A stretch of DNA of 64,000 nt from Nematocida parisii ERTm1 (taxonomy: Eukaryota > Microsporidia). The DNA lies in the NCBI RefSeq assembly GCF_000250985.1, contig NW_013524650.1, forward strand, positions 53,543 through 117,542, in the 5' to 3' direction. Position numbers and translations under genes: made by a program. The notes below the pieces were generated by a model. It was not told the origin of the DNA. It saw only the letters and a program-made list of their open reading frames with translations, and searched no databases. Below, piece by piece: positions 1-64,000 of the stretch. Positions within the stretch are counted from its first letter, which is position 1, and the number at the start of each line of letters is the position of its first letter.

Positions 1-1
1 A

Positions 2-76
2 TCAAGAGGAAACCCAAATGCATACGCAGTTAAGAAGAGAGATGAAGTTGAAAGAGTTGCTAAATCCAGCAGATAA
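2..76 (+). CDS. 3' end of an unidentified protein-coding gene (partial)
   Basis: Frame 2 from the window edge reads 24 sense codons and then TAA. The peptide is highly charged (it contains NPNAYAVKKRDEVERV and ends SSR) and looks like the basic C-terminus of a small conserved protein. The rest of the gene lies outside the window, so family and length cannot be given. It is followed by about 620 bp of AT-rich spacer. The call rests only on the open frame and its amino-acid composition; a chance open frame of this length is possible. Confidence 0.45.
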   Translation, partial: SRGNPNAYAVKKRDEVERVAKSSR

Positions 77-698
77 ATAAACTATCCTTAATATTCAGTC
101 ACTATTTCATATCTTATTTATAATAATATACACAAAATAGGAGTTGCACATAAATAATCCTAATATAACCCAAAATCAATATAATGTGCGCACTCATATA
201 ATATTCCATACTAAAAATGCACAGAGAATAGAATATATAACACACAATCCGAAGTATTTCAGAATATAATGTATGGCCTATAAAATAAAAATAATTTCAT
301 CTGTGGCTGTGTATGGGGTATACTAAAATTATAAATACATGCATTGGCTTAAAATTGAAATTAAATTAACTAAAGCACTGCTATAAGAAGTTCTTCGCAT
401 ATGATAAAGGCACTTAGGTTTATGACTAGATATTGAAATTACAATAACAATCGAGTTATAAAGAATTATTTATACAGTATTGTATTATACATATGTAGAA
501 TAAGCCCTTCTATATATTATTGTTTGTATTTCATAATATATTACAGCGTATACAGAATACCTTCCATTTATATACCATGCCCTGCTCCATTGACATACAG
601 TGCAGTGGTATATCTCTATTATCTTTCCTGTGTTATAGTATCTTATTTCTGCATTTTATACATAATACCTAATAAATAATATTTGGTTTATTTGCTAT
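77..698. other. AT-rich intergenic spacer
   Basis: No open frame, RNA signature or repeat that I can support. The spacer is very A/T-rich. It presumably carries the 3' flank of the edge gene and the promoter of the membrane protein starting at 699. Confidence 0.6.
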
Positions 699-1673
699 AT
701 GTTTGTTTGGGCGGTGAGTATATCAGAGAGCATAGAAAAGTATACAAGAATAATCAAAGAGCTGGATGAGATAAAACTAATACCAAGGGCGGGGATAACT
801 TGCTGCTTTTTAAATGGAAGAGGATTTAAAGGCATCCACGAGGTGGGCATATCCCTGCTTTATGTATATATACTACTGACTATCCAGTCTGTGCCACTGA
901 AAAATACAGCAATTACAGTTATGCTATCATTCTTTTTTACAGTCTGTATGCAATTAGCGCTGCAAACAAGGAAAAATAGGCTTTCTCTGCTACTTTGCTC
1001 TATTTTCTGTGTATTAGACATATTTATCACTGTGGACATGGCAGCAGTCCAGTGCATATCGCACGTATTTGGAGTGCAAACATTTAGCCTGGGCATACTT
1101 CTAGTGATGTACATAGATGGAAGGACACGGCCAGGAATTAAACAATGTATAGTAAAAGATATTTCAGTTCTGGTATACTTTTTAATAAAGAAATATGACA
1201 GTAGGCTGTGTATATACTACCCACACTCTGTGTCTGCCATAATTATAATATGGTCAGTAATTGAAGCCATTAGAACAAAGAAAACACCGCTCCTGCCAGG
1301 GGTAATTGAGGATGACATAAGCACAGAGTCAGAGGAATCCGAGAGAACAAAGAGGCCAAGAAGAAAGGCATCATTGCGTCTATCTGAGAAAAACAATGAA
1401 TTACCTGCAAAGTCTGTAAGTTCTAAAGAGGCACAAAAGCCAAAGGATAAAAAGGCAAAAACATCCAAAAAGGAATCTTCTGTTACTGAAGATAAGCCAA
1501 AAAAATCTGCAGATAAGCCAAAAAAATCCTCAGAAAAGTCAGTTACAAAATCTTCAGTGAAAAAGCCAGCTGAAAAATCAGCTGCAAGGCCAGTTGTAGA
1601 GGAGACAGCACAAAAGACAAAGCCGGTCAGAGCTGCAGCAAAAGAGGCAAGGAGTAAATCCACCAAAAAATAA
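699..1673 (+). CDS. multi-pass membrane protein with Lys-rich C-terminal tail, unknown function
   Basis: A 324-residue protein in two parts. Residues about 45-200 contain four or five hydrophobic segments (for example around 49-66, 69-87, 98-115, 120-138 and 182-192) separated by short basic loops. From about residue 205 the protein is hydrophilic and disordered: first an acidic patch (EDDISTESEESE), then about 110 residues of K/S/E/A-rich repeats of the type KPKKSADKPKKSS. The tail resembles histone-H1-like or nucleolar basic tails and could bind nucleic acid or lipid from the cytosolic or nuclear face. I recognise no family. The start is the first ATG, and no N-terminal signal peptide precedes the first membrane segment. 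Its neighbours do not suggest a role. Confidence 0.75.
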   Translation: MFVWAVSISESIEKYTRIIKELDEIKLIPRAGITCCFLNGRGFKGIHEVGISLLYVYILLTIQSVPLKNTAITVMLSFFFTVCMQLALQTRKNRLSLLLCSIFCVLDIFITVDMAAVQCISHVFGVQTFSLGILLVMYIDGRTRPGIKQCIVKDISVLVYFLIKKYDSRLCIYYPHSVSAIIIIWSVIEAIRTKKTPLLPGVIEDDISTESEESERTKRPRRKASLRLSEKNNELPAKSVSSKEAQKPKDKKAKTSKKESSVTEDKPKKSADKPKKSSEKSVTKSSVKKPAEKSAARPVVEETAQKTKPVRAAAKEARSKSTKK

Positions 1674-2490
1674 AAGGAATATTTTGTATTATATCCAAAA
1701 ATAACAGGCTGCGATGGGCTGCCATATAAAGTGTTCTAGAAATTCAGTGAATATATATGCTTCCTTTCTATTGATATTTTAATCTCTAGATGTATTTGTG
1801 CTGTAATTTTATTCACAGTTTATGTTTACTTATTAGTACATGTATATTTAATTTAGGATTATTTTGAGTTATTGTAATATACAAGGAAATGTCGAACATA
1901 CTACACATGAAAATACCATAAATATTTAGTAAGTACGTGTATGCACTACTCATCTGTATGTATAATTGCCTAGTCTATTCTTACACAAAAATATCTAAAT
2001 AAATAGCTCAAAGTAATAAATATCAAGATATGTACATAAGATTATAAATAACCCACTATGCACTCCTTAAATTGCCCACTGTAATATCCTAATATATTGA
2101 ATAACCTAAAAACAAAACTTAATATTGTTTCTTTCTTATTCTAACACAGTCTCTGTACTGCATTGCACATATTTATATCTTAATACTATTTTTATTAACT
2201 CAAATTGCATATTTAGTCTAATAAATTATATGAATCTTATTGTTATTATAATATAGAAAGGCCCTTCAAACACCCAGAAATAGAATTTGAATTTATTATA
2301 TACCCCGAAATAAAATATTTATTTTTTTATAAATAGACTCATCGTATAGTAAGAAATATTCCAAAACATTCATAATTATAATAATAATAATTTCAGATTA
2401 TTCCATTTATTAAAAGACATTTCCAGCTATTATAAGTTCTGTCTTACAGTGCATGATTAACGGATAAATTTATTTTGGATTTATTCTTAT
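1674..2490. other. AT-rich spacer between convergent genes
   Basis: This 817-bp spacer separates the ends of the membrane protein and RPS29. No ORF or RNA gene is evident. One copy of the recurrent CCCGAAATA word lies at 2304-2312. Confidence 0.55.
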
Positions 2491-2685
2491 TTAGTTTAGC
2501 TTCTCAAAACCAATGTCAGTTGCGTATTCTCTAAAGCATCTTCTGCACATCATTAATTCGTACTGTCTAATCAGTCCTCTTCTTCCCATGCAGGATCTGC
2601 ACTGTCTGCTTCCCTTTCCCATTGGAATTTCACTTTTCTCTAATACTCTCAGTGTCTGTATATCATCTATAACTTGGTTGGACAT
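2491..2685 (-). CDS. RPS29: 40S ribosomal protein S29 (uS14)
   Basis: A 64-residue protein of the uS14 family, a zinc-binding component of the small-subunit head. The C-terminal 42 residues match the eukaryotic S29 signature closely: [10 protein letters not shown], then [16 protein letters not shown] and DIGF near the end. The four zinc ligands are Cys29, Cys32, Cys47 and Cys50 (CX2C-X14-CX2C). The N-terminal 20 residues diverge from the usual short basic N-terminus, making the protein about eight residues longer than typical S29. There is no in-frame alternative ATG except Met22, which would remove most of the divergent extension and could be the real start. Family membership is very secure; only the N-terminus is uncertain. 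Confidence 0.95.
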
Positions 2686-2958
2686 GCAGGGACTAAAAAA
2701 TAAAACGAAAATGAAAATAATTCCATGCTGGCTATAAAAGCACAGAAAAGGCTAATTACTCTATAAAAGGACAGGGTCCCCAAATAGCTAGAAATAGTCA
2801 CTTATGCCATATTTATAGTGGATTAATCTATTTTGGGGTGCGCCTGCTGTTGTGATAATAAATATTATAATATGAAATGTTTTGGGCTATTAAGCAGGTT
2901 AGGCTGATTTTCTATGGTTTATTGTGTAAATTCTAGTAATATAACTGGAACCCTCTAT

Positions 2959-3234
2959 TTATTCCGTGTCCTCTATATTAATAGGCACATCCTCTTTTGC
3001 AATTCCGGTTCTCTTTGGGCCGAATATCCTCTTCTTTGCGGCTTTCTTAAGAATGGAGTATAAATAGAATATAAAGCAGAGAAGGAGAGTGAGGATTATC
3101 CATGCAGTAAATTCATCTGCTGCAAGTGCCCCTATTGGGTCTAGGGAAAACATTTTCATTACAGAGAAGTGTTTGTCGCTTTGGAACTGACTTGTTTCGT
3201 ATGGCTTTGTCCTAATTGTAAACCTTTCAAACAT
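2959..3234 (-). CDS. small single-pass membrane protein, unknown
   Basis: A 91-residue ORF with one strong hydrophobic segment at about residues 43-63, followed at once by a basic cluster (KKAAKKRIFGPKR) and an acidic C-terminus. The basic side would be cytosolic under the positive-inside rule. Met26 and Met28 are alternative starts and would leave a 64- to 66-residue protein. It is divergent from CDC25, with 125 bp between the start codons. Size and topology fit a small ER or mitosome membrane-complex subunit, but no family signature is visible. Confidence 0.6.
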   Translation of the reverse strand: MFERFTIRTKPYETSQFQSDKHFSVMKMFSLDPIGALAADEFTAWIILTLLLCFIFYLYSILKKAAKKRIFGPKRTGIAKEDVPINIEDTE

Positions 3235-3359
3235 TCAGGAGTAAACAAACCGTAATATATTCAAAAATAGCAAGATTGTTTTGTATATGTTTTAAAGTGG
3301 GCCTGATTGAATATTCTTTCTTGTTTGCCTATATATATTTTTATTTTGTACTGCCCTTC

Positions 3360-4307
3360 ATGAGTACTTTAGAATCTGAGTTAGATATTATATTAGATGA
3401 CAGAGAAATAGAAGAAATTGGAAAGACATTTGTGCAAGGTAGGTGCCTGTCGCCAAAAGACTTGAGTTCTTCTGGGGATTATGAAGGTATTTTTGCGTGT
3501 GAATTGAAAAACACCTCTGAGGAAGTGCCTGCATCCTTTGAAGAAATATTTAATACTGAAGTTTGCATTCTGCCTGCAGAGACTAAGAAGGGCTCTCTCA
3601 AGTTTGGAACCTCGCAGAAAAAAAGAAGGACAAAGGAGAGGCCTTCACACGCACCCACACAGTCACCATGTAAATCCTCATTTTCTGATAAAAAAAGAAG
3701 ATCTTTGATTTTTCAGGAGGTGGACACAAACACATCGAGAGCAGCAAAGAAACTGGTTCGGTTGCAGCGAAGCAAAACAGACCAGAACAACCAGCACTGG
3801 AGCAGACGCACACTAATTAATAAGTCTGAGACCCACACTGGCGCAAACTCTTCTCCACACGCGAATTCTGAAATAAATGCATATACGTATGCTCTGCCTG
3901 CAATGGGGACAGGGCCATCAGACAGCATTCTTAGGGTTTCTACAGAAACTGTAGCCACAATGATTCATACTCCTGGAGTGGTCATTATTGACTGCCGATT
4001 TGAGTACGAATATTTGGGAGGACACATAAAAACAGCACTTAACATAACAACACAAAAGGAGATGGCAAACTTCTTTAATGACATGGTGGAAAGCAAGCAA
4101 AACTCCTCTTTAATCATTATCCTGTATTGTGAGTACTCTTCTGTCCGAGCACCAAGGCTGGCCATTTCTTTAAGAAACGAGGACAGACTTACAAGCACGT
4201 ATCCATACTTACGGTTCCCTAATGTATACGTAATGAATGGAGGATATCGTGATTTTTACAGATCCCATTCCGAACACTGTGTGCCTTGCAGCTATATTCC
4301 CATGTGA
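3360..4307 (+). CDS. CDC25: CDC25-type M-phase inducer phosphatase
   Basis: A 315-residue dual-specificity phosphatase that in other eukaryotes removes inhibitory phosphates from CDK1 at G2/M. The C-terminal third (about residues 205-315) is a rhodanese-fold CDC25 domain. It has the IDCRFEYEYLGGHI strand-loop that opens the domain, then the CX5R catalytic loop CEYSSVR (Cys257, Arg263), and the NVYVMNGGYRDFY segment near the end. The residue before the catalytic Cys is Tyr instead of the usual His. The N-terminal 200 residues are basic, Ser/Thr-rich and presumably regulatory. The frame is open upstream to a TTG at 3276, but that extension is hydrophobic and unlike the family, so the ATG at 3360 is preferred. 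It is smaller than yeast or animal CDC25, in line with microsporidian reduction. Confidence 0.9.
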   Translation: MSTLESELDIILDDREIEEIGKTFVQGRCLSPKDLSSSGDYEGIFACELKNTSEEVPASFEEIFNTEVCILPAETKKGSLKFGTSQKKRRTKERPSHAPTQSPCKSSFSDKKRRSLIFQEVDTNTSRAAKKLVRLQRSKTDQNNQHWSRRTLINKSETHTGANSSPHANSEINAYTYALPAMGTGPSDSILRVSTETVATMIHTPGVVIIDCRFEYEYLGGHIKTALNITTQKEMANFFNDMVESKQNSSLIIILYCEYSSVRAPRLAISLRNEDRLTSTYPYLRFPNVYVMNGGYRDFYRSHSEHCVPCSYIPM

Positions 4308-5391
4308 GTATCCATTTATTTTGTATTTCTGAAGACTTTTCGAGTATTATCACTTCTTCAGATGTTTTTAAGCAGGGATGGCAGTTGTACATATGTTCCC
4401 TGCCGGGCATGAATGGAAACTAAACACATTAAGTTACAGCACACGATAAAAGGCCTTTTATATTCATATTTTTAATTTCGGGAAATATTCTCTGCCTTCT
4501 ATTTATTGGACTATTGTAAAATAAATGTGTAACTACTAACAACACAAAGCTTATGCATCTATGCTGCATATTTATCTGTATTTTTGCATAGTAGCTCATA
4601 TTCTCTCCATAAATATCCCAAAAACTCATAATAATAAAAGGAATAAGTACTATTTCTCTTACTCCAATCAAATATTTATACATAACCGCCTTGAAATACC
4701 TATTTGTCCCCATTACTTGTTCTATAATCTACTGTTATGTACTTCAGAGTATTTTACAGCTATAAAGCATAGATTATATTTTTTTACTGTGCTTTGATTA
4801 TTAAATACCTTTATTCTTATTTTATTGCTTTAAGTTCCCACAATAAACATATTACAGAAGAAACAATAAGATTTTCTATTTACAAACAACTAGAAATAAC
4901 TAAAAATTAGTTTTATTTGTAATAATAAGTACAATTACACGAAATAAAGCTATATATTCAATAAAAAGCAAACCTAAAACAATTTAAACTAAGATATTTA
5001 CTAGAATATATTTGGAATATATTCATAAGAACTCACAAACTATCCTTAAATTTTGCTGTTTATATAATATATGTAGTGCCGGTTTGTTATATAAAAACGT
5101 TAGAATAATAATTTAGACGAGTTTTTAGTGTTTTACTTGCTTACACTTATAAATTAGTAAATTTACCAATGATGAAATAATTTATTACTTTCGAACTTTT
5201 TCTAGCTTTTAAAGATTTATTTATAAGGATACTTAACACAATAATTAGATATTTAACAGAAATATAACACAAACAAAAACTCATTCTTGTTTACATATAC
5301 AGCACACTGCTGTATGAAAGGAAATAAAGTACTTAACGCATTCTTTATATTTAGCCGTTGGGGCTGTAAATTTTTTATTATTTTAATTCAT
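4308..5391. other. long AT-rich intergenic spacer
   Basis: A 1.08-kb spacer between CDC25 and BUD23. The open frames here are short, A/T-biased and lack protein-like composition. A TTTCGGG word sits at 4476-4482. I see no RNA gene. Confidence 0.5.
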
Positions 5392-6192
5392 ATGGTAAGA
5401 CCAGAGAGCTATGGAAATAAAATATACTATACTGATGATGTAGCAGAAAAGTACAACAGCAGTACCAGTTTGAATAATATACAAAGCAAACTAACCCAGA
5501 AGTGTTTAGAGATATTAGGAAATCCAACAGATTCTCTTATTCTGGATATAGGCTGTGGAAGTGGTATAAGCACGGAGAATATTCTTGATAATAGCAATTA
5601 CACTGTTGGTATTGATATAAGTACCGATATGTTGGTACTAGCCAAGCAAAGGGTAGAAGGGATTATGTACGCAGAACAGCCAGCGTCTGACTATTGCGAC
5701 TTTGCAGCTGTTGATATTGGAGAGGGGCTTCCCTTTAAAAGTGCATCATTTGACTATGCCATTAGCGTAAGTGTTCTTCAGTGGCTTGCTGTGCAGAAAG
5801 ACTCTAAAAAACTCTTAAATGCATTTTTCTATACACTTTATGATGTATTAAAAACAAAAGGGATGGCTGTTCTGCAGTACTACCCAGAGTCAGAGAAGCA
5901 GATGGAGTCTATTATTAAGTGTGCTTCAAAGTACGGATTTGCAGGAGGAACACTTGTTGAGAACCAAGACAGTAAAAAGAAAAGAAAAACCTATCTTATT
6001 CTTGAGATGGCAGGAGCAAAAGGAAGTTCTGTGCACATAAAAGAAAAAAAGAAAACCTCCACATTTAAAAAGCCAGTGGCAAACAAAGACCTTTCCTACC
6101 GAGATTGGATCATCAGAAAGAAAAATAAAAGAGAGAGCAAGGGCCTGGCTGTTCCTAGAACATCAAAGTACACAGGTAGAAGAAGAGGATAA
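5392..6192 (+). CDS. BUD23: 18S rRNA (guanine-N7) methyltransferase BUD23
   Basis: A 266-residue class-I SAM methyltransferase. In yeast and humans Bud23/WBSCR22 methylates one 18S rRNA guanine at N7 during 40S maturation, with Trm112 as partner. The N-terminus starts with the diagnostic MVRPE and continues with YYTDDVAEKY, then SAM motif I LDIGCGSG (residues 51-58), the motif II region GIDIS, and the SVSVLQWL strand typical of Bud23. The last 70 residues are Lys/Arg-rich, as in family members. The open frame runs upstream to a TTG at 5287, but the family start MxRPE fixes the ATG at 5392. It belongs to the ribosome-biogenesis set in this window. Confidence 0.93.
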   Translation: MVRPESYGNKIYYTDDVAEKYNSSTSLNNIQSKLTQKCLEILGNPTDSLILDIGCGSGISTENILDNSNYTVGIDISTDMLVLAKQRVEGIMYAEQPASDYCDFAAVDIGEGLPFKSASFDYAISVSVLQWLAVQKDSKKLLNAFFYTLYDVLKTKGMAVLQYYPESEKQMESIIKCASKYGFAGGTLVENQDSKKKRKTYLILEMAGAKGSSVHIKEKKKTSTFKKPVANKDLSYRDWIIRKKNKRESKGLAVPRTSKYTGRRRG

Positions 6193-6678
6193 TTCCGAAA
6201 TCTTCAGTTATATAATAACACTAAATATAAAGACAATAGACATACTATATTCATGTTAAAACAGTATAATACTATGAATATCCCGAAATAGCTTAAAATT
6301 ACAAATTTTATTTTGGAATATTACCGAGTTACAGTGTACTAAAAATGAAAATAACTAAAAACCATTTTAAATAATTTATCAGTAAATTTCGCAGCATACA
6401 CTTTATTTATCCTATTTTATAATTTTAGAGTTGATTTGGGTTGTATACTAAAGCATCTGTGGCCAATTGCATTTCTGATATTTAAATTTCTTGTTAGTTA
6501 ATGGATTTATTTAAGTATATAACAAGAAATAACCCGAAATTATAAAATACTACAGAAATTGGGCAGTATCCCTATGAAAGAGTAATTTGGCGGTGCATTA
6601 AATTTTATATTTTATTGCTTGATAATTAAGAGATTCTTAGCATGCTGTTATAAGACTGTTACTGGAGAGAAAAATTTT
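6193..6678. other. intergenic spacer with two CCCGAAAT words
   Basis: A 486-bp spacer between the tandem genes BUD23 and ELP1. It contains CCCGAAATA at 6282-6290 and AACCCGAAAT at 6531-6540; the latter is about 140 bp upstream of the ELP1 start. AAAATTTT lies directly before the ELP1 ATG. No gene is visible. Confidence 0.5.
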
Positions 6679-9600
6679 ATGGAGAATATTGTACTGCACC
6701 ATGCAAAAACAGACAGATATAAAGACCCACTGATTTCAAATGGTTTTGTTTTAAGCAATGGAATTGTATATAATGAAGAAACATCTGTAGAGATGACAGG
6801 AAGAATTGAAGAAGGGATTACTCCAGTTGCATTTTATACTGAAGAGAAAGGAGCGGTCTTTAAAGTAGCTGCAAAATCTGGGCATATATTTTGGGCAGAA
6901 AAAAAGAACGGATATAAATGGGAGTGCGTTGGGGATATGGACGTGCATATTCTAAATACATTTTTTAACCAAACCAGCGGGAGTGTCATTATACTTACAG
7001 AAAATGAAATAGTTCTACTTGACAGGCACTTTAACATGGTCAGAACGGAAGAGTACAGCGATGAGCTAAAAAAACTTGTACAGGAAAGCCCGTTGAAGGA
7101 AACCGTGCATGCAGAATGGTCATCTGACGGAAAGTATATATTGGTGATGGCTGCCTCGATATTAAGTATATACGCGTATAATCTAGAGCCAATTGCAGAC
7201 ACAATTACTGTTTGTAATAGAATTATGAACAGCCGGCTTATGCAGACAAAGAAATACCTGCTCAATGAAAGTGCGTATGTAGACAGTATGAAAAGAGTTT
7301 CTGTTTCTAATGATCAGAACATAGAGGTGCAGGACATTTTGGAAAAGAATAGTGTTGTGTTTGAGAAAAGATCATCATATAAGCTAGCCACCTGGCACAA
7401 CAGATTTTCACTCATATATGCAGTGACAGATAACAACTCAATACATATTTTAGAAAGGAATGGGCTTAAATACAAGGAGCTATTCCATCTTAGAGAGTGC
7501 GATCGAAAAGAGGAGAACATAGAAGGCAATGACATTGTGTGTATAAGAACAAAAGATGATTATATGTACATTGTCAACAGAGAAGGCTGTGAGTTATACT
7601 TAAAAGTATACTATATTAAAAACAACTGTCTCTACCTAAAGGCCAACCAGAATATAGCTAGTGTATGCACAACAGACAGGAATACTTCTGTGCTGCCCGG
7701 TGCAATAAAAGACATGATAATCATGCCTAGCCACCAAATAAAGCTAGTCCTAACAGAGCATATTGTAACAATAAAACAGAGCACGTGTGTTAATAGAACC
7801 GGCCGTGACGTGATAGACATTGATGGTGCTAGGCTGATTATGTACAATTTATATAAGTGTCCAATTCCTCCGCCTATGTATAGTAGGGAGATAAAGCTTG
7901 AAGGAGTGCCAAACAACTTACACGCACTATACAATGGAAAAATAACCTATCAAGTAAATGGAAAAATATACAGCAGAGTGGCTGGAGAAGGAGAAGCAAA
8001 TACAGCAACCGAAATAGAAAATCAAGCTACACTGGCAGATAGAACAGAAAAGAAAATCCCAATGGAAGAAAGAGTTAAAGAACTAAGCATACAATGCTCA
8101 GCTAAGAAATCTGAATACACTACAGAAATACCAAGTATTGTGGATGGGCATGAAATTGACTTATGTGGCTATAAAGCGGTGCTTACTCTTAATAGCGAGC
8201 GCCAATCTCTTCATATTCAATGCGATAGCTCTATATCGCAGATTATAGAAAATGTTTCATCAATCCTACCTGTTATCACAGACCAGCAATACATACTCAT
8301 ATCTGTAAAGGCCCAGGCCTGGACAGAAATATACAAAATATCTCTGGGGCTATCTAGAAGCAATGCGCTAGAACTAGTGCAAACAAGAATAGCTCGAACA
8401 GGAAAAGACAGCAGAATAGTTTTTGCTTCTGAAATATCTATTATAATGGTAGATGTATATGGAATGTTAGAAACATTCTATCTAGGCTTTATGCTAGAGA
8501 ATAAGATAGATAAGCTGGTTTTATCTGAAGAACTACCCAACGCAGTTGGTCTTGCCAAGAAACATGGTTTGTCAATATCCAAGTACTTGAATGCTATTTC
8601 TGCAAGTATTCTTTCAAACCGCATAGAAACACAGACTCTTTTTGAGATAGTTAAATTGCTATTCAATGAGGATAGAGAGAGAGCCAGGCCTATATTAGAC
8701 CAAATAGAAAAATATTCCATTACGCAGATAGATTGTATTCTTTGTTTAAATGCACATAGTAATGAGACTGGCCAGCCAAATTATGTAAATGATACTAAGA
8801 CAATCAATACTATTTACTCATGGTGTAATATTGCAGTGGAGATATATTTATTCTTCTGCAGGCCAGAACTTATTGTCATTCTGGCAGAGAAGTTTACCTA
8901 CAAAGAAACCATCTCGCCCAAATCGTTCTTTAGCATAGACCAGTATGCAATTCCAGAGCGAATTATAAAGAAGTGCATTGGAGTTATTTCGCCGAGTGTT
9001 TTGCTTCAATCTGCTTTGAATGTGTATGCATACACTCTATGCTACATTATAATGCACGCCACCGATACACCACACGATGAAACTAATGATATTCTACTAG
9101 TTGGCCAGTCAGGCAGGATAAACCCATTCTGTATTAGCGAAGAGATTGAAAGAAGGCTTAAAATAGCAAAAGTGGCAAAGGATAAGAAGAAGCAGACTCT
9201 CTATATGGTAAAACAATATATTTTAAGAAAAGAGAATGCAAATAAGGAGTGTGTATTTTCTATTACCGATCTTAAGCTAAGCATTGAAAAGGAGTGCATA
9301 CGTGATTTTTATCTATATCTTTTAGACATTAATGAACTATGCAGAGGAGAGTGCACAGAAGAAGAAATGTGTTCTGAAGTATTTATTAACACAATCCAGT
9401 CACTTCTTCTTATATCTGGCGATTCTTTAGAGAGAGAGGGCGATCACAAAGAAGCACTAAATTGTTATTTACGCGCTGGAAATGCAGCAAAAGACAAAGT
9501 GTGTAGCTTAAGAATGAAGCTAGGCCTGTGGAGAGAGTTCTTCTCAGACAAAAGCAATCAGACTCCAAGTAACATGCAGAGAATGGAAGATATTCTTCTG

Positions 9601-10371
9601 TCACAGAAAAACATTCTTTCAGCGGCAGAGCTAAATTTAGAATTGGGATCAGTTCCTAAAGGACTTAAATACCTTGTAGGAATTGAAGAGTATAAAAGAG
9701 TCAATGAATACATTTCAGATGATTCTTATGTCCAAACAGCAGATGTTCTAGAGAATATATTACAGAAAGTAAGAGCGTACTCTGAAAGTATACAGAATAC
9801 ACTAGAACAGTACACTCAAAACAAAGAGAGACTAATGTCTGTGCGTGAGAGAAAGGATAGAGAAAGAGAAGAAATAATTAATGGAATGTATGCAGACGAT
9901 GACTGTGAAACTGTTTACACCCGCTCCTTCATTACAAATACATTTTTATCCAGCAATGCAGGGAATTCAAAGAAGAAAAAGAGAAGTTCAAAGCTTAGAA
10001 ACACTGTAGGGGGAAGGTATGAAGAGGAATACGTACAATATGTATTAAGTGAGCTAATTCTAAAAACAGTACACCAACTTTCTCATATTCAAAGCATTAT
10101 TTGCATATCTCATAGTTTTAGGAAAAAGTGCATAGATAGTGACACTCCTGCACTAAACAACATTAAACAGCTGCTTATCACACTTACAGATGAAATATCC
10201 GGATATAATAAGCATCTTCAAAGGTTTTATGACACCGTGCAAATCACAAAAGAGGCTGATTTTATTTCACAAAACACAGAAGATGATGTTCTTTACGATC
10301 CAGACAGACCTATAATAGAAGAGCCTAGTACTTCAGATATTTTAGCGTATATTACTACTATAAAACAATAA
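6679..10371 (+). CDS. ELP1: Elongator complex scaffold subunit ELP1 (IKI3)
   Basis: A protein of about 1,230 residues, the scaffold of Elongator, which modifies wobble uridines of tRNAs in the cytoplasm. The N-terminal half is beta-propeller-like. Near residue 395 is CPIPPPMYS, matching the conserved VPPPM motif after the propellers of ELP1. The second half is helical with TPR-like repeats, including a segment reading GDHKEALNCYLRAGN. Near residue 1095 a basic stretch SKKKKRSSK is followed by a conserved YEEEYVQY-type helix, as in the tRNA-binding C-terminal region of ELP1. The ATG at 6679 follows AAAATTTT; the upstream extension starts only with TTG. Length is close to the yeast protein (about 1,350 residues). 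Confidence 0.88.
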   Translation: MENIVLHHAKTDRYKDPLISNGFVLSNGIVYNEETSVEMTGRIEEGITPVAFYTEEKGAVFKVAAKSGHIFWAEKKNGYKWECVGDMDVHILNTFFNQTSGSVIILTENEIVLLDRHFNMVRTEEYSDELKKLVQESPLKETVHAEWSSDGKYILVMAASILSIYAYNLEPIADTITVCNRIMNSRLMQTKKYLLNESAYVDSMKRVSVSNDQNIEVQDILEKNSVVFEKRSSYKLATWHNRFSLIYAVTDNNSIHILERNGLKYKELFHLRECDRKEENIEGNDIVCIRTKDDYMYIVNREGCELYLKVYYIKNNCLYLKANQNIASVCTTDRNTSVLPGAIKDMIIMPSHQIKLVLTEHIVTIKQSTCVNRTGRDVIDIDGARLIMYNLYKCPIPPPMYSREIKLEGVPNNLHALYNGKITYQVNGKIYSRVAGEGEANTATEIENQATLADRTEKKIPMEERVKELSIQCSAKKSEYTTEIPSIVDGHEIDLCGYKAVLTLNSERQSLHIQCDSSISQIIENVSSILPVITDQQYILISVKAQAWTEIYKISLGLSRSNALELVQTRIARTGKDSRIVFASEISIIMVDVYGMLETFYLGFMLENKIDKLVLSEELPNAVGLAKKHGLSISKYLNAISASILSNRIETQTLFEIVKLLFNEDRERARPILDQIEKYSITQIDCILCLNAHSNETGQPNYVNDTKTINTIYSWCNIAVEIYLFFCRPELIVILAEKFTYKETISPKSFFSIDQYAIPERIIKKCIGVISPSVLLQSALNVYAYTLCYIIMHATDTPHDETNDILLVGQSGRINPFCISEEIERRLKIAKVAKDKKKQTLYMVKQYILRKENANKECVFSITDLKLSIEKECIRDFYLYLLDINELCRGECTEEEMCSEVFINTIQSLLLISGDSLEREGDHKEALNCYLRAGNAAKDKVCSLRMKLGLWREFFSDKSNQTPSNMQRMEDILLSQKNILSAAELNLELGSVPKGLKYLVGIEEYKRVNEYISDDSYVQTADVLENILQKVRAYSESIQNTLEQYTQNKERLMSVRERKDREREEIINGMYADDDCETVYTRSFITNTFLSSNAGNSKKKKRSSKLRNTVGGRYEEEYVQYVLSELILKTVHQLSHIQSIICISHSFRKKCIDSDTPALNNIKQLLITLTDEISGYNKHLQRFYDTVQITKEADFISQNTEDDVLYDPDRPIIEEPSTSDILAYITTIKQ

Positions 10372-11092
10372 TCTAAAATTAATAAATAGCAAGTATCTTT
10401 TAATAAAAATTGTTATATTTCATGTTAGTTAAGTATTATTTGAGTTATTCAAGAATACTTTCAGCTTTGCCACATCTATTGTCGCCAATTATTTCTTTTC
10501 TGTTACCTAATACATAGTGTATGTTATATTTAAATTTTATTCAATCCAGATTTTTACTAATTTACATGTGTAAACATGCATTACCAACAGAGAAATGGGT
10601 GCTTCTAATAAAAATAGAACTTAAAATACGAAATGTATATAAAGTGCCACTAAACTTTCAATTTATGTATTTGCTGTTATTTATCAGTGTATACTCTTAA
10701 CTACATTAGATTATTTTTATAATAAATTGTTTGTAATTTTAGAATAAACCTCTTCATATGCCATTGCCCTATAAGTAAATTATATACATATTTATTTTAA
10801 AATTAAGAATATTTATATACTACATGGAATAAAAAGACAATAATACATAACAATTTGAAGTTCAAACAAAATACATATTTATAGCGTAGAATCCTCCATT
10901 AATATAGATTGTTCTACATTGTATTAACCAGTACATAATCATAAATAGCAAAAAAACAAATACAATTAAATCCAATCTGAGATCCATAATTAGAATTATT
11001 ATTGCATTACTTCATATGTGTAAAGATAGAATATTAAATGCATTAAACTATTATTTTAAATAGAACGCATTATAAAAATAGAAAAATATTAA
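10372..11092. other. AT-rich intergenic spacer
   Basis: A 721-bp spacer after ELP1. It is strongly A/T-rich, with no convincing ORF, RNA gene or repeat. Confidence 0.55.
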
Positions 11093-11299
11093 ATGGGTAT
11101 AAGTATTGAAGCAAAAAAGAAATCTCCATCACTTAAAGAACAGCACGCTATATGGAAGAGTAGAAAGGCATTATTTCGCCGCACGGACAGCCCTCTCCTG
11201 AAAACAGCAAAGAAGGCCACAAGATTTCTAGAAAAGCAAATTAAACAAGATTTATTAAAGAAAAGCAAGCACTCTATAAAGGACAAAAAACTGCCATAG
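11093..11299 (+). CDS. small basic protein, unknown (possibly nucleolar)
   Basis: A 68-residue, very Lys/Arg-rich protein predicted to be mostly helical. It has no membrane segment and few acidic residues. Such composition is typical of small rRNA-processing or ribosome-associated proteins, but I cannot match a family. A frame of similar size on the opposite strand is hydrophobic and Cys/Phe-rich and is judged a shadow. The ATG is preceded by an A/T run (gaaaaatattaa). It is convergent with PUS3, whose stop lies 43 bp away. Confidence 0.55.
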   Translation: MGISIEAKKKSPSLKEQHAIWKSRKALFRRTDSPLLKTAKKATRFLEKQIKQDLLKKSKHSIKDKKLP

Positions 11300-11342
11300 C
11301 ATAGACCAAACAGGAATAAATTTAATTGCAGGTTATATCAGG

Positions 11343-12323
11343 CTATAAAAAGAATTCCTTTGTAATTCTTTCATTTACCTTGGACCTAACAAGAACATCT
11401 TCACATATTTTTATATGCGGGTGGTTCTTTGCCTGAGAAGACTTTAAATGGCTTAAATCTGTATTAGAAAACACACATCTAGAAAGAACTAGAGGAGCAG
11501 GCTCGGCTAGTTTTATGTCATGTTTTTGTACTTCATTTTTATTTAAGATATTCTCTATTTCTATAGCAGACCCTGAGCCTACCATAAATAATAAAGAGAA
11601 AATCTTTCTGACTTGATTATGCAAAAATGACCTGGCCCTAATTCTCATGAGGTACACTTCCACCCCTGTTATTTCATCGGTGCAAACTTTTTCAAAACTA
11701 ATTAAATCTACGGTACGAACAGACTCTTCTGCCGTTACTTCATCAGGGGATAGTTTCTGCTTTTTTTCAAGCCTTTTTTGTTTTGACGACTCCTTCTCCT
11801 GTTTACAAAGTCTTCCAAACCAGTGTGTACCAAGTAGCTTTTTAGATGCATCTTTCATTGTTTCTATGTTTAGGATGCTTGCTGGCCTTTTAGAGAAATA
11901 GTATTCATACTCTCTAGAAATACACGTAAACCTTGCGCTGAATTCTTTGTCCACAAACATCCATCCAAGCACTCTTATATCATTTGGAAGATGCTGGTTG
12001 ATCATTATATCGTATGGGTAGTCCTTCTCAGTATTGGATGGAAGGTGTATTGATATAAACTGAGCTGCAGCAGACACGCCTGCATCTGTTCTACCACATT
12101 TATAATACTTCATTAGTGCAATTGAGGCAAGTATTTCCTTTGGCCATACAAATGTGCTTGGCTGAATAGGTAGCCCATTATTTATTTCTACAAACTTATT
12201 CTTGATAAGGCTCAGAAATAGATGGTGCTCTACTGTTGGTAGCCCTGGCTGGTATGCAAATCCGTGGTATTGTTGCCCGTTGTAGGATAGTTTAAGCAGG
12301 ACATTTCTAGAAATAAGAGACAT
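11343..12323 (-). CDS. PUS3: tRNA pseudouridine(38/39) synthase PUS3 (DEG1), TruA family
   Basis: A 326-residue TruA-family pseudouridine synthase. The Pus3/Deg1 branch converts U38/U39 in the tRNA anticodon arm. Visible signatures are the N-terminal LKLSYNGQQYHGFAYQ motif, the catalytic motif CGRTDAGVSA with Asp80, FSARFTCISREYEYYF, GTHWFGRLCK, and FLHNQVRKIF near the C-terminus. These fit Pus3 better than Pus1 (for example the GTH-x4-LCK segment). An upstream extension starts only at a TTG and would overlap LSM7, so ATG 12323 is chosen. Its start is 15 bp from the divergent LSM7 start. Confidence 0.92.
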   Translation of the reverse strand: MSLISRNVLLKLSYNGQQYHGFAYQPGLPTVEHHLFLSLIKNKFVEINNGLPIQPSTFVWPKEILASIALMKYYKCGRTDAGVSAAAQFISIHLPSNTEKDYPYDIMINQHLPNDIRVLGWMFVDKEFSARFTCISREYEYYFSKRPASILNIETMKDASKKLLGTHWFGRLCKQEKESSKQKRLEKKQKLSPDEVTAEESVRTVDLISFEKVCTDEITGVEVYLMRIRARSFLHNQVRKIFSLLFMVGSGSAIEIENILNKNEVQKHDIKLAEPAPLVLSRCVFSNTDLSHLKSSQAKNHPHIKICEDVLVRSKVNERITKEFFL

Positions 12324-12338
12324 GCCAACTAAAAAAAT

Positions 12339-12683
12339 ATGCAAGAAGACGAGAAGACAAGTAAAAGAGACCAAGTCTTTGACCTAGAGAAATATCTGGG
12401 GAAAGATATAAGAATATGCTTTTTTGGTGGCATAGAGGTGACTGGCTGCCTATTAGGATATGACCAGCTGCTGAATTTAGTTTTAGAGAATGGGAGGATG
12501 GTTTCTTTCTTTAACTCAGAGAATGAGCTGCCAGACTTAAAAGATCTTACTTTACAGCCACCAACAAGTATGATGTGTAAAGGTATATCAATATGTTCTA
12601 TAGATCTGATGCCCACACCAGACAAGGCAGAAGAGTTCTCATACGGCGACAATACGTATTATACAGTAGGAAAGAGCAATTAG
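12339..12683 (+). CDS. LSM7: U6 snRNA-/mRNA-decay Sm-like protein LSM7
   Basis: A 114-residue Sm-fold protein, a ring subunit of the Lsm1-7 (mRNA decapping) or Lsm2-8 (U6 snRNA) complex. After a charged N-terminus, VFDLEKYLGKDIRICFFGG corresponds to the LSM7 hallmark 'LDLxKYxxKxIRVKFQGG'. Sm1 ends GYDQLLNLVLEN and Sm2 is the MCKGISICSI strand. The C-terminal 20 residues extend beyond typical LSM7. It shares a 15-bp divergent spacer with PUS3. With no introns seen here, a role in the cytoplasmic Lsm1-7 ring is plausible, but that is inference. Confidence 0.92.
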   Translation: MQEDEKTSKRDQVFDLEKYLGKDIRICFFGGIEVTGCLLGYDQLLNLVLENGRMVSFFNSENELPDLKDLTLQPPTSMMCKGISICSIDLMPTPDKAEEFSYGDNTYYTVGKSN

Positions 12684-12912
12684 AGAATAAAGTATAAGTA
12701 AATTTAAAGTGCAATTACTATTTCAAGATTTATTTGAGTTTACACATAATATTGTAAAGGCAGAGGCAGCGCTTATAATAAAAGCAACAGGGATTTTACA
12801 GATCATGCAAAAATCAAGTAGAACAGTATACAGAAACAAAAAGTGAATTTCCACATATTTAAAGAATCACATAAAACTATTTATTAGTGAACCAAATCTA
12901 TTGGCAACTTGA

Positions 12913-14808
12913 TTACATATAGTAAACTACTCTGCGGGTGCCGCCTCTTCCAAAGCCGCCGCCAAAGCTTTCACCGCCGAATCCGCCGCCAAAGCCTCCA
13001 CCGAAGCCTCCGCCAAAGCCGCCGCCATTCATTAATATTTCGAATAAATCGGCGCCATGGTTTCCACCTCCGTATGAACCGTTATTTTCTTCGTACTGAT
13101 CCATTGCATCGTCATTGTACCCCCATGTATCTCTCTCTTTATCTGTCATGTAATAGCCTGTGTCATATTCTTCCTTCTTTATTTTGTTTGAAAGTACATC
13201 TTTTGCTTTGTTTGCTCTTACAATTAAATCATTGGCCTTTTTACTCTCTTCCGGGTTACCTCTATTCTTTCTTAAGGAGATGTTTGCCTTTTTGCTTATT
13301 TTTCTGTACGCACTCATTACCTCCTTTGCTGAAGATCCAGGCTTTAGACCAAGGAATTTGTAGAATCCATTTGCATCAACAATTCTTCCTCTTTTAGATT
13401 TAACCACTCGGATTCTCCTCTCTGAACGAGACTTTTCTTTCTTGATTGCATCGTCTATTGCTTTCTGGTCAGCCTCTTCCTTCTTTTTTCTTTTAATCTC
13501 GTCTATCTTTGCCTTCTTTTCTCTTGCTATTTTTATCTTCTGATTGTATAGCTCCTTTACCTCATCGTACGCAGGAGTGCCTTCTGTCATATTTATCTTA
13601 ATAATATCAAAAGCATCGGAGAAACTGCCCAGATTAATCATCAGAATTATATGCCTCTTCCAGTCATCCTGGGTCTTGATCGCGCCTTTACTGCCCTCTA
13701 CAAGAATTTGTTTAGAGTGTGCAAGTATTTGCTCTGTTGGATGCTTTAACTCCACTCCCATTCGAACAAGAACTTCCAGTCCCTGTATCTTGGTGTACGT
13801 AAAGATTGTGGGAACAAACCGCGAGTCAATCAGCTTTGCCAATACTAAATCTCTATCTACAAAGTTCTTCCATACCATGTAATTGTGCTGTGTAGATCGG
13901 TAGTTGTTTTTGTTTAGATTACTGTACTTCTGCATAATGAAGCTAGCCTTTTCATAAAGAGTAGTAAGGTGCGACATGGTTTCTAGTATAGACAGGCCTT
14001 TCCCAGATTTCCCCATCAAAAAGTAGCACTGCATCATCAGCAGTTCTCCTCTCTCTTTTTGCCCGTCTATCTCAGAAAGTGCCTCTGCATCTAAAAGAGC
14101 TAGATTGTAGATCTTGTGGCGTATTCTCTGCTCTATCCTAAGAACTAGCAAAGTAGAAGAATGTGGACATTCTAATAGCGCATGATTCAGCTCATCCTCA
14201 GGTGAGTTAATATTCAGCGCAATATATCCAGATACTTTCTGCACCAATTTAACATCATCCTCATCTACACTGCTCCTTAGTTCATCAATTATCTCTTCAA
14301 ATCTTCCCAGTTTGAGAAGTGTTTTGTACTTCCCATCCTGTATTTCTTTAAGAATAGAAGAAGACTCATCGCTTACTCCAGACAGAATATACTCCCCCTG
14401 TGCAATATTAAAGTAGTTCAAAGCACTTAAGTACTCCTGCCTTCTCAGTAGTTCATCTGCTTTTTCTAAACTGCTCTTGCATATGGCCAGTTTCTTCTCT
14501 GTTTCTGCCTTCTTTTCTTCTCCGCTTTCTTCAGCCTCAGAAAGAGTAGCATTTCCTCCTAACTCTGACACATCTATCTTGTTACTCTCTGCACAAACAA
14601 TTCTTTCTGCGTCAGTTTTGTTTTCTATGCATAAGAGTCTGCTTACAGTCTCTTTGCTGTCTTCCAATGTCTTTTTTATATCCAAAGACTGAGCCACACC
14701 AAGAATTACTAAAGCAATAAATACCCTGGCTCCTAATAATTTTAGTGAAATTCTTCTTATAGAAATAGCCATATCGCCTTCTCCTCCTGCTCTACTAGAT
14801 TTTTCCAT
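12913..14808 (-). CDS. DNAJC3/P58IPK-like ER protein with TPRs, HPD-less J domain and Gly-Phe tail
   Basis: A 631-residue protein. A signal-peptide-like hydrophobic stretch lies at about residues 27-40 after a basic region. Helical TPR-like repeats span about 108-420. A charged helix (about 425-470) precedes a J-like domain (about 478-549: FYKFLGLKPGSSAKEVMSAY, then KEEYDTG). The last 35 residues form a GGGFGGGF-type tail. The architecture matches DNAJC3/P58IPK, an ER-lumenal BiP co-chaperone. The invariant HPD tripeptide that activates Hsp70 ATPase is missing: the helix II/III loop at about 508-516 reads ANISLRKNR. Met13 (14772) would also give a clean signal peptide. The ATG at 14808 is kept because an AATTTTTAT run directly precedes it. 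No ER-retention tetrapeptide is seen; the chain ends VVYYM. Confidence 0.82.
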   Translation of the reverse strand: MEKSSRAGGEGDMAISIRRISLKLLGARVFIALVILGVAQSLDIKKTLEDSKETVSRLLCIENKTDAERIVCAESNKIDVSELGGNATLSEAEESGEEKKAETEKKLAICKSSLEKADELLRRQEYLSALNYFNIAQGEYILSGVSDESSSILKEIQDGKYKTLLKLGRFEEIIDELRSSVDEDDVKLVQKVSGYIALNINSPEDELNHALLECPHSSTLLVLRIEQRIRHKIYNLALLDAEALSEIDGQKERGELLMMQCYFLMGKSGKGLSILETMSHLTTLYEKASFIMQKYSNLNKNNYRSTQHNYMVWKNFVDRDLVLAKLIDSRFVPTIFTYTKIQGLEVLVRMGVELKHPTEQILAHSKQILVEGSKGAIKTQDDWKRHIILMINLGSFSDAFDIIKINMTEGTPAYDEVKELYNQKIKIAREKKAKIDEIKRKKKEEADQKAIDDAIKKEKSRSERRIRVVKSKRGRIVDANGFYKFLGLKPGSSAKEVMSAYRKISKKANISLRKNRGNPEESKKANDLIVRANKAKDVLSNKIKKEEYDTGYYMTDKERDTWGYNDDAMDQYEENNGSYGGGNHGADLFEILMNGGGFGGGFGGGFGGGFGGESFGGGFGRGGTRRVVYYM

Positions 14809-14894
14809 ATAAAAATTATTTGTGAGCCCTTTATTTTCAAGAAAGCTAATTTGTCAATATATTATTTATACAAGCGAATAAAAATTAAATTTAA

Positions 14895-15293
14895 ATGGCG
14901 ATTATAGAACTGCCACGGCTTCCAAGATTATCAGTACCTCGCTTCAGAGAACCTAGAGAAATAGCAAGAAACAAAAGAGTAAAAACAAGCGGCGCAAAAG
15001 ACAGCAGCGACGAGAATATAATGATGAAAAGCATGCCATACAAGCCAGAGAAGAAACACTTGTGCAAATATTTTGTAAAAAATGCATGTATACGAGGCAG
15101 CAATTGCACTTTTTCACATGATCTGTCAAAGTTCCCGTGCAAGTTATTCCACATAAAGAAAAACTGTAGAAGAAAGAACTGTCAATTTTCGCACGCTCCT
15201 ATTTCAGACGAGGAAGTGAGATTATTGGTTTCTGACGGATGGGAACTGGAAAAAGAAGAAAAAGAAGAAGTATTTATTTCTCCTTTCTTATAA
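14895..15293 (+). CDS. tandem CCCH zinc-finger protein (ZC3H4/6/8, suppressor-of-sable-like)
   Basis: A 132-residue putative RNA-binding protein with two CCCH fingers. The first is Cys57-X7-Cys65-X5-Cys71-X3-His75 and the second Cys82-X8-Cys91-X4-Cys96-X3-His100. The linker FPCKLFH and the trailing SHAPISDEEVRLL resemble the second and third fingers of animal ZC3H6/ZC3H4 and Drosophila Su(s), which act on nascent transcripts in the nucleus. CPSF30 (Yth1) is a weaker alternative because it has five fingers. The N-terminus is basic and the C-terminus acidic (EKEEKEE). It is divergent from the DNAJC3-like gene, 86 bp apart. Confidence 0.8.
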   Translation: MAIIELPRLPRLSVPRFREPREIARNKRVKTSGAKDSSDENIMMKSMPYKPEKKHLCKYFVKNACIRGSNCTFSHDLSKFPCKLFHIKKNCRRKNCQFSHAPISDEEVRLLVSDGWELEKEEKEEVFISPFL

Positions 15294-15476
15294 TCAATTA
15301 CATTCTAATGACTTTTTGTGGATCTATGGGAAACACTCCATTTACCACCAGAGAGCAGGAGAGAAACAAGTTTAATAATCTAAATAGAAAATAGGAATAT
15401 AAAAGAAGAAATGGCACACCAACAGGAAATTCGAATTAATTAAAGATATTAATTAATTATTTATTTGAAAAGATCT

Positions 15477-16739
15477 ATGACAGAAGAGAAGGAAAGAAAG
15501 GATGTGCTAATTTGTGGTGTGAATGGATTTACAGCACAGAAGCTACTTGAGTACATATTAGAGCATAGATCCGGATTATCTGTTGGTGTGACTTGTAGGA
15601 GCAAAGAAAAGCTAGAAAGAACATTTCATGACATCTCTGTGAAAAAGGCAAACTCGGATGCGCTTTCTCGGGTATCTACGCACATAACTGGTGTGGATAA
15701 CATAGGAAAGTTAGCAAAAATATTTGAGGAGTACCGAGTAATTATAAACTGTATAGGGCCATTTGCAATAACCGGACTAGGTATAGTGGAGGCTGCGATT
15801 AGAGCACACTCCCACTATGTTGACTGCACCGGAGAGCCTGGGTTTATAGAAGAGAGTATGAAGATGTTTGGAGAGAAAGCACAGAGTGAGGGCGTGATTA
15901 TTGCGCATGCGTGCGGGTTTGACTCTCTTCCTCTGGACATAGGAGTTGTACATACTATGCAAGAGATAAAGAAGAGAGATGGCCGAGCAAATAGCATGGA
16001 ATCCTATATGCATTTGGTAAATAGCAGAATCAACCTAGGAACATTCAAAACAATTATAACAAGTCTAGACAACCTTAAAAAGCGAGGAAATAATAGTAAT
16101 AAACCAAGAAAGGAACTGGCAAGTAGGGAAGAAAAAAAAGAAAACTTGGTAAGCAAAAGACCAAAAGTAAAGAAAATGCCATTCTTTTGCTCAGAGATAA
16201 ATATGTATGCAGCAATCTTCCCAGGATCTGATTCCTATGTTCTTAGAAAGACTAGCAGTCTTCTTGGAGGGATATATCCAATGTGCCACTGCTACATCGC
16301 GGTTGGTTCATTTATTGGGATGATTTATCTTGTGTTTCTTTCTGTTCTTATTGGTATTATTTACCTTCTGCCGGGGGCATTGCGGTCAATTGCTTATGAC
16401 TACATAGATATTCTGAGCTGCGGTGCTGTGCGGACAGAAGGCCCAACCGTGCAGGAAATTCTATGCTCCGGGTTTAAAACACAGATATTCACGCAAGGCG
16501 TTGATAAAAACAATAATAATGTAACGTATAAAACAGTAGTTTCTGGGCCAGACCCTGGCTACATAACCACCCCAATTGCTCTTCTAGTATCTGCAGAGAC
16601 CATTTTGAGCAACCAAGAGTCTCTGCGGGATAAAAAAGGAGTTCTTACGCCAGGTGCCTTGTTTGTAGAATCTGATATCGTTCAGAGACTAACAAAAGAA
16701 CAAATTGTTTTTTGTATGGATGCCTGTGATAATTTTTAA
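15477..16739 (+). CDS. saccharopine-dehydrogenase-like oxidoreductase (SCCPDH family)
   Basis: A 420-residue protein. The N-terminal Rossmann fold starts with VLICGVNGFTAQKLLEYIL, the SCCPDH version of the dinucleotide-binding loop. It is followed by the conserved HSHYVDCTGEPGFIEE and HACGFDSLPLDIG segments. A hydrophobic segment in the second half (about residues 277-302, reading FIGMIYLVFLSVLIG) may be membrane-embedded, as in lipid-droplet or ER-associated SCCPDH proteins. The substrate is unknown for the family; lysine biosynthesis is unlikely because the catalytic saccharopine domain is not conserved. The open frame begins at a TTG 12 bp upstream; ATG 15477 is used. Confidence 0.88.
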   Translation: MTEEKERKDVLICGVNGFTAQKLLEYILEHRSGLSVGVTCRSKEKLERTFHDISVKKANSDALSRVSTHITGVDNIGKLAKIFEEYRVIINCIGPFAITGLGIVEAAIRAHSHYVDCTGEPGFIEESMKMFGEKAQSEGVIIAHACGFDSLPLDIGVVHTMQEIKKRDGRANSMESYMHLVNSRINLGTFKTIITSLDNLKKRGNNSNKPRKELASREEKKENLVSKRPKVKKMPFFCSEINMYAAIFPGSDSYVLRKTSSLLGGIYPMCHCYIAVGSFIGMIYLVFLSVLIGIIYLLPGALRSIAYDYIDILSCGAVRTEGPTVQEILCSGFKTQIFTQGVDKNNNNVTYKTVVSGPDPGYITTPIALLVSAETILSNQESLRDKKGVLTPGALFVESDIVQRLTKEQIVFCMDACDNF

Positions 16740-16789
16740 TTCATTTTAGTAATATCTATATCTATAAAGATTCTTTTATTTAGTTCTAT

Positions 16790-17137
16790 TTATTCTTTGG
16801 TTCTAGTTTTGCTGTTGTGTGTTTTTAGCACAATTTCTACTAACTCACTCAGAAGATCATCGGACACACATACTCCGTACTCTTCAAATACATCATACAG
16901 AAAATCCTCTAAGTCGAGCACTATTTGGTCTGTTTTATTTATTCGCCCAAATTCAGAAAGGGTATCTGATATAGATACTGAAATGCATTCTATCTCTTCT
17001 GGGTCAAGGCCTTCTTCAATCATTTCTGTAATTGGCTCCCACTTCATAATTGCATCTGAAAACTGCTTGGATATAATATTTACGCCAAGCATAAGAATAA
17101 CTCTTTCTGAAAAATTTGCATGCTTAAATTTTCCCAT
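16790..17137 (-). CDS. TSR2: TSR2-like pre-rRNA processing protein / eS26 chaperone
   Basis: A 115-residue acidic helical protein resembling Tsr2, which escorts ribosomal protein eS26 to pre-40S particles. Visible family features are an N-terminal FSERVILMLG helix, the central KWEPITEMIEEG helix containing the conserved Trp, and LDLEDFLYDVFEEYGV, the acidic segment corresponding to the Tsr2 'DLEDFL' motif, followed by a C-terminal helix. The acidic tail usual in Tsr2 is absent. Its 5' end overlaps the AIR-like gene on the other strand by 18 bp. Confidence 0.68.
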   Translation of the reverse strand: MGKFKHANFSERVILMLGVNIISKQFSDAIMKWEPITEMIEEGLDPEEIECISVSISDTLSEFGRINKTDQIVLDLEDFLYDVFEEYGVCVSDDLLSELVEIVLKTHNSKTRTKE

Positions 17138-17842
17138 GACTCGATTATTGCCTTGGAGGAGATAGCAGATCCTGCGCTGTGCGATGAAATAAACAATCTT
17201 TCAGAGAATGACTCTATTTGTGAGGAAATTGAAAATGAGATATATTCTCTCATTCATTTTGGGCGATCAGAGGTCTACAAAATAGACCATCTGAAAAAGC
17301 TCCAGCCAATTGAGTGCAATAGATACTTCCAGTCCACTACAACATGCTATAGATGCAACCAGACCGGGCATTTGGCAAGAGAGTGCAATAGACCGCCTCC
17401 AGGGTGCCATGTTTGCAAGAGAACAGACCACAAAAAGAGCGACTGCCCAAGATATTTCTGTAAATTATGTAAAAGGTACGGGCACACAGAGCCACTATGC
17501 CCGCTTAAAAAGGGAAATATGAAATGCAATGTATGCGAAAGTAAGCAGCACAAAGCTGCAGACTGCCCAAAAGAAAAAGAAAAGGCTCTAAAAGCACAGA
17601 AGTGTGTATTTTGTGGAAGAAGTGGCCATGCAAGACCCAATTGTCCAGACCTTCTAAAAGAAACCAAGGTGGTAAAAGAGTCACAGCCAGCTAGTAAGCC
17701 AAAAAAAACCAAAGAGGCAAAAAGTAAGAATAAAAAGGAAAAGAGTCCTGTGTCCAGCGAAGTAGCTGTAGTAAATGAAGAAGACAGCATTAAAAAAGGG
17801 AAAAAGAAGAAAAAGAGTAAAAACAAATCTGAGCAGGAATAA
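17120..17842 (+). CDS. AIR1/AIR2-like CCHC zinc-knuckle protein (TRAMP complex)
   Basis: A 240-residue protein with five CX2CX4HX4C knuckles in tandem between about residues 76 and 176 (CYRCNQTGHLAREC, CHVCKRTDHKKSDC, CKLCKRYGHTEPLC, CNVCESKQHKAADC, CVFCGRSGHARPNC). Five knuckles with short linkers is the arrangement of Air1/Air2, the RNA-binding subunits of the nuclear TRAMP polyadenylation complex that feeds the exosome. The first 70 residues are acidic and helical; the last 60 are Lys/Ser-rich. A CNBP-like protein is the main alternative, but CNBP normally has seven knuckles and no such tails. The start codon overlaps the TSR2-like coding region. Confidence 0.8.
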   Translation: MLKFSHDSIIALEEIADPALCDEINNLSENDSICEEIENEIYSLIHFGRSEVYKIDHLKKLQPIECNRYFQSTTTCYRCNQTGHLARECNRPPPGCHVCKRTDHKKSDCPRYFCKLCKRYGHTEPLCPLKKGNMKCNVCESKQHKAADCPKEKEKALKAQKCVFCGRSGHARPNCPDLLKETKVVKESQPASKPKKTKEAKSKNKKEKSPVSSEVAVVNEEDSIKKGKKKKKSKNKSEQE

Positions 17843-18136
17843 ATGATATTAATAAGTCAAAGCAGTTATGGTGCTAGAATAGTGTAGATGTATATAAATA
17901 GCAGTATGTTTTATAATTCGAGCATTTTCGGAGTTTCGGTATTTCTGTGGAGGGAGTTTAGATTCTATTGGCATTACATAACGTGCATAATATAAATAGA
18001 CTAGAGTAAATATGCCTAGCTTGCTTGATTTTTCTTTATTATACCTTTCTATGCACTTTGGGTATAAATACGAGAGTGCTTTTGTTAAAGTGCATATTAG
18101 TTTTTAATAGAGCTATTTAAGTATAGTTGTTTTTGG
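17843..18136. other. spacer between convergent genes
   Basis: A 294-bp spacer with two TTTCGG-like words near 17925-17945 and no gene I can support. Confidence 0.5.
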
Positions 18137-19360
18137 CTATGGCAGGTCAAAAAACAGTTCTATTTCTTCTTTAAGCTTAGGGTCTCCTCCTCCCGTTTTG
18201 ATGTATTCTGTGTATTTGGATATTATGTTACTGTCTAGTATAACAAAGTCTTTGAAAAGAGAAGAATTTGCTTCCTCCAAGGTAGAAACCATCCTTTTAG
18301 TGTTTTCAATTTGTATTTTATCAATTTTCTGTGACTTCTTCTTTTTGTCCAGCATTTCTTCTGTTCTTTTACAAATGGATTCAGATCTAAGCTCTTGAGA
18401 TGAACTGATTTCTTTTTTCAAAAAGTATACATCAATTGAGTTTGTAACAGACTGCAGATATTTAATAACCTCTTCTTTTGTGGATTCTGGTGAGCTACCG
18501 CTTACTTTCTCCTTTAGCTGTATTAGGGGGTATAGTAGAGAGTGCACCAAATCAGTAACAAACTTCTCTTTGTCGCTAGTGGTCAGCTTTCCTGCGATTT
18601 CCACCAAAAGGCCTGGCGTATATATAGCACCACCAAGATTGAATCGTGCTCTTTCTAAGTTAAAGTTGTGCTTGTTTGTCTTTATGTCTAGCAATTGCTC
18701 CTTGGTTTTAGTAATAAACTCTTGCGTTGTGTTCTTTAGCGTGTTGGCTACAGGGGTGTTGGTACTCATCGAGTTTAGTGTTTTTTCAAGCACATTATTA
18801 TACGCATCAAAAATCTCTTTCTTTGTGCTCCTATCTTCAGTAATTTGGATTATTTTCTTGATGCTACTAGAAAGAAGCTTTTCTTCTCCCTTTTTTAGTT
18901 TATTTAAAAGAGACAGATAATTGTCTATCTGCTTTCTTTGCATATCTCCCGCCTGCCCAGAGTTTATACTGCTTTCAAACAGCTTGTCTCGCTCTGAAAA
19001 GTCTTTTAGGTATACCTCTTTGTATTTAATAAAAAGATCTATTAATGAATGCTTAAATGGCTTTTTTGATGATGTTTTCTTTAGCATACTCTTAAGCTGT
19101 TTTATATTGTTTTCTATAACTAGTTTGCTAATGCTCATGGCCTCTTTCGGTGATCTTTTAGTAATATATGCCTGAAATATAACACTATTCCAAGATGCAG
19201 GTGCTAAAAAAACACTGTAAATAGCCAAATTGGCTATTTTATTCTCTACACTCTCAATGTCTGATGAGTAGTACGAGCTGAGAACACCAAGCAACAGAAT
19301 GTACAAAAAAGCTTTTCTTCTACAAGTTCGTGCAATTAGTTTCATTGCCATAAACACCAT
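18137..19360 (-). CDS. secreted helical protein, lineage-specific, unknown
   Basis: A 407-residue protein. The N-terminus is a signal peptide: basic MKLIARTCRRK, then AFLYILLLGVLSS, with likely cleavage shortly after. The remainder is hydrophilic, Lys/Glu/Ser-rich and predicted almost entirely helical, with coiled-coil-like stretches and no second membrane segment or retention signal. I recognise no domain. Candidate starts are 19360, 19351 and 19345 (three clustered Met codons); the frame's most upstream codon is a TTG. It lies next to a second signal-peptide gene, the kinase at 20203. Host-exposed secretion during intracellular growth is plausible but only inferred from the signal peptide. 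Confidence 0.78.
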   Translation of the reverse strand: MVFMAMKLIARTCRRKAFLYILLLGVLSSYYSSDIESVENKIANLAIYSVFLAPASWNSVIFQAYITKRSPKEAMSISKLVIENNIKQLKSMLKKTSSKKPFKHSLIDLFIKYKEVYLKDFSERDKLFESSINSGQAGDMQRKQIDNYLSLLNKLKKGEEKLLSSSIKKIIQITEDRSTKKEIFDAYNNVLEKTLNSMSTNTPVANTLKNTTQEFITKTKEQLLDIKTNKHNFNLERARFNLGGAIYTPGLLVEIAGKLTTSDKEKFVTDLVHSLLYPLIQLKEKVSGSSPESTKEEVIKYLQSVTNSIDVYFLKKEISSSQELRSESICKRTEEMLDKKKKSQKIDKIQIENTKRMVSTLEEANSSLFKDFVILDSNIISKYTEYIKTGGGDPKLKEEIELFFDLP

Positions 19361-20202
19361 ATACAATATATATAATACAAACTAGCAAATAAGACATTGT
19401 GTCAGAATGTTTGCTGCTTCTTTAAAATGTAAATAGAAATATTATGAGAGTTACTGCATACCACACTATGAATATGCAAACAACTATAGAATATATTTGC
19501 TTAAAAATAAATTTCATCATCTGCTATGCGCTCTCTAACTCTATTTCTATTAATAATTCTAGATATTTTTTTAAGCTGTATCTAATTAAATTGCTTTATT
19601 CTCTATATATTTTTTTTCCTTTAATAAATATATCTGAAATATATTTTCCTAGTTTATTCTAATACATAAGCCAGAAATAACCCGAAATTCATAATTGTTG
19701 TTACTGCATGTACTCCTTATTGTTATATTTAACATTTTATCTACTGCGCGCTATGCTTCTTAAATATTTTTATATGCATTTTTGTATTGTTATTTCTACT
19801 TCTTCTCCTCTCTCCTTACATCTTTTGTATATTAAATTCTTGTTTTTTCTTATTTCTTTCTCTATTTATAATTCTATTTTAATTCTTATTTCATTAAATA
19901 GAATGCGAAATATATCAAATATGGACATAAAATACTAATTAAAATAGGGTTTTGTATGCTTTTCATCGACCACATGCCTTATATTAATCTGTGTTTGGGC
20001 ACAAATAAATAAACAAGTATGAAAAACATCATTTATTATGACTCACAATGATCTATGTATATAAATAAATGACAATACTAGAGTATTTTCTAAACAATCA
20101 ATTTTTGCTTTATATACAAGTTCTTGCATATTTCATTAAAAATCAGATGCATTGCTAAATTTAACACAATGTCCATACACATTTTTATTTTAAATATTCG
20201 GG
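19361..20202. other. T-rich intergenic spacer
   Basis: An 842-bp spacer upstream of the secreted-protein gene and 3' of the secreted-kinase gene. Short plus-strand frames at 19444-19938 are composed of L/I/F/Y/S only, as expected from T-rich DNA, and are not called. CCCGAAATTC lies at 19681-19690 and ATTCGGG at 20196-20202 adjoins the kinase stop codon. Confidence 0.5.
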
Positions 20203-21471
20203 TTAAATTGTGTATTTTTCAACATCCCCAGTGACTTCTTCTGCATATAGAGCATTGTTAGATTGTAAATATGGATGATTTTCCAACAGCTCATCCACGG
20301 TAGGGCGCTCTTTTTCGTCTCTAACAGTGCATGCTTTAATAAATTCTGCCAAAATAACAGGATATTCTGGGCCTATTGCTATTTTAATGGTGCCATTAAG
20401 GAACTTTTCGTATACATGCCCCATATCTGCATTTATTGGTATCTGCTCACCAGTAATATTGACTGAAATACCCTTCTTCTTTGCCCACCTGTTACTTGCA
20501 ATATGTATGTTTCCTACATACGCAGCTAGCAGTCCCAGGCACCAAACATCAGAAGAATATCCATGAATAGATTTAAGATATACCTCCGGTGATCTAAATG
20601 GGTCTGTCCCAAATGCCCGGTTCTTTATATGGATAGAGGGTTCTTCTTCGTTTAGTATTCTTGAGAATCCAAAGTCTATTATTTTATAAATAATTCTTCC
20701 CCTACTCTTTGAGTATGTTCCAACTGTGTTTTGAATCTTCACATCTAAATGAATAATTCGATTCTTATGCAAGTATGATAACCCACGGGCAACATCTCTA
20801 ATAATTGTCCTGTGCTGTATTTTTAGTGCTTTTTCCTGCACGGAGCCCTCATTATATATTGCTGGTATTTTATTCTCTAAATACTCTTGAAATAGCCAAA
20901 CAATTGTTTGATTGTCCTTTTGGTAGGACTCAGGCATAGCCTCATATACAAAGTATGTTTGCAAAACATTTGGATGGTTTACACTCATGCATATTTCACA
21001 TTCTCTCATGTCATATTCAGCAATATTTAATGCTCTTTTAATAACAATTTTTCTGTGCACCTTATCCTCAATATTTTCTGCAATTTTTGGAATACTTAAT
21101 AGATCATATAAATCCCCACTATATACATAAACTTGACTTAAGTATGCATCCTGTACTGGGGTAAGATTGTTCTGTTCTAAAAAGTCTTGGTAGTTACTAT
21201 TCTCCTGGCTCAACATATTCGTGTCTCCACTTGCTAAATACTTTCTGGCCCTTTCTATTGTTCTGTCTATTTCATCAGTTATTCCTTTCATTTTCTTATA
21301 GAACTTGGTTTGTTTTACTGCCTGTTCATACTCAGCAGCTCCTTCCTTAGACATTTCCTGGGGTGCATCCACCTCTGGATTATGATTTATTGCCGATGTG
21401 GCATAAACTGCAATCACAAGAGAGCACATAAGCATAACCTTAAGCATATTATATATGATCATTTGCCGCAT
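20203..21471 (-). CDS. secreted protein kinase
   Basis: A 422-residue protein with an N-terminal signal peptide (hydrophobic core LKVMLMCSLVIAVYATSA, residues 10-27), a helical spacer (about 40-110) and a Ser/Thr-type kinase domain (about 111-402). Catalytic elements are present: beta3 Lys145 in IVIK, a candidate helix-C Glu at 157 or 159, the catalytic loop HLDVKIQN (Asp243, Lys245, Asn248; HLD replaces HRD), DFG at 266-268 and SPE at 294-296. The nucleotide-binding loop (about 113-121) lacks the GxGxxG pattern. No membrane segment follows the signal peptide, so the kinase should enter the secretory lumen or leave the cell. The TAA stop is followed directly by CCCGAAT. Whether it acts on host or parasite proteins cannot be seen. 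Confidence 0.85.
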   Translation of the reverse strand: MRQMIIYNMLKVMLMCSLVIAVYATSAINHNPEVDAPQEMSKEGAAEYEQAVKQTKFYKKMKGITDEIDRTIERARKYLASGDTNMLSQENSNYQDFLEQNNLTPVQDAYLSQVYVYSGDLYDLLSIPKIAENIEDKVHRKIVIKRALNIAEYDMRECEICMSVNHPNVLQTYFVYEAMPESYQKDNQTIVWLFQEYLENKIPAIYNEGSVQEKALKIQHRTIIRDVARGLSYLHKNRIIHLDVKIQNTVGTYSKSRGRIIYKIIDFGFSRILNEEEPSIHIKNRAFGTDPFRSPEVYLKSIHGYSSDVWCLGLLAAYVGNIHIASNRWAKKKGISVNITGEQIPINADMGHVYEKFLNGTIKIAIGPEYPVILAEFIKACTVRDEKERPTVDELLENHPYLQSNNALYAEEVTGDVEKYTI

Positions 21472-21733
21472 TTTCTTAATTAAAATTTTTTAGAATTTAT
21501 TTCCTATGGAATTTCTAGCACATTGTCTTTATTTTAACTAAAACTATAGCTAGAAACAAAGCATCCATTAAAAATTAAATTGGTTATTCTTTCTGTGTGT
21601 ACAAAAAGCTTGATGTTGTATAATATATTTGTTATATATCTAACTGATAATTTATGAAAAGTATCTACTCTATACTGCATTTGCTATTATTATTTCTAAA
21701 TGTGTACTGCGCTCTTTTAAAACAGAGTATCAC

Positions 21734-22411
21734 TTATTTTATTAGTGTAAATGTTGAAACAAAAGAGTCTGTGGACTTTATCTTGCTTAATATTCTGGTT
21801 GGAATTCCGCTGTATACTCTTTCTTTATATTTTATATAGCTTTTATGCTTTTCAATCAAAAGGCTCTCCTCTTCTAAAATATACTCTATAACCCGGTCTT
21901 TCAGTATAAATATAGCAATAATCACACTGCATACACTGACAAGCATAAAACATATGCCCATATATAGCAAAAATAGCCCTAAATAGTATGGGTGCCTTAT
22001 ATATGCATACACTCCCTGATCAATAAAAATACACTCTGTGATATCGTTCTTGGAAAGAATCCATAGAGAAGAAAAAATAAACAGGAGTGAAATAAGAACT
22101 ACACATCCGCCCATCCGCTCTATAATATAAATCATTGTGCCTGGAAAGAATCCCTGGACTGCATACATAATAATAGACTCCATAACAGCAAGAATACACA
22201 CAAATAGAACAACCCCACTTAATGAAGCACTTTTGCTATTCCCTATTTTATGAAGAAACTCTCTTATGTGCATATTAAAAACTGCTTTGTGAAAAAACAG
22301 TACTAATGCAAGAATGCTTGCTACTTTCTTTCCCTTTTCTTTTGTGGAACTGCATATCCCGTGATAGAAAATCATTCCTAGCGCGAATACCAGAACTGTC
22401 TCTTTATTCAT
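21734..22411 (-). CDS. STE14: protein-S-isoprenylcysteine O-methyltransferase (ICMT/Ste14)
   Basis: A 225-residue multi-pass ER membrane enzyme that methylates the C-terminal prenylcysteine of CaaX proteins using SAM. About five or six hydrophobic segments precede the conserved C-terminal catalytic region. Signatures: GVYAYIRHPYYLGLF (RHPYYLG at 139-145), the ILEEESLLIEKH helix (Glu180-Glu182) and RVYSGIP (SGIP 201-204), matching the RHPxYxG, EEE and RVxSxIP motifs of ICMT. The ATG follows an A/T run typical of starts in this window. Prenylated Rho/Rab-type GTPases are the expected substrates, which fits the Rho-effector genes at 32-40 kb. Confidence 0.92.
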   Translation of the reverse strand: MNKETVLVFALGMIFYHGICSSTKEKGKKVASILALVLFFHKAVFNMHIREFLHKIGNSKSASLSGVVLFVCILAVMESIIMYAVQGFFPGTMIYIIERMGGCVVLISLLFIFSSLWILSKNDITECIFIDQGVYAYIRHPYYLGLFLLYMGICFMLVSVCSVIIAIFILKDRVIEYILEEESLLIEKHKSYIKYKERVYSGIPTRILSKIKSTDSFVSTFTLIK

Positions 22412-22665
22412 AAAATTTTTAATTGGAATGTCCTTATGTTATCCTTTAAATAATTTAAACAGTATTTTCAGAATGTTTGCCACTTATCTGGGATATTTTA
22501 AAATTCTTATTTAATTATTAGAGAGAGAAAATTTGGATTATTTCGGCTCTTTGTATTTCCTACTCTAACATTCTATAAATTTTTCTATAAATACAGTCTG
22601 TACAGTTTAGTTATTAAAACTTCAGATGAGTGTGGATTCGCACAGAAAATAAATATAATAGTAGT

Positions 22666-23307
22666 TTATTCATCATCGTATGTGAATGTTGTTCTCTTGT
22701 TTCTTTGAACTTCACCTCCTCTCTTCTCAAATGTTTTTCTTGCAAACTCCTCTCTCTTTCTTGGATCTCTTGCATCTCGTTTGTTTTGTCTTATTTGTGA
22801 CTCTGCATACTGCCGAACTCTATCATTCTGTGTATTTGTTCTGAACTTTGAGCTTCTTCCTCTGTTGAACTGTTGTGGTAAGTTTGTGGGTTTCTTTGGA
22901 GCAGCTGCTTTAGGAGTGTGTGTGTTTGCCCCCTTCACTCTGTCAAAGGAAAGACATTTAAATTTATCTGCCCGGAAAACTGATCCTGCCTTGTAATTAG
23001 ATATGTCTAACTTTCCATCAATAACAATGCTTGCGTATACATGATTGTCAAACTTTCCAAATATTTCGTGAATGTCTGCTATCTTCCTGTCGCCCTCTCC
23101 ATATATCCCTGCATTAAAGTATGGAATAATGTCTTCTGTTAGCTTTATTACAATCATATTTGTGTTCTTTACGGTATGGGAAAACTCTCCTAGCTTTATA
23201 AAGTTCGATGGGTCTTCTTTGTTCTCTCTTTTACCGAATCTCATTTGCGGCCAGTCTCTTGGTGTTCCGCCAGCATTTTTTTTATTTCCTTTAGTATTCC
23301 GTGCCAT
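22666..23307 (-). CDS. GAR1: H/ACA ribonucleoprotein subunit GAR1
   Basis: A 213-residue protein. GAR1 is a core protein of H/ACA RNPs, which direct pseudouridylation of rRNA in the nucleolus. The central fold (about residues 36-125) shows the GAR1 strands IPYFNAGIYGEGDRKIADI and HEIFGKFDNHVYASI (IPYFNAGIY 61-69). Flanks are basic and rich in Arg, Asn and Gln, replacing the classical GAR repeats; only short RGR and RGG pieces remain. The start at 23307 is a clear ATG after an AAAATTTT run. Confidence 0.92.
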   Translation of the reverse strand: MARNTKGNKKNAGGTPRDWPQMRFGKRENKEDPSNFIKLGEFSHTVKNTNMIVIKLTEDIIPYFNAGIYGEGDRKIADIHEIFGKFDNHVYASIVIDGKLDISNYKAGSVFRADKFKCLSFDRVKGANTHTPKAAAPKKPTNLPQQFNRGRSSKFRTNTQNDRVRQYAESQIRQNKRDARDPRKREEFARKTFEKRGGEVQRNKRTTFTYDDE

Positions 23308-23518
23308 ATGACTTAAAATTTTAAAACTCTTAATTAAATATTTAGAAAAGAAAAGCTTTGCTAGCGGTTATTTTCAATTATTCAAGAAGCTCTAGTTTGT
23401 ATAGAAATTCTATGTAAATATTGTATAATAATCATTCTTTCTGGCCCTGATTATGTGTGCAAGTATGTTTTGTTTGAATGGTTGGATATTTTTAATTCGA
23501 TATTTTATTCTTGTTGTA

Positions 23519-25624
23519 TTACTCTATTCTCTCTTTTCTGAATAAACCCTTTCTTTCTCTAAGTGCTAGTGTGAGCGCCTGCTCGTGCTCTATCTTATCT
23601 GGTGTTGTGTAGTAAAGCGTCTGGGTGGGAAGAATATCTGCCTCACCCTTCGTCTGTGTCCTAAGAACATTCGTCAGCTGCTTTATCTCAGCGACTGGTA
23701 TTCGAACTTCAAAACATATTGTAGACTCCTCTACATTAGTGGAAAGAATATGGCTGGCACATTTCACTAGAGTTGTATTCGTGGCTTTCGCATAAACTGA
23801 CGGAACAGATACATATAGTATTGTGTGATTTGTAAGCAGCCTGGGGTTAGACTCTAAATATATCTGGGAAAGAGTGCCAGTGGGTAAATCCTCAGTAGGC
23901 ACCGCCTCTACTGCGATTTTGTTGCACTGCTCTTGAAGAAAAGGCCCGTTCTGAAGAAGTGCTGAAATGCTCATTTTTAACATATGTGGTGCATTTTCTG
24001 GATACTTAACATAGCATTCTCGGCCAAAAAGTCTTCTATACCCATTCCTCTCCATTTCTTCTTCTAAGCTGTCCTCTGCACAGCTTAAATATATTGCATA
24101 GTTTTTGTGCTCATTGTCTGCTTGGGTTTTAACAACTCCATATCCCTTAGTAACAGTTTCTTGATATACCTCAGACTGATCCTCTGTAGTGAAATTCAGG
24201 CCTTCTAGATCAGTTTTTATCTTGTCCATCTGTAGCACACCATCACTGCGTACAATAATCTTTCCCTGCTTGGCGCTTAGAAAAAGGCCTGGCTCGCATC
24301 GTGATAGACGAGTTAGCCTTTCTATCACAGAAGAATAGCACTCTGCTGCAGGTGTAATTACATCGGTAAATAACGGAGTAAAAATAGGCCACTTCAACTG
24401 GTTTAATTGCTTCTTGGCTTCTTCCGGATCTCCCCCGCTTGCACATATTATACCTTTCTTCTTACAGCCCAGGCCCTGAATCCCTACAAGCCCCTCTGCC
24501 ACTTCTATATTATCAAATGTTTTTGTAAAATATATAAGGTTTTCTATCTTACACTCTGATATCCCTGTGCTCTCAACTACCATCACAGAGTCTCCTACTG
24601 ATAAAGATTGCCCGTGAAGAGTTCGTCCTATTGCGGTTATAGTTCCCTCCACAAGTGTATTCGAGCAGATCACAGCTAAAACCGTGCTTCTGCCTGAGCT
24701 TATCCATTTTGTGCTTTCTTTATGATATATTTGATTATACATGCTGTATACATCACTCTCTGCTAAGCTAGTTTCATTTGCTGATATATCTTCTCCTACT
24801 AAGTCTGCAGGCTGTATAGAGACAATTGATGCATGCAAAGCAGAAAAAAAGCCAAACTCATGGGATACAATGTCCTTGGGCTGTATTCTATCTTTAAGGC
24901 CTGGATTTACTTTTCTTTTAACCCTCTCAGATAGCTTTAACAGCTCAGCGGATCTCTGCGCATATACCGTACGAACTATCCGCAGTGCCTTCTTCATAGT
25001 CAGTTTGCCTACATCTTTTCCAACTATTCGGTTTGCAATAGACCTGTATCCTATACTCCAGTTGTCCTTTGCACTTCCTATTATTATGTTTCCTAAGTCC
25101 CAGTCAATTGGCACAGACACTACCTCTCTTAAGTTCTGTATTATCGTACTTACTCTGTGCTCTATTTCATCCCCTGATGACCCTAGCTTAAAAAGAGAGT
25201 CTATCTTGTTGATTAGGATCAACGGCGCGCACCGGTTATCCGATGAATTCCTTACTAGCTGCCGAAGCCTTTCTGTTACCCCCTTCATTACATCTACAAT
25301 TACCAAAGATATGTCAGAAATAATAAAAGTTGATTCTGTTAATGACTTGAACTCTAAGTGGCCTGGCGTGTCTAAAAAAGTTATTTTTGCTCCCCCCACA
25401 AATAAGCTTACTGGCGATAATTTCATTGTCATTTCTCTCTCAAGCTCATCCTTTCTAGAGTCCAGCAGTCTTGCTTCCCCTGCCATGCTTTTGCTTATAA
25501 CCCCTAAATACTCCAGTACATTGTCCATAACAGTTGTCTTTCCGTGATTTACATGCGCTATAAGATTTATAACATATTCTCGCTGATCTTTCTTATTAAG
25601 TTTGTCTGGCACAGTCGTCTCCAT
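23519..25624 (-). CDS. EFL1: elongation factor-like GTPase EFL1 (RIA1), shortened
   Basis: A 701-residue translational GTPase of the EF-2 superfamily. EFL1 with SBDS releases the anti-association factor eIF6 from new 60S subunits in the cytoplasm. G motifs: HVNHGKTT (24-31; Asn replaces the usual Asp), DTPGH (85-89) and NKID (139-142). The GVISKSMAGEARLLDSRKDE block with following MTMK is the EFL1 version (GIISxxxAGxxRYxDSRxDE...TMKSS), distinguishing it from EF-2. Domain II, III, IV and V-like segments follow. It lacks several hundred residues relative to yeast Ria1 (about 1,110). EF-2 itself would carry the diphthamide loop, which I do not find. Confidence 0.87.
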   Translation of the reverse strand: METTVPDKLNKKDQREYVINLIAHVNHGKTTVMDNVLEYLGVISKSMAGEARLLDSRKDELEREMTMKLSPVSLFVGGAKITFLDTPGHLEFKSLTESTFIISDISLVIVDVMKGVTERLRQLVRNSSDNRCAPLILINKIDSLFKLGSSGDEIEHRVSTIIQNLREVVSVPIDWDLGNIIIGSAKDNWSIGYRSIANRIVGKDVGKLTMKKALRIVRTVYAQRSAELLKLSERVKRKVNPGLKDRIQPKDIVSHEFGFFSALHASIVSIQPADLVGEDISANETSLAESDVYSMYNQIYHKESTKWISSGRSTVLAVICSNTLVEGTITAIGRTLHGQSLSVGDSVMVVESTGISECKIENLIYFTKTFDNIEVAEGLVGIQGLGCKKKGIICASGGDPEEAKKQLNQLKWPIFTPLFTDVITPAAECYSSVIERLTRLSRCEPGLFLSAKQGKIIVRSDGVLQMDKIKTDLEGLNFTTEDQSEVYQETVTKGYGVVKTQADNEHKNYAIYLSCAEDSLEEEMERNGYRRLFGRECYVKYPENAPHMLKMSISALLQNGPFLQEQCNKIAVEAVPTEDLPTGTLSQIYLESNPRLLTNHTILYVSVPSVYAKATNTTLVKCASHILSTNVEESTICFEVRIPVAEIKQLTNVLRTQTKGEADILPTQTLYYTTPDKIEHEQALTLALRERKGLFRKERIE

Positions 25625-25767
25625 AAAATTATTTATAACTACTTATATTAAATAAATTCAACTACTACTCGAGAACTCCCCTAAAATATTTCAACCACAA
25701 TAGAACAATAAAAATAATAGTGTACGCTTTTATTTTCTTTTCCTTAACTATCTGTCATGTATTTCCA

Positions 25768-26469
25768 CTATCTGTGCTTTAAAGCCTGCCTAATAGCGTC
25801 TATTGAATTATTTACGATATTTATAAAGACATCTTTCTCGTATGTCTTGTTGTTTGCCTCAATCTCTATCTCATATGATGGTGTAAAATATTTTATATCT
25901 GCACTTTCTTTCCCTGAATTTACCTCTGTTACATCTACTACAAATAGTGGATGGGTGTATGTAGTTCTTTTTTTTTCTCGAATATTTCCTTGTACTTGCT
26001 GCATGCCAAAAGTATCTTTCTGCACTATCTCTTCACACACACTAATTCGCATGTCGTATTTACTAAAAGGACAGAAAATATCCAAAAAGAACAGCTTCTT
26101 CTTTTTGATTATAACAGGATCTACACGCACAGACTCACCATTAATCTCTCTAACTTCAGATCGCCGAATGCCCTTTAAAAGAGTGTCAATTATTAACTTT
26201 TCCTCAGAGTCTTTGAACATGGTAGAAAAATACTTTTTCATCTGGGTAAAATCATTCTCTGTCACACTGGCTTCAAACCATAAAGTGTCAGACCTTTCCA
26301 TAATGCACGGATGTAGCATTTTAATGCTAAGCCTTTTCTGTGTTGCCTTGTCCATCAAAGTCCCGAATCTTATCTCTATTTCCATATTAGAAGAAAGTTT
26401 ATCCGGCAGGCCCTTTCTTAATATTTGTATCAGATGCGGGTTCTTCTCACTTGTTTTCTCTAACTCCAT
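25768..26469 (-). CDS. CET1: mRNA 5'-triphosphatase, Cet1-type tunnel enzyme
   Basis: A 233-residue RNA 5'-triphosphatase that removes the gamma phosphate from nascent mRNA as the first capping step. Fungi and microsporidia use this metal-dependent tunnel-fold enzyme. Glu-rich strands that bind metal are visible: MEIEIRFGT at 29-37 and YEIEIE at 199-204, together with the basic strands RRSEVREING, YDMRISVCEE and KKRTTYTHPLFVVDVTEV. An in-frame ATG at 26595 would add 42 hydrophobic, non-conserved residues, so Met at 26469 is preferred. It is close in size to the catalytic core of Cet1 and lacks the guanylyltransferase-binding extension of the yeast protein. Confidence 0.88.
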   Translation of the reverse strand: MELEKTSEKNPHLIQILRKGLPDKLSSNMEIEIRFGTLMDKATQKRLSIKMLHPCIMERSDTLWFEASVTENDFTQMKKYFSTMFKDSEEKLIIDTLLKGIRRSEVREINGESVRVDPVIIKKKKLFFLDIFCPFSKYDMRISVCEEIVQKDTFGMQQVQGNIREKKRTTYTHPLFVVDVTEVNSGKESADIKYFTPSYEIEIEANNKTYEKDVFINIVNNSIDAIRQALKHR

Positions 26470-26732
26470 AGCACATAAAATAAAATGCAAAGTACAAAAA
26501 GACACAACCCGCCCACTCGCAGCATAACCCAATATAACTGAAAATAAAAAGCCGAAATCATCCCAAAATAGCTGTTGTTTAGTTATTCCATGCATGAATA
26601 TCCTCCCATAGCTTTTATTACTTTCTTTCGAGTTATTTCTAATTCTGTTTAATTCTGAGCTATTTCTATATTTTGTCTTATATTAATAAGCTAGTGCTTA
26701 GGCCACTTAAATCATTCTAATGCAGGCATGTC

Positions 26733-27629
26733 TTAAGAAATATTCAGTAATGTTTTAAGTGTTTGTACAACTGTTTTGGGGTCTTCTGGTGAGGACAGTA
26801 CATCTTTTATTTTTTGAATAGTCATACTGTGTGTAAAGGGTGTCTTTCTATCGTGCTTCATGTTGTATTCAATCCAGTGCACCTCTTTGTTAATAAAATT
26901 AGATATCTGCGTTTTTATAGTATTGGTTAGATCTGGAAACATTGAAAATACCTTTTCTTTCGGATATGCTGCACATACTACTAAAATCGCATCTAGCACC
27001 CGAATGTACGCCGACATATTATTAGCCGAGAAAATATGTGAAGGAATAGTGTATGGCATTTCTATTTGTAGACAAAGAAATATCATCTTAGGAATTAGAG
27101 CAACTGCCATGCTAGCGGGTTGATTTGTCATAAGATGATGTGCTCTTGGCTTCATTTCTGGATGGGCATCTAGCATTTCAATAAAAATAGAAAGTATCAA
27201 ATAGTCTGCCTCTGTGCCATGCTTCTTCCAAAGAGACTCTAAAATATCAAATAGCCGTAGCATATCTAGCTCAGAGCCGGTTTCTCTTATTTTTAGCAAT
27301 GACAAAGCAGTTTTTAATAGAAGGATTCTTGCCAGCGGTGTATTATCCAGCGCAGAAAGATATGTCAGCACTTTTTGCGGTGCTGCCATCTCAGGAATTG
27401 CAGTCCAAATCGCCAACACCATCTGCAGAAGCTTTTGTTTTCCATGCTTTCGAAGCGTATCTTCTGATGTCAGTATTTTCATAACGGGCCCAACTAGCTC
27501 TTTATTTCTTGCTATATTTGCAAGTATCTCTCTAATAAGAGGCGGGCTGCTTCTTGCCCCATCAAGGACATTTAAGCACCGAGTCAGTGCATTGGTAAAT
27601 ACAAATGGGCTGTTCTTAGAGCATCGCAT
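26733..27629 (-). CDS. helical-repeat (HEAT/ARM-like) protein, unknown
   Basis: A 298-residue soluble protein made almost entirely of amphipathic helices of 12-20 residues with short turns, the look of a HEAT/ARM or CNOT/nucleolar scaffold fold. There is no signal peptide or membrane segment after Met27629. The upstream extension to 27737 starts with TTG and is not called. No catalytic motif or recognisable family signature is visible. Neighbours are CET1 and eIF3b, both RNA-related, but the gene is not in an obvious operon-like arrangement. Confidence 0.7.
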   Translation of the reverse strand: MRCSKNSPFVFTNALTRCLNVLDGARSSPPLIREILANIARNKELVGPVMKILTSEDTLRKHGKQKLLQMVLAIWTAIPEMAAPQKVLTYLSALDNTPLARILLLKTALSLLKIRETGSELDMLRLFDILESLWKKHGTEADYLILSIFIEMLDAHPEMKPRAHHLMTNQPASMAVALIPKMIFLCLQIEMPYTIPSHIFSANNMSAYIRVLDAILVVCAAYPKEKVFSMFPDLTNTIKTQISNFINKEVHWIEYNMKHDRKTPFTHSMTIQKIKDVLSSPEDPKTVVQTLKTLLNIS

Positions 27630-28020
27630 GTAAAATAAAATGTAGAAATATTTATAGTTAAGTAGAACATTTGGTATTTCTGCATAGCCTAAAAAAAGAA
27701 AGAAGGCCGGGATACCACGACTTAGCACATCTTGCAAAACTGCATGGTAATTTTATAGATGACTATATTTGTTTTAATTTATTTCAAGCTATAACAGAAT
27801 ATTATGTGGCATACTAGCCTGTAATCCTGAAATAGAATGTGTATATAAGTGTATATAAAGAATAAGAGAGCTGAATTTGGGATATTCCACGAATACCCAC
27901 TGATTTACATATTCATAAATTTTCAACATTTAAAAATCATCTTAAAGTGAGCTTCATGCTATACCGAATGCGTATTCTATGTAGTAGATTATAGTATATT
28001 TAGGGTTATTTATTTTTAGG
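27630..28020. other. AT-rich spacer
   Basis: A 391-bp spacer between two same-strand genes: the promoter side of the helical-repeat gene and the 3' side of eIF3b. Nothing supportable beyond A/T-rich sequence. Confidence 0.5.
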
Positions 28021-29664
28021 TTAACTGTGTATCTGTGCATTCAATGACTTAAATCTTTTCATTTCATGTAAGAACATTCTCCACTCCTTTATCTTCTCTT
28101 CATTATCCCGCATAAACTGCTTTCTTGCTTCTTTTCTTCTGAGACTATCCTCTGTCTTGTACTTCTGTATCTCTTCTTCATTCAAAATCACCTCTTCTGA
28201 TGAACTGACCACCGTTCTCCAGAAAAATCCATTGTTCCTTTTTATGTTTGATGCAAATACTTCTTTTCCGCATATGTCAAGTATTCTAACCTGCTCGCTT
28301 GAGAGAAGAGAAATATATAAACCAAATGGCGACATCTGAATATCTGATGCTCCAGTTTCCAGGACTCTATTGAGTATTTCCCCGTCCTTTCCAATAACGC
28401 ATATGTCTCCAGAGTCTATAAGCAAAAGAGTTATCTCCCCAGCCACTATCTTTGAAATGGGCTCTCTAACCACGGTCCCTTCTACTAGTATATTCTGTAC
28501 TCTCTTCAGTATCTTAGCAGATGTGGGTGTCTGCACCACAACAGTGTGCTTGCTGGGATATACATTCTTAACATTCTCTCCCAAAGCCTTTGACATCACT
28601 ATCTTCCCATCCACATTCCATATCTCTATAAAGTGCCCTACCTTGTCTACTATCATTCGTACACTAACAATGGATACCTCTCCAGGCGCAAATGCCACGG
28701 AATAGCTTTCTATGTTAGTGAAAACTCTTTTTCGTATTACTCTTCCTGAATCTAAGCTGTGCAGAATTATCTGGGTGCTTATAGAGGTCTTCTTTGCTAT
28801 TAGAACCACGTTGTCCTTATCTGACATAAATCCCTCTGTCTTTTCATTTTCAATATTAAAGTACTCTGGATATATGAGCTCGTCGCTCTCCATCTGCCGC
28901 ACCTGCACACCTTTTTCATTGGATATCATATAATGAGTCATCCCGGCAGATACTGAAAATGCCTCCTCATTTCCAATCATTACTTCTTTTATGTTTTTTT
29001 TGCTGTATATATTATATATGCTCCAAAGCTGTTGGTTTGGGTCTATTTGGCACCCAATGACTATATGCTTCCCTAGAGTATAGTGTGATATAATGTCGTC
29101 CAGCACAAACCCATCCAGTAGGTCTAAATACCCACCATACACAAACAAATTCTTCTGCTTTTGTGCAAATATCAGCTCATCCTTTACCGTTATTTCCATT
29201 TCTTTAATTGGTTTGGATTTAATCAGCTTGCATGGAAACATTTTAGACAACTGGTAGTTAGAAAGAGTGTCTTCATTGTATATTAAAAACTGCTCACCAA
29301 GTGCTTCTGCTCTCCACATATCTATTTCCTCCTCTCCTATTATTTTTTTAACTGCTGGTTTATACACCTGCTCTTTTCCCACAGATAGCTTTCCTATGTT
29401 ATACATGGCCATATACCTTGTTAAAGAAAGAGCATGCAAGCACTCCCCATTTAGATTTATCTTATTCAATCTTTTCACTAGCTCACCAACTAGCTTTGCA
29501 TTCCCGCAGAGACATAGCCCAGTCGTGTCCTTAATGAAGAAGGTTTCATCTGTAAAATAGTCCCCTTCTGCCAATCTGTTAAGCTCCTCCATCTGCTCTT
29601 TAATGCCCTCTGACTTTAGTCCAAGCACTACTAACGTGCTTGTCTGTGCTGCAGCTGAAATCAT
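28021..29664 (-). CDS. EIF3B: translation initiation factor eIF3 subunit b (PRT1)
   Basis: A 547-residue protein. eIF3b anchors the eIF3 module (a/b/g/i) on the 40S subunit. An N-terminal RRM-like domain occupies about residues 8-80. A propeller-type beta-rich body follows, reading through segments such as HSLDSGRVIRKRVF and FIEIWNVDGKIV. The C-terminal part is the best match: FFWRTV, then a long charged helix with KYKTEDSLRRKEARKQFM and EWRMFLHEMKRFKSL, corresponding to the eIF3b tail that contacts eIF3i/g. It is shorter than yeast Prt1 (763). eIF2A is the main alternative but lacks the N-terminal RRM. The start is 37 bp from the divergent TOM40-like start. Confidence 0.78.
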   Translation of the reverse strand: MISAAAQTSTLVVLGLKSEGIKEQMEELNRLAEGDYFTDETFFIKDTTGLCLCGNAKLVGELVKRLNKINLNGECLHALSLTRYMAMYNIGKLSVGKEQVYKPAVKKIIGEEEIDMWRAEALGEQFLIYNEDTLSNYQLSKMFPCKLIKSKPIKEMEITVKDELIFAQKQKNLFVYGGYLDLLDGFVLDDIISHYTLGKHIVIGCQIDPNQQLWSIYNIYSKKNIKEVMIGNEEAFSVSAGMTHYMISNEKGVQVRQMESDELIYPEYFNIENEKTEGFMSDKDNVVLIAKKTSISTQIILHSLDSGRVIRKRVFTNIESYSVAFAPGEVSIVSVRMIVDKVGHFIEIWNVDGKIVMSKALGENVKNVYPSKHTVVVQTPTSAKILKRVQNILVEGTVVREPISKIVAGEITLLLIDSGDICVIGKDGEILNRVLETGASDIQMSPFGLYISLLSSEQVRILDICGKEVFASNIKRNNGFFWRTVVSSSEEVILNEEEIQKYKTEDSLRRKEARKQFMRDNEEKIKEWRMFLHEMKRFKSLNAQIHS

Positions 29665-29701
29665 TCTAATTTAAAATATTTTAGAATACAGAGTTTATTA
29701 A

Positions 29702-30808
29702 ATGAGCTACCAGACTACTGAACCCCGTGAACGAAATACATGCGAGACCTACAAGGAAATAATAAATACCAGCAAGCAAAATTCACCTGAAAATTATATA
29801 TTTGAGGGAACAAAGCTGGATATATCAAAAGTACTCTTAAACAGATCGGTCATCACAGTATCAAACACAGACAGAGGAATAAGCATGAACTATACAATGA
29901 AAAGCCCCTCTAAGCTCTTTTCAGCCTCCCTTTTTGGAGATGGATCTGCCCTAGGAAAAATAATCCCTGCAAAGGAGGAAGGCCTGTCTCTTACGTGCAT
30001 GCGGGGGGCTGCCAATAACTATTTTGACATTGGATATACTAAGCTGTTTAAAAGATGGTCGGTCAGCCTTTCGGCAATAAATCCAGATGTAGAGCTTTCT
30101 AAGGCTGATTTCTGTACAAAGCAGATAAGCCCATCTGGAATGCTTAAGGGTCTTAAAGAGAAATGGAAAGCAAACACTCTCTCTCAACTGTTAAGCATAT
30201 CGCCACAGAAGATAAATATTTCTGAAAAACTACACAGTGGATTGTTAGAGGCGCATCGCAGAGTAAATGGTGGAATATTCACTATAAGTTCAGTTTTGAA
30301 ACTGTCTCCAACCCTGCACATAGGACAGGAAACTATTTTGTCTGTCTCTAAAAGCGGCATAGCACCAGAGAGTGAGTCATCTGCAACATTCTCCTCTTTA
30401 ATACAGAAGTATTCTAAAGAAATTGCATCTACATGCATAATAAGCAAAGTATTTGACTCTTGGAGAGTGCTAGGTATATATCACACAGCAGGCCCGGCAG
30501 GTGCTTTAATTGAGAAGAGCATAGACGAGTCTCTAAGCCTGCACGGCGAGGCATCTATTGACTGGAGAAACATCCTTAAGAACACAGAAAAAGTACCAAG
30601 TCTTCCTACAGTTCTGCAGTCAATTGGCGGTGCTATTGGAACTACTATATACAGCCCCGGTGCAACTACTCGTGTAACAGCAAGTAGTAATGGAGCTGTC
30701 TCTGTTTCCTCTGATATTACCATTGGTGATGGAGCCTCTTTAAACCTAAGTGGGCAGGTCTCCTCAAATGGACCTCTCCTAGGAATTGGGTTCACTTTTT
30801 CCAGCTAA
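29702..30808 (+). CDS. TOM40: TOM40-like beta-barrel protein of the mitosome outer membrane
   Basis: A 368-residue protein with alternating hydrophobic/polar strands through most of its length and no helical membrane segment. The segment NYIFEGTKLDISKVLLNRSV resembles the first strand of Tom40 (the 'FEGFRxDVNKxLxxxFxVxHT' block). The C-terminus ends LLGIGFTFSS after GDGASLNLSGQV, a good beta-signal for barrel insertion. Tom40 is the protein-import channel retained in microsporidian mitosomes. VDAC-type porin is the alternative from the same superfamily but is generally lost in microsporidia. It is co-oriented with other organelle genes only distantly (NFS1 at 60.6 kb). Confidence 0.68.
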   Translation: MSYQTTEPRERNTCETYKEIINTSKQNSPENYIFEGTKLDISKVLLNRSVITVSNTDRGISMNYTMKSPSKLFSASLFGDGSALGKIIPAKEEGLSLTCMRGAANNYFDIGYTKLFKRWSVSLSAINPDVELSKADFCTKQISPSGMLKGLKEKWKANTLSQLLSISPQKINISEKLHSGLLEAHRRVNGGIFTISSVLKLSPTLHIGQETILSVSKSGIAPESESSATFSSLIQKYSKEIASTCIISKVFDSWRVLGIYHTAGPAGALIEKSIDESLSLHGEASIDWRNILKNTEKVPSLPTVLQSIGGAIGTTIYSPGATTRVTASSNGAVSVSSDITIGDGASLNLSGQVSSNGPLLGIGFTFSS

Positions 30809-31204
30809 CTGCCTAACACATAAAAATGTTTAATAGTCTGCCATCCATCAGTACCACTCAGAATTTATCTTTACAGTGTGTCAGTCTTTCTCCATTATTT
30901 TGTTTGACTAAAATTCAATGGAAAGTTCCTTGTCACATAAATTATAAACCTTTCTGCATAATAATTGTCTCTATTTATACTTTTAACTTTTACTTTACAT
31001 TTTATTTTATTATAGCCTATTATAATATATTGGTTTAAAGTACTATTTAAACGCATAGTCTGGAATAATCGGAATGCTCGGAATGCTCCGAAAATTAGAA
31101 AATAGAAAAACAGAATATAACTGCAAATTATTTATTAATTTCTATCTAAACATATTTGAATAAACAGATCTCATATATAATTAGCCATTAGCATAATTTA
31201 TACA
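30809..31204. other. AT-rich spacer
   Basis: A 396-bp spacer with no gene. Near 31075-31095 a short cluster of near-repeats of TCGGAATGCTC / CTCCGAAA occurs. Confidence 0.5.
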
Positions 31205-31429
31205 TTATTTTTTATCAGGATTGCTATCATCCGGTTTTCCGTCCTTTCCGTCCTTTCCGTCCTTTACATCTTTCTTGTCATCTGGTTTTCCGTCTTTTTC
31301 ATCTTTTCCGGCTTTTTCATCTTTCTTGTCATCTTCTGATCCGGCCATTGCAAAATTAAGAAGCAGTGTAATAAATAATAGTAATGCGAATAATGTTTTA
31401 GTTTTTATGAGTGTGTTTGTAGTCTTCAT
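31205..31429 (-). CDS. secreted Lys/Asp/Gly repeat peptide
   Basis: A 74-residue protein. A signal peptide (KTKTLFALLLFITLLLNFAMA, hydrophobic core about residues 13-28) is followed by a 45-residue mature part built almost only of K, D, G, E and P, with imperfect repeats of KDGKDGKPDDKK. The DNA shows the same tandem periodicity (tccgtcctt units). The mature peptide has balanced charges and should be unstructured. No function is assignable; low-complexity secreted proteins are common in microsporidia. The opposite strand reads as a Ser/Phe/Pro shadow of the repeat. The signal peptide argues for a real gene. Confidence 0.7.
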   Translation of the reverse strand: MKTTNTLIKTKTLFALLLFITLLLNFAMAGSEDDKKDEKAGKDEKDGKPDDKKDVKDGKDGKDGKPDDSNPDKK

Positions 31430-31701
31430 GTATTTCTAATTCCTGCCTGGCTTATATAGATCGAATATTTGATAAGCTAATGAATACCTGTAATACTCTC
31501 CAATAAACTATATTCATCACTTGCCAATAGAAAATAACAAATGGGAATAACTAAAAAGCCAATAAGTGCTTATTTAAAAATGAAATAGCCCCATCTAATT
31601 CGGGGCATATTGTGCTGTTCTATTTTTACAATCTATTTCCAATGATTATACTGAATAATAGACCTTTCTATTCATATAAAATGCCTACACATCTGAAACA
31701 A
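31430..31701. other. AT-rich spacer
   Basis: No gene evident between the secreted repeat peptide start and the end of the shifted frame of the ribophorin-like ORF. Confidence 0.45.
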
Positions 31702-31902
31702 TCATAAAATAGAATGAACTCTAAAACCATCCAAATTATCTGATATTCTACAGTTTAGTTCTATTTCAATAGTATATTCTCTACTCATATTATACTTTGC
31801 TGTAATAATCATCCGTTGGCACTGCTCTTTTAAATATATTAAAATACGTGCTTTCAACAGATCTTTTAAGAACCGCCGCATTGTCAAATGGCCACACTTC
31901 AC
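31702..31902 (-). pseudogene. shifted-frame continuation of the ribophorin-like ORF (hypothesis)
   Basis: In another frame of the same strand, an open stretch overlaps the end of the ribophorin-like ORF and runs 29 codons past its stop, ending TGA at 31702. Its downstream part (SREYTIEIELNCRISDNLDGF) has coding-like composition that would join smoothly if one base were skipped near 31793. Upstream of that point the frame looks like a shadow. It could be a real frameshift, a sequencing error or chance. Confidence 0.25.
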
Positions 31903-32293
31903 TATTGCTTTTTTTAGTTCCCTTATATATTGTTTCTACAGAAAAAGAAATTCTTTCGTTTGGTTTTACAGGATACCTAAATCCAAGCAGAAACATACTA
32001 TTACGGAATATCTTTTTATGAATACTGCCAAGATCGTCGTAATATGATAAGTGCTGTATATTGTGCTCTGGTATAAATACTCCCTTAATCACACTTTCAC
32101 CTATGTTCTTAATACAGAAAGTATCTATACACCTTTGTGCTATAAAATAATCGTCTATTGTTCGTGTATGGTCTTCTATCAGAATGTCATTTTTAAGAGA
32201 AATGTCTTCAATAATCACACCACCCATCTCTCCTCTTATCTTCTGTATATTTAGTATAAATAATCCGAGTACAAATATTCTCTGATAGTTCAT
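31790..32293 (-). CDS. short signal-peptide protein, ribophorin-I (OST1)-like N-terminal part
   Basis: A 167-residue ORF with an N-terminal signal peptide (NYQRIFVLGLFILNI). The body is beta-rich. The segments IIEDISLKNDI, KNIGESVIKGVFIP, YPVKPNERISFSVETIYKGTKK and RSVEST resemble the N-terminal domain of ribophorin I/Ost1 (family pattern: PxxxISxxVETVY). A complete Ost1 is over 450 residues, so this would be truncated. The frame ends GTA-TAA at 31790, while the next frame continues about 30 plausible codons to 31702 (YNMSREYTIEIELN...). Either it is a short lineage-specific secreted protein or a decayed OST1. The homology is weak and by eye. Confidence 0.4.
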   Translation of the reverse strand: MNYQRIFVLGLFILNIQKIRGEMGGVIIEDISLKNDILIEDHTRTIDDYFIAQRCIDTFCIKNIGESVIKGVFIPEHNIQHLSYYDDLGSIHKKIFRNSMFLLGFRYPVKPNERISFSVETIYKGTKKSNSEVWPFDNAAVLKRSVESTYFNIFKRAVPTDDYYSKV

Positions 32294-32714
32294 AAAAATA
32301 ACAAAGCTATACAAAAATTAAATAAATATAAAATTATTCTGAATAGGTTTATATTGAAAGTGGCACGAAATACTAATAATTTTAATATAACACAGAACAA
32401 TTCTAGAAACACTCAAAATCACTCTGAAAAGTCAGTGAAACAATAGGACACGGTTTAATGATATAAATGCTAATAGGAACAAGATAATTTTTGTATGCAA
32501 AGAAAATTGTTGCTGGTTGATGCGCATATTAAGATATGCCTTTTAATACATAGTGTAATGTGCACACTGGTATGAATTTTTTCTAGTTATATTGGATTTA
32601 TAATATCTTGGGAATGTGATTTAGTAACTCTCTGATGTATAGTAAAATTTAAGAATATTATTTGTATACTGTATGATTTACTGGTTTTATTTAAATATAA
32701 CTGAAATATTTGGG
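32294..32714. other. AT-rich spacer
   Basis: A 421-bp spacer between the ribophorin-like ORF and the kinase gene. No supported feature. Confidence 0.5.
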
Positions 32715-35465
32715 TTATGGCTGACCACTTCCTACAATAGCTTTGATTCTGTCTTTGTCCTCCAGCTGCTTTGCCATTAGAATTATAGATGTTCCTCTTT
32801 CCATGGCTTGCTGCAGCTCGCACGAGTAGACAATTAGCGTGTGACACTCCTTGTGACAGACCATTTTACATCCCTTGCAGAGAAGACCTTGCTTTACCTC
32901 TCCGTATAGAAGCCTATTACATACATGGCACCAGTTCTGGACGCCCTGTTTAAAAGTAGTGACTTTAAATGTGTGATTGTTGTAGCGAATGATTGTTGGA
33001 TCTGCTGCAAATCCTTGAGAAAGTGCCTGCTGGATTTCAGATATTTTCTTTTCTGTCCCTTCTTTCTGTTTTAGTGCCATCGGAATGATCGTTTTGCAGG
33101 ATGTAGATGTGCTTCTAATCATCTTCTCAATTCCTTCAAGAATTTGAAGCTCCTTCTCCAGCTCTTTTTTCAATTCAGCATTCTCTCCTGTGCAGGCCAC
33201 CTGGTCAGATGAAGACTCTGTTTGCTCTGTGTACACATCATCTTCTGAAGGAAGAAGCAGCTTGAAAGAAAGAAGCTCTGCTTTTGAGTTAATTCTTAGA
33301 AGCTCGTTTTTCTTTATGTCCTGGAAGTATATTTTGTTCAGCGGAAGACAGATGTCCTTTATACGTAGATAGTCTTCTTCAAGCTGTAACGTTGATGATT
33401 CCCACTTTTTATCAACATATATCTTAATAGGAAAGTTATATACATTTGAGGCTAGTTTTAGCCGCCTTATTTGCTCACGCAGCTCTTTGTTCTCTACCCT
33501 TGCTTCTTCTATTTGCTCTGTAAGCTTTAATCGCGTCTCCACCTCTCGTTCTATTCGGCCTTGCGTATCCCGTATTTCCGTTTGTAGCTTTCTTATCACC
33601 CATCTGGCTTGAAATGCGCTTTCTGACTCTCTTCTCTGTGACTCTTTGACTGCGGCTATAAATCCCTGAATTTCTTGCTCAATGTACTCCATGCTCTTTA
33701 CAAGAGGTGAGGTATCTATCTTTAACAGATGCTCGTATCCCATCTTGAATGACTCTTCTATTTCACAAATATATGCTATTATATTCTCCCGCTCTTTCTG
33801 TGCTTTCCGTTTTTCCAGATCTTCACCCAAATTACCCGAAAAGCACACAAAATCTTCATTTTTTACTATTTTCTCTACTGCAGATACTTTTTCTTTCTCC
33901 TGTGAACATTCCAAATTTATGTCAAGCTGTGTATTTATGTTTGCAAAGCTTGTTTCCTCGGATGCCTGTGGTACATCTAGGCTTTTTTTCCTATCCTGTA
34001 GATCTTTCTTTGATATTTCAATGTTGGTTATAATAGGTTCCTTATCCTGTGCAGACTCGTCATATACTTGGCCTGATGTACTTTTGTCTGACTCCTCTGT
34101 ATCTACTAGCTCATTAGATGTTTTAGACTCCTCCTGGCATTCTTCTTCAAGTTCTCTCTCTTTTGTTAAGACTACAACCGAGCTGGCCTCTTCTTGTAAA
34201 GGTGCTGTTGATTTTTTGCATAGACTGCATATGCTGCTACAGTCCTGTGCAACCTCCTCTGCACACTCTTTCTCTACTGATAGAGTAGAATTTGACGAAG
34301 AACCCTCAGATGCCACCTCTGCGCCCATGTACATTTTATCCAAACAGGTTTTCTCAGTAGAGCTTTCAGGCTTTTTCTCTTTTGCTATCTCAGCACGTAT
34401 GTCTGGGTCATATCCAAACCCAATAAACTTCCGTGCATTATCCATCGTATTCAAAAGCGTGGTTTGTGCTGGCATGAACTCATCCACCTCAAAATTCTCT
34501 ACTGACTCCACCGAAAGAACTGTTGGTATATATTCAGCCTTATTTGCACCCTTCCCACTAAAGTCAAACCCAGCAAAGAACGCATGCGACATAATATCAT
34601 TAAGAGAAAGCCGGCTTTCTTTTTCGCAGAGCAGGTTTTTAATTAAGTCGTATAATTCAGCAGAGCCCGTTTTCTCCATAGTATACCGGATGTTCATTAT
34701 ATTGTCATATGTTCCTCTAATTGTATCATGATAAAAAGGCGAACACCCAAATGCTAGTTCATAAACAACAACCCCAAGTGACCACAGGTCAGTTTTCATA
34801 CTTAGTCCGCCGCACATATTCAGCAGCTCTGGCGCCACATAGTCTGGCGTGCCAACAACCACATGATGGTCATTTGCAGACAGGCTAGTTGTGCTTCCAA
34901 AATCAGCAAGTTTTATATGTCCATCTGAGTCAATTAAAACATTCTCAGGCTTTATATCCCGATGAACAAAGCCAAGGCCGTGCAGCTCCCTCAGTGCCAT
35001 TAGCAGCTCCCCAATGAAAAAGCGTATCATTCGCTCTGGAAGCACACCCTCTCTGCATGACAAACTTCCTAGATCTCCTCCAGGTATAAAATCGGTCAAA
35101 AAGTATAGAGCATTTCTATCTTGAAATGACTTGTGCAGGCCCAGAAGCCACTCGGAGTTTCTCCCACATATCATAGACTCTCTCTCCTTCATTATAGGAT
35201 TGACTAGTGGGTCATTGATAATGTCCTGCTTAAACACTTTTTTCAGTGCATATATCTTTCCATCAGACTTGCATCTTACAACAAACACTTCACTGTGCCC
35301 ACCTTTTGCCAGGGCATGCACTGTTTCATAATCATCCACCGTATCGACTACATCCACGATTTTGTCTATCCCAGGAATGCTTGCTCCAGACAGATTTATT
35401 GCCTGTGCACAGTCGATTAACAAATCCAGCTCTTTATTTCCTAAAAGAAGCTCCTTCTGTCTCAT
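32715..35465 (-). CDS. ROCK/MRCK-like AGC protein kinase with coiled coil and C1 domain
   Basis: A 916-residue kinase. The kinase domain (about 46-315) is complete: glycine loop KGGHSEV (54-60), ATP-binding Lys75 in YALKK, HRD 168-170, DFG 188-190, APE about 211-213. An AGC tail-like [13 protein letters not shown] follows. Then comes a Ser/Glu-rich linker (about 350-520), charged coiled coil (about 520-670 and again around 755-805) and, near the C-terminus, a C1 zinc domain at 831-882 with ligands spaced HX14CX2CX13CX2CX4HX2CX7C. This order is that of ROCK/MRCK/citron kinases, Rho or Cdc42 effectors that regulate actomyosin. No PH or CNH domain follows. The start is 27 bp from the divergent SSL1 start. 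Confidence 0.87.
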
Positions 35466-35492
35466 AACAAAAACAAAGAATTTTAGCTACTT

Positions 35493-36593
35493 ATGGATTC
35501 TAATAAATTTAGGTGGGAAGAGGCCTTCCAAAACACATGGGAGAAGAACAGTGGAACAGACGATATATTTGCTTTAAATGTAAACAGGCGAACAGAAAAC
35601 TTGCAGAGAGGAATTGTGCGGCGGATTCTTCTGGTGCTTGACATGTCTCACTCAATTGAAGAAAGAGACTTTCTTCCGTCAAGGAAGTACTATGTAAAAA
35701 AGGGCGTTATGAAGTTCTTTCGCGAGTTTATAGAGAGCAACCCACTCTCCACAGTAGGGCTGGCCGTTGTGTGCGGCGGCATGTCTTATTTGGTGAGCTC
35801 AATTCTCTGCGAGGAAGAAGAAATAGAAATGTGTTTCTCACAAAATGAAGGAGCAGGAAACTTCTCCCTTGGATCTGCCTTTGAAACGATAAATGAATTT
35901 TTTCATGGGTGCTCCTTTTTGAAAGAAGTAGTTTTTATTATATCTGGATTTACATTTGTGGGAAGCAGCCCCTTTATTCTGAAAAGCACTTTAATCAATA
36001 AAGGAATTATTATGCATACAATCCACATGGCAGGCGAGATGGAAATACTTCGAAAATTAAGCGAGGAAAGCGGCGGGGTTTTTGGCATTGTAAACTGCCC
36101 AGAAGATCTTTCTACTCTTCTAGGACTAATTTGCATTCCTCCTCCGCACAGTGCCTCAGCCCGATTGTCTATGTTGAAAATAGGATTTCCATCCCCTATA
36201 CATGAGAACACAATATGTGCATGCCACCTTGACTTGAAAGAGTGGGGGTATGAATGCCCATTTTGTACTACAAAAGTGTGTAAAGTGCCAGGAGTGTGCC
36301 CAGTCTGTGAGAACATACTAAGTGCACCCGTTCATTTGCTCAAAGCTCTTCATTGGAGTGACTCAGCTCCTATTTATGTTGCAGCAATTAAAGGAACATG
36401 CCGGGGATGCTTTGAGAATAACATTCAACTGCACTCCTGTCCAGGCTGCAAAAATAGTCTATGTTTAGACTGCACTAGATTTATCAGACAAGAACTTAAT
36501 TTCTGCATATTTTGCCCAGGAGCAGTGAGTAGTGTGCCCTCCGATAGTGCTACCCATCCATCGAATCTAAAAGAGATTCGAAATACACAATAG
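35493..36593 (+). CDS. SSL1: TFIIH core subunit SSL1 (p44/GTF2H2)
   Basis: A 366-residue TFIIH subunit that stimulates the XPD/Rad3 helicase in transcription initiation and nucleotide excision repair. The N-terminal von Willebrand A-like domain has the SSL1 sequence RRILLVLDMSHSIEERDF with a DxSxS site (Asp50, Ser52, Ser54). The middle carries LICIPPPHSASARLSMLKIGFP, typical of SSL1. The C-terminal zinc region has paired cysteines (CPFC, CPVC, CRGC, CPGC, CLDC, CIFC) including the C4 RING-like domain. It is slightly shorter than the yeast protein (461). A perfect 8-bp inverted repeat lies in its last codons (36561-36581). Confidence 0.92.
   Translation: MDSNKFRWEEAFQNTWEKNSGTDDIFALNVNRRTENLQRGIVRRILLVLDMSHSIEERDFLPSRKYYVKKGVMKFFREFIESNPLSTVGLAVVCGGMSYLVSSILCEEEEIEMCFSQNEGAGNFSLGSAFETINEFFHGCSFLKEVVFIISGFTFVGSSPFILKSTLINKGIIMHTIHMAGEMEILRKLSEESGGVFGIVNCPEDLSTLLGLICIPPPHSASARLSMLKIGFPSPIHENTICACHLDLKEWGYECPFCTTKVCKVPGVCPVCENILSAPVHLLKALHWSDSAPIYVAAIKGTCRGCFENNIQLHSCPGCKNSLCLDCTRFIRQELNFCIFCPGAVSSVPSDSATHPSNLKEIRNTQ
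36561..36581 (+). repeat. 8-bp inverted repeat at the 3' end of SSL1
   Basis: TCGAATCT and AGATTCGA are separated by a 5-base loop (AAAAG), ten bases before the stop codon region ends. It would form a stable mRNA hairpin. It may be chance within codons. Confidence 0.5.
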
Positions 36594-36901
36594 ATCAATT
36601 TTATATGTACTATATCTTATATATAGCTGTCAAATATATAAAGTGCCAAATAATTAGAATTTTCGGGTTATTTACGATGTATTTATATAACATTTGACTG
36701 GCAGTGCTATTTAGATTCTTTTGTTGGATGTGTCATATTAATATACTAAAGAAATAAAATATAGCATAAGGATTTTTGCCACACATATAATCAAAAATAT
36801 TTATTAAATGCCATTTACACAGGTATAGTAGTAGGAATAAATCTGTATAGTATACAGGCCACTGTTATATAGCAATTATATCTTATATATTGTACTCTGT
36901 G
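36594..36901. other. spacer between convergent SSL1 and formin genes
   Basis: A 308-bp AT-rich spacer with the recurrent TTTCGGGTTATTT word at 36661-36673 and nothing else recognisable. Confidence 0.5.
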
Positions 36902-39900
36902 TTATTTCTTTGGCAGGATGGGAGTAAGTACTGTAATAATATACTTTGAAAGAGTCTGTAAGCCAGTTCCTGTGAGCTCTTTTTCACCCATAAATATTCT
37001 TAACTCTTCCATAATAGATTTCCACCTAAGATACTCTTTCTGCAAAGAATCTAATGTGTTTAATAGTGCAGAAAGCGATTGTTGCTGTTTTTTTGGTAGA
37101 CTAATAGCATGAATAAGCTCCTTTTTCATATTGTACTCCATGCAATCTGTATCAATTATGTCTGTTGATATTTTTACTACCTCTTTTAATACCGCAAAGG
37201 CACTTCCCAGTTCTATCTTCTTTTCTTTTATTTTCTTCTGTATAAGATGAAGAATATTCACATTCTCCGGGATTCTTGTAAATGATTCTAGCTTTATTCC
37301 CCAAGCACCCTGATTCCTGCCATTTGCATTTAGAATATTAATAACACCCAGCGTTATTCTTAGTATTTCATGAATGCTCCTCTTTTGAAGGAGAATCCTG
37401 CAGCCTTCTGTTAGTTTATGTACATTTGGTATGAGAATTGTTTCAATTGTTGGCTGGGTTAGCTTTAAATGAAGTATCATTAATTTGTCCTTAAACAGGT
37501 GAGCATGGGCGACTTTTTTAAAGAAGATTTCGGGCGCAAGATAAACCGGATTTTTTTGTATAAGATCCAGCTCTTCCTCAGTTGGGTAGTTTTTAAGAAG
37601 GCCAAGAAGAAGAGTTTCTGTGAATGGCTTGGTGTCTAATTCTTCCACAGCACTGATTAATTTTTCATAAGGAATTTTAACTCTTGCTAGAACAATGTCG
37701 ATTGCTTTACACCTTTTTTTATCCATTACTTCGTCTATCACTATTTTCTCCTCTTCTACTAATTTATCCACCCTCTTTCTTTCAAAAATAGAAAAGTCTT
37801 CTTTTGTAAATAGTGATAGGTCTGTTTTATCCAGCATACTCCACAGACCAGTCGATCCAGGCTTTCGTATATGTACATCGTATGGCAGCTGCTGTGGATT
37901 AGCTGGGTGCAGCAGAGCAGCCCGCTCTATGTACATGGCTCTTGGGCCAGGCTTCGCAGGTTCCACACTATCAATCTCTTTCGTTTCTATTGAATTTTGC
38001 CTCTTTTTTTCTGATGCCTTTCCATTTTCTGGCGCTGGAATACTTGGCATCTTTACAGCATTTTCAATATTTTTTAAGCTAGTTGTGCTTAGCTGTGGTG
38101 CACTTGAATTCTTAATATTTGACATATTTGGTAGACTTGGCACACTTGGCAATTTTGTATTGCCAGGCATCTTCATACCCGATGGAGGTAATGGTACTTT
38201 CATGCCAGGAGGCGGTGGCATCTTCATACCCGATGGAGGTAATGGTACTTTCATGCCAGGAGGCGGCGGCATCTTCATACCCAATGGAGGTAATGGTACT
38301 TTCATGCCAGAAGGTGGTGGCACCTCCATACCCGATGGGGGTAATGGTACTTTTATTCTAGGGGGCGGCGGCATCTTCATACCCGATGGAGGTAATGGTA
38401 CTTTCATGCTAGGGGGCGGTGGTACTTTCTTACCTAATGGCGGTGGCACTTTCATACTTAATGGTGGAGACGGCACCTTCATGCCAGAAGGAGGGGTTGG
38501 AATGTTTATCTTATTAAGCTTCGGGCCTAATAGTGCGCCTTCTTCTAATACCGATTCTTCGCCCTCTTGCTGTCCTACTCCTACTAGCTTTCTTAGCTTT
38601 ATTTGCTGTTCTTTAGTCAGAGTTATATCTGCAATTCTTTTTATAAAATCTCCAATCATTGCATCTGTGTCTTTTTTATTTAGAGGTGCCTGTATCATTC
38701 CTTCACTGCTCTTTTCTTCTTTATACCCTGAAATGGGTTTTTCTGGCACACCATCTATAGAACAAGCAGGGCCATGGGAAATATTTGTAGCTATAGACTT
38801 ATCAGAAGTCACTTTATCTGTAGAACAAGTAGCGCCAATCCCTACTGTTTTTGCATTGGCTTGGTTTGCATCCATACTTGCATTGTTCTTTTCCTTAGAC
38901 AAATTTGCAGTAATCACAGAAGGGGATTCAAATTTCAAAACACCTCCTTTGTTTCCTAGAATAATATCTTTGCATATGCACTTGTAACTCTCCTTGTCCT
39001 TCTCCGTCTTTTCTTTTCTAATTGCTCTTTCTATCTCTATTTTCTTTATATCTTTGTTCTTGTACAGTGACTCTTCTAATATACATCCACGAATATACTG
39101 CAATACATCATATATTCTACTGCTGTTTATCCTATTAAGAACACTTAGTACATTTATAATATATACAAGATCTTTCTTTGTTTCTTCTGTGTCTATTGTG
39201 ATTTCTCGCACATCTATTTCACCAGCTAGACTGCGCACCTTTTCCTGCATATCAATTAGCTCTCCCACTGTTTTCCTTGTATCATAAAAGGTGCTTTCAA
39301 TTTTACTTAAAATTCTTCCTATACCGCACATTCTCAGCAAACTATCCAGCATGATTCCAATCATCGGTGGCTCGGAGTATAAGTCTATCATTAGTAATAA
39401 AAACGCACTTACATATTCCTTACTCATAGTTCTAAAAGACAAATTATAGTAAAGCTCATCTAATATTTTTTTCATTTGAATGTCACACGCAGGAATGCAG
39501 TATGCATGCATCTCATGCTTTGATGATTTGAACAAATAATCCAATAATATGTCCATGTGGGAATTTGAGCATTTCACAGCAATTTGCAGAATTATAGTAG
39601 ATATATCTGCGTACTCCGAAGGAAAGTGCATAAATATCTCCTTGAAGAACACTGGGTCTTTTTGTATCCTTTTAATTACTGCAGGAGACTTTAGCACAGT
39701 CCGGAAGAAATTCACTGTGGGCTCTAATATTTTATATATTGGCTTATTTTGCTTGCTGTTTTCAATTTGAAGATACATTCGGGCATCCCCTAGCTCTGCT
39801 TTTGGCGAAAGACTGGAAATAATCCCCCAGATATCCTTTAGAAAATCCTCGTCTATTGCCTTTTCTACTTCCTTTTCTGTTATTTCCACAAATTTTAATC

Positions 39901-40159
39901 GTAATATTCGAATTTCTTTAATATATTCCTCTATGTCTGTTATGCTATATGCCACTGAAAATGGCCTTTTAATATTTTTTAGATGTTTTGCTATCTCCAT
40001 ACCTGATATCTGCGCAGATTTCTTCTGCGCATTTATCATATGGAGCTTTTGCTCATCGGGCAGACTCAGAAGAACCTTTCTTTTTTCTCCTTCTATCCCT
40101 AATGCATCTAAAAGAGATTGAAATTCCCGTGCCAGCACTGCACTAGCTGAATCTTCCAT
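36902..40159 (-). CDS. formin (FH1-FH2 actin nucleator)
   Basis: A 1,085-residue formin. The first about 380 residues are helical and fit a GBD/FH3-like autoinhibitory region. A variable linker (about 400-545) contains Asn/Ala/Ser-rich sequence. The FH1 region (about 550-666) is Pro-rich with repeats of 17 residues such as MPPPPGMKVPLPPSGMK, binding sites for profilin-actin. The FH2 domain occupies about 690-1075, with the conserved LWSMLDKTDLSLF opening, KRCKAIDIVLARVKIP, and the NILNANGRNQGAWGIKLES block equivalent to the family GNxxN...GFKLxxL motif. FH2 dimers nucleate and elongate unbranched actin filaments. No DAD motif is obvious. It neighbours a Rho-kinase-like gene. Confidence 0.93.
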   Translation of the reverse strand: MEDSASAVLAREFQSLLDALGIEGEKRKVLLSLPDEQKLHMINAQKKSAQISGMEIAKHLKNIKRPFSVAYSITDIEEYIKEIRILRLKFVEITEKEVEKAIDEDFLKDIWGIISSLSPKAELGDARMYLQIENSKQNKPIYKILEPTVNFFRTVLKSPAVIKRIQKDPVFFKEIFMHFPSEYADISTIILQIAVKCSNSHMDILLDYLFKSSKHEMHAYCIPACDIQMKKILDELYYNLSFRTMSKEYVSAFLLLMIDLYSEPPMIGIMLDSLLRMCGIGRILSKIESTFYDTRKTVGELIDMQEKVRSLAGEIDVREITIDTEETKKDLVYIINVLSVLNRINSSRIYDVLQYIRGCILEESLYKNKDIKKIEIERAIRKEKTEKDKESYKCICKDIILGNKGGVLKFESPSVITANLSKEKNNASMDANQANAKTVGIGATCSTDKVTSDKSIATNISHGPACSIDGVPEKPISGYKEEKSSEGMIQAPLNKKDTDAMIGDFIKRIADITLTKEQQIKLRKLVGVGQQEGEESVLEEGALLGPKLNKINIPTPPSGMKVPSPPLSMKVPPPLGKKVPPPPSMKVPLPPSGMKMPPPPRIKVPLPPSGMEVPPPSGMKVPLPPLGMKMPPPPGMKVPLPPSGMKMPPPPGMKVPLPPSGMKMPGNTKLPSVPSLPNMSNIKNSSAPQLSTTSLKNIENAVKMPSIPAPENGKASEKKRQNSIETKEIDSVEPAKPGPRAMYIERAALLHPANPQQLPYDVHIRKPGSTGLWSMLDKTDLSLFTKEDFSIFERKRVDKLVEEEKIVIDEVMDKKRCKAIDIVLARVKIPYEKLISAVEELDTKPFTETLLLGLLKNYPTEEELDLIQKNPVYLAPEIFFKKVAHAHLFKDKLMILHLKLTQPTIETILIPNVHKLTEGCRILLQKRSIHEILRITLGVINILNANGRNQGAWGIKLESFTRIPENVNILHLIQKKIKEKKIELGSAFAVLKEVVKISTDIIDTDCMEYNMKKELIHAISLPKKQQQSLSALLNTLDSLQKEYLRWKSIMEELRIFMGEKELTGTGLQTLSKYIITVLTPILPKK
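38167..38450 (-). repeat. 51-bp tandem repeats encoding the formin FH1 region
   Basis: Five or so imperfect copies of a 51-bp unit (17 codons) lie in tandem within the formin gene, degrading at the 5' side of the gene into shorter PPP-containing units. Copies differ by a few substitutions. Such arrays change length readily by slippage or unequal exchange, which would change the number of profilin-binding sites. Confidence 0.85.
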
Positions 40160-41017
40160 TGGATAAAAAATAAATAGAACAAGAAATTAATAGACATGTG
40201 CACCTATTTAATATAACCCAAAAATATTAATAAGAAAATAAATTTGAGGGATTACATGTTCCCACAGTAAACCATAAGCGCTCTGCACAGAACCAAACAA
40301 AACCATTTTATTACAGAAAAACATAAAGAAACTAAAGAATTATTCTATTACAATTATGACAATTTTCGGGCTATACCAACATATATTATTTACAATTCAG
40401 GAGATTTCTCTGACTATACTCCGAAATACTATGTGTTCTGTATATTTATTTGATTGTCTTACATATTCTTTTTATTTATATATCTTGGAGTGTATTTGAA
40501 TGTGTATGTTGAGATAAATGAAATTTTGGTATAATTTAGTATAATTGTCTGATATGGCTGTGCTTGTCTTATTGTGAGCATATAATTGTCTTATTTTTAT
40601 CATTCAGCAATTTCTATTTCAAATTGTGGCATTTTATTCCCAGTGTAATAAAACATAGTAAATAATATTCACATGGCATAACTCGGCATACTCCAAATCA
40701 AAGGGGTAAGTTTTCCTGTTTTATATAAGCTCTTGCATTTGTTTGTACATACCGCCATATAGTGCGCTCCAATCCATCTTATTACACCATAGAAAACACA
40801 AGAAAGTTGTATGTGCAGTTTATATATGGTATGTACTGATTCTATTTTATATTATTTTATAGTATGTTGTAATAATATCTAGTATTTAGTTGTCTGTCTA
40901 TCTATTTATTAGAGCTCTTGTTTACTGATGGGTTGTTTTCTTGTTATGGGCCGTCTCTTTGGTTTTAGTATGTTTTGTTTCAATTATAGCATAAGTATTC
41001 ACTCACGCATTTACTTT
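40160..41017. other. spacer between divergent formin and apyrase genes
   Basis: An 858-bp spacer with a TTTCGGG word at 40374-40380 and ACTCCGAAATAC near 40420. The in-frame region 40928-41017 could be an N-terminal extension of the apyrase gene. No RNA gene found. Confidence 0.5.
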
Positions 41018-42409
41018 ATGCAGGTACTCCTTCTTTTGTCTATATTTACATACGCACATGGCTATAAAGAAAGCACAGGATCTAAGAGTAATATACTGCA
41101 GCAGGCACAGGATGTAACAAAAATAACAGAGCACATAGACATCCACCCATCTACTATAAATCAAGAAAGCTCAAACAAAATTAGAGAAGAAAATATCTTA
41201 AAGCAGAAAGAATATAGCAAAGCTATAGATAGAAACATAAACTATGCGCTTTCTACTCTTACCAGACAGGAGAAAGAAATTTCCAGAATTAGAAAAGCGC
41301 TGCTGTCAATATCGAAAGCAGTGGGCTCTTTTATGCAAGAAAAAGAGAGACAAAGTATAGAAAAGGACAAGTTTGTGGCTGTGTTTGATGGCGGCTCAAC
41401 CGGAACTAGACTAAATATATACCAGTTCAACGAAAAAGGCCTGGCGCTTAAGTCTCATTTATTTAAGAATATTTCTCCTGGGATACATCTATCCCAGAAT
41501 CCAGAAGAAGACATTAAATCTCTTCTTTCTTTTGGAACAACTTATTTGGAAAAGCACGGGCACGCCACAGGATATGACTTTCCTGTTGTATTTAATGGAA
41601 CTGCTGGTTTGCGGCTAATTAGTGAGAGTGCCAGAAACAGCCTTCTGGAGAGAATTAAGAAGACAATTCTTAGTGAAACTGAAAAAAAAGAGGTGGAAGT
41701 GCGTGTAATTGATGGGAAAGAAGAAGGATTTTACGCCTGGGCAGCACTTGCTTTTGTGACACAACTCAAAGAGAAAATAGGGATTATTGATCTGGGGGGT
41801 GGGTCTGCACAGATTTCATTTGAGGTAGATAAGGACGCCCAAAGCATTCAAGAGGGAATAGTGCACGGGAAAAACAAAGACGTTCTCTCCCGCTCTTTCC
41901 TGGGCATGGGGCTGGTGGCTGGCCTTAATCAGATACACGAAATGGACACTAAAAATTACTGCAAGTGGGGCTCTCCAACCTTTGACATAGGCAAGTGCAA
42001 AGGGCATATAAAAAGTACAATAAGCACAATGATACAAAGTACAACACATGGAAAAGAAGTTGCTCCCGGCCTGTCTCAGATAAACACGATTTTTGTCTCC
42101 TCTTTTATTGCAGAAATGTTGCATATGATTAAAACTCCATCCACTGCGCAGTTTAAAGACATAAAGGAAATTGCCACTTCTGTCTGCAAAAACAGCATTA
42201 ATAGTCCGAATAAGACCTCTCCGCATGCCTCTTCATCTAGCAACCCTTCTCCACATACTACTCCCGCACCAGACTGCGTTAGTGTGCTATACACTGTAAT
42301 GTTTATGGAGAACTTGGGCGTAGGTCTCTTTACACCGATTAAAAATGTGTCAACCATCCCCACTGATATAAGCTGGTCTCTTGGAAGAGCATTGTCTCTT
42401 ATTGAATAG
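41018..42409 (+). CDS. secreted GDA1/CD39-family nucleoside di-/triphosphatase (apyrase)
   Basis: A 463-residue ecto-apyrase-type enzyme that hydrolyses nucleoside di- or triphosphates in the secretory lumen or outside the cell. All four apyrase conserved regions are visible (numbering from Met41018): VFDGGSTGTR (122-131), FNGTAGLRL (192-200), IDGKEEGFYAW (231-241) and IDLGGGSAQISF (257-268). The N-terminus MQVLLLLSIFTYAHG is a clean signal peptide. No C-terminal membrane segment or retention signal is seen. An in-frame ATG at 40928 would add 30 residues before the signal peptide. A Ser/Pro-rich insert with several Cys lies at about 395-415. Roles in Golgi glycosylation or in host nucleotide scavenging are both possible. 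Confidence 0.88.
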   Translation: MQVLLLLSIFTYAHGYKESTGSKSNILQQAQDVTKITEHIDIHPSTINQESSNKIREENILKQKEYSKAIDRNINYALSTLTRQEKEISRIRKALLSISKAVGSFMQEKERQSIEKDKFVAVFDGGSTGTRLNIYQFNEKGLALKSHLFKNISPGIHLSQNPEEDIKSLLSFGTTYLEKHGHATGYDFPVVFNGTAGLRLISESARNSLLERIKKTILSETEKKEVEVRVIDGKEEGFYAWAALAFVTQLKEKIGIIDLGGGSAQISFEVDKDAQSIQEGIVHGKNKDVLSRSFLGMGLVAGLNQIHEMDTKNYCKWGSPTFDIGKCKGHIKSTISTMIQSTTHGKEVAPGLSQINTIFVSSFIAEMLHMIKTPSTAQFKDIKEIATSVCKNSINSPNKTSPHASSSSNPSPHTTPAPDCVSVLYTVMFMENLGVGLFTPIKNVSTIPTDISWSLGRALSLIE

Positions 42410-42929
42410 AAATAAATTTAACTCTCTTGTGACATGGCCTTTATACTACTGTATTTCAGTTGTTTTTTGGTAGTTTTTTATTAATTTATGTGAATTTCTT
42501 CAGATTTTTATGTCTTCACTATTTGAATTTATTTTAAATCCGTACATGTACAAAATATATTTATTCTTTAAGTAAAATGAATTTATAAATTTTATCTAAG
42601 TTACACCCTAAATATTACATAATTATAAGATTTTGCACATAGCACAATAAAAACAGTAGTATAGGTTATACTTGAAAACGGCACCATATTCATAAATTTT
42701 AAAGGACATGTTCTCTACACTGCACATTAGATTTATGCATAAGTAAGAAGTACTGTGACAACAAAAACAATAATAGAACTAATTATGAAGTTATTGGGGT
42801 TTCTTCTAATATGATTTAGTGTGAACTAGTCATCATTTATTAAAAATAAATATTATTTATTCCTTGCACTTAGTATAAAAACAGAAAAACATTTATTAGT
42901 ATCGTATATAGTGTTATTAATATTATAAT
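42410..42929. other. AT-rich spacer
   Basis: A 520-bp spacer between convergent genes. No supported gene or RNA. Confidence 0.5.
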
Positions 42930-43565
42930 TCAAGACCAGAGTGAAAATTTCCATATGTGTAAAACACCGAAAATACTTGAATCGCCCGATAAGTGCATAC
43001 CAATCTGCATTATACTGCATCCAATAAAGATACACCACGATTTAAAATATCCTTTTATCTTCTTCTTCGAGTTCACAATTATAAAAATACTTGAAATCAC
43101 ACCGGATAGCACGAATACAAGGCTGTTTATTGGCCACAGGTAGTTCTTAAAGTACAACTGCGCAGACTTTCCTATTAATATTGCTGGAAGAGTTGTGGAC
43201 ATAGAATAAGATATAACATACCCGGATTCAACTAGTGTAAAGTTAAATAGGAAGGAATAAATAATCCCACTAAATAAAAGCATTACAAAGAAGACCGGAA
43301 CCAACTGCCCCAGGCAAATATATATAGTAACTGATCTTCCTTCTTCTATATTATATTTGGTGTAACCATCCAGCGTTTTATAAAGAGAACAGCTGCATAG
43401 CATAGATAAAAACAGAAATATAATATTGATCCAAAGGCCGACTTGAGAGTATGCTGTAGCATATCCAGGCTTAGTCAGTGGCTTTAAAAGAACGGCTCTT
43501 CTAAAATAAATAGACTCTTTAAGTATGTATGAATAGGTTTTTTTCAGTGTGCTGCCTTCGCCCAT
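42930..43565 (-). CDS. multi-pass membrane protein, unknown
   Basis: A 211-residue protein with a 40-residue polar, basic N-terminus and five hydrophobic segments (about 43-62, 78-103, 108-125, 140-163 and 174-195). The N-terminal motif FRRAVLLKP recalls KRTLFLKP in the next gene (44074-44766), which has a similar size and topology, so the two may be diverged paralogues. The arrangement of a polar N-terminus plus five segments resembles the Yip1/Yif1 trafficking family, but I see no decisive motif. It begins the accessory block running to about 56 kb. Confidence 0.65.
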   Translation of the reverse strand: MGEGSTLKKTYSYILKESIYFRRAVLLKPLTKPGYATAYSQVGLWINIIFLFLSMLCSCSLYKTLDGYTKYNIEEGRSVTIYICLGQLVPVFFVMLLFSGIIYSFLFNFTLVESGYVISYSMSTTLPAILIGKSAQLYFKNYLWPINSLVFVLSGVISSIFIIVNSKKKIKGYFKSWCIFIGCSIMQIGMHLSGDSSIFGVLHIWKFSLWS

Positions 43566-44073
43566 TTACTATAATAGAATTACAACAATATTTTACATGA
43601 GACTAATTGACATGTGTCATCCTTTAATTGAAGTAAAAACAAACAAATAGCAATTTATTATGAGTCTCTCTCTAATTAGCTACTCCGAAATACCTATAAT
43701 TTTAAAATAATTTCATCAACTTTGCCTATTTTCCTATTCAAGTGCCATCAACTATTCCAAATTTTAAATAAGAATCTTCTTAAATAAAAGCTTTAAACAA
43801 ATGGCATAGAATAGTTTCTGGGTATAAAATTTGGGATATATTTTATGGCACATACAGAATATCCCTATAATTAATAACCAGTCTATAAACCGCTGCAATC
43901 TAGAAATAAAACATTTAAGTTCACATAATAAAGCCACCTTAATAATTAAGCATAGATTGATTTAAATTGTTTATTTTCCTCTTCCTCAACTTATAAACTA
44001 AAACAATTTAAAGTTTCAGACACAGAAAACGCTTTACACCTTTTATACGTTCTGCACATATAGTAGTTAAATA
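43566..44073. other. AT-rich spacer
   Basis: A 508-bp spacer with TACTCCGAAATACC near 43681. No gene supported. Confidence 0.5.
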
Positions 44074-44766
44074 TTATTTAGATTTTTCGGGTAATCTGTT
44101 AAATAAAATCATGTTTTCCCTAAAGTATAATAGTGTTAAGTAAAATAAAACGGCACAGATGAAATTTCCTATAACTATGGTTAATTGCCGCAATATATTG
44201 GTTCTTCCGTCCTCTGTGGGAGCCACTGAATCTGCTAAATTTATACTAGCAATGTATTGTGAAAGAATTCCTATAATAATAAAGGGAAGCATTCCTGCTA
44301 TAAGATTATACGCTGCCACCAAATGTTTTTTTAGTAAAAGGTATGCTATGCTGTCCAATATGAGAATGGGAATGCCCACAGAAAAAGACAGAATCATAAC
44401 ATAGGATGCCTTGCTCATAGATATTTTAAATACCTTCATATATACATAAGACATTATTAAAATCAAGCAGCACATAAAGAATACATATAAAGGATTTGGA
44501 GCACACAGTAGAAGCACTAATTCTCCCTTATTAATACTTTCATATATTATAGCAGTCTGTGTGTTAATTAAAACAGCAAGAATTACTATACACATAAGTA
44601 TATATACACTAGATGCCCATGTTATACTGTTTCTGGAAGAGTGTGTGGCTGGCTTAAGAAATAGAGTCCGCTTTATATTTATAGTTTCATTTCTTACTGA
44701 GAATCCTTTTGAAAGTCCAGATATTCTAGCAACACCCCTGCTCTGCACGCCTCCCTGTCTTGCCAT
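44074..44766 (-). CDS. multi-pass membrane protein, unknown (possible paralogue of 42930-43565)
   Basis: A 230-residue protein: Arg/Gly/Ser-rich N-terminus (about 1-45), then five hydrophobic segments (about 49-68, 80-104, 117-136, 143-166 and 190-212) and a short basic C-terminus ending RLPEKSK. The segment before the first membrane span, KRTLFLKPATHSS, is similar in position and sequence to FRRAVLLKPLTKP of the preceding gene. No catalytic motif is visible. A TTTCGGG word lies inside its last codons. Confidence 0.65.
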   Translation of the reverse strand: MARQGGVQSRGVARISGLSKGFSVRNETINIKRTLFLKPATHSSRNSITWASSVYILMCIVILAVLINTQTAIIYESINKGELVLLLCAPNPLYVFFMCCLILIMSYVYMKVFKISMSKASYVMILSFSVGIPILILDSIAYLLLKKHLVAAYNLIAGMLPFIIIGILSQYIASINLADSVAPTEDGRTNILRQLTIVIGNFICAVLFYLTLLYFRENMILFNRLPEKSK

Positions 44767-44938
44767 GTATAAAAATAAAACAATAATATTAATATTCCAT
44801 AGAGCAACAAATTGTTTTATGTTCCATAGAAACTTGTTGTCATATTAGATTAAATTAATTTATAAACAATTCTTATATGTACGTATAGACTGGCCATTTT
44901 TTAATAGACTAATTCTGTGATATATGTTGTTTTCTATC

Positions 44939-45012
44939 GTATGAGAGGAACCATGGCTCATGTGGGAACCTCACGCCCACATCCGCGAAGTCGTATAGGG
45001 TTGTATAATTGG
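44939..45012 (+). ncRNA. candidate structured RNA (unidentified)
   Basis: Within very AT-rich DNA, about 70 bases are GC-richer and self-complementary. ATGTGGG pairs perfectly with CCCACAT seven bases further after a 9-base loop (about 44960-44982). GGAACC occurs twice around it. It has no tRNA T-loop, no C/D boxes in the right spacing and no coding frame. Strand is a guess. Confidence 0.25.
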
Positions 45013-45393
45013 GAATTGAAACTATATAAGATAAGAATAATAAAAAATTTGCATGAGTTTTAATAATGTACAAGAGAATAGCCAACTATATAGACTAAAA
45101 ATAAAATATTATTATACTTCCCAGGCGCATTAAATATTTGGTTTTAGCAAAAAGTTTATTATTTCGGATCATTTAAAGTATATTCAAGGTATGTTGGCGT
45201 AGTTTATTCTATTTATGTAATTTTAGAGTATAATGGATTTTATATAAGAACTAAATATGAAAATATATAAGAAACTGTCTTCTTTATGTATTGATATAAT
45301 CCGAATACAGTACACATGTTACTAGAAATTCGTATTAGTTATGCGATAATTCTGCAAATTAAAAGCATATTTAAATTATAATTATGCTGTATA

Positions 45394-45759
45394 ATGATGT
45401 TTGTGGTTTTTACTTATTATTCCATATTATTCATTAATATTTTAAAACATTTTATAGTTTTTTCTAGCAATCTTACTAAATCTAGTAATGATTTCTACTA
45501 TGCAATGAACTACATTAAAAGTAGAATTATGATGGCCATCTATCCAAAATCAAATAAAGATGTTTTATATGAATGTATAAATTTGCATGATATGAGAATA
45601 CTAAAAAGTTTGAATCCGTCTACGTTTTGTACAGGGATTTTTTTTTGGTTAAAACAGTTTATTGATATAAGTTTCGAGGGGCCTCAGACGGATGGTTGTT
45701 GTACAGGGATAAAGAAAATTTTTAGTATTTTAACTTTTTCTGATTTTCGGGTTATTTAA
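45394..45759 (+). CDS. doubtful small ORF
   Basis: A 121-codon frame starting at ATG-ATG. The first 25 residues are hydrophobic, the rest mixed, with two near-repeats encoded by tgtacagggat. It ends inside the TTTCGGGTTATTTAA motif 26 bp before the next gene. It may be a decayed member of the surrounding accessory families or a chance frame. Confidence 0.22.
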   Translation: MMFVVFTYYSILFINILKHFIVFSSNLTKSSNDFYYAMNYIKSRIMMAIYPKSNKDVLYECINLHDMRILKSLNPSTFCTGIFFWLKQFIDISFEGPQTDGCCTGIKKIFSILTFSDFRVI

Positions 45760-45784
45760 ATTAATTTTTTTTGCTATAAATATA

Positions 45785-46338
45785 ATGTATGATGGAATAA
45801 CACCAGCAAAGAGAAACTTAAATGGACTAAGCCATATAAAACATTCTATAATGAGAATGGCTCGCATGATAGTAAACATTACTAATGACAAAGACGCGTA
45901 CCCATCAATACTCAACTTTTCAACTACTGAGCCTACAGCTGAGAAGAATAAAGAGGAAGACAAGATATCCGAGTTGTCCAACAATATCTCAAATTTATTT
46001 GTGTCTGTGGTGTTTTATGTTTTGACATCAATGTGTACTTTATTGATTACAAAATCAATTAGTTGTGTGGGAGCTGATGCAATGAAGTTCATAACTAATT
46101 TATTGAACAACACTGCATTTGAAAATGAAATAGTATTATCTGCAATTAGTATTTTTGTGACTGCATTTATAGTACAAATCATATTTATGCTATTCAACCT
46201 TAATGCATGGAAAGATTCTATATGCTTAATATATAAGAATTCTAGGAAAAAGATATTAGGTGTAATACTATTTATAATATCAGTATTTACAGGGATGAGC
46301 ATTAATACTGTAGTCTGGATTAGTCTTATTGTAATAAC
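45785..46338 (+). pseudogene. 5' part of a membrane-protein gene interrupted by an LTR element
   Basis: This is the first 184 codons (plus two bases) of a membrane-protein gene: a polar N-terminal region (about 1-70), then hydrophobic segments at about 71-95, 115-140 and 158-184. At 46338 the coding sequence runs into the long terminal repeat. The present frame picks up 11 codons of repeat sequence and stops at 46375. The remainder of the gene resumes in phase at 48309 beyond the element and the duplicated ataac. The family is unknown, and it sits with two other multi-pass genes upstream. The interruption removes the last two hydrophobic segments, so the product is probably non-functional unless the truncated form is tolerated. 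Confidence 0.85.
46334..46338 (+). repeat. target-site duplication, left copy (ataac)
   Basis: Five bases, ataac, immediately before the left repeat; the identical five bases follow the right repeat at 48304-48308. Five-base duplications are typical of LTR-retroelement integrase. Confidence 0.85.
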
Positions 46339-46541
46339 AGTTGTTTTCTTAGGAAAAGGCATTCTTAAACTTTGACTTTTATTGAATTTGTATACGTATT
46401 TATAGACCGTAAAATCAATTTAAATTATGTTGCCATGCTGTGTAACAATAATTTCCGATCTAGTCTGAGCTGTGTCATGTTTATGTAAAACATTACAATA
46501 ACTCATGTCATGCTAACAAATGCTATTCTTAGCATACAACA
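46339..46541 (-). repeat. LTR, left copy (3' LTR in the Gag orientation)
   Basis: 203 bp, identical by eye to 48101-48303. In the Gag orientation it begins TGTTGT and ends ACAACT, a nearly perfect terminal inverted repeat; the TG start is canonical while the end is CT rather than CA. On the element side it is preceded (Gag strand) by CCCAGGGA, a possible short polypurine priming site. Confidence 0.88.
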
Positions 46542-47215
46542 TCCCTGGGCAAACCTTTTGACCACTCGAAAGTTTTCTTATTCCAACTTGAGTTACTTTG
46601 TTTTCAGATTATACCTAGCATTCCTTGCTTCTGATCCTAATCCTTCCACCCTTTTTTTTGTCTCTGTCTTTTCTTTCTTCTATTTTCCTAACCTTTGCTC
46701 ATCCTTATTTTTATTTTTAACATTACCTTTTTTTTTTCTTCCCATCCTATTGGATGCTCGTTAGCTTGTATCTGCTGTTAGTAGTTCCTTACGTGTGAAT
46801 GTGATTCTAGGAAATTTCTAGATAATATTAAACTTACCCCCGGTAGGTTCACTCCCTCCCCTTTGTTAAGCCTTGAACCCCATCCTTCTGTGTTCATCTC
46901 CTTATATTATCTCTCTCTAAATTTCCTTCTTTGGTTCCTTTTGATATCTCTCGATCTTTGTTTCTCTCTTGTCTTCCAATCTGATTCTCTTCCATACGAT
47001 ACTTCTTCCCTACGGTACTTCTTCTCTACAGTCCTTCTCATATCACTCCAGTTCCCATCTGACGTAAGAACTACCCTATCTGACCTCATATTTCTCCTTA
47101 TGCCTTACTTAACTTCTCCTCTGGCCTTCTGCCCTCTTCCGTTCTCGCTTCTGCATTATACTTATTCAGCTCTTGGTAGCTCGTGTTTCCAAAATAGTTC
47201 TCTCTCTCTCTCTCT

Positions 47216-48124
47216 CTAATCTCGCTTCACCTCTTGGGCTGGCTCCATTTTCTCCTGCTTTTTCTGATAGCATTCAGCTTCTATATGTCCCGGCTTACTG
47301 CAATGATAACACGTTTTATTTATGCTCCTAAGCGGACTATTCCCTCTTGAATGAGTCTCTTTCACCTCATTCTTCTTCACTGCTGTCTCCTCCCTATCAC
47401 CTCTACTTAACCTAATTAATTGATCCATGATTGATTCTATTGAACTCTCCCATCTGACATAAGCCCATCCCTTTGGATACTTATTCGCATTCAGTTCAAT
47501 CTCCTGCTGCAACTCTTTCATGGTGTACTCTTTCGCAAACGTGATATAACATAACACTTTACATACCCATAGTTCCCAGCTATTTCCACACTTCCTCACA
47601 TCTGGCACCTCAAATAATTTTCTCTTCCCATATTCAATTATTAACCTTTCTAAATCCCCTTCTACTTCTGTCCATGGTCTTTTCGTTTCAGATATCTTCT
47701 CCTCAATCTCTAAGTCCCTTCCATACTTTTGTATTTGCTTCCTCAAAACGGCCCAATTTGGATTATTCGCAATATCCATTCCTCTATGTACCAACTGTAC
47801 CTTCTCTTTGGCCGAAAGTCTTCCCTTCCTGTCCGCAACGAACCATACATTGTCTAAATCCTCTATAACACTTCTACACGAATTATTAAAGTTCACATTA
47901 TTTCTTATATATTGCATAGCTTTCTCTATAATCCTGTCTACTATTCTTTCTTCTCTACGCTCTGCCGCTAGCTCTGCGTCTATTTCAGAATCTGTGGAGT
48001 CTTCCTCCTCTCTTCTTTTCTTGTACGGAGCTCTTGACTCAGAGTGGCGTAATATATTTTGAAGTTTCTGTTCTTCAGTTAACTCCCTATCTTCATTACT
48101 AGTTGTTTTCTTAGGAAAAGGCAT
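47216..48124 (-). CDS. Gag-like protein with C-terminal zinc knuckle
   Basis: A 302-residue protein. The N-terminus is charged and disordered (about 1-60). Residues about 60-245 are helical and could be a capsid domain with conserved-looking Trp residues. A single CX2CX4HX4C knuckle (Cys272, Cys275, His280, Cys285) lies near the C-terminus, the usual nucleocapsid position. The first eight codons (MPFPKKTT) lie inside the right LTR, so translation starts in the LTR and runs through the expected primer-binding region, as in Ty1-type elements. There is no frameshift into a pol frame. Cellular CCHC proteins are an alternative, but the flanking LTRs make Gag far more likely. Confidence 0.78.
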   Translation of the reverse strand: MPFPKKTTSNEDRELTEEQKLQNILRHSESRAPYKKRREEEDSTDSEIDAELAAERREERIVDRIIEKAMQYIRNNVNFNNSCRSVIEDLDNVWFVADRKGRLSAKEKVQLVHRGMDIANNPNWAVLRKQIQKYGRDLEIEEKISETKRPWTEVEGDLERLIIEYGKRKLFEVPDVRKCGNSWELWVCKVLCYITFAKEYTMKELQQEIELNANKYPKGWAYVRWESSIESIMDQLIRLSRGDREETAVKKNEVKETHSRGNSPLRSINKTCYHCSKPGHIEAECYQKKQEKMEPAQEVKRD

Positions 48125-48303
48125 TCTTAAACTTTGACTTTTATTGAATTTGTATACGTATTTATAGACCGTAAAATCAATTTAAATTATGTTGCCATGC
48201 TGTGTAACAATAATTTCCGATCTAGTCTGAGCTGTGTCATGTTTATGTAAAACATTACAATAACTCATGTCATGCTAACAAATGCTATTCTTAGCATACA
48301 ACA
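48101..48303 (-). repeat. LTR, right copy (5' LTR in the Gag orientation)
   Basis: 203 bp, identical by eye to 46339-46541 and followed by the duplicated ataac. In the Gag orientation it is the upstream LTR, so it should hold the element promoter, and it contains the Gag start codon at 48122-48124. Confidence 0.88.
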
Positions 48304-48308
48304 ATAAC
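48304..48308 (+). repeat. target-site duplication, right copy (ataac)
   Basis: The second copy of the 5-bp ataac, directly outside the right LTR, matching 46334-46338. Confidence 0.85.
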
Positions 48309-48561
48309 CAAGTTTTTTGCAATAAATGACATTATAATGTGCATGGGAATCCCTCAAATATTTGGGTGTGCTTTCATGATCAAAATAGTATATGATATTT
48401 ATCAGAACAAAGCCGGAAAGCGACAGATTTACGAATATATTATTGGTGCAAACTGCGTTGTTATATTTGCGCTCTACATTACATCTATTATATGCAACTT
48501 TGACATTAACAAGACACAAGTAACTGTGTTTATGAAAAAACTCCATGCATACTATACATAG
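48309..48561 (+). pseudogene. 3' part of the interrupted membrane-protein gene
   Basis: From base 48309 the frame that broke off at 46338 continues without a stop to TAG at 48559-48561. It includes two more hydrophobic segments (around the IIMCMGIPQIFGCAFM and NCVVIFALYITSIICN parts) and a polar end, KKLHAYYT. The two parts sum to 807 bases, exactly 269 codons with stop. An ATG at 48337 could allow a 74-residue fragment to be made on its own. Confidence 0.82.
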
Positions 48562-49175
48562 TTTTTTTGAATTGAAAAAGAGTTTATTTATATAAGGAAT
48601 ATGCATAATAGATAGTTTCTGTTAATTAGAATAACAAATTATGATCAATTTAAGTTTTAAGCTAGATTTGATCTTGCAATGAGAATACATATCCATAGCT
48701 TCAGTTGAAAAAACTAAGAAGAAAAGATATAATCCAAATATTACTAATACTTCATGACATATCGCATGATAGTATGAGAATTAGAATAAAAATAACTCCT
48801 CAATATTATTTTCATTTTAGTATAATTTCTATGTAAATATAACTATCATGGTACTATGCCAACTCTTATTATATTTTATAAAAAAGTTGGCAATATTGTA
48901 GTCCATTATTAAATTACTAGCTGAATTACAAATAAATTTTGGGGTATTATCTTGTTCTCGGGTTGTTTAATGTTAACTTGGATAGTATTTAAATACATAA
49001 TCACATAAACATTCTGGATATTAAACTGGATGGCAAATGGTTTTCTGTTTTTATTGAATTTAGTGCAATTATTGCACAGTTTTCTGTCTAGTTGGTTTAT
49101 TCTTGTGAAATTGTATTTTATTCTAAAAACACTGAAATGATTTTCTGGTTTTATTCTAAAAATACAATTTTTATA
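48562..49175. other. AT-rich spacer
   Basis: A 614-bp spacer with TTCTCGGGTTGTTTAA near 48955-48970. No gene seen. Confidence 0.5.
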
Positions 49176-50384
49176 TTAAATCCATCCAGAAATAATTGAA
49201 GCCAATAAGTCTTGAGTTGAACTTAATACATCACATCCCAAGAACTCCAAGAAAAGAATTCCAATTATCGCAAAGAAAGATATCTTAATTATTCTATCCC
49301 AGAATACGCTGGCTGGCTGTGGATCCGCAGGCTCAGAGCTTTCTATATTTGATGTGTCAAGAACAATAGGTAAACTTCTAATCCTAGACAATTGGCCTTT
49401 TATAGACTCTAAATAGGTTTTCACTATGTTAGATTTAAATTTGTTTATGTCAAAATTGCCGCTTTCTAATGTATTAATAATATCGTTCAGTGCATAATCA
49501 TTAATAAACAGTTTTTCTGTGGTCAGTAGTATATTTAACTCTGATATAAGCTGATTTATGCGTTCGTTACTATTTGATAAAAAATTTTCGCCGGTCTGAC
49601 TATGTAGATGCCATAGGCTAGGCAGAATATCAATAAAATTGTATTGATGCCCATTTATGTCTTGAATAGCCATTAAATTATATATTTCTTTTATAAAATT
49701 AAATCTACTAAATTGCTGTTCTTTTGCATATAATTGCAATGAATAAATATCATCATGAGACAATCCAAGCTTTTTCATATTTTCTTCAGTATTCTGTTTA
49801 AGCATAGAAAGATCATCTCCATGTTGTAATAGTATATCTAATGCTCTCTGCAGCCTTGAACATCCAAACTTTGGAACTATTTCAAAAAGGCTATCTAATA
49901 TAGCAGAATAATCTGCATTAATTAGATTAGCATCAATTCTCTTACTATCTATAGTCCTTACAATATTGTATAAGAAATTGGGCCTATATGAATACGCAAG
50001 TGCTGTGATTATATGATTTTCATTCACCATATCATAATATGCTGCTTTTTCACTAGCACTTTCTATTTTCATATCTGCTGCTTTTTGTATACTATCCATG
50101 TATAATTCTGTATCTTCTATTGCCGTATTAACTAGTGCTAGAACATACATAGATCCACATTTAATATCTAAACTTTTAATTTTATCCGCCAATTCCGAAA
50201 TAAACACATTGTATCCAAATCTTCTTATAGAAGCATACTGCTCTTTAAATACGAATTCTCTTTTATAGTGGTGTAATATTACTTCTAATACTTCTTCAGC
50301 GCATTCATCTATACTCTTGTTGTCTTGACTTCTGATTATTTCATTTAATTCATCTGTTAGCTTCTCTCTGTTAATTTCCATCAT
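49176..50384 (-). CDS. tail-anchored helical protein, lineage-specific, unknown
   Basis: A 402-residue helical protein with no N-terminal signal and one strong hydrophobic segment near the C-terminus (about residues 366-385, KISFFAIIGILFLEFLG) followed by a short tail. This is tail-anchored topology, with the large N-terminal part in the cytosol or, if exported, on the parasite surface. No domain is recognised. Two ATGs in tandem start the frame. It shares overall layout with the 413-residue gene at 62412-63653, and both may belong to a lineage-specific family; sequence similarity between them is not obvious by eye. Confidence 0.75.
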   Translation of the reverse strand: MMEINREKLTDELNEIIRSQDNKSIDECAEEVLEVILHHYKREFVFKEQYASIRRFGYNVFISELADKIKSLDIKCGSMYVLALVNTAIEDTELYMDSIQKAADMKIESASEKAAYYDMVNENHIITALAYSYRPNFLYNIVRTIDSKRIDANLINADYSAILDSLFEIVPKFGCSRLQRALDILLQHGDDLSMLKQNTEENMKKLGLSHDDIYSLQLYAKEQQFSRFNFIKEIYNLMAIQDINGHQYNFIDILPSLWHLHSQTGENFLSNSNERINQLISELNILLTTEKLFINDYALNDIINTLESGNFDINKFKSNIVKTYLESIKGQLSRIRSLPIVLDTSNIESSEPADPQPASVFWDRIIKISFFAIIGILFLEFLGCDVLSSTQDLLASIISGWI

Positions 50385-50475
50385 CTAAATTTTTTTTTGA
50401 TTAAAATATTTAAATTTTTAATAGAATAAATAATTTATTATTTATAAATATAATCCGAAATTAAAGTCTAATTAC

Positions 50476-50778
50476 TTATACTTTGGGGCATTCAGTGGTT
50501 TTCATTGAATGCATTGATTTTTCTGTATTTTTGTTATTATTAATGAACTGGTCATATGTAATTACATGATCAGTAGTATTGTTCATAGGAATAGTTGTAC
50601 TGTTTATTTGGCTTTTCTCAAGAATACTTAGTAAGTGCTTGTATCTTATTTCTGCTTTTCTATTCATTGAGGATATACAGCAGAACATAATCATAGAAAT
50701 AGCTAATATTATTACTATTAGTGCTCCTGTCCACTGTACTGTGCTTATTGGCAATTCTGTTTTTGGGTATGGTATCAT
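50476..50778 (-). CDS. small single-pass membrane protein, unknown
   Basis: A 100-residue protein with a short N-terminus, one hydrophobic segment at about 17-37 (WTGALIVIILAISMIMFCC), a basic flank (NRKAEIRYKH) and a 60-residue Asn/Thr-rich tail. Signal-anchor orientation with the tail in the cytosol is likely from the charge distribution. No homologue is recognised. It lies between other orphan membrane genes. Confidence 0.6.
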   Translation of the reverse strand: MIPYPKTELPISTVQWTGALIVIILAISMIMFCCISSMNRKAEIRYKHLLSILEKSQINSTTIPMNNTTDHVITYDQFINNNKNTEKSMHSMKTTECPKV

Positions 50779-51308
50779 TGTATTTTTCTGTTTGTTATTT
50801 CTCTTATATACTTTAATTATTTGATTTTTTATATAAATGATATTAACACATAAATTATAATGATATTTAATTATATCAGCAAATATATTATACTTATATC
50901 AATATTTATACTATGATCAGTATTTTTGTACTAATTATATAAATATCATTTATATCGTACACATTCTATTTTAACATTTTATGTTTATGAATAAAACTCA
51001 AATGTGTACAGGAATGTCTTACAAAAAATAAACACTTTCTATTTATTTATTATTTTCTATTACTAAAGTATATTAATACTTCAGAATATTATTTATTTTA
51101 AGAATACTTTGAAATTTAAATTTCGAGCTATGTTAAAATAGAAAAAGCAATATAGCACAACATAATATTTATATTACACAGCTAATTAGCAAATAAAACA
51201 TAATTATTGAGTAGGAGATACAATGTCCAATAAAGTATACATAGTTATAGGATATGTTTTGTTATATCTTCTATGCCTATAAATTTATACTAAAACTTTT
51301 TTAATATT
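50779..51308. other. AT-rich spacer between divergent genes
   Basis: A 530-bp spacer, among the most A/T-rich sequence in the window. No gene or RNA supported. Confidence 0.5.
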
Positions 51309-51569
51309 ATGGTGTACGTAAGCACACAGAAACCAAGCACACCTATAGAGCAAAGTATGACACTAGAAGAGCTCAGGCAGGGTTTACTGGAAATAGCAAT
51401 CGATCAGACTGAAAAGATATCCAGAAGTGAATTAATTAAAATAATTACAACGGTGGGAGATAAACTAACCTTAACAGAAGCAAATCAAGTTCTTTCTTTG
51501 ATACCCACAGTTAATGGAATAATTGAAATATCTTCATTAGTCAGTCACCTACAGAGTAATTCAGAATAA
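51309..51569 (+). CDS. calmodulin/myosin-light-chain-like EF-hand-fold protein (single lobe)
   Basis: An 86-residue protein resembling one EF-hand pair. MTLEELRQGLLEIAIDQTEKISRSELIKIITTVGDKLTLTEANQVLSLIP matches the C-lobe pattern of calmodulin and essential light chains (helix, loop, 'I...EL...L...G..LT..E...L'), then a second loop and helix. The calcium ligands in both loops are mostly lost, so calcium binding is unlikely; a structural light-chain role bound to a myosin IQ motif is plausible. There is no myosin in the window. Half the size of a normal two-lobe light chain. Confidence 0.6.
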   Translation: MVYVSTQKPSTPIEQSMTLEELRQGLLEIAIDQTEKISRSELIKIITTVGDKLTLTEANQVLSLIPTVNGIIEISSLVSHLQSNSE

Positions 51570-51634
51570 ATTGTATGATTTAAGTCGTAGTGTAATATAT
51601 AACAAGCATTTTTATTTTTTAGAGTATCAAGCGC

Positions 51635-51952
51635 ATGGAGAAAAAGAAAAGGACTCACTGGACAACAAACTATCTGAAAAGGATAAAGTCAACCGAAGTC
51701 ACCCTAAAAAGACGGCAATCAAAAAGGTCAAAAACTCTTCCTAATATACATAAAGAAATAGAAATTATGCCAATATTTACAAAAGAAAAAGAAGAAAAAG
51801 TACTTCGCACGCCGGATAGGGTGATTCATACTCCCAAAAGGAATTTAGTGTATATTTCACCACAGCACAACATCACCATCCCTCCCACGCCGCACGGCGC
51901 CAGCGAAGAATATATTTCCGAGACTCGGTCAAGAAAAAGACTATTCACGTAA
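51635..51952 (+). CDS. small basic disordered protein, unknown
   Basis: A 105-residue Lys/Arg/Thr-rich protein without hydrophobic segments. It has TP motifs (RTPDR, HTPKR, PPTPHG) that could be proline-directed phosphorylation sites, and ends RSRKRLFT. Its TAA stop overlaps the ATG of the next ORF by one base (TAATG). It may be a separate gene or the N-terminal part of a gene split by a frameshift. Confidence 0.55.
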   Translation: MEKKKRTHWTTNYLKRIKSTEVTLKRRQSKRSKTLPNIHKEIEIMPIFTKEKEEKVLRTPDRVIHTPKRNLVYISPQHNITIPPTPHGASEEYISETRSRKRLFT

Positions 51953-52440
51953 TGAAAAAAATAATTAGAATGGAGAAGATAGTTCCTGAGATGAGACAGA
52001 CAATAGATGCGGTGGAAAGAGGAACAAGGACACTATTCGACACACTAAACCCACAAAAACTATCTGCTGCCTCAGTTGATGAGGGGATATTTCCAGATGA
52101 AATACTAGAGTGCATTGAGAGAAGGAGGGAGCATCTCCTTAAGAAAATGGAAATATTTATGGAGAAGGAAAAATCAAATACTCTAGAGCTGTATGATAGA
52201 GTAAGTGGCATAGAAGAAATCAAAACCACAATTAGGGTCATACTACTTGAGATAGAAAAACTGCAAGCACAGACCGGCACTGCCTGTGTAAAGGAGTGTG
52301 GCCGGATGGTGAATGAATTAGAAACTATTAATAAGAAAGTACAATCTGTAAATTATGCTTATAGAAAGCTATACTATGTAACATTATCTGTATTTATACT
52401 TACAATAAGCATTATTATTATGAATATGCTTTCAGAGTAA
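51952..52440 (+). CDS. tail-anchored coiled-coil protein, unknown
   Basis: A 162-residue protein: charged helices with coiled-coil-like heptads (about 1-135) and a C-terminal hydrophobic anchor (about 139-158, LYYVTLSVFILTISIIIMN) with a short MLSE tail. This is SNARE-like topology, but a clear SNARE core with the central Gln/Arg layer is not visible. An alternative start is Met7. Overlap with the upstream stop suggests coupled expression or a disrupted single gene joining a basic N-terminus to a tail-anchored coil. Confidence 0.6.
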   Translation: MKKIIRMEKIVPEMRQTIDAVERGTRTLFDTLNPQKLSAASVDEGIFPDEILECIERRREHLLKKMEIFMEKEKSNTLELYDRVSGIEEIKTTIRVILLEIEKLQAQTGTACVKECGRMVNELETINKKVQSVNYAYRKLYYVTLSVFILTISIIIMNMLSE

Positions 52441-52455
52441 GAATATCAAATAACC

Positions 52456-52485
52456 CCAAAATAGCATAATAAGATTCTATTTTGG
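52456..52485 (+). terminator. inverted repeat after the stop codon of the tail-anchored gene
   Basis: CCAAAATAG, a 12-base loop, then CTATTTTGG, beginning about 15 bases after the TAA. It is a potential 3'-end hairpin. A function in 3'-end formation is only suggested by position. Confidence 0.3.
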
Positions 52486-52689
52486 TTTAGCTTATTAGTA
52501 ATAAAATAAAATAATACGATATATATAATAAATTATTTACTAAAACCAAAAATACTTATTATACAAATATTAAAAGATTCTATTGGTTATAAGACATGTA
52601 TAGCTGCTTTTTCTCTCTGCCTCTAGAATGTAAACTAAATCTACTCATGTAAACTGTACCTTTATTTATTCTCCATCGTCCTTATATAG

Positions 52690-52820
52690 TTTTGCAGTGT
52701 TATGCCAGCTGCTGTTACAACATAATAAAATTACTGGGGTCTGTCAAGAGACAGCTACACAAGGCCAATGGCACTCAAAGGCGATTATGGGGTCTATGGG
52801 CCTATGGAAATCAACATTTA
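52690..52820 (+). ncRNA. candidate structured non-coding RNA
   Basis: This 130-base island has higher GC than its surroundings and several local stems: CTGTC-AAGA-GACAG (about 52740-52753), GCC-AAT-GGC (about 52763-52771), GGTC-TATG-GGCC and a TGTTATG/CATAATA pairing around 52698-52725. An ANANNA-like hinge (ATAATA near 52721) and an ACA triplet at 52814-52816 would suit an H/ACA guide RNA with the second hairpin in between. No coding frame spans it. Identity and strand are unproven. Confidence 0.3.
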
Positions 52821-52914
52821 TATTAATTAATTAACTAAAAATACAATTTATTTTTAATTGGACAGTTAATAATTTTTAATTTAAAAATTTAAAAATCTAA
52901 AATATTTATATTTA

Positions 52915-55539
52915 ATGGAGGGCGGCAACAGAAGAATATGTCGAAGAAATATAGTTCTTGTTATTACTTTTACAGTATCACTAATTATTGGATTTTTAGT
53001 TGCAGATGCATACGGAATAATAGATTTAAATATAGATAGAAAGAAATATAAAGAAAAAAAAAGATATAAAAAGTGGAGGAGTGCGTTTAATGAAAAAGAA
53101 ACGGAAGAAGAAGAAAAACTGGACAAGTTCTACAGTAATTTAGGCAATTGGAGCGTGTTTACAGGCCGTGGATCCAGAAATAGAAATCAATTTGACCACA
53201 AATTAATATATGAAGAAAATTATGATAATTTTCAAATAACAGAACTATCCAATAATAATGAAACAAGTATGCCTAACATGCACAGATCAAGTAGCTCAAC
53301 ACGTGATGATATTAGTACTATATATAATAATATATTCACGGACAGGGCAGAGTACATAAAATCTGCTGAGAGAATATATACAATCCCGTGTAAGTTTGAT
53401 AAGGAATGGTGGATAACAAATATAATCAAGAAACACCAAGAATTTATTAATTTAAAACAGTACAGGCTGAAAACACTTATCGATAAAGACCAGAATACTA
53501 CAAGAACCAATGAGAGTGAATTAAGACAAGAGTTCAATTTATATTTTAAAAATATAATGAAAAGTGAATTTATAAAAAATTGTCTAGAATTCCTTAAAAA
53601 CTCAATTAATATGTATAAAAAATCCATTGAAAGCCTTATTGATGAGGTATTATCTATTAAATTTACTAATGTATATTCAGATGATGATTTAGACGACATA
53701 TTAAATATATTCAAAAGAATAAAATATGTTCTACATATCCATGAACCGTGCTATAATTTATGTAAAGAGTGCAATGGTATTACAATGGGAGAATCTATCG
53801 TAAGAACACGTATTTTTTATAATGAGCACATAAAGCTATCTAATATCTATATGTCTATGCATCATAATAAGTATATGAGCTCATCAGTTTATATGGCAAT
53901 ATTATCAATTTTAAGTATGACTGAAGTAGTTTATGATTTTAACAATGTATTCACAATTAGTGATATAGAAGAGATATTCAAGAGCCAGAAACTATCAGAT
54001 GAGAAAATAACAAACATTCAAATTATCTCAAATGTAAAAAATGTAAGGAATATTTCCATAACAAACAAAACCATAAAAACAATTATTGTTCAATTATATA
54101 ATCTTATTAAAGGAATATCAAATCAAGTGAAGAATTTTGAAAACGAAGAAGAAGATATTTTAGAAGCAGAAAAGATAGATGCTTGCATAAAAACAATTGC
54201 TACATCACTTAATATTTCTGATTATATACTTAACCCCGGGGGCAAGCGTGTTTTTTCATTAGAAATTGATGTATTTAATTGCTTATATGGTATTTTATGT
54301 GAATTTTATAAGAATTGTAAGTGTATTATTAAGAAAGAAAGGGAGTATGTTAAAGTATTAGGGAAGAATGTAATTGTAAAAGAAGGGTTAATTAAATGCA
54401 CAATTCCAAAAACAATTAATAGTTTTGTACCACAGGAATATGAAAAAATTAATACAACAATAGAACTTACTGGGCGCAATTCCACTGAGTTTTTACAGAT
54501 CTATTTTGTTGATAATGACGAACAAGTGCTAAAACCTGTTTTTATACCTGTAGATAAAAGCTTTAATAGTGTAAAACAGATTAAATGGCATATTTCTAAG
54601 CTATACAACATATACATAGGCCATATTTATAGGCTAATTTATGATCAGTCTAATTGTACTTGGTCATTCTCTGATAAAGATGAGGATATAATTGTACCAT
54701 TAGATGTAGCTAGTAACAATCAAAATATTTCTGTATTTTATTTTATAAATACTGATTTATATAAAAAATATTTGGATATTAATCTATTATTCTGTGTATT
54801 TACACATAAATCGTATAATAATAAGAATGATCACATTATTCCTATTCCTCTGTTTTTAAACAGTTTATATGTAGAAGTATTAGCTAATTATACTGAAAAT
54901 GAATTATTCTACGGTATAAAAAAAATCAAGATGTATAATATATATAATATGTATAAGGTCTTGCCGCATATTATTAAAATAGAGTCAGATGATTTGTCCT
55001 CAAATATACTCACAGATTCATTGTTTATTGACTTACACAGCCAGAAAATAGAAAATATTTATTCTGAAATAACAAATAGTTATGCCCCTAGAATGGGAAT
55101 TATTGAAAACAATGAAGTATTAGAGTTTTATACTGTTACACCTAAGTACATGGGGTATTTCATAGTACATTTCAATTTACCGCTGAGTAATTCTGTAAAA
55201 AAGTATAACATACCAGAATTCAATGATTATATAACAAAAAGCGTTGTTCTATCCACACCACACGACTATTTAATGTGGACTACTTCTAATAACGCCAATT
55301 ACATAGAAAACATAACAATATTCCTTGACAAAACCAATGCTGTGATCAGTAAAAAGTTTTGCAATGTCACAACCAGTAAATTAAAAGAACATAAAATAGT
55401 GCCAAAGTATGCAGTTCTTCAGAAAAGCATTAGAAATACGATTAATAACAGAAACATACTTGGGATTTTGCTTGAAGATCTATTAATTCAGTACAAAGAA
55501 AATAAGAGAGTAGATACTTCTTTAACAGATATATCTTAG
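52915..55539 (+). CDS. large signal-anchored protein, lineage-specific, unknown
   Basis: An 874-residue protein. A hydrophobic segment at about 12-32 (RNIVLVITFTVSLIIGFLVADAYG) after a basic RRICRR start makes a signal anchor or uncleaved signal peptide. A Lys/Glu-rich stretch (40-70) follows, then a long mixed helical/beta body rich in Asn, Ile and Tyr with no recognised domain. Clustered Cys residues (CYNLCKEC, near residue 280) may bind metal or form disulfides. Codons are strongly A/T-ending and more so than in housekeeping genes. The start is preceded by TTTATATTTA. Probably parasite-specific and possibly surface-exposed or exported. Confidence 0.78.
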   Translation: MEGGNRRICRRNIVLVITFTVSLIIGFLVADAYGIIDLNIDRKKYKEKKRYKKWRSAFNEKETEEEEKLDKFYSNLGNWSVFTGRGSRNRNQFDHKLIYEENYDNFQITELSNNNETSMPNMHRSSSSTRDDISTIYNNIFTDRAEYIKSAERIYTIPCKFDKEWWITNIIKKHQEFINLKQYRLKTLIDKDQNTTRTNESELRQEFNLYFKNIMKSEFIKNCLEFLKNSINMYKKSIESLIDEVLSIKFTNVYSDDDLDDILNIFKRIKYVLHIHEPCYNLCKECNGITMGESIVRTRIFYNEHIKLSNIYMSMHHNKYMSSSVYMAILSILSMTEVVYDFNNVFTISDIEEIFKSQKLSDEKITNIQIISNVKNVRNISITNKTIKTIIVQLYNLIKGISNQVKNFENEEEDILEAEKIDACIKTIATSLNISDYILNPGGKRVFSLEIDVFNCLYGILCEFYKNCKCIIKKEREYVKVLGKNVIVKEGLIKCTIPKTINSFVPQEYEKINTTIELTGRNSTEFLQIYFVDNDEQVLKPVFIPVDKSFNSVKQIKWHISKLYNIYIGHIYRLIYDQSNCTWSFSDKDEDIIVPLDVASNNQNISVFYFINTDLYKKYLDINLLFCVFTHKSYNNKNDHIIPIPLFLNSLYVEVLANYTENELFYGIKKIKMYNIYNMYKVLPHIIKIESDDLSSNILTDSLFIDLHSQKIENIYSEITNSYAPRMGIIENNEVLEFYTVTPKYMGYFIVHFNLPLSNSVKKYNIPEFNDYITKSVVLSTPHDYLMWTTSNNANYIENITIFLDKTNAVISKKFCNVTTSKLKEHKIVPKYAVLQKSIRNTINNRNILGILLEDLLIQYKENKRVDTSLTDIS

Positions 55540-55733
55540 CAATAAACACCTTATTATTTATTATACATTGTATACAATATAATATATAATGCACAAAGTG
55601 TAATTAATTATCTACTTTTATTCAATATTACTTAATACACATATACTAATAAATAGTAATTATTACACACTGTGTACAATATATTATTACTTCTATGATT
55701 AATACTTTATATACTATTGTTATTATATTTTAC

Positions 55734-56246
55734 TTAGTATGATTCAACAGGGACTAAAACACAAGTACCTTCACTGTAATTTACATATAATTCACGGTTT
55801 ATCACTGTAATATTAAGACAGTTATCTAGCCGTATGGATACGGTTAAGTTGGTTATTGAGAATTCTGAATCTGAATTTGGTCCCCCCACAGTGAATGAAA
55901 TTACTTCTTCCCTGCTGTGTGATATTCCTGCAACTAATCCGTCACTGAAATACGTCACTGACTCAGGGCGTACAGCAGGGATTTTGAAGAACTTTCTTAT
56001 TCTTCCTGTGGGTTTAAGGATTATTCCTGTTACTTTGTTGTTTATTAAGTACTCCTCTGAATTATCCTGGGCTTTTGTTACTCTTACGATATTCCGGATT
56101 GGGAGCAGGTGCCTTTTCTGGTTTATTATGAAATAGTCGTTATTTCCTTCTGTTACTACGCTGGATAAGTATTCTGACTCAATACTTGGTAAATCCTCTG
56201 ATTCTTTACCGATTACTTCTTTCTTTATGAATCTGTCCCATGCCAT
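55734..56246 (-). CDS. beta-rich protein, unknown
   Basis: A 170-residue soluble protein with no signal or membrane segment. Residues about 35-165 alternate hydrophobic and polar residues, suggesting a small beta fold, after an acidic N-terminus. GC content is higher than in neighbouring orphan genes, closer to the housekeeping genes. No family is recognised. Both flanks carry imperfect palindromes of the ACACTGTGT type (near 55674-55688, 56254-56268 and 56296-56309). Confidence 0.6.
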   Translation of the reverse strand: MAWDRFIKKEVIGKESEDLPSIESEYLSSVVTEGNNDYFIINQKRHLLPIRNIVRVTKAQDNSEEYLINNKVTGIILKPTGRIRKFFKIPAVRPESVTYFSDGLVAGISHSREEVISFTVGGPNSDSEFSITNLTVSIRLDNCLNITVINRELYVNYSEGTCVLVPVESY

Positions 56247-56541
56247 GAATTATTATACAGTGTGTATAAAATTTAAATATTTCACCAGAATTATTAGCAC
56301 ACTGTGTAAAATATTTTGATATTCTGAGTAAATTTTGAATATTTATGGGGGATACTGAGTGATAGGACATAAACAAAAGATCCTTTATGCGCATAAACAC
56401 GCATGCATGCAATATATTTAATCATACTGGAATATTCGGGCTTAATGATTTATTTATCTTATTATTGTATAAAATTAATTACACACTGCCCAGTTAATCC
56501 TGAACATCCGCGTATAAAATAAATACAATGTGTAATAAGTC

Positions 56542-59500
56542 CTACTTATTTTTATCATAAATCTGCTCAGATGCAGGCCGGCGCATGAACAGCTCAAATG
56601 AAACCTTCTCTATGCCCTGGCACAGAATAAAGTTTGCACCGATTGTGGCAAGCAGTTTCATTTTCATTTTTGCTGGTATTTCTACAAACTGCATTTCTTT
56701 GTTTATCTCTGGGATGGCTTCTAACGTGCACAGAACAACCATCCCCAGGGAGAGAAGTAAAGAATTCAAAAGCTTTTTGTTTTCTGTAAGACTCTCCCTA
56801 AATGGCCTACCAACATAATTTACCACTAAAGTAGTCACTTGCAGGGCAGAGCCCAGAAGGAACATGGCAGTATTAGCAAGTGTTGGAGTGAACTTCTCCT
56901 GCATAACAATAGATCCATACTCTATCACACCAAGGTATATGTAATAGAACGATAGAATATGTACAAGTGTCTGCAGTATAACTGATATTACGATGTACTT
57001 GCTGAATATTTTAGCAACGGGCTTCTCCTTGCTGATTCTTGGCAGGGGCTGTGCCTTACCAAAGAATGTGAAAGATACTGCAGAGAGTATTCCTGCTGCA
57101 GTCATCTGGAAATCGCCATACTTTATTCCCATTGTATCGAATACACTGAGAGTGTACGCAGATAGAAGACAGTTTAAAGCAAGGACTTTGTACATCTGTA
57201 CAGTGCTTACCAGTGCAGAGCGGCCCCTAGAGATTACATCAATGACTGACTGGAGAGATCCTGTACGGGAAGTGAATGGGGCTGCGATACTTGCATCTCC
57301 TAGTTTTACTTTAACCTCTTCGTCCAGTATGAACATGGACTGCCCGATATTTCCTGGGAGGGCAACTGCCTTTCCTTTCCCTTTTGTTTTCTCTAGGAGT
57401 GCAATACCTGCGTGTGCTGTTTTCAGTGCACCGACATCATTTGTTCCATCACCGCACATGAGCGTATACTCTCCTATCGCATTCAGAAGAGAAATTGCCT
57501 TTTCCTTTGAGTCGGGGTCGGCACGGGCCAACACTGAAGGCCATACAACTGATTTCTTCTCTTTTTCTGGGAGCAGAGATACTTCATCCAAGAACTTTTC
57601 AATCTGGGTGCTTCCACTGAGGTACTTCTCATTGTATAACCCTACTTGCTTTGCTACACTGATTGCTGTTTTCTCGTTGTCTCCTGTTATCATAATTATC
57701 TTATGCCCACTCTCCTTTAAGTGTGAAATGGTCTCCTTTGCATTGTCCTTTAGCTTTGAGTTGTAGAATGCAAATCCGATGAACTCCATGCCGCTTTCTA
57801 TTTCACTCCTATCGAGTGTACTTAGCCGCTGCTTAGAAAGCGTGCCGAGTCTTTTTGTTGCCAGAGAAATCACTCTGTACCCCTTTTCTGCGAACTCTTC
57901 AAACCTACTGTAGTTCTCTGGAACCTTCTCTAAGAACTCTTGCACAGTCTCTGGGGCACCTTTCATAACAGTAAAGAAAGATCCATCTGCCTGTATGATG
58001 GAGGTTGCCCTTTTAAGAGCACTGTCAAATGAGAACTTCTTAATCACCGTGTACTCTTTGCTATCAATGGATATCTGAGTGTCTGTGAGAAGAGAGCCCT
58101 TTACATACTCAAAACCACACGTATCCAGTGGATCACCCTCAACCTTTCCATTCAAAAGCACCAGGGAGTGGCACGTTCCAATAATTGTGTGTGCCATAGC
58201 CTTGTTACTTGCCTCCACTTTCTCCAGCTGAAGGTTCAGCTCGGTCAGTGTTCCTGTCTTATCAAAGCAGCAGACGGTTATTCTCCCTGCAAAGGGAATT
58301 CTAAATGGCTCTAGGCAGTAAACACCCAGGCCCACTAGCTCCTGCAGAGATGAGTTCACCGCAATTGTAAGCTCCATGGGAAGCTCAGGAGGAACTACAT
58401 TTGTCAATATCATAATGCACTCCAGAACAATTTTGTACAATGTCTTCCCCATGGATAGACTCTCACGCACTACATATACACAAGAAATCACTGCAAATAC
58501 CAGCATAGCCAGAATAAACAAGTACGCTTCATAGTTGTTCTCACTTACTGTGTCTTCTGATGCTATCATGGATTTAATTAGCTCTCCCTGCTCTGACATA
58601 AACCCAGTTCTAATCACAATGCACTCAATGCCCTTTTCATCTACTTTCAGTATTTTTGTTCCCCCATAAAGAATGTTCTTCTTGTGGTGGGATAGGGAAA
58701 GATTTATATCCTCCTTAAGAATGGCCTCTTTGTGCACTGGAGTGGCCTCGCCAGAAAGCATAGACTCATTCACCACTGCAGACCCCTTTATAATTAGGAC
58801 ATCTGCTGGCAGCTGTATGGCTCCCTCTATGATAACCCTGTCACCAGGCACTAAATCCGAGCTAAGAACTTCCTCCTTCTTCTCATTAGCTACCCGCAGT
58901 ATTTTCTGTGGCTTAAGATTCAAACTTCTAAGCTGTTTAATGTTTGTGTGTCTCTGGAAGACCATTCCCCCTTCAAATGCAATTATTGTAAAGAACGTAA
59001 AGAGAGAATATTTCCAGTACTCATCAAGCATCCAAAGAAGTGCACAGAATATCTGAAACACAAAGAATGGGCTCACCGCATGCTCTGCAAACATCCTTAT
59101 GAATGTGGGCGGTTCAATCTTAAACTCATTCTTTGGGCAGATAATTCTCTCTGTCTCCGTAAGCATGTCTGATACACCAACTTTTTTGGCCAAGTACCTC
59201 TCAAGAGAGAAGTCTGTTTTTATCTCTAACTTCTTAATCGCACTCCCATTAAAGTAGAAAACATCATTATCAAACTCAAACCACTTAACTCTCTCTTTCT
59301 TGTCCTTAATCACCACAACCTTTGAAAGTACTGGTGCAAATCCGACCTTTGACTTGCTGTTCATCACTTGTTTTTTTGATATTTTGATCATCTCAGCATC
59401 TTCTGCATTTGCAACTTTCATTAACTTTGAAATCTCGTACACTTTACTCCCCCAGAATGAGGAAAGAAATAAGAATCCTTGGATTAAAGCCAATAAAAAC

Positions 59501-59640
59501 ACACAAATTGCACACCCATTTGTGCCTGCTTCTCCAAACGTAAATTGTGTCCCTGCCCAGAACGCCACTGGATAGAAATACGTTGGAATCACATAAGTGT
59601 GTGACCACACAGACCTTCGCTTGTACAATGAAAATTCCAT
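56542..59640 (-). CDS. SPF1: P5A-type ATPase SPF1 (ATP13A1), ER transmembrane-helix dislocase
   Basis: A 1,032-residue P-type ATPase. P5A pumps remove mis-inserted tail-anchored and mitochondrial helices from the ER membrane. Motifs: the actuator loop LSGEAT (295-300), the P5A-specific PPELP (417-421) within TNVVPPELPMELTIAVNSSL, the phosphorylation site DKTGT with Asp460, MITGDNEKT and the hinge CGDGTNDVGAL. Two N-terminal hydrophobic hairpins (about 15-62) add the extra segments typical of P5 ATPases, and six more spans follow. Length is near the family norm (about 1,200). Its start is 27 bp from the divergent RAD51-like gene. Confidence 0.96.
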   Translation of the reverse strand: MEFSLYKRRSVWSHTYVIPTYFYPVAFWAGTQFTFGEAGTNGCAICVFLLALIQGFLFLSSFWGSKVYEISKLMKVANAEDAEMIKISKKQVMNSKSKVGFAPVLSKVVVIKDKKERVKWFEFDNDVFYFNGSAIKKLEIKTDFSLERYLAKKVGVSDMLTETERIICPKNEFKIEPPTFIRMFAEHAVSPFFVFQIFCALLWMLDEYWKYSLFTFFTIIAFEGGMVFQRHTNIKQLRSLNLKPQKILRVANEKKEEVLSSDLVPGDRVIIEGAIQLPADVLIIKGSAVVNESMLSGEATPVHKEAILKEDINLSLSHHKKNILYGGTKILKVDEKGIECIVIRTGFMSEQGELIKSMIASEDTVSENNYEAYLFILAMLVFAVISCVYVVRESLSMGKTLYKIVLECIMILTNVVPPELPMELTIAVNSSLQELVGLGVYCLEPFRIPFAGRITVCCFDKTGTLTELNLQLEKVEASNKAMAHTIIGTCHSLVLLNGKVEGDPLDTCGFEYVKGSLLTDTQISIDSKEYTVIKKFSFDSALKRATSIIQADGSFFTVMKGAPETVQEFLEKVPENYSRFEEFAEKGYRVISLATKRLGTLSKQRLSTLDRSEIESGMEFIGFAFYNSKLKDNAKETISHLKESGHKIIMITGDNEKTAISVAKQVGLYNEKYLSGSTQIEKFLDEVSLLPEKEKKSVVWPSVLARADPDSKEKAISLLNAIGEYTLMCGDGTNDVGALKTAHAGIALLEKTKGKGKAVALPGNIGQSMFILDEEVKVKLGDASIAAPFTSRTGSLQSVIDVISRGRSALVSTVQMYKVLALNCLLSAYTLSVFDTMGIKYGDFQMTAAGILSAVSFTFFGKAQPLPRISKEKPVAKIFSKYIVISVILQTLVHILSFYYIYLGVIEYGSIVMQEKFTPTLANTAMFLLGSALQVTTLVVNYVGRPFRESLTENKKLLNSLLLSLGMVVLCTLEAIPEINKEMQFVEIPAKMKMKLLATIGANFILCQGIEKVSFELFMRRPASEQIYDKNK

Positions 59641-59667
59641 TTATTAAAAAACTTTTTGCTCTTAAAT

Positions 59668-60348
59668 ATGCGAAATATTATTAAATCTTCCTCTGCGAAT
59701 GTGCTGAGAAACTGTAAATTAATCCCAATTAAGAGAAATTCCAATTATTCCACAGACTCAGCCCTCTTAGAAAAGAGAATTATTAAGGAAGTACTCTCAC
59801 AAGAAGAAATATCAGATGATTTAATGCTTGATGGCATATCTGTACAGGATTCTACTGCTATAGATGTTAATTCAATTTTATACGACAGAATAGAGATGTA
59901 CAACTGTATTTCCTGCTTATTACTAGATCCTGTAAATATTGAAATACTTGGAGGAAGACAGGTGGGGAAGACTTTGTTTCTTTACGGCCTTTTGCGTGCT
60001 AACCATCATTTATGCCCCCAGCTTATTCTTACAAAAGGATCCATTCCTGTTATACCTGGGACTAAAATACACACTGCCACTAATATTCGTGTACTAATCA
60101 CAGTCCTTGAAGACATTATAAATACGCACAGTATAACCAAGACACAATTATTGGGAATAGACACACTAATTACTCTTTTAATTGCCGAAAAGGCAGAGGA
60201 GAGAAGGAGTGAAGTATTCTTCTTATTAAAAGTGCTTAATGCTTTGGGCGTGCGAGTTATTGTAATAACAAGTTTAATAGAAACTGTTAGGAAATCTTCT
60301 GATTTCTATGATAAAAGTCTGCTTTTTAAGCCTGTTATGTATACATAA
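59668..60348 (+). CDS. RAD51-like RecA-fold ATPase with possible organelle presequence
   Basis: A 226-residue protein. A Walker A motif GGRQVGKT at 95-102 follows a hydrophobic strand (NIEIL); a later strand LLGIDTLITLLI could hold Walker B (Asp), and VRVIVITS resembles the final core strand. The size and order fit a small RAD51 paralogue (RAD55/57, XRCC2 or SWSAP1-like). The first 30 residues (RNIIKSSSANVLRNCKLIPIKR) are basic, Ser/Asn-rich and nearly free of acids, as in mitochondrial targeting sequences. The frame opens upstream only with TTG. Exact orthology is not resolvable by eye. Confidence 0.55.
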   Translation: MRNIIKSSSANVLRNCKLIPIKRNSNYSTDSALLEKRIIKEVLSQEEISDDLMLDGISVQDSTAIDVNSILYDRIEMYNCISCLLLDPVNIEILGGRQVGKTLFLYGLLRANHHLCPQLILTKGSIPVIPGTKIHTATNIRVLITVLEDIINTHSITKTQLLGIDTLITLLIAEKAEERRSEVFFLLKVLNALGVRVIVITSLIETVRKSSDFYDKSLLFKPVMYT

Positions 60349-60563
60349 GAAGGTTTAAGTATAATATTAGTGACAACCCGAAATTTTGTGGTGTAAATTG
60401 AAAGTTTGAATTGTTTCGGGCTATATTCTGTTGCTTAATTAGGAAAATAAAACTGATTTGTTTCCGTTATTAATTATTTTAATTGTTTCTGAATTTAAAA
60501 TCCGTTAAAATATGAATTTATTGAACTTTGAATTATTCCCAGCTGGCACTTCCAGTGATTTAT
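60349..60563. other. spacer between convergent genes with CCCGAAA...TTTCGGG inverted pair
   Basis: A 215-bp spacer containing CCCGAAA at about 60377-60383 and TTTCGGG at 60414-60420, which together form an inverted repeat with a 30-base loop between two convergent genes. Confidence 0.5.
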
Positions 60564-61847
60564 TTAATGCGCATTCCAGTTGATTGTGCTCAGATCAATT
60601 CCCTCCTGGGCCATTTCAAAAAGAGGAGAAAGTTCTCTAAGCTTCTTCACTTTCTGCACAACCTCTTTTATAACCTTCTTAATATCTGACTTGGTAGTAA
60701 ACCGGCCGATTCCAAATCTCAGTGAAGAGTGCGCTAAGTCGTCATTCACACCAAGCGATTTGAGAACATATGATGGTTCAAGAGATGCAGATGTACATGC
60801 ACTTCCACTGCTTATTGCTAGACTGGGGAGGGCCATAATCAGTGACTCTCCCTCTACATACGGGAATGAAATGTTTACACACCCAGGGTATACGTGTACA
60901 CCCCCGTTCCTCTTTATATCTGGTATTTCCTTCATTATTCCCTGTAGCAACTGATTCGAGAGTGTTTGAATTTTCTTGGTGTCCTTCTCCATTTCTTTTT
61001 CAGCTATTTCACAAGCCTTTCCTAGCCCTACAATTAATGGCGTTGGGAGAGTTCCACTACGCATTCCTCTTTCCTGTCCACCCCCACTGAATATTGGCTG
61101 TATACGTGGTCTGGGCCTGTCCCTTGTAACGTACAGTGCACCTATTCCCATTGGCCCGTATATCTTATGCCCAGATATACTCATCAGTGATATGTTCATA
61201 TCCTTAACATTTATTGGTATCTTACCAACTGCCTGTGCTGCATCTGTGTGGAAGAATACGTTGTTCTCCTTGCACACTTGACCTATCTCCTTCAACGGGG
61301 CTATTGTACCTATTTCATTATTTACTGCCATAATACTTGCAAGAACTGTTTGCGGTGTAATTGCCTTTTTTAAGTCATCCACACTCACCAAGCCGTGCTT
61401 ATTCACAGGAAGATAAGTCACATCAAACCCTTCCTCTTCTAAATCTCTGCACGTATCTAGAACACTTTTATGCTCTATCTGGGTTGTTATTATATGTGGC
61501 TTTTCATTCATATCCTGCTTAAGAAACCGCGCAATTCCTTTTATTGCTATATTATTGCTTTCTGTTGCACCACTTGTAAAAATTATCTCCTTTGGATCTG
61601 CATGCACTAATGAAGCTATCTTACTCCGAGCACTTTCCACTGCCTTCTCTGCATTCCATCCATAAGAATGTGTTCTGCTGTGTGAATTCCCAAATCTCTC
61701 TTTAAAGTACGGAAGCATTGCATCCACTACCCGTGGGTCAGTTGGTGTTGTTGCCTGAAAATCCATGTAAATTGGTGCACGTACGCCCAGCCCAATCCAC
61801 TCCGATATTTTTTTCGGTGCATTTATGACTGAATGTATTAATGACAT
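60564..61847 (-). CDS. NFS1: cysteine desulfurase NFS1 (mitosomal Fe-S assembly)
   Basis: A 427-residue PLP enzyme that supplies sulfur for Fe-S clusters, the main known function of the microsporidian mitosome. Signatures: [14 protein letters not shown] at the N-terminus, [20 protein letters not shown], the PLP-lysine motif SGHKIYGP, and the catalytic-cysteine loop SSGSACTS. The C-terminal [11 protein letters not shown] is typical of eukaryotic NFS1/IscS. The chosen start gives the presequence-like [15 protein letters not shown] and directly follows AAAATTTTTT. A further in-frame ATG at 61880 adds 11 basic residues and is possible. Tandem TTTCGGGTTATTTCGGG words lie at 61905-61921. Confidence 0.95.
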
Positions 61848-62411
61848 AAAAAATTTTCTTACTCTCTGTTTCTCTTTCATTCCTCGTACAGTAAAATAAA
61901 ATATTTTCGGGTTATTTCGGGTTGTTTTCAACGGAATAATCCTTTATACTGTTGTAAGTCGTATATTACGTATAATATAGTATAAATCATAGAATATTCC
62001 TGTTGTAATTACTATATTTACCTATAATTTGTTTGTTCTTGTATAAAATATAGACGAATTTGAATTTTTATTATCTTATAATACATTTATACTGTTGTAT
62101 ACTATAATACCAAATGGCTTTACATAAATGGCTGTAAATCACTTACATATTCTGTATACTTCATTATATGATATAACTCGACCTATCCCTAAATATACTA
62201 ATATTCTTAATATAATATTATAGTTATTTGATTTATAAACCTTCCATAATGAAAATATAAATGAAATAAAATATAAATGTACACATTATAAAAAAATAAA
62301 GAATAAAGAATAAAGAAAGATATAGTACAGTAAATATAAAGAAGAAAAGAAGAAGAAGAGAAAGAATAGGATGGAAAGGAGAACTATCAAAATGAATTAA
62401 GTTTATTAAGT
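61848..62411. other. AT-rich spacer upstream of NFS1
   Basis: A 564-bp spacer between same-strand genes. Tandem TTTCGGG words at 61905-61921 lie on the NFS1 promoter side; a purine-rich AAGAAAG/AGAAGA stretch occupies about 62290-62380. No gene supported. Confidence 0.5.
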
Positions 62412-63653
62412 TTAATTTCTAGTTTTTACTTTATACAAAAAAGCAAAGACTCCCATTGCTGTACTTAATGCAGCTAAAATATTATTTTTATTAAATTTGT
62501 TTCTCTTTTGTTTTTTTGCTGTAAGTTTGTCTTTTTCTTCTATAAGAGATTTATACTGCCCAACTCGGCCTATGACATAATTTTTAATAGAATCTGATTT
62601 ATCTGAACTATCTATGAATTTCTTAAGGGAAGAATCAATAAGTTTCTTTTTTTGCTTAAAACTAGTTTTTCTACTGAGTTTATTTGAAACAGTTGTATTG
62701 CATAATAAATCAGTATATTCCTGGTCATCTTCAAGTAAGTTATGTACCTCTGATATAACATCTGATACAAGAGATAAATCCATATAAAGCTGTAAAAGTA
62801 TTTGCTTCTCATATTCTGAAAGCTTAAAAGTTTCCTGTATCTCAGGAGTCTTATAATAAACATGCAACAACCATCTATTATCAATAAATAGATCTATTGC
62901 TTTGTCTATGTGATATATTCCATCCTCTCCCATGCTGAATAAATCTATTTTATTGTGTGTATATCTATCGGCTTCTAAACCTCGTCTAAATGCGTTTAGT
63001 GTTGGTTCTATTATTATAGATACGTATGAAGTAGTAAATAATTGCTCATTCATTATACACGCAGAGTGTCTGAAATAGCCAAGTGTACACCCTGTTTGGG
63101 AATTTGCTATAACAGAAAACCATTTTTTAAAGGATCTACTGGTTGATTCTAAAAAGAGAGATAGGTTTTCTCCTTTTACGATATTTTTAATTATCTCCAT
63201 CCGTTTATTTTTATTATTTAGTACACTCTGTGTACAAATATAATCAGGCTGGGAATATAAATATTCAAGAAGGCATGTTTCAGTAAAAATATTGATCATA
63301 CTATAAATATCATCTAATAAAACATAATCTATTGGCTTTCTTGTGTGTAAGTTTATAGTTAGACCTTGAAACAAAGCATTATGAAGTATTCGAATAATTT
63401 GATATTTATCCATTAAAGCTGCGACTTGTTCATTTTTAAAGATGCTTTCTATGCTGGAAATAGCCAACTTTGTATTAATTTCCAGAGAAATTTCAGGTTT
63501 ATTTTCCATGATGAAATTCCAGTCATTAGACATGATTTCAGACATATCTGGAGAATGTAATAATTTTGGTTCTGTGTATTGTTTTGAAGTAGACCAAGTA
63601 GGCTCTTCTGGTGCATTAGACGTATTACATGGATTAAGTTCCTTTTGTTCCAT
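62412..63653 (-). CDS. C-terminally anchored helical protein, lineage-specific, unknown
   Basis: A 413-residue helical protein without an N-terminal signal. A Lys/Arg-rich region near 375-388 precedes a moderately hydrophobic C-terminal segment (about 391-407, ILAALSTAMGVFAFLYKV) ending in KTRN, a tail-anchor arrangement with a basic tail that could favour mitosome or ER targeting. No domain is recognised. Codon choice is A/T-rich, as in the orphans at 49-55 kb. The ATG follows CTAAATTTTT. It is similar in size and layout to 49176-50384. Confidence 0.72.
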   Translation of the reverse strand: MEQKELNPCNTSNAPEEPTWSTSKQYTEPKLLHSPDMSEIMSNDWNFIMENKPEISLEINTKLAISSIESIFKNEQVAALMDKYQIIRILHNALFQGLTINLHTRKPIDYVLLDDIYSMINIFTETCLLEYLYSQPDYICTQSVLNNKNKRMEIIKNIVKGENLSLFLESTSRSFKKWFSVIANSQTGCTLGYFRHSACIMNEQLFTTSYVSIIIEPTLNAFRRGLEADRYTHNKIDLFSMGEDGIYHIDKAIDLFIDNRWLLHVYYKTPEIQETFKLSEYEKQILLQLYMDLSLVSDVISEVHNLLEDDQEYTDLLCNTTVSNKLSRKTSFKQKKKLIDSSLKKFIDSSDKSDSIKNYVIGRVGQYKSLIEEKDKLTAKKQKRNKFNKNNILAALSTAMGVFAFLYKVKTRN

Positions 63654-64000
63654 AAAAATTTAGGGATAAAAAATTATTTTAATTAATCCCTATATTAGGA
63701 AAATTAAAATTTTTATTGTATAACTGATAAAATTGGCAATTTTAAGAAATCCCGGTAAAAAATTCCATTCAACATGAAATCTTATTTGCAATACTCCAAA
63801 AATATTCTGGAAATTTGTGATCACTATAATCCGAAATTATCATATATGATTATATATGTATATCTTAATACCAGAAATAATGAACAGTTCAAAATCAGAA
63901 GATTTATTCGGGTTATTTCGGGTTAATGCTATGTGCTGAACTAGTCATAAATGTAAGTATATTATATCTATTCGGATTATATGCATTATATGAACAACGC
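63654..64000. other. AT-rich flank with tandem TTCGGGTTATTTCGGGTTA words
   Basis: 347 bp to the window edge. Contains ATAATCCGAAATTAT near 63828-63842 and tandem TTCGGGTTA copies at about 63907-63926. No gene start seen before the edge. Confidence 0.5.

Follow-up and report, generated by a model that had tools for sequence, protein, structure and literature searches.

TR-GAG elements of plants, reportedly described by Chaparro et al. in 2015, are the closest known kind to the element considered here: they have two LTRs, one Gag ORF and no pol. According to passages of PMC8704663, new insertions of one Arabidopsis TR-GAG have been found and a related autonomous element was suggested as donor; they also mention a non-autonomous element that jumps and belongs to a family without autonomous members. 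For the host genus, passages of PMC4202319 give four LTR families in N. parisii and six in Nematocida sp., with a tree built on polyproteins (four from N. parisii, three from Nematocida sp.). As far as those passages go, the Nematocida elements resemble the present one in their Ty3-type-related Gag and in LTRs with a target duplication, and differ from it in having pol. No gag-only element of microsporidia was found in the open-licence literature at the level of titles and abstract starts, nor in the portions consulted of PMC10759460, PMC7313128 and PMC13174016.

The stretch analysed, referred to as the window, is 64,000 nucleotides of Nematocida parisii ERTm1 (contig NW_013524650.1, positions 53,543 to 117,542). 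It contains an element with two LTRs, a single gag ORF and no pol, which is read, with a probability of about 0.82, as a recently inserted non-autonomous internal-deletion derivative of Ty3/gypsy kind; LTRs and gag would have been kept, and reverse transcriptase (RT), RNase H, the integrase core and any protease lost. Mobilisation in trans, as for TR-GAG, is suggested by a recent insertion in an element that lacks pol. It differs from the plant elements in that its host is a microsporidian, Gag starts within the LTR and a single full-length copy is seen beside at least 38 unpaired LTRs; moreover, neither a tRNA primer site nor, across the assembly, a donor whose LTRs match was found.

Structure of the element, split host gene and age

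Table 1. Features of the element and of the gene that it interrupts. Positions are those of the window. LTRs, target-site duplication, split host gene, open Gag ORF and decayed integrase tail, like the related solo LTRs treated below, are read directly from the letters. 5' and 3' of LTRs and internal regions refer to the Gag orientation.
Feature	Position	Strand	Basis
Host gene 5' part, 184 codons	45785..46338	+	123/184 residues identical to NEIRO03_0840 of Nematocida sp. AWRm78
Target-site duplication ATAAC, left copy	46334..46338		Sequence; outside repeats
3' LTR, 203 bp, TGTTGT...AAACAACT	46339..46541	-	Identity with other LTR and genome copies
Integrase C-terminal remnant, ~104 codons, 4 in-frame stops, ends ...KGLPRDVVC* with last codons in LTR	46529..46852	-	Similarity to C1:937433 element
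Junction block AAAAGGTTTGCCCAGGGA, expected place of plus-strand primer	46542..46559	-	17/18 nt common to C1:937433 element
3' internal region, 674 bp, without long ORF, Gag strand 72% purine	46542..47215	-	ORF scan and sequence
Gag ORF, 302 aa, first 8 codons within 5' LTR	47216..48124	-	ORF scan and homology
CX2CX4HX4C zinc knuckle of Gag	47270..47311	-	Sequence motif
Expected place of primer-binding site, none found	48071..48100	-	tRNA comparison
5' LTR, 203 bp	48101..48303	-	Identity with other LTR
AATAAA in 5' LTR	48140-48145	-	Sequence
TATAAATA in 5' LTR	48159-48166	-	Sequence
Target-site duplication ATAAC, right copy	48304..48308		Sequence; outside repeats
Host gene 3' part, open, in frame	48309..48561	+	65/81 aligned residues identical to NEIRO03_0840

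Alignment within the window gives two direct repeats that are 100% identical at an offset of 1762, the arrangement expected of the paired LTRs of an LTR retrotransposon, with ATAAC immediately outside each. The earlier note on this DNA had proposed the same repeats and offset without mismatch, ataac at both outer edges, ends TGTTGT...ACAACT in the Gag orientation and a Gag-like CCHC ORF with no visible pol. The repeats and the edges are exactly as proposed, the ends run from TGTTGT to AAACAACT, and the minus-strand ORF carries a knuckle; a scan of the interior between the repeats for a long pol ORF found none. The octamer TATAAATA is taken here to be the TATA motif of the LTR; at LTR positions 133-156, which span this motif, 94-96% of copies agree with the window LTR. 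Next to the 3' LTR, where a polypurine tract is expected, lies a conserved block in which the purines do not form a clean run.

The element interrupts a host frame of 268 codons behind codon 184. Joining the flanks and retaining a single ATAAC gives an open frame of 268 aa that aligns end to end with the AWRm78 protein. Used as a protein query (E up to 0.001), the left part of the split gene retrieved the window's own 196-aa ORF and this 265-aa protein, and nothing else; the hydrophobic stretches of the left part are read as putative membrane spans. Neither half of the split gene has acquired a stop or a frameshift, which is an independent sign of youth. The insertion therefore appears recent on four counts: identical LTRs, a perfect duplication, a host frame undecayed on both sides and a terminal position in the LTR tree (see below). 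The description of a fresh, gag-only and non-autonomous element in a compact genome, made beforehand from the letters, thus holds.

Misassembly can yield two close identical stretches of 203 bp, so that the pair of repeats might be an assembly duplication. This is most improbable: the flanks differ, ATAAC lies outside both repeats, and a protein database lists three contigs for the Gag (longest 101,016) and five for the host ORF truncated by the LTR (longest 394,255, which is not the 389,905 contig of this assembly). Since Gag and truncated ORF are listed in several contigs, an LTR at this site is probably shared by other assemblies. The two extra contigs with the host ORF might reflect alleles with a solo LTR, LTR pairs collapsed in assembly or breaks between contigs.

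The LTR family in the genome

The genome searched comprises 3.98 Mb in 11 contigs; loci are written as contig:position (C1, C2 and so on). The LTR search, in which 40 of 49 candidates were scored, gave 42 matches: the two of the window, two short fragments adjoining other matches, and 38 other places. Counts are lower bounds; closer inspection reveals weaker fragments (e.g., a second one in L045). The search for further copies and solo LTRs proposed in the earlier note thus places the LTR at 38 or more other sites, and the 1559-bp internal sequence was found nowhere else in the genome. The 38 places fall within 35 loci that were retrieved. Their LTRs are full length, give or take 2 nt at either end, in 33 cases (L050 among them is shortened inside) and truncated in five. 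No second LTR that would pair as a full-length element was seen for any of them: near neighbours are on opposite strands or do not have a duplication common to both. Two C10 copies on the same strand, 2.1 kb apart, were considered as a pair and discarded, each having its own duplication; so were C2:450720 and C2:458078, the first with its own duplication and the second with none. The family as seen consists of one full-length element and solo LTRs.

Duplications were counted at the 33 full-length solos, the five truncated LTRs being left out. Exact 5-bp duplications flank 15 (0.06 expected when flanks are taken from different copies); 10 others have one mismatch and 8 have more. Duplications of 3, 4, 6 or 7 bp were found at 0/33, so the target duplication has the fixed length of an LTR retrotransposon: 5 bp across solos, ATAAC in the window. 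Because the LTR recurs genome-wide and is flanked by these duplications, a chance origin of the repeat pair is excluded.

The LTR tree (no support values) is ladder-like, with older copies branching successively along one trunk; a single active line that leaves solos behind would give this pattern. The window LTRs are at the tip, beside two solos that each differ by 1 nt. In a family of about 40 copies, sequence could be exchanged, and an old insertion might have had its LTRs made identical by gene conversion. Against this stand the perfect duplication, the host halves that are still open and in frame, and the location of the two nearest LTRs at other loci with exact duplications of their own; conversion is accordingly judged quite improbable.

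Integration targeted to tRNA genes, as in Ty3, was also considered and rejected: of the 40 LTR places, counting both LTRs of the window, 1 starts within 1 kb of a tRNA versus 1.0 expected, and 7 do so within 5 kb versus 4.6 expected. Three solo LTRs have particular surroundings. Those at C2:594524 and C2:458078 have similar flanks on both sides, which suggests a duplication that carried the LTR; that at C2:505802, with duplication TTTTC, lies at codon 617 of a joined frame of 632 aa.

Gag, the integrase remnant and the loss of pol

The ATG of Gag is inside the 5' LTR, 24 nt from its end. An ATG is kept at this place in 32/33 full-length solos, and in 31 it is exactly 24 nt from the LTR end. 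Ty1 of yeast, a Ty1/copia element with pol and a tRNA-Met primer site, also has its Gag start codon inside the LTR; the present element resembles it in this feature and differs in having neither pol nor a primer site that could be found. Pfam gives a single clear hint for the ORF, zf-CCHC (18 bits, E 0.003; below the 20.8 cut-off), so that the CCHC knuckle usual in a Ty3/gypsy Gag is present as a sequence motif with a sub-threshold Pfam score. The ORF is identified as Gag by homology to ORFs of the same genome: it is 31% identical to the Gag preceding an RT at C1:937632, and further related ORFs are at C1:407300, C1:85758 and C3:469642, with a broken remnant at C5:47454. Two of these relatives (C1:937632, C3:469642) are upstream of, or in one frame with, an RT. 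Single and profile searches of public proteins retrieved the window's own protein only, a weak negative, the profile having scored 7999 candidates.

At about 30% identity the relatives are too distant for a selection test. Differences from the C1 relative by codon position (0.52, 0.48, 0.63) are weakly coding-like and saturated. At the stop density of the integrase tail (4 in 104 codons), an open frame of 302 codons would have a probability of 7e-6, a figure that presumes equal decay rates for Gag and tail.

Other Gag-related ORFs of this genome, such as that at C1:85758, have no detected paired LTRs, and the ORF of the window might in the same way be a domesticated Gag gene lying between LTRs by accident. 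It has, however, paired identical LTRs and their own target duplication, from which it follows that the whole unit jumped recently, and domestication has next to no probability here. The ORF at C1:85758 itself has a long D/K/R/P-rich repeat of 9-nt period and is a possible Gag-derived host gene.

The nearest relative is the element at C1:937433-941214. Its two LTRs, of ~211 bp (216 in the alignment), share 97.7% identity, and it is older on that account. Its Gag is homologous from residue 1, the first 43 nt of its LTR are 80-83% identical to the window LTR, and its 3' junction has AAAAGGTTTGCCCCGGGA before TGTTGTATGC; the junction common to both elements is AAAAGGTTTGCCC[A/C]GGGA, followed by TGTTGTATGCTAAGA. 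In the C1 element this junction encodes the end of pol, ...KGLPRDVVC*, which runs into the LTR. The two differ in that the C1 element has RT (motif YIDD) and RNase H, both absent from the window element, and LTR similarity is found mainly at the ends, the middle hardly matching. A search for an integrase core at the C1 element found none. The order RT then RNase H in its pol is the reason for assigning the window element to Ty3/gypsy. At low stringency, LTR similarity was also found in 105 nt that directly precede the C3 gag-RT frame (66%, E 2e-5), in a stretch of reversed orientation ahead of the C1:407300 gag (69%, E 3e-16) and in bits near C5:47454; these loci therefore have older relatives of the LTR. 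An LTR at C3:178080-178273, of the C1:937433 kind with 87% identity, is apparently a solo.

The pol order RT-RNase H-integrase of Ty3/gypsy elements is lacking in the window element, where a decayed integrase tail is the only part seen. The tail aligns with the C1:937433 element in one frame (25% identity, four stops). Without the conserved last 60 nt it scores 51, compared with a maximum of 43 in 200 shuffles (0/200 reach it); the tblastn value without composition correction, E 9e-7, overstates the significance. Since both Gag and the tail resemble the C1:937433 element, the window element is most simply explained as derived by deletion from an ancestor with pol.

Gag and integrase-tail ends that both resemble one element are what a simple internal deletion leaves, and such a deletion might have occurred in place, in an autonomous element inserted here. 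This is improbable, as decay in place would have struck the LTRs too: the tail has four stops and 25% identity, whereas the LTRs have no difference. Derivation before insertion is preferred. The tail carries stops while the LTRs are identical, so its decay apparently predates the last insertion, and the pol-less form itself would have made the last jump; its enzymes would then have come in trans. As the tail decayed while gag stayed open, this form has probably gone through more than one round of replication, to the extent that one copy can indicate it.

Candidate enzyme donors and priming

The steps proposed for the preferred reading are as follows. The element would be transcribed from the LTR, with its presumed TATA motif; the RNA would be translated into Gag from the ATG inside the LTR; Gag would form particles around the element RNA; and the missing enzymes would be provided by another element.

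RVT_1 matches are found at six loci of the genome and rve matches at four, two of them under the cut-off. No RVT_1 or rve locus coincides with an LTR match, and no intact pol with these LTRs was found in the assembly. The autonomous partner sharing the LTRs that the earlier note expected elsewhere was thus not recovered at any of the six RVT_1 loci. A partner of the same lineage may have been lost, be unassembled or unscored, or the enzymes may come from another lineage.

Three long open gag/pol or pol frames have an altered RT motif in which the double aspartate is replaced: YIDS at C3:471301 (C3:469642 region, 1035 aa open), YVDT at C4:348658 (687 aa) and YYEN at C6:167741 (472 aa); they are possibly domesticated or recently dead. 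One RVT_1 locus (L020) has the RT domain only and is read as telomerase. Among the rve loci, one is in a frame of 1146 aa, and the remaining three either lack RT or are partial. Integrase-like ORFs without RT match and with sub-cut-off rve are at C2:302192 (416 aa), which by eye seems to be without the usual catalytic triad, and at C1:548785 (236 aa).

The 1146-aa frame (C1:37446; 1067 aa scanned) has RT, RNase H, H2C2, integrase and a sub-threshold knuckle; no protease match was found in the part scanned. It belongs to a nearly complete Ty3-type element of ~3.6 kb, C1:37411-40971, and is the sole frame that unites RT, RNase H and integrase. This element has an exact 50-bp terminal repeat and a Gag start inside the LTR; the repeat is read as LTRs of 49 bp (TGTAAGG...TTCACA) with the duplication TTTAT. 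Such LTRs are very short for an element of this type and unrelated to those of the window. From its sequence it is the most complete candidate donor, of another lineage.

Priming was examined at the place where a tRNA primer-binding site is expected, after the 5' LTR (53 tRNAs, offsets 0-7). No site was found: the best exact match is 2 nt at tRNA 3' ends and 5 nt at internal positions, with shuffle means of 1.4 and 6.5, respectively. The same test gave a 15-nt perfect match to a tRNA 3' end, read as tRNA-Pro, for the C1:37411 element, and no site for the relatives at C1:937433 and C1:407300. In self-priming elements of the Tf1/sushi type, the 5' end of the RNA is complementary to the sequence after the LTR. 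Here the LTR end and the first 60 nt are complementary over 6 nt at most (shuffle mean 5.9; exact pairing only). A stronger form of the preferred reading, a self-perpetuating gag-only lineage that has outlived its own pol, takes RT and integrase from an unrelated lineage (e.g., C1:37411) and is primed without tRNA, would be compatible with these results and is rather unlikely.

Although microsporidian genomes serve as models of reduction, this one appears to have recently received a pol-less retroelement that split a gene. Its single open Gag copy, its ladder of solo LTRs and its very small number of candidate donors would make it unusually well suited to asking what mobilises a gag-only element.

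What the first reader, a model, noticed from the sequence alone, without database searches (positions are those of the whole stretch)
46334..48308. Recent gag-only LTR retroelement with identical LTRs and a perfect target-site duplication
Two 203-bp direct repeats (46339-46541 and 48101-48303, constant offset 1762, no mismatch found by eye) flank 1,559 bp with a Gag-like CCHC ORF and no visible pol. Both outer edges carry ataac. The element has TGTTGT...ACAACT ends in the Gag orientation. A gag-only, non-autonomous LTR element that looks freshly inserted is unusual in a compact microsporidian genome. It implies an active or recently active autonomous partner elsewhere.
Basis: partly seen in the sequence, partly recalled or inferred. 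Interest (0 to 1): 0.88.

Follow-up and report, generated by a model that had tools for sequence, protein, structure and literature searches.

The report
Fresh gag-only retrotransposon splitting a gene
In a Nematocida-like (nematode-infecting microsporidian) genome, a 2-kb jumping element that keeps only a gene for a predicted coat protein sits in the middle of a gene that is unbroken in a related species; it likely moved recently by borrowing copying enzymes from another element, yet no enzyme-coding partner with its terminal repeats was found in this assembly.

Summary
Window 46339-48303 is a 1,965-bp LTR element: two identical 203-bp LTRs, a 5-bp target-site duplication (ATAAC), one 302-aa Gag-like frame, no RT or integrase core. 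It splits a gene whose Nematocida sp. AWRm78 relative is uninterrupted at that codon, so it is a real insertion and very likely recent. Its LTR has 38 further copies in the 3.98-Mb assembly, solo LTRs or fragments; 15 of 38 have perfect TSDs, and two are identical to each other and one base from the window LTRs. The internal region is single-copy. Gag is homologous to gag parts of Ty3-like elements in this genome; one (C1:937433-941219) shares the LTR start, the bases before the 3' LTR and a gag start inside the LTR, but lacks the integrase core. Unlike a complete element at C1:37411-40971 (15-nt tRNA-Pro primer site), this lineage shows no tRNA primer site above chance. Best reading: a TR-GAG-like non-autonomous element, likely trans-mobilised. 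Undecided: persistent gag-only lineage or one-off deletion.

The parts
46334..46338 (.). target-site duplication copy 1 (ATAAC)
   Evidence: read directly; 15 of 38 other LTR copies have perfect 5-bp TSDs
46339..46541 (-). 3' LTR (Gag orientation), 203 bp
   Evidence: 100% identical to the other copy
46542..46555 (-). polypurine-tract-like end next to the 3' LTR (GGTTTGCCCAGGGA), one mismatch to the same place in the C1:937433-941219 element; also encodes the last residues of an integrase-tail frame (GLPRDVVC*, stop inside the LTR)
   Evidence: role as polypurine tract inferred
46532..46855 (-). probable decayed integrase C-terminal remnant, 4 in-frame stops; firm only for about the last 54 bp before the LTR
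   Evidence: tblastn 30.8 bits, best of 60 shuffles 23.1; 21.6 bits without the last 54 bp
46542..47215 (-). 674-bp non-coding internal region, 72.1% purine (highest of 303 control stretches 65.9%), single match in the genome
47216..48124 (-). Gag-like ORF, 302 aa; start codon inside the 5' LTR
47270..47317 (-). CCHC zinc knuckle (sub-threshold Pfam match)
48101..48303 (-). 5' LTR (Gag orientation), 203 bp; TATAAA 48161-48166, AATAAA 48140-48145
48304..48308 (.). target-site duplication copy 2 (ATAAC)
45785..46338 (+). 5' part of the split host gene (aa 1-182 of P0003, 68% identity)
48304..48561 (+). 3' part of the split host gene (aa 184-265 of P0003, 79% identity)

Best explanation
Window 46339-48303 is an LTR element that encodes only a predicted Gag, of likely Ty3-like ancestry, flanked by a target-site duplication inside a gene that is unbroken in a related species, and it likely moved recently by making its own Gag and borrowing reverse transcriptase and integrase in trans from a pol-bearing element with matching ends. 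Likely steps (inferred): the LTR's TATA-like box drives a short-leader RNA; Gag is translated from the ATG in the LTR and packages that RNA; a partner's RT and integrase copy and insert it, making a 5-bp duplication. LTR-LTR recombination then reduces most copies to solo LTRs. Shown: anatomy, TSD, split gene, solo-LTR family, Gag homology to gag-pol frames, ends shared with a pol-bearing relative. Not shown: expression, particle formation, trans-mobilisation, identity of the partner, how reverse transcription is primed.
For: Identical LTRs and TSD. The gene is continuous across the site in P0003. 40 LTR sequences compared: 38 outside the window, 15 of 38 with 5/5 TSD and 10 more with 4/5; two solos identical to each other and one base from the window LTRs. 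Both window LTRs carry a base (G) where the 37 other copies with a base there carry A, as expected if both came from one template. Gag matches the gag part of other frames in the genome, best at E 2e-35 (C1:937632) and 2.8e-19 at C3:469642; the C3 frame is continuous with RT, and the C1 element has a separate RT-RNase H frame whose best solved relatives are 4ol8 (1.9e-76) and the Ty3 Gag-Pol chain 7q5b (4.6e-76). Shared LTR start, bases before the 3' LTR and Gag start in the LTR with C1:937433-941219. No RT or integrase-core match in the element.
Against: No pol-bearing element with this LTR was found (40 of 49 LTR candidates were scored, so counts are lower bounds). No tRNA primer site or self-priming segment above shuffles. 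The LTR ends in CT, not the usual CA. The full element is single-copy, so repeated movement of the gag-only form itself is not shown. Gag's capsid part matched no Pfam family above cut-off and no solved structure convincingly, and the single-sequence fold was too poor to use.
Confidence: 0.78

Rival explanations
1. One-off deletion derivative: a pol-bearing family member lost its middle during the reverse transcription that made this copy, and it has no further life as a gag-only lineage; the solo LTRs come from pol-bearing relatives.
For: Only one copy with an internal region was found. Its two ends match a pol-bearing relative.
Against: The 674 bp between gag and the 3' LTR resemble the relative's pol only weakly and hold 4 stops in the integrase-tail frame; a fresh one-step deletion should leave an open remnant. 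That signal is weak beyond the last 54 bp (21.6 bits, best of 60 shuffles 23.1). A decayed gag-only relative with LTR remnants seems to lie at C5:47 kb, by a narrow margin (score 44, best of 300 shuffles 42).
Confidence: 0.3
2. Assembly or gene-conversion artefact: the second LTR is a duplicated stretch.
For: Perfect identity of 203 bp.
Against: TSD outside both copies; gene split precisely relative to an uninterrupted relative; solo LTRs with the same ends and their own TSDs; the 302-aa protein is recorded on 3 contigs in a protein collection, though whether these are independent assemblies is not known.
Confidence: 0.03
3. Domesticated Gag gene that happens to be flanked by LTRs.
For: Intact 302-aa frame, single copy; other gag-like frames without convincing LTRs exist in this genome (L011, L012).
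Against: Identical LTRs and an intact TSD suggest it has just arrived; it breaks a host gene; the protein searches, also with a 4-sequence profile, returned only the window's own Gag, so there is no sign of long conservation.
Confidence: 0.04
4. The partner is the complete element at C1:37411-40971, acting across families.
For: It is the only element seen here with gag knuckle, RT, RNase H and integrase in one open frame, identical LTRs and a TSD.
Against: RT only 37% identical to the C1:937 kb RT; LTR ends, LTR length (49 bp) and tRNA-Pro primer site all differ.
Confidence: 0.12

Closest known systems
[quoted passage not shown] plants)
   Same: Two LTRs, one Gag frame, no pol; movement attributed to a related autonomous element (PMC8704663, abstract and passages read; the original Chaparro et al. 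2015 paper was not held)
   Different: Described in plants (the 10 papers are plant papers by title); here a microsporidian, relatives Ty3-like, Gag start inside the LTR, no recognisable primer site, and no intact partner of the same family found
Microsporidian Ty3/gypsy elements (Parisot et al. 2014, PMC4202319, passages read)
   Same: Ty3-type RT relatives in the same genome; 4 LTR families tabulated for N. parisii and 6 for Nematocida sp.
   Different: Those are described as single gag-pol polyproteins; this one has gag only
Ty1 (recalled, not tested)
   Same: Gag start codon within the 5' LTR
   Different: The RT of the relatives here is Ty3-like
TRIM / LARD non-autonomous LTR elements (recalled, not tested)
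   Same: Non-autonomous, LTR-flanked
   Different: Those lack coding capacity; this keeps an open Gag frame

Membership tests
LTR retrotransposon | near-identical direct LTRs | tested here: met
   203/203
LTR retrotransposon | short target-site duplication | tested here: met
   ATAAC on both sides; 15 of 38 other copies 5/5
LTR retrotransposon | TG...CA termini | tested here: not met
   5' TG yes, 3' end CT; the TSDs of the solos place the end at CT. A common, not a universal, feature (recalled)
LTR retrotransposon | tRNA primer-binding site next to the 5' LTR | tested here: not met
   50 of the 53 tRNA genes found were tested; the best match is reached by 7 of 40 shuffles, while the same test found a 15-nt site in the C1:37411-40971 element, reached by 1 of 40
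LTR retrotransposon | polypurine tract before the 3' LTR | tested here: inconclusive
   GGTTTGCCCAGGGA, same place and one mismatch in the C1 relative
TR-GAG | LTR pair with a single GAG frame and no pol | tested here: met
TR-GAG | related autonomous element of the same family | tested here: inconclusive
   relative with shared ends at C1:937433-941219 has no integrase-core match; none with this LTR found
Ty3/gypsy lineage | RT groups with Ty3 | tested here: inconclusive
   the element has no RT; a relative's RT matches the Ty3 Gag-Pol chain 7q5b at 4.6e-76, second only to 4ol8; no tree was built
active element | transcription and new insertions observed | not testable with these tools
   no expression or population data

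The most novel reading that the evidence does not exclude
A persistent gag-only retrotransposon lineage in a compact microsporidian genome: its Gag is kept open by selection in cis while the rest of its coding remnant decayed, it repeatedly inserted and collapsed to solo LTRs, it outlived every intact pol of its own lineage in this genome, and it primes reverse transcription without the usual tRNA site.
Probability: 0.25. Interest if true: 0.72.

Novelty: new variant of a known kind. Interest (0 to 1): 0.5.

Why it matters
The gag-only LTR elements that I found in print are from plants. A fresh one in a 4-Mb parasite genome, with a countable set of copies and very few pol genes, is a small system in which to ask whether a retroelement can live on its own Gag plus a borrowed pol. 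It would also show recent retrotransposition breaking a gene in a compact genome.

Tried and rejected
Autonomous copy with the same LTR: none found. Internal remnants beside the solo LTRs: 35 loci, 150,515 bases, no protein match at E 0.01; two weak DNA matches at E 0.096 only. Insertion next to tRNA genes as in Ty3 (recalled habit): 1 of the 35 solo loci holds a tRNA gene, and the window none. tRNA primer site and self-priming: none above shuffles; self-match reached by 40 of 40 shuffles for the window element and 32 of 40 for C1:937 kb. LTR remnants around the gag-like frames: C5:47 kb stands out narrowly (44; best of 300 shuffles 42); C1:407 kb no (30 of 300 reach it); C3 no (110 of 300); C1:85.7 kb 1 of 300, but one of five control loci gave 2 of 100, so not trusted. 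Gag homologues elsewhere: only the window's own protein. Plasmid records: no match, but records near the window's genome may be left out there. Structure: mean pLDDT 42.9, no fold search run. Solved structures with the Gag profile: mostly nucleocapsid knuckles, best E 0.093. Literature: gag-only terms gave no paper; 'TR-GAG' with three other terms gave 10, plant papers by title; one search added an Ectocarpus paper in which the term stands only in the reference list; a search on non-canonical LTR ends gave no paper; 'transpos' does not occur in the main text of the Nematocida genome paper PMC10393165 (section 6 read).

Full report
OBSERVATION. The two 203-bp repeats, their positions, offset, perfect identity, ATAAC duplication and the 302-aa minus-strand frame are all as described. 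With 0 differences in 203 bases the 95% upper limit on LTR divergence is about 1.5% (rule of three); no clock is available, so no date is given.

THE SPLIT GENE. The plus-strand frame 45785-46375 runs into the LTR and takes its last residues from it. Besides the window's own product, the protein search returned one relative at E 0.001: P0003, 265 aa, named for Nematocida sp. AWRm78 (its cluster also bears a NEIRO02 name). Residues 1-182 of P0003 match the stretch before the insertion (68%), residues 184-265 the stretch after it (79%). The element therefore interrupts a gene that is whole in a related species. Of 33 solo LTRs with both ends, 4 lie in a stop-free run of at least 120 codons, against 51.4% of 1,000 random positions in the same loci; three of those 4 have only 9 to 13 codons on one side, the fourth 61. 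The window copy has 201 codons upstream and 83 downstream. A mid-gene insertion is thus exceptional in the family, as expected for one that selection has not yet removed.

THE FAMILY. The LTR has 42 matches in the 3.98-Mb, 11-contig assembly (lower bound, 40 of 49 candidates scored). From the 43 rows of the local search of the fetched loci I kept 40 stretches of over 120 bases and dropped 3 shorter ones. Of the 38 outside the window, 15 have a perfect 5-bp TSD, 10 have 4 of 5, and 13 have fewer (5 of these 13 are truncated). Distance to the window LTR ranges from 0.005 to 0.240; 8 of 38 are printed at 0.050 or less. The two closest, at C2:211178 and C3:431457, are identical to each other, have different perfect TSDs, and differ from the window LTRs at one base, where the window LTRs carry G and the 37 other copies with a base there carry A. 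Both window LTRs share that private base, as copying from one template predicts. Three fetched loci (L034, L050, L060) hold two LTRs each: opposite orientations in L050 and L060, and in L034 a same-orientation pair that differs greatly and has separate perfect TSDs, so none looks like a second full element. In the 35 solo loci (about 2 kb on either side as a rule) no gag or pol protein match was found. The FastTree topology is ladder-like around the window copy, which fits one evolving source lineage, but support is uneven.

RELATIVES. The Gag search gave 8 rows: the window itself, C1:937632 (31%, E 2e-35), C1:407300, C1:85758, C3:469642, two rows of one decayed copy at C5:47 kb, and a weak one at C6:54149 (E 0.0037). 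At C3 the gag-like part is continuous with RT in one long frame. At C1:937433-941219, between LTRs of about 216 bp that differ at 5 positions, lie a 395-aa gag frame whose ATG is also inside the LTR, an RT-RNase H frame and an integrase-tail frame; no integrase-core match lies there. Its LTR has only one further match in the genome, C3:178080, 87%. Its TSD is not clean: the 5 bases on the two sides differ. That element and the window element share the LTR start (83% over 46 columns), a TATA-region stretch (73% over 51), and the 14 bases before the 3' LTR with one mismatch; in both the integrase-tail frame would end ...KGLPRDVVC with its stop inside the LTR. In the window element the frame above these last residues has 4 stops. 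So the window element is best seen as a pol-less derivative of this lineage. Similarity to the integrase tail is firm for about 54 bp and only suggestive further in (30.8 bits in all, 21.6 without the last 54 bp, best of 60 shuffles 23.1).

PARTNER. RT occurs at 6 places and integrase-core matches at 4, two of them under the family's cut-off; each is more than 10 kb from every listed LTR match. Against the C1 RT the C3 frame is 60% identical and ends in the integrase N-terminus, without LTRs that I could detect; C4:348 kb is 50% with one stop in the matched stretch; C1:38487 37%; C6:167090 32%; C6:54782 29% with four stops. The only complete element seen is C1:37411-40971 (identical 49-bp LTRs, TSD TTTAT, gag knuckle, RT, RNase H, integrase zinc finger and core). 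Its LTR is followed by a 15-nt exact complement of the 3' end of a tRNA-Pro, with CCA added by my script (1 of 40 shuffles reach it), which also shows that the primer-site test works. The same test finds nothing above shuffles for the window element (7 of 40 reach its best), the C1:937433 element (37 of 40) or the C1:407 kb frame (38 of 40); 50 of 53 tRNA genes were tested. How this lineage primes is open.

MECHANISM AND LIMITS. Best reading: Gag made from the element packages its own RNA, and RT plus integrase come in trans from a pol-bearing element not in this assembly, lost, or of another family. Steps from anatomy (TATA-like box, AATAAA, ATG in LTR, polypurine-like end) are inferred. The main rival is a one-off deletion with no future. 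The decayed integrase-tail frame beside an open gag frame argues that the pol-less form is older than this insertion, and so that Gag was kept; that argument rests on a weak alignment and I give the persistent-lineage reading 0.25.

KNOWN KINDS. By anatomy it meets the TR-GAG description used in PMC8704663 (abstract and passages read): LTRs and a single GAG frame; that paper reports one such element transposing in Arabidopsis ddm1. Parisot et al. 2014 (PMC4202319, passages read) list 4 LTR families in N. parisii and 6 in Nematocida sp., and describe the microsporidian Ty3/gypsy elements as one polyprotein. I saw no report of gag-only elements in microsporidia in the listings or in the passages read of PMC4202319 and PMC13174016; that covers open-licence PMC papers only. 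The species of the window was not determined; 'Nematocida-like' rests on one protein match.

Noticed in passing
G000:C1:37411-40971 (L018, L023): Complete Ty3-type element with identical LTRs of only 49 bp, TSD TTTAT, exact 15-nt tRNA-Pro primer site, and one long gag-pol-integrase frame whose start codon lies in the LTR.
   Followed up: partly
G000:C3:469534-472869 region (L013, L072): Open frame of over 1,000 codons with gag-like part, RT and RNase H, ending in the integrase N-terminus, with no detectable LTRs; decayed or perhaps retained by the host.
   Followed up: partly
G000:C1:85758-86339 (L012): Gag-like domain fused to a tail of 9-bp repeats, no convincing LTRs; possible domesticated Gag.
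   Followed up: no
G000:C5:46.9-48.5 kb (L014): Decayed gag-only relative with apparent LTR remnants about 1,366 bp apart (narrow margin over 300 shuffles), on the same contig about 50 kb from the window element.
   Followed up: partly
G000:C8:150243-152324: Two paralogues of the split host gene (27% identity) with a 96%-identical solo LTR of the same family between them.
   Followed up: no
window 45785-46375 (P0002): The truncated host protein is recorded on 5 contigs, the longest 394,255 bp, but the Gag protein on only 3, the longest 101,016 bp: some other assembly may hold a solo LTR or another allele at this site.
   Followed up: no
window 47200-47219: A CT/GA microsatellite at the end of the gag frame.
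   Followed up: no
L052/L054 and L059/L061: Pairs of LTR copies share similar flanking bases, pointing to duplication of the locus after insertion.
   Followed up: no
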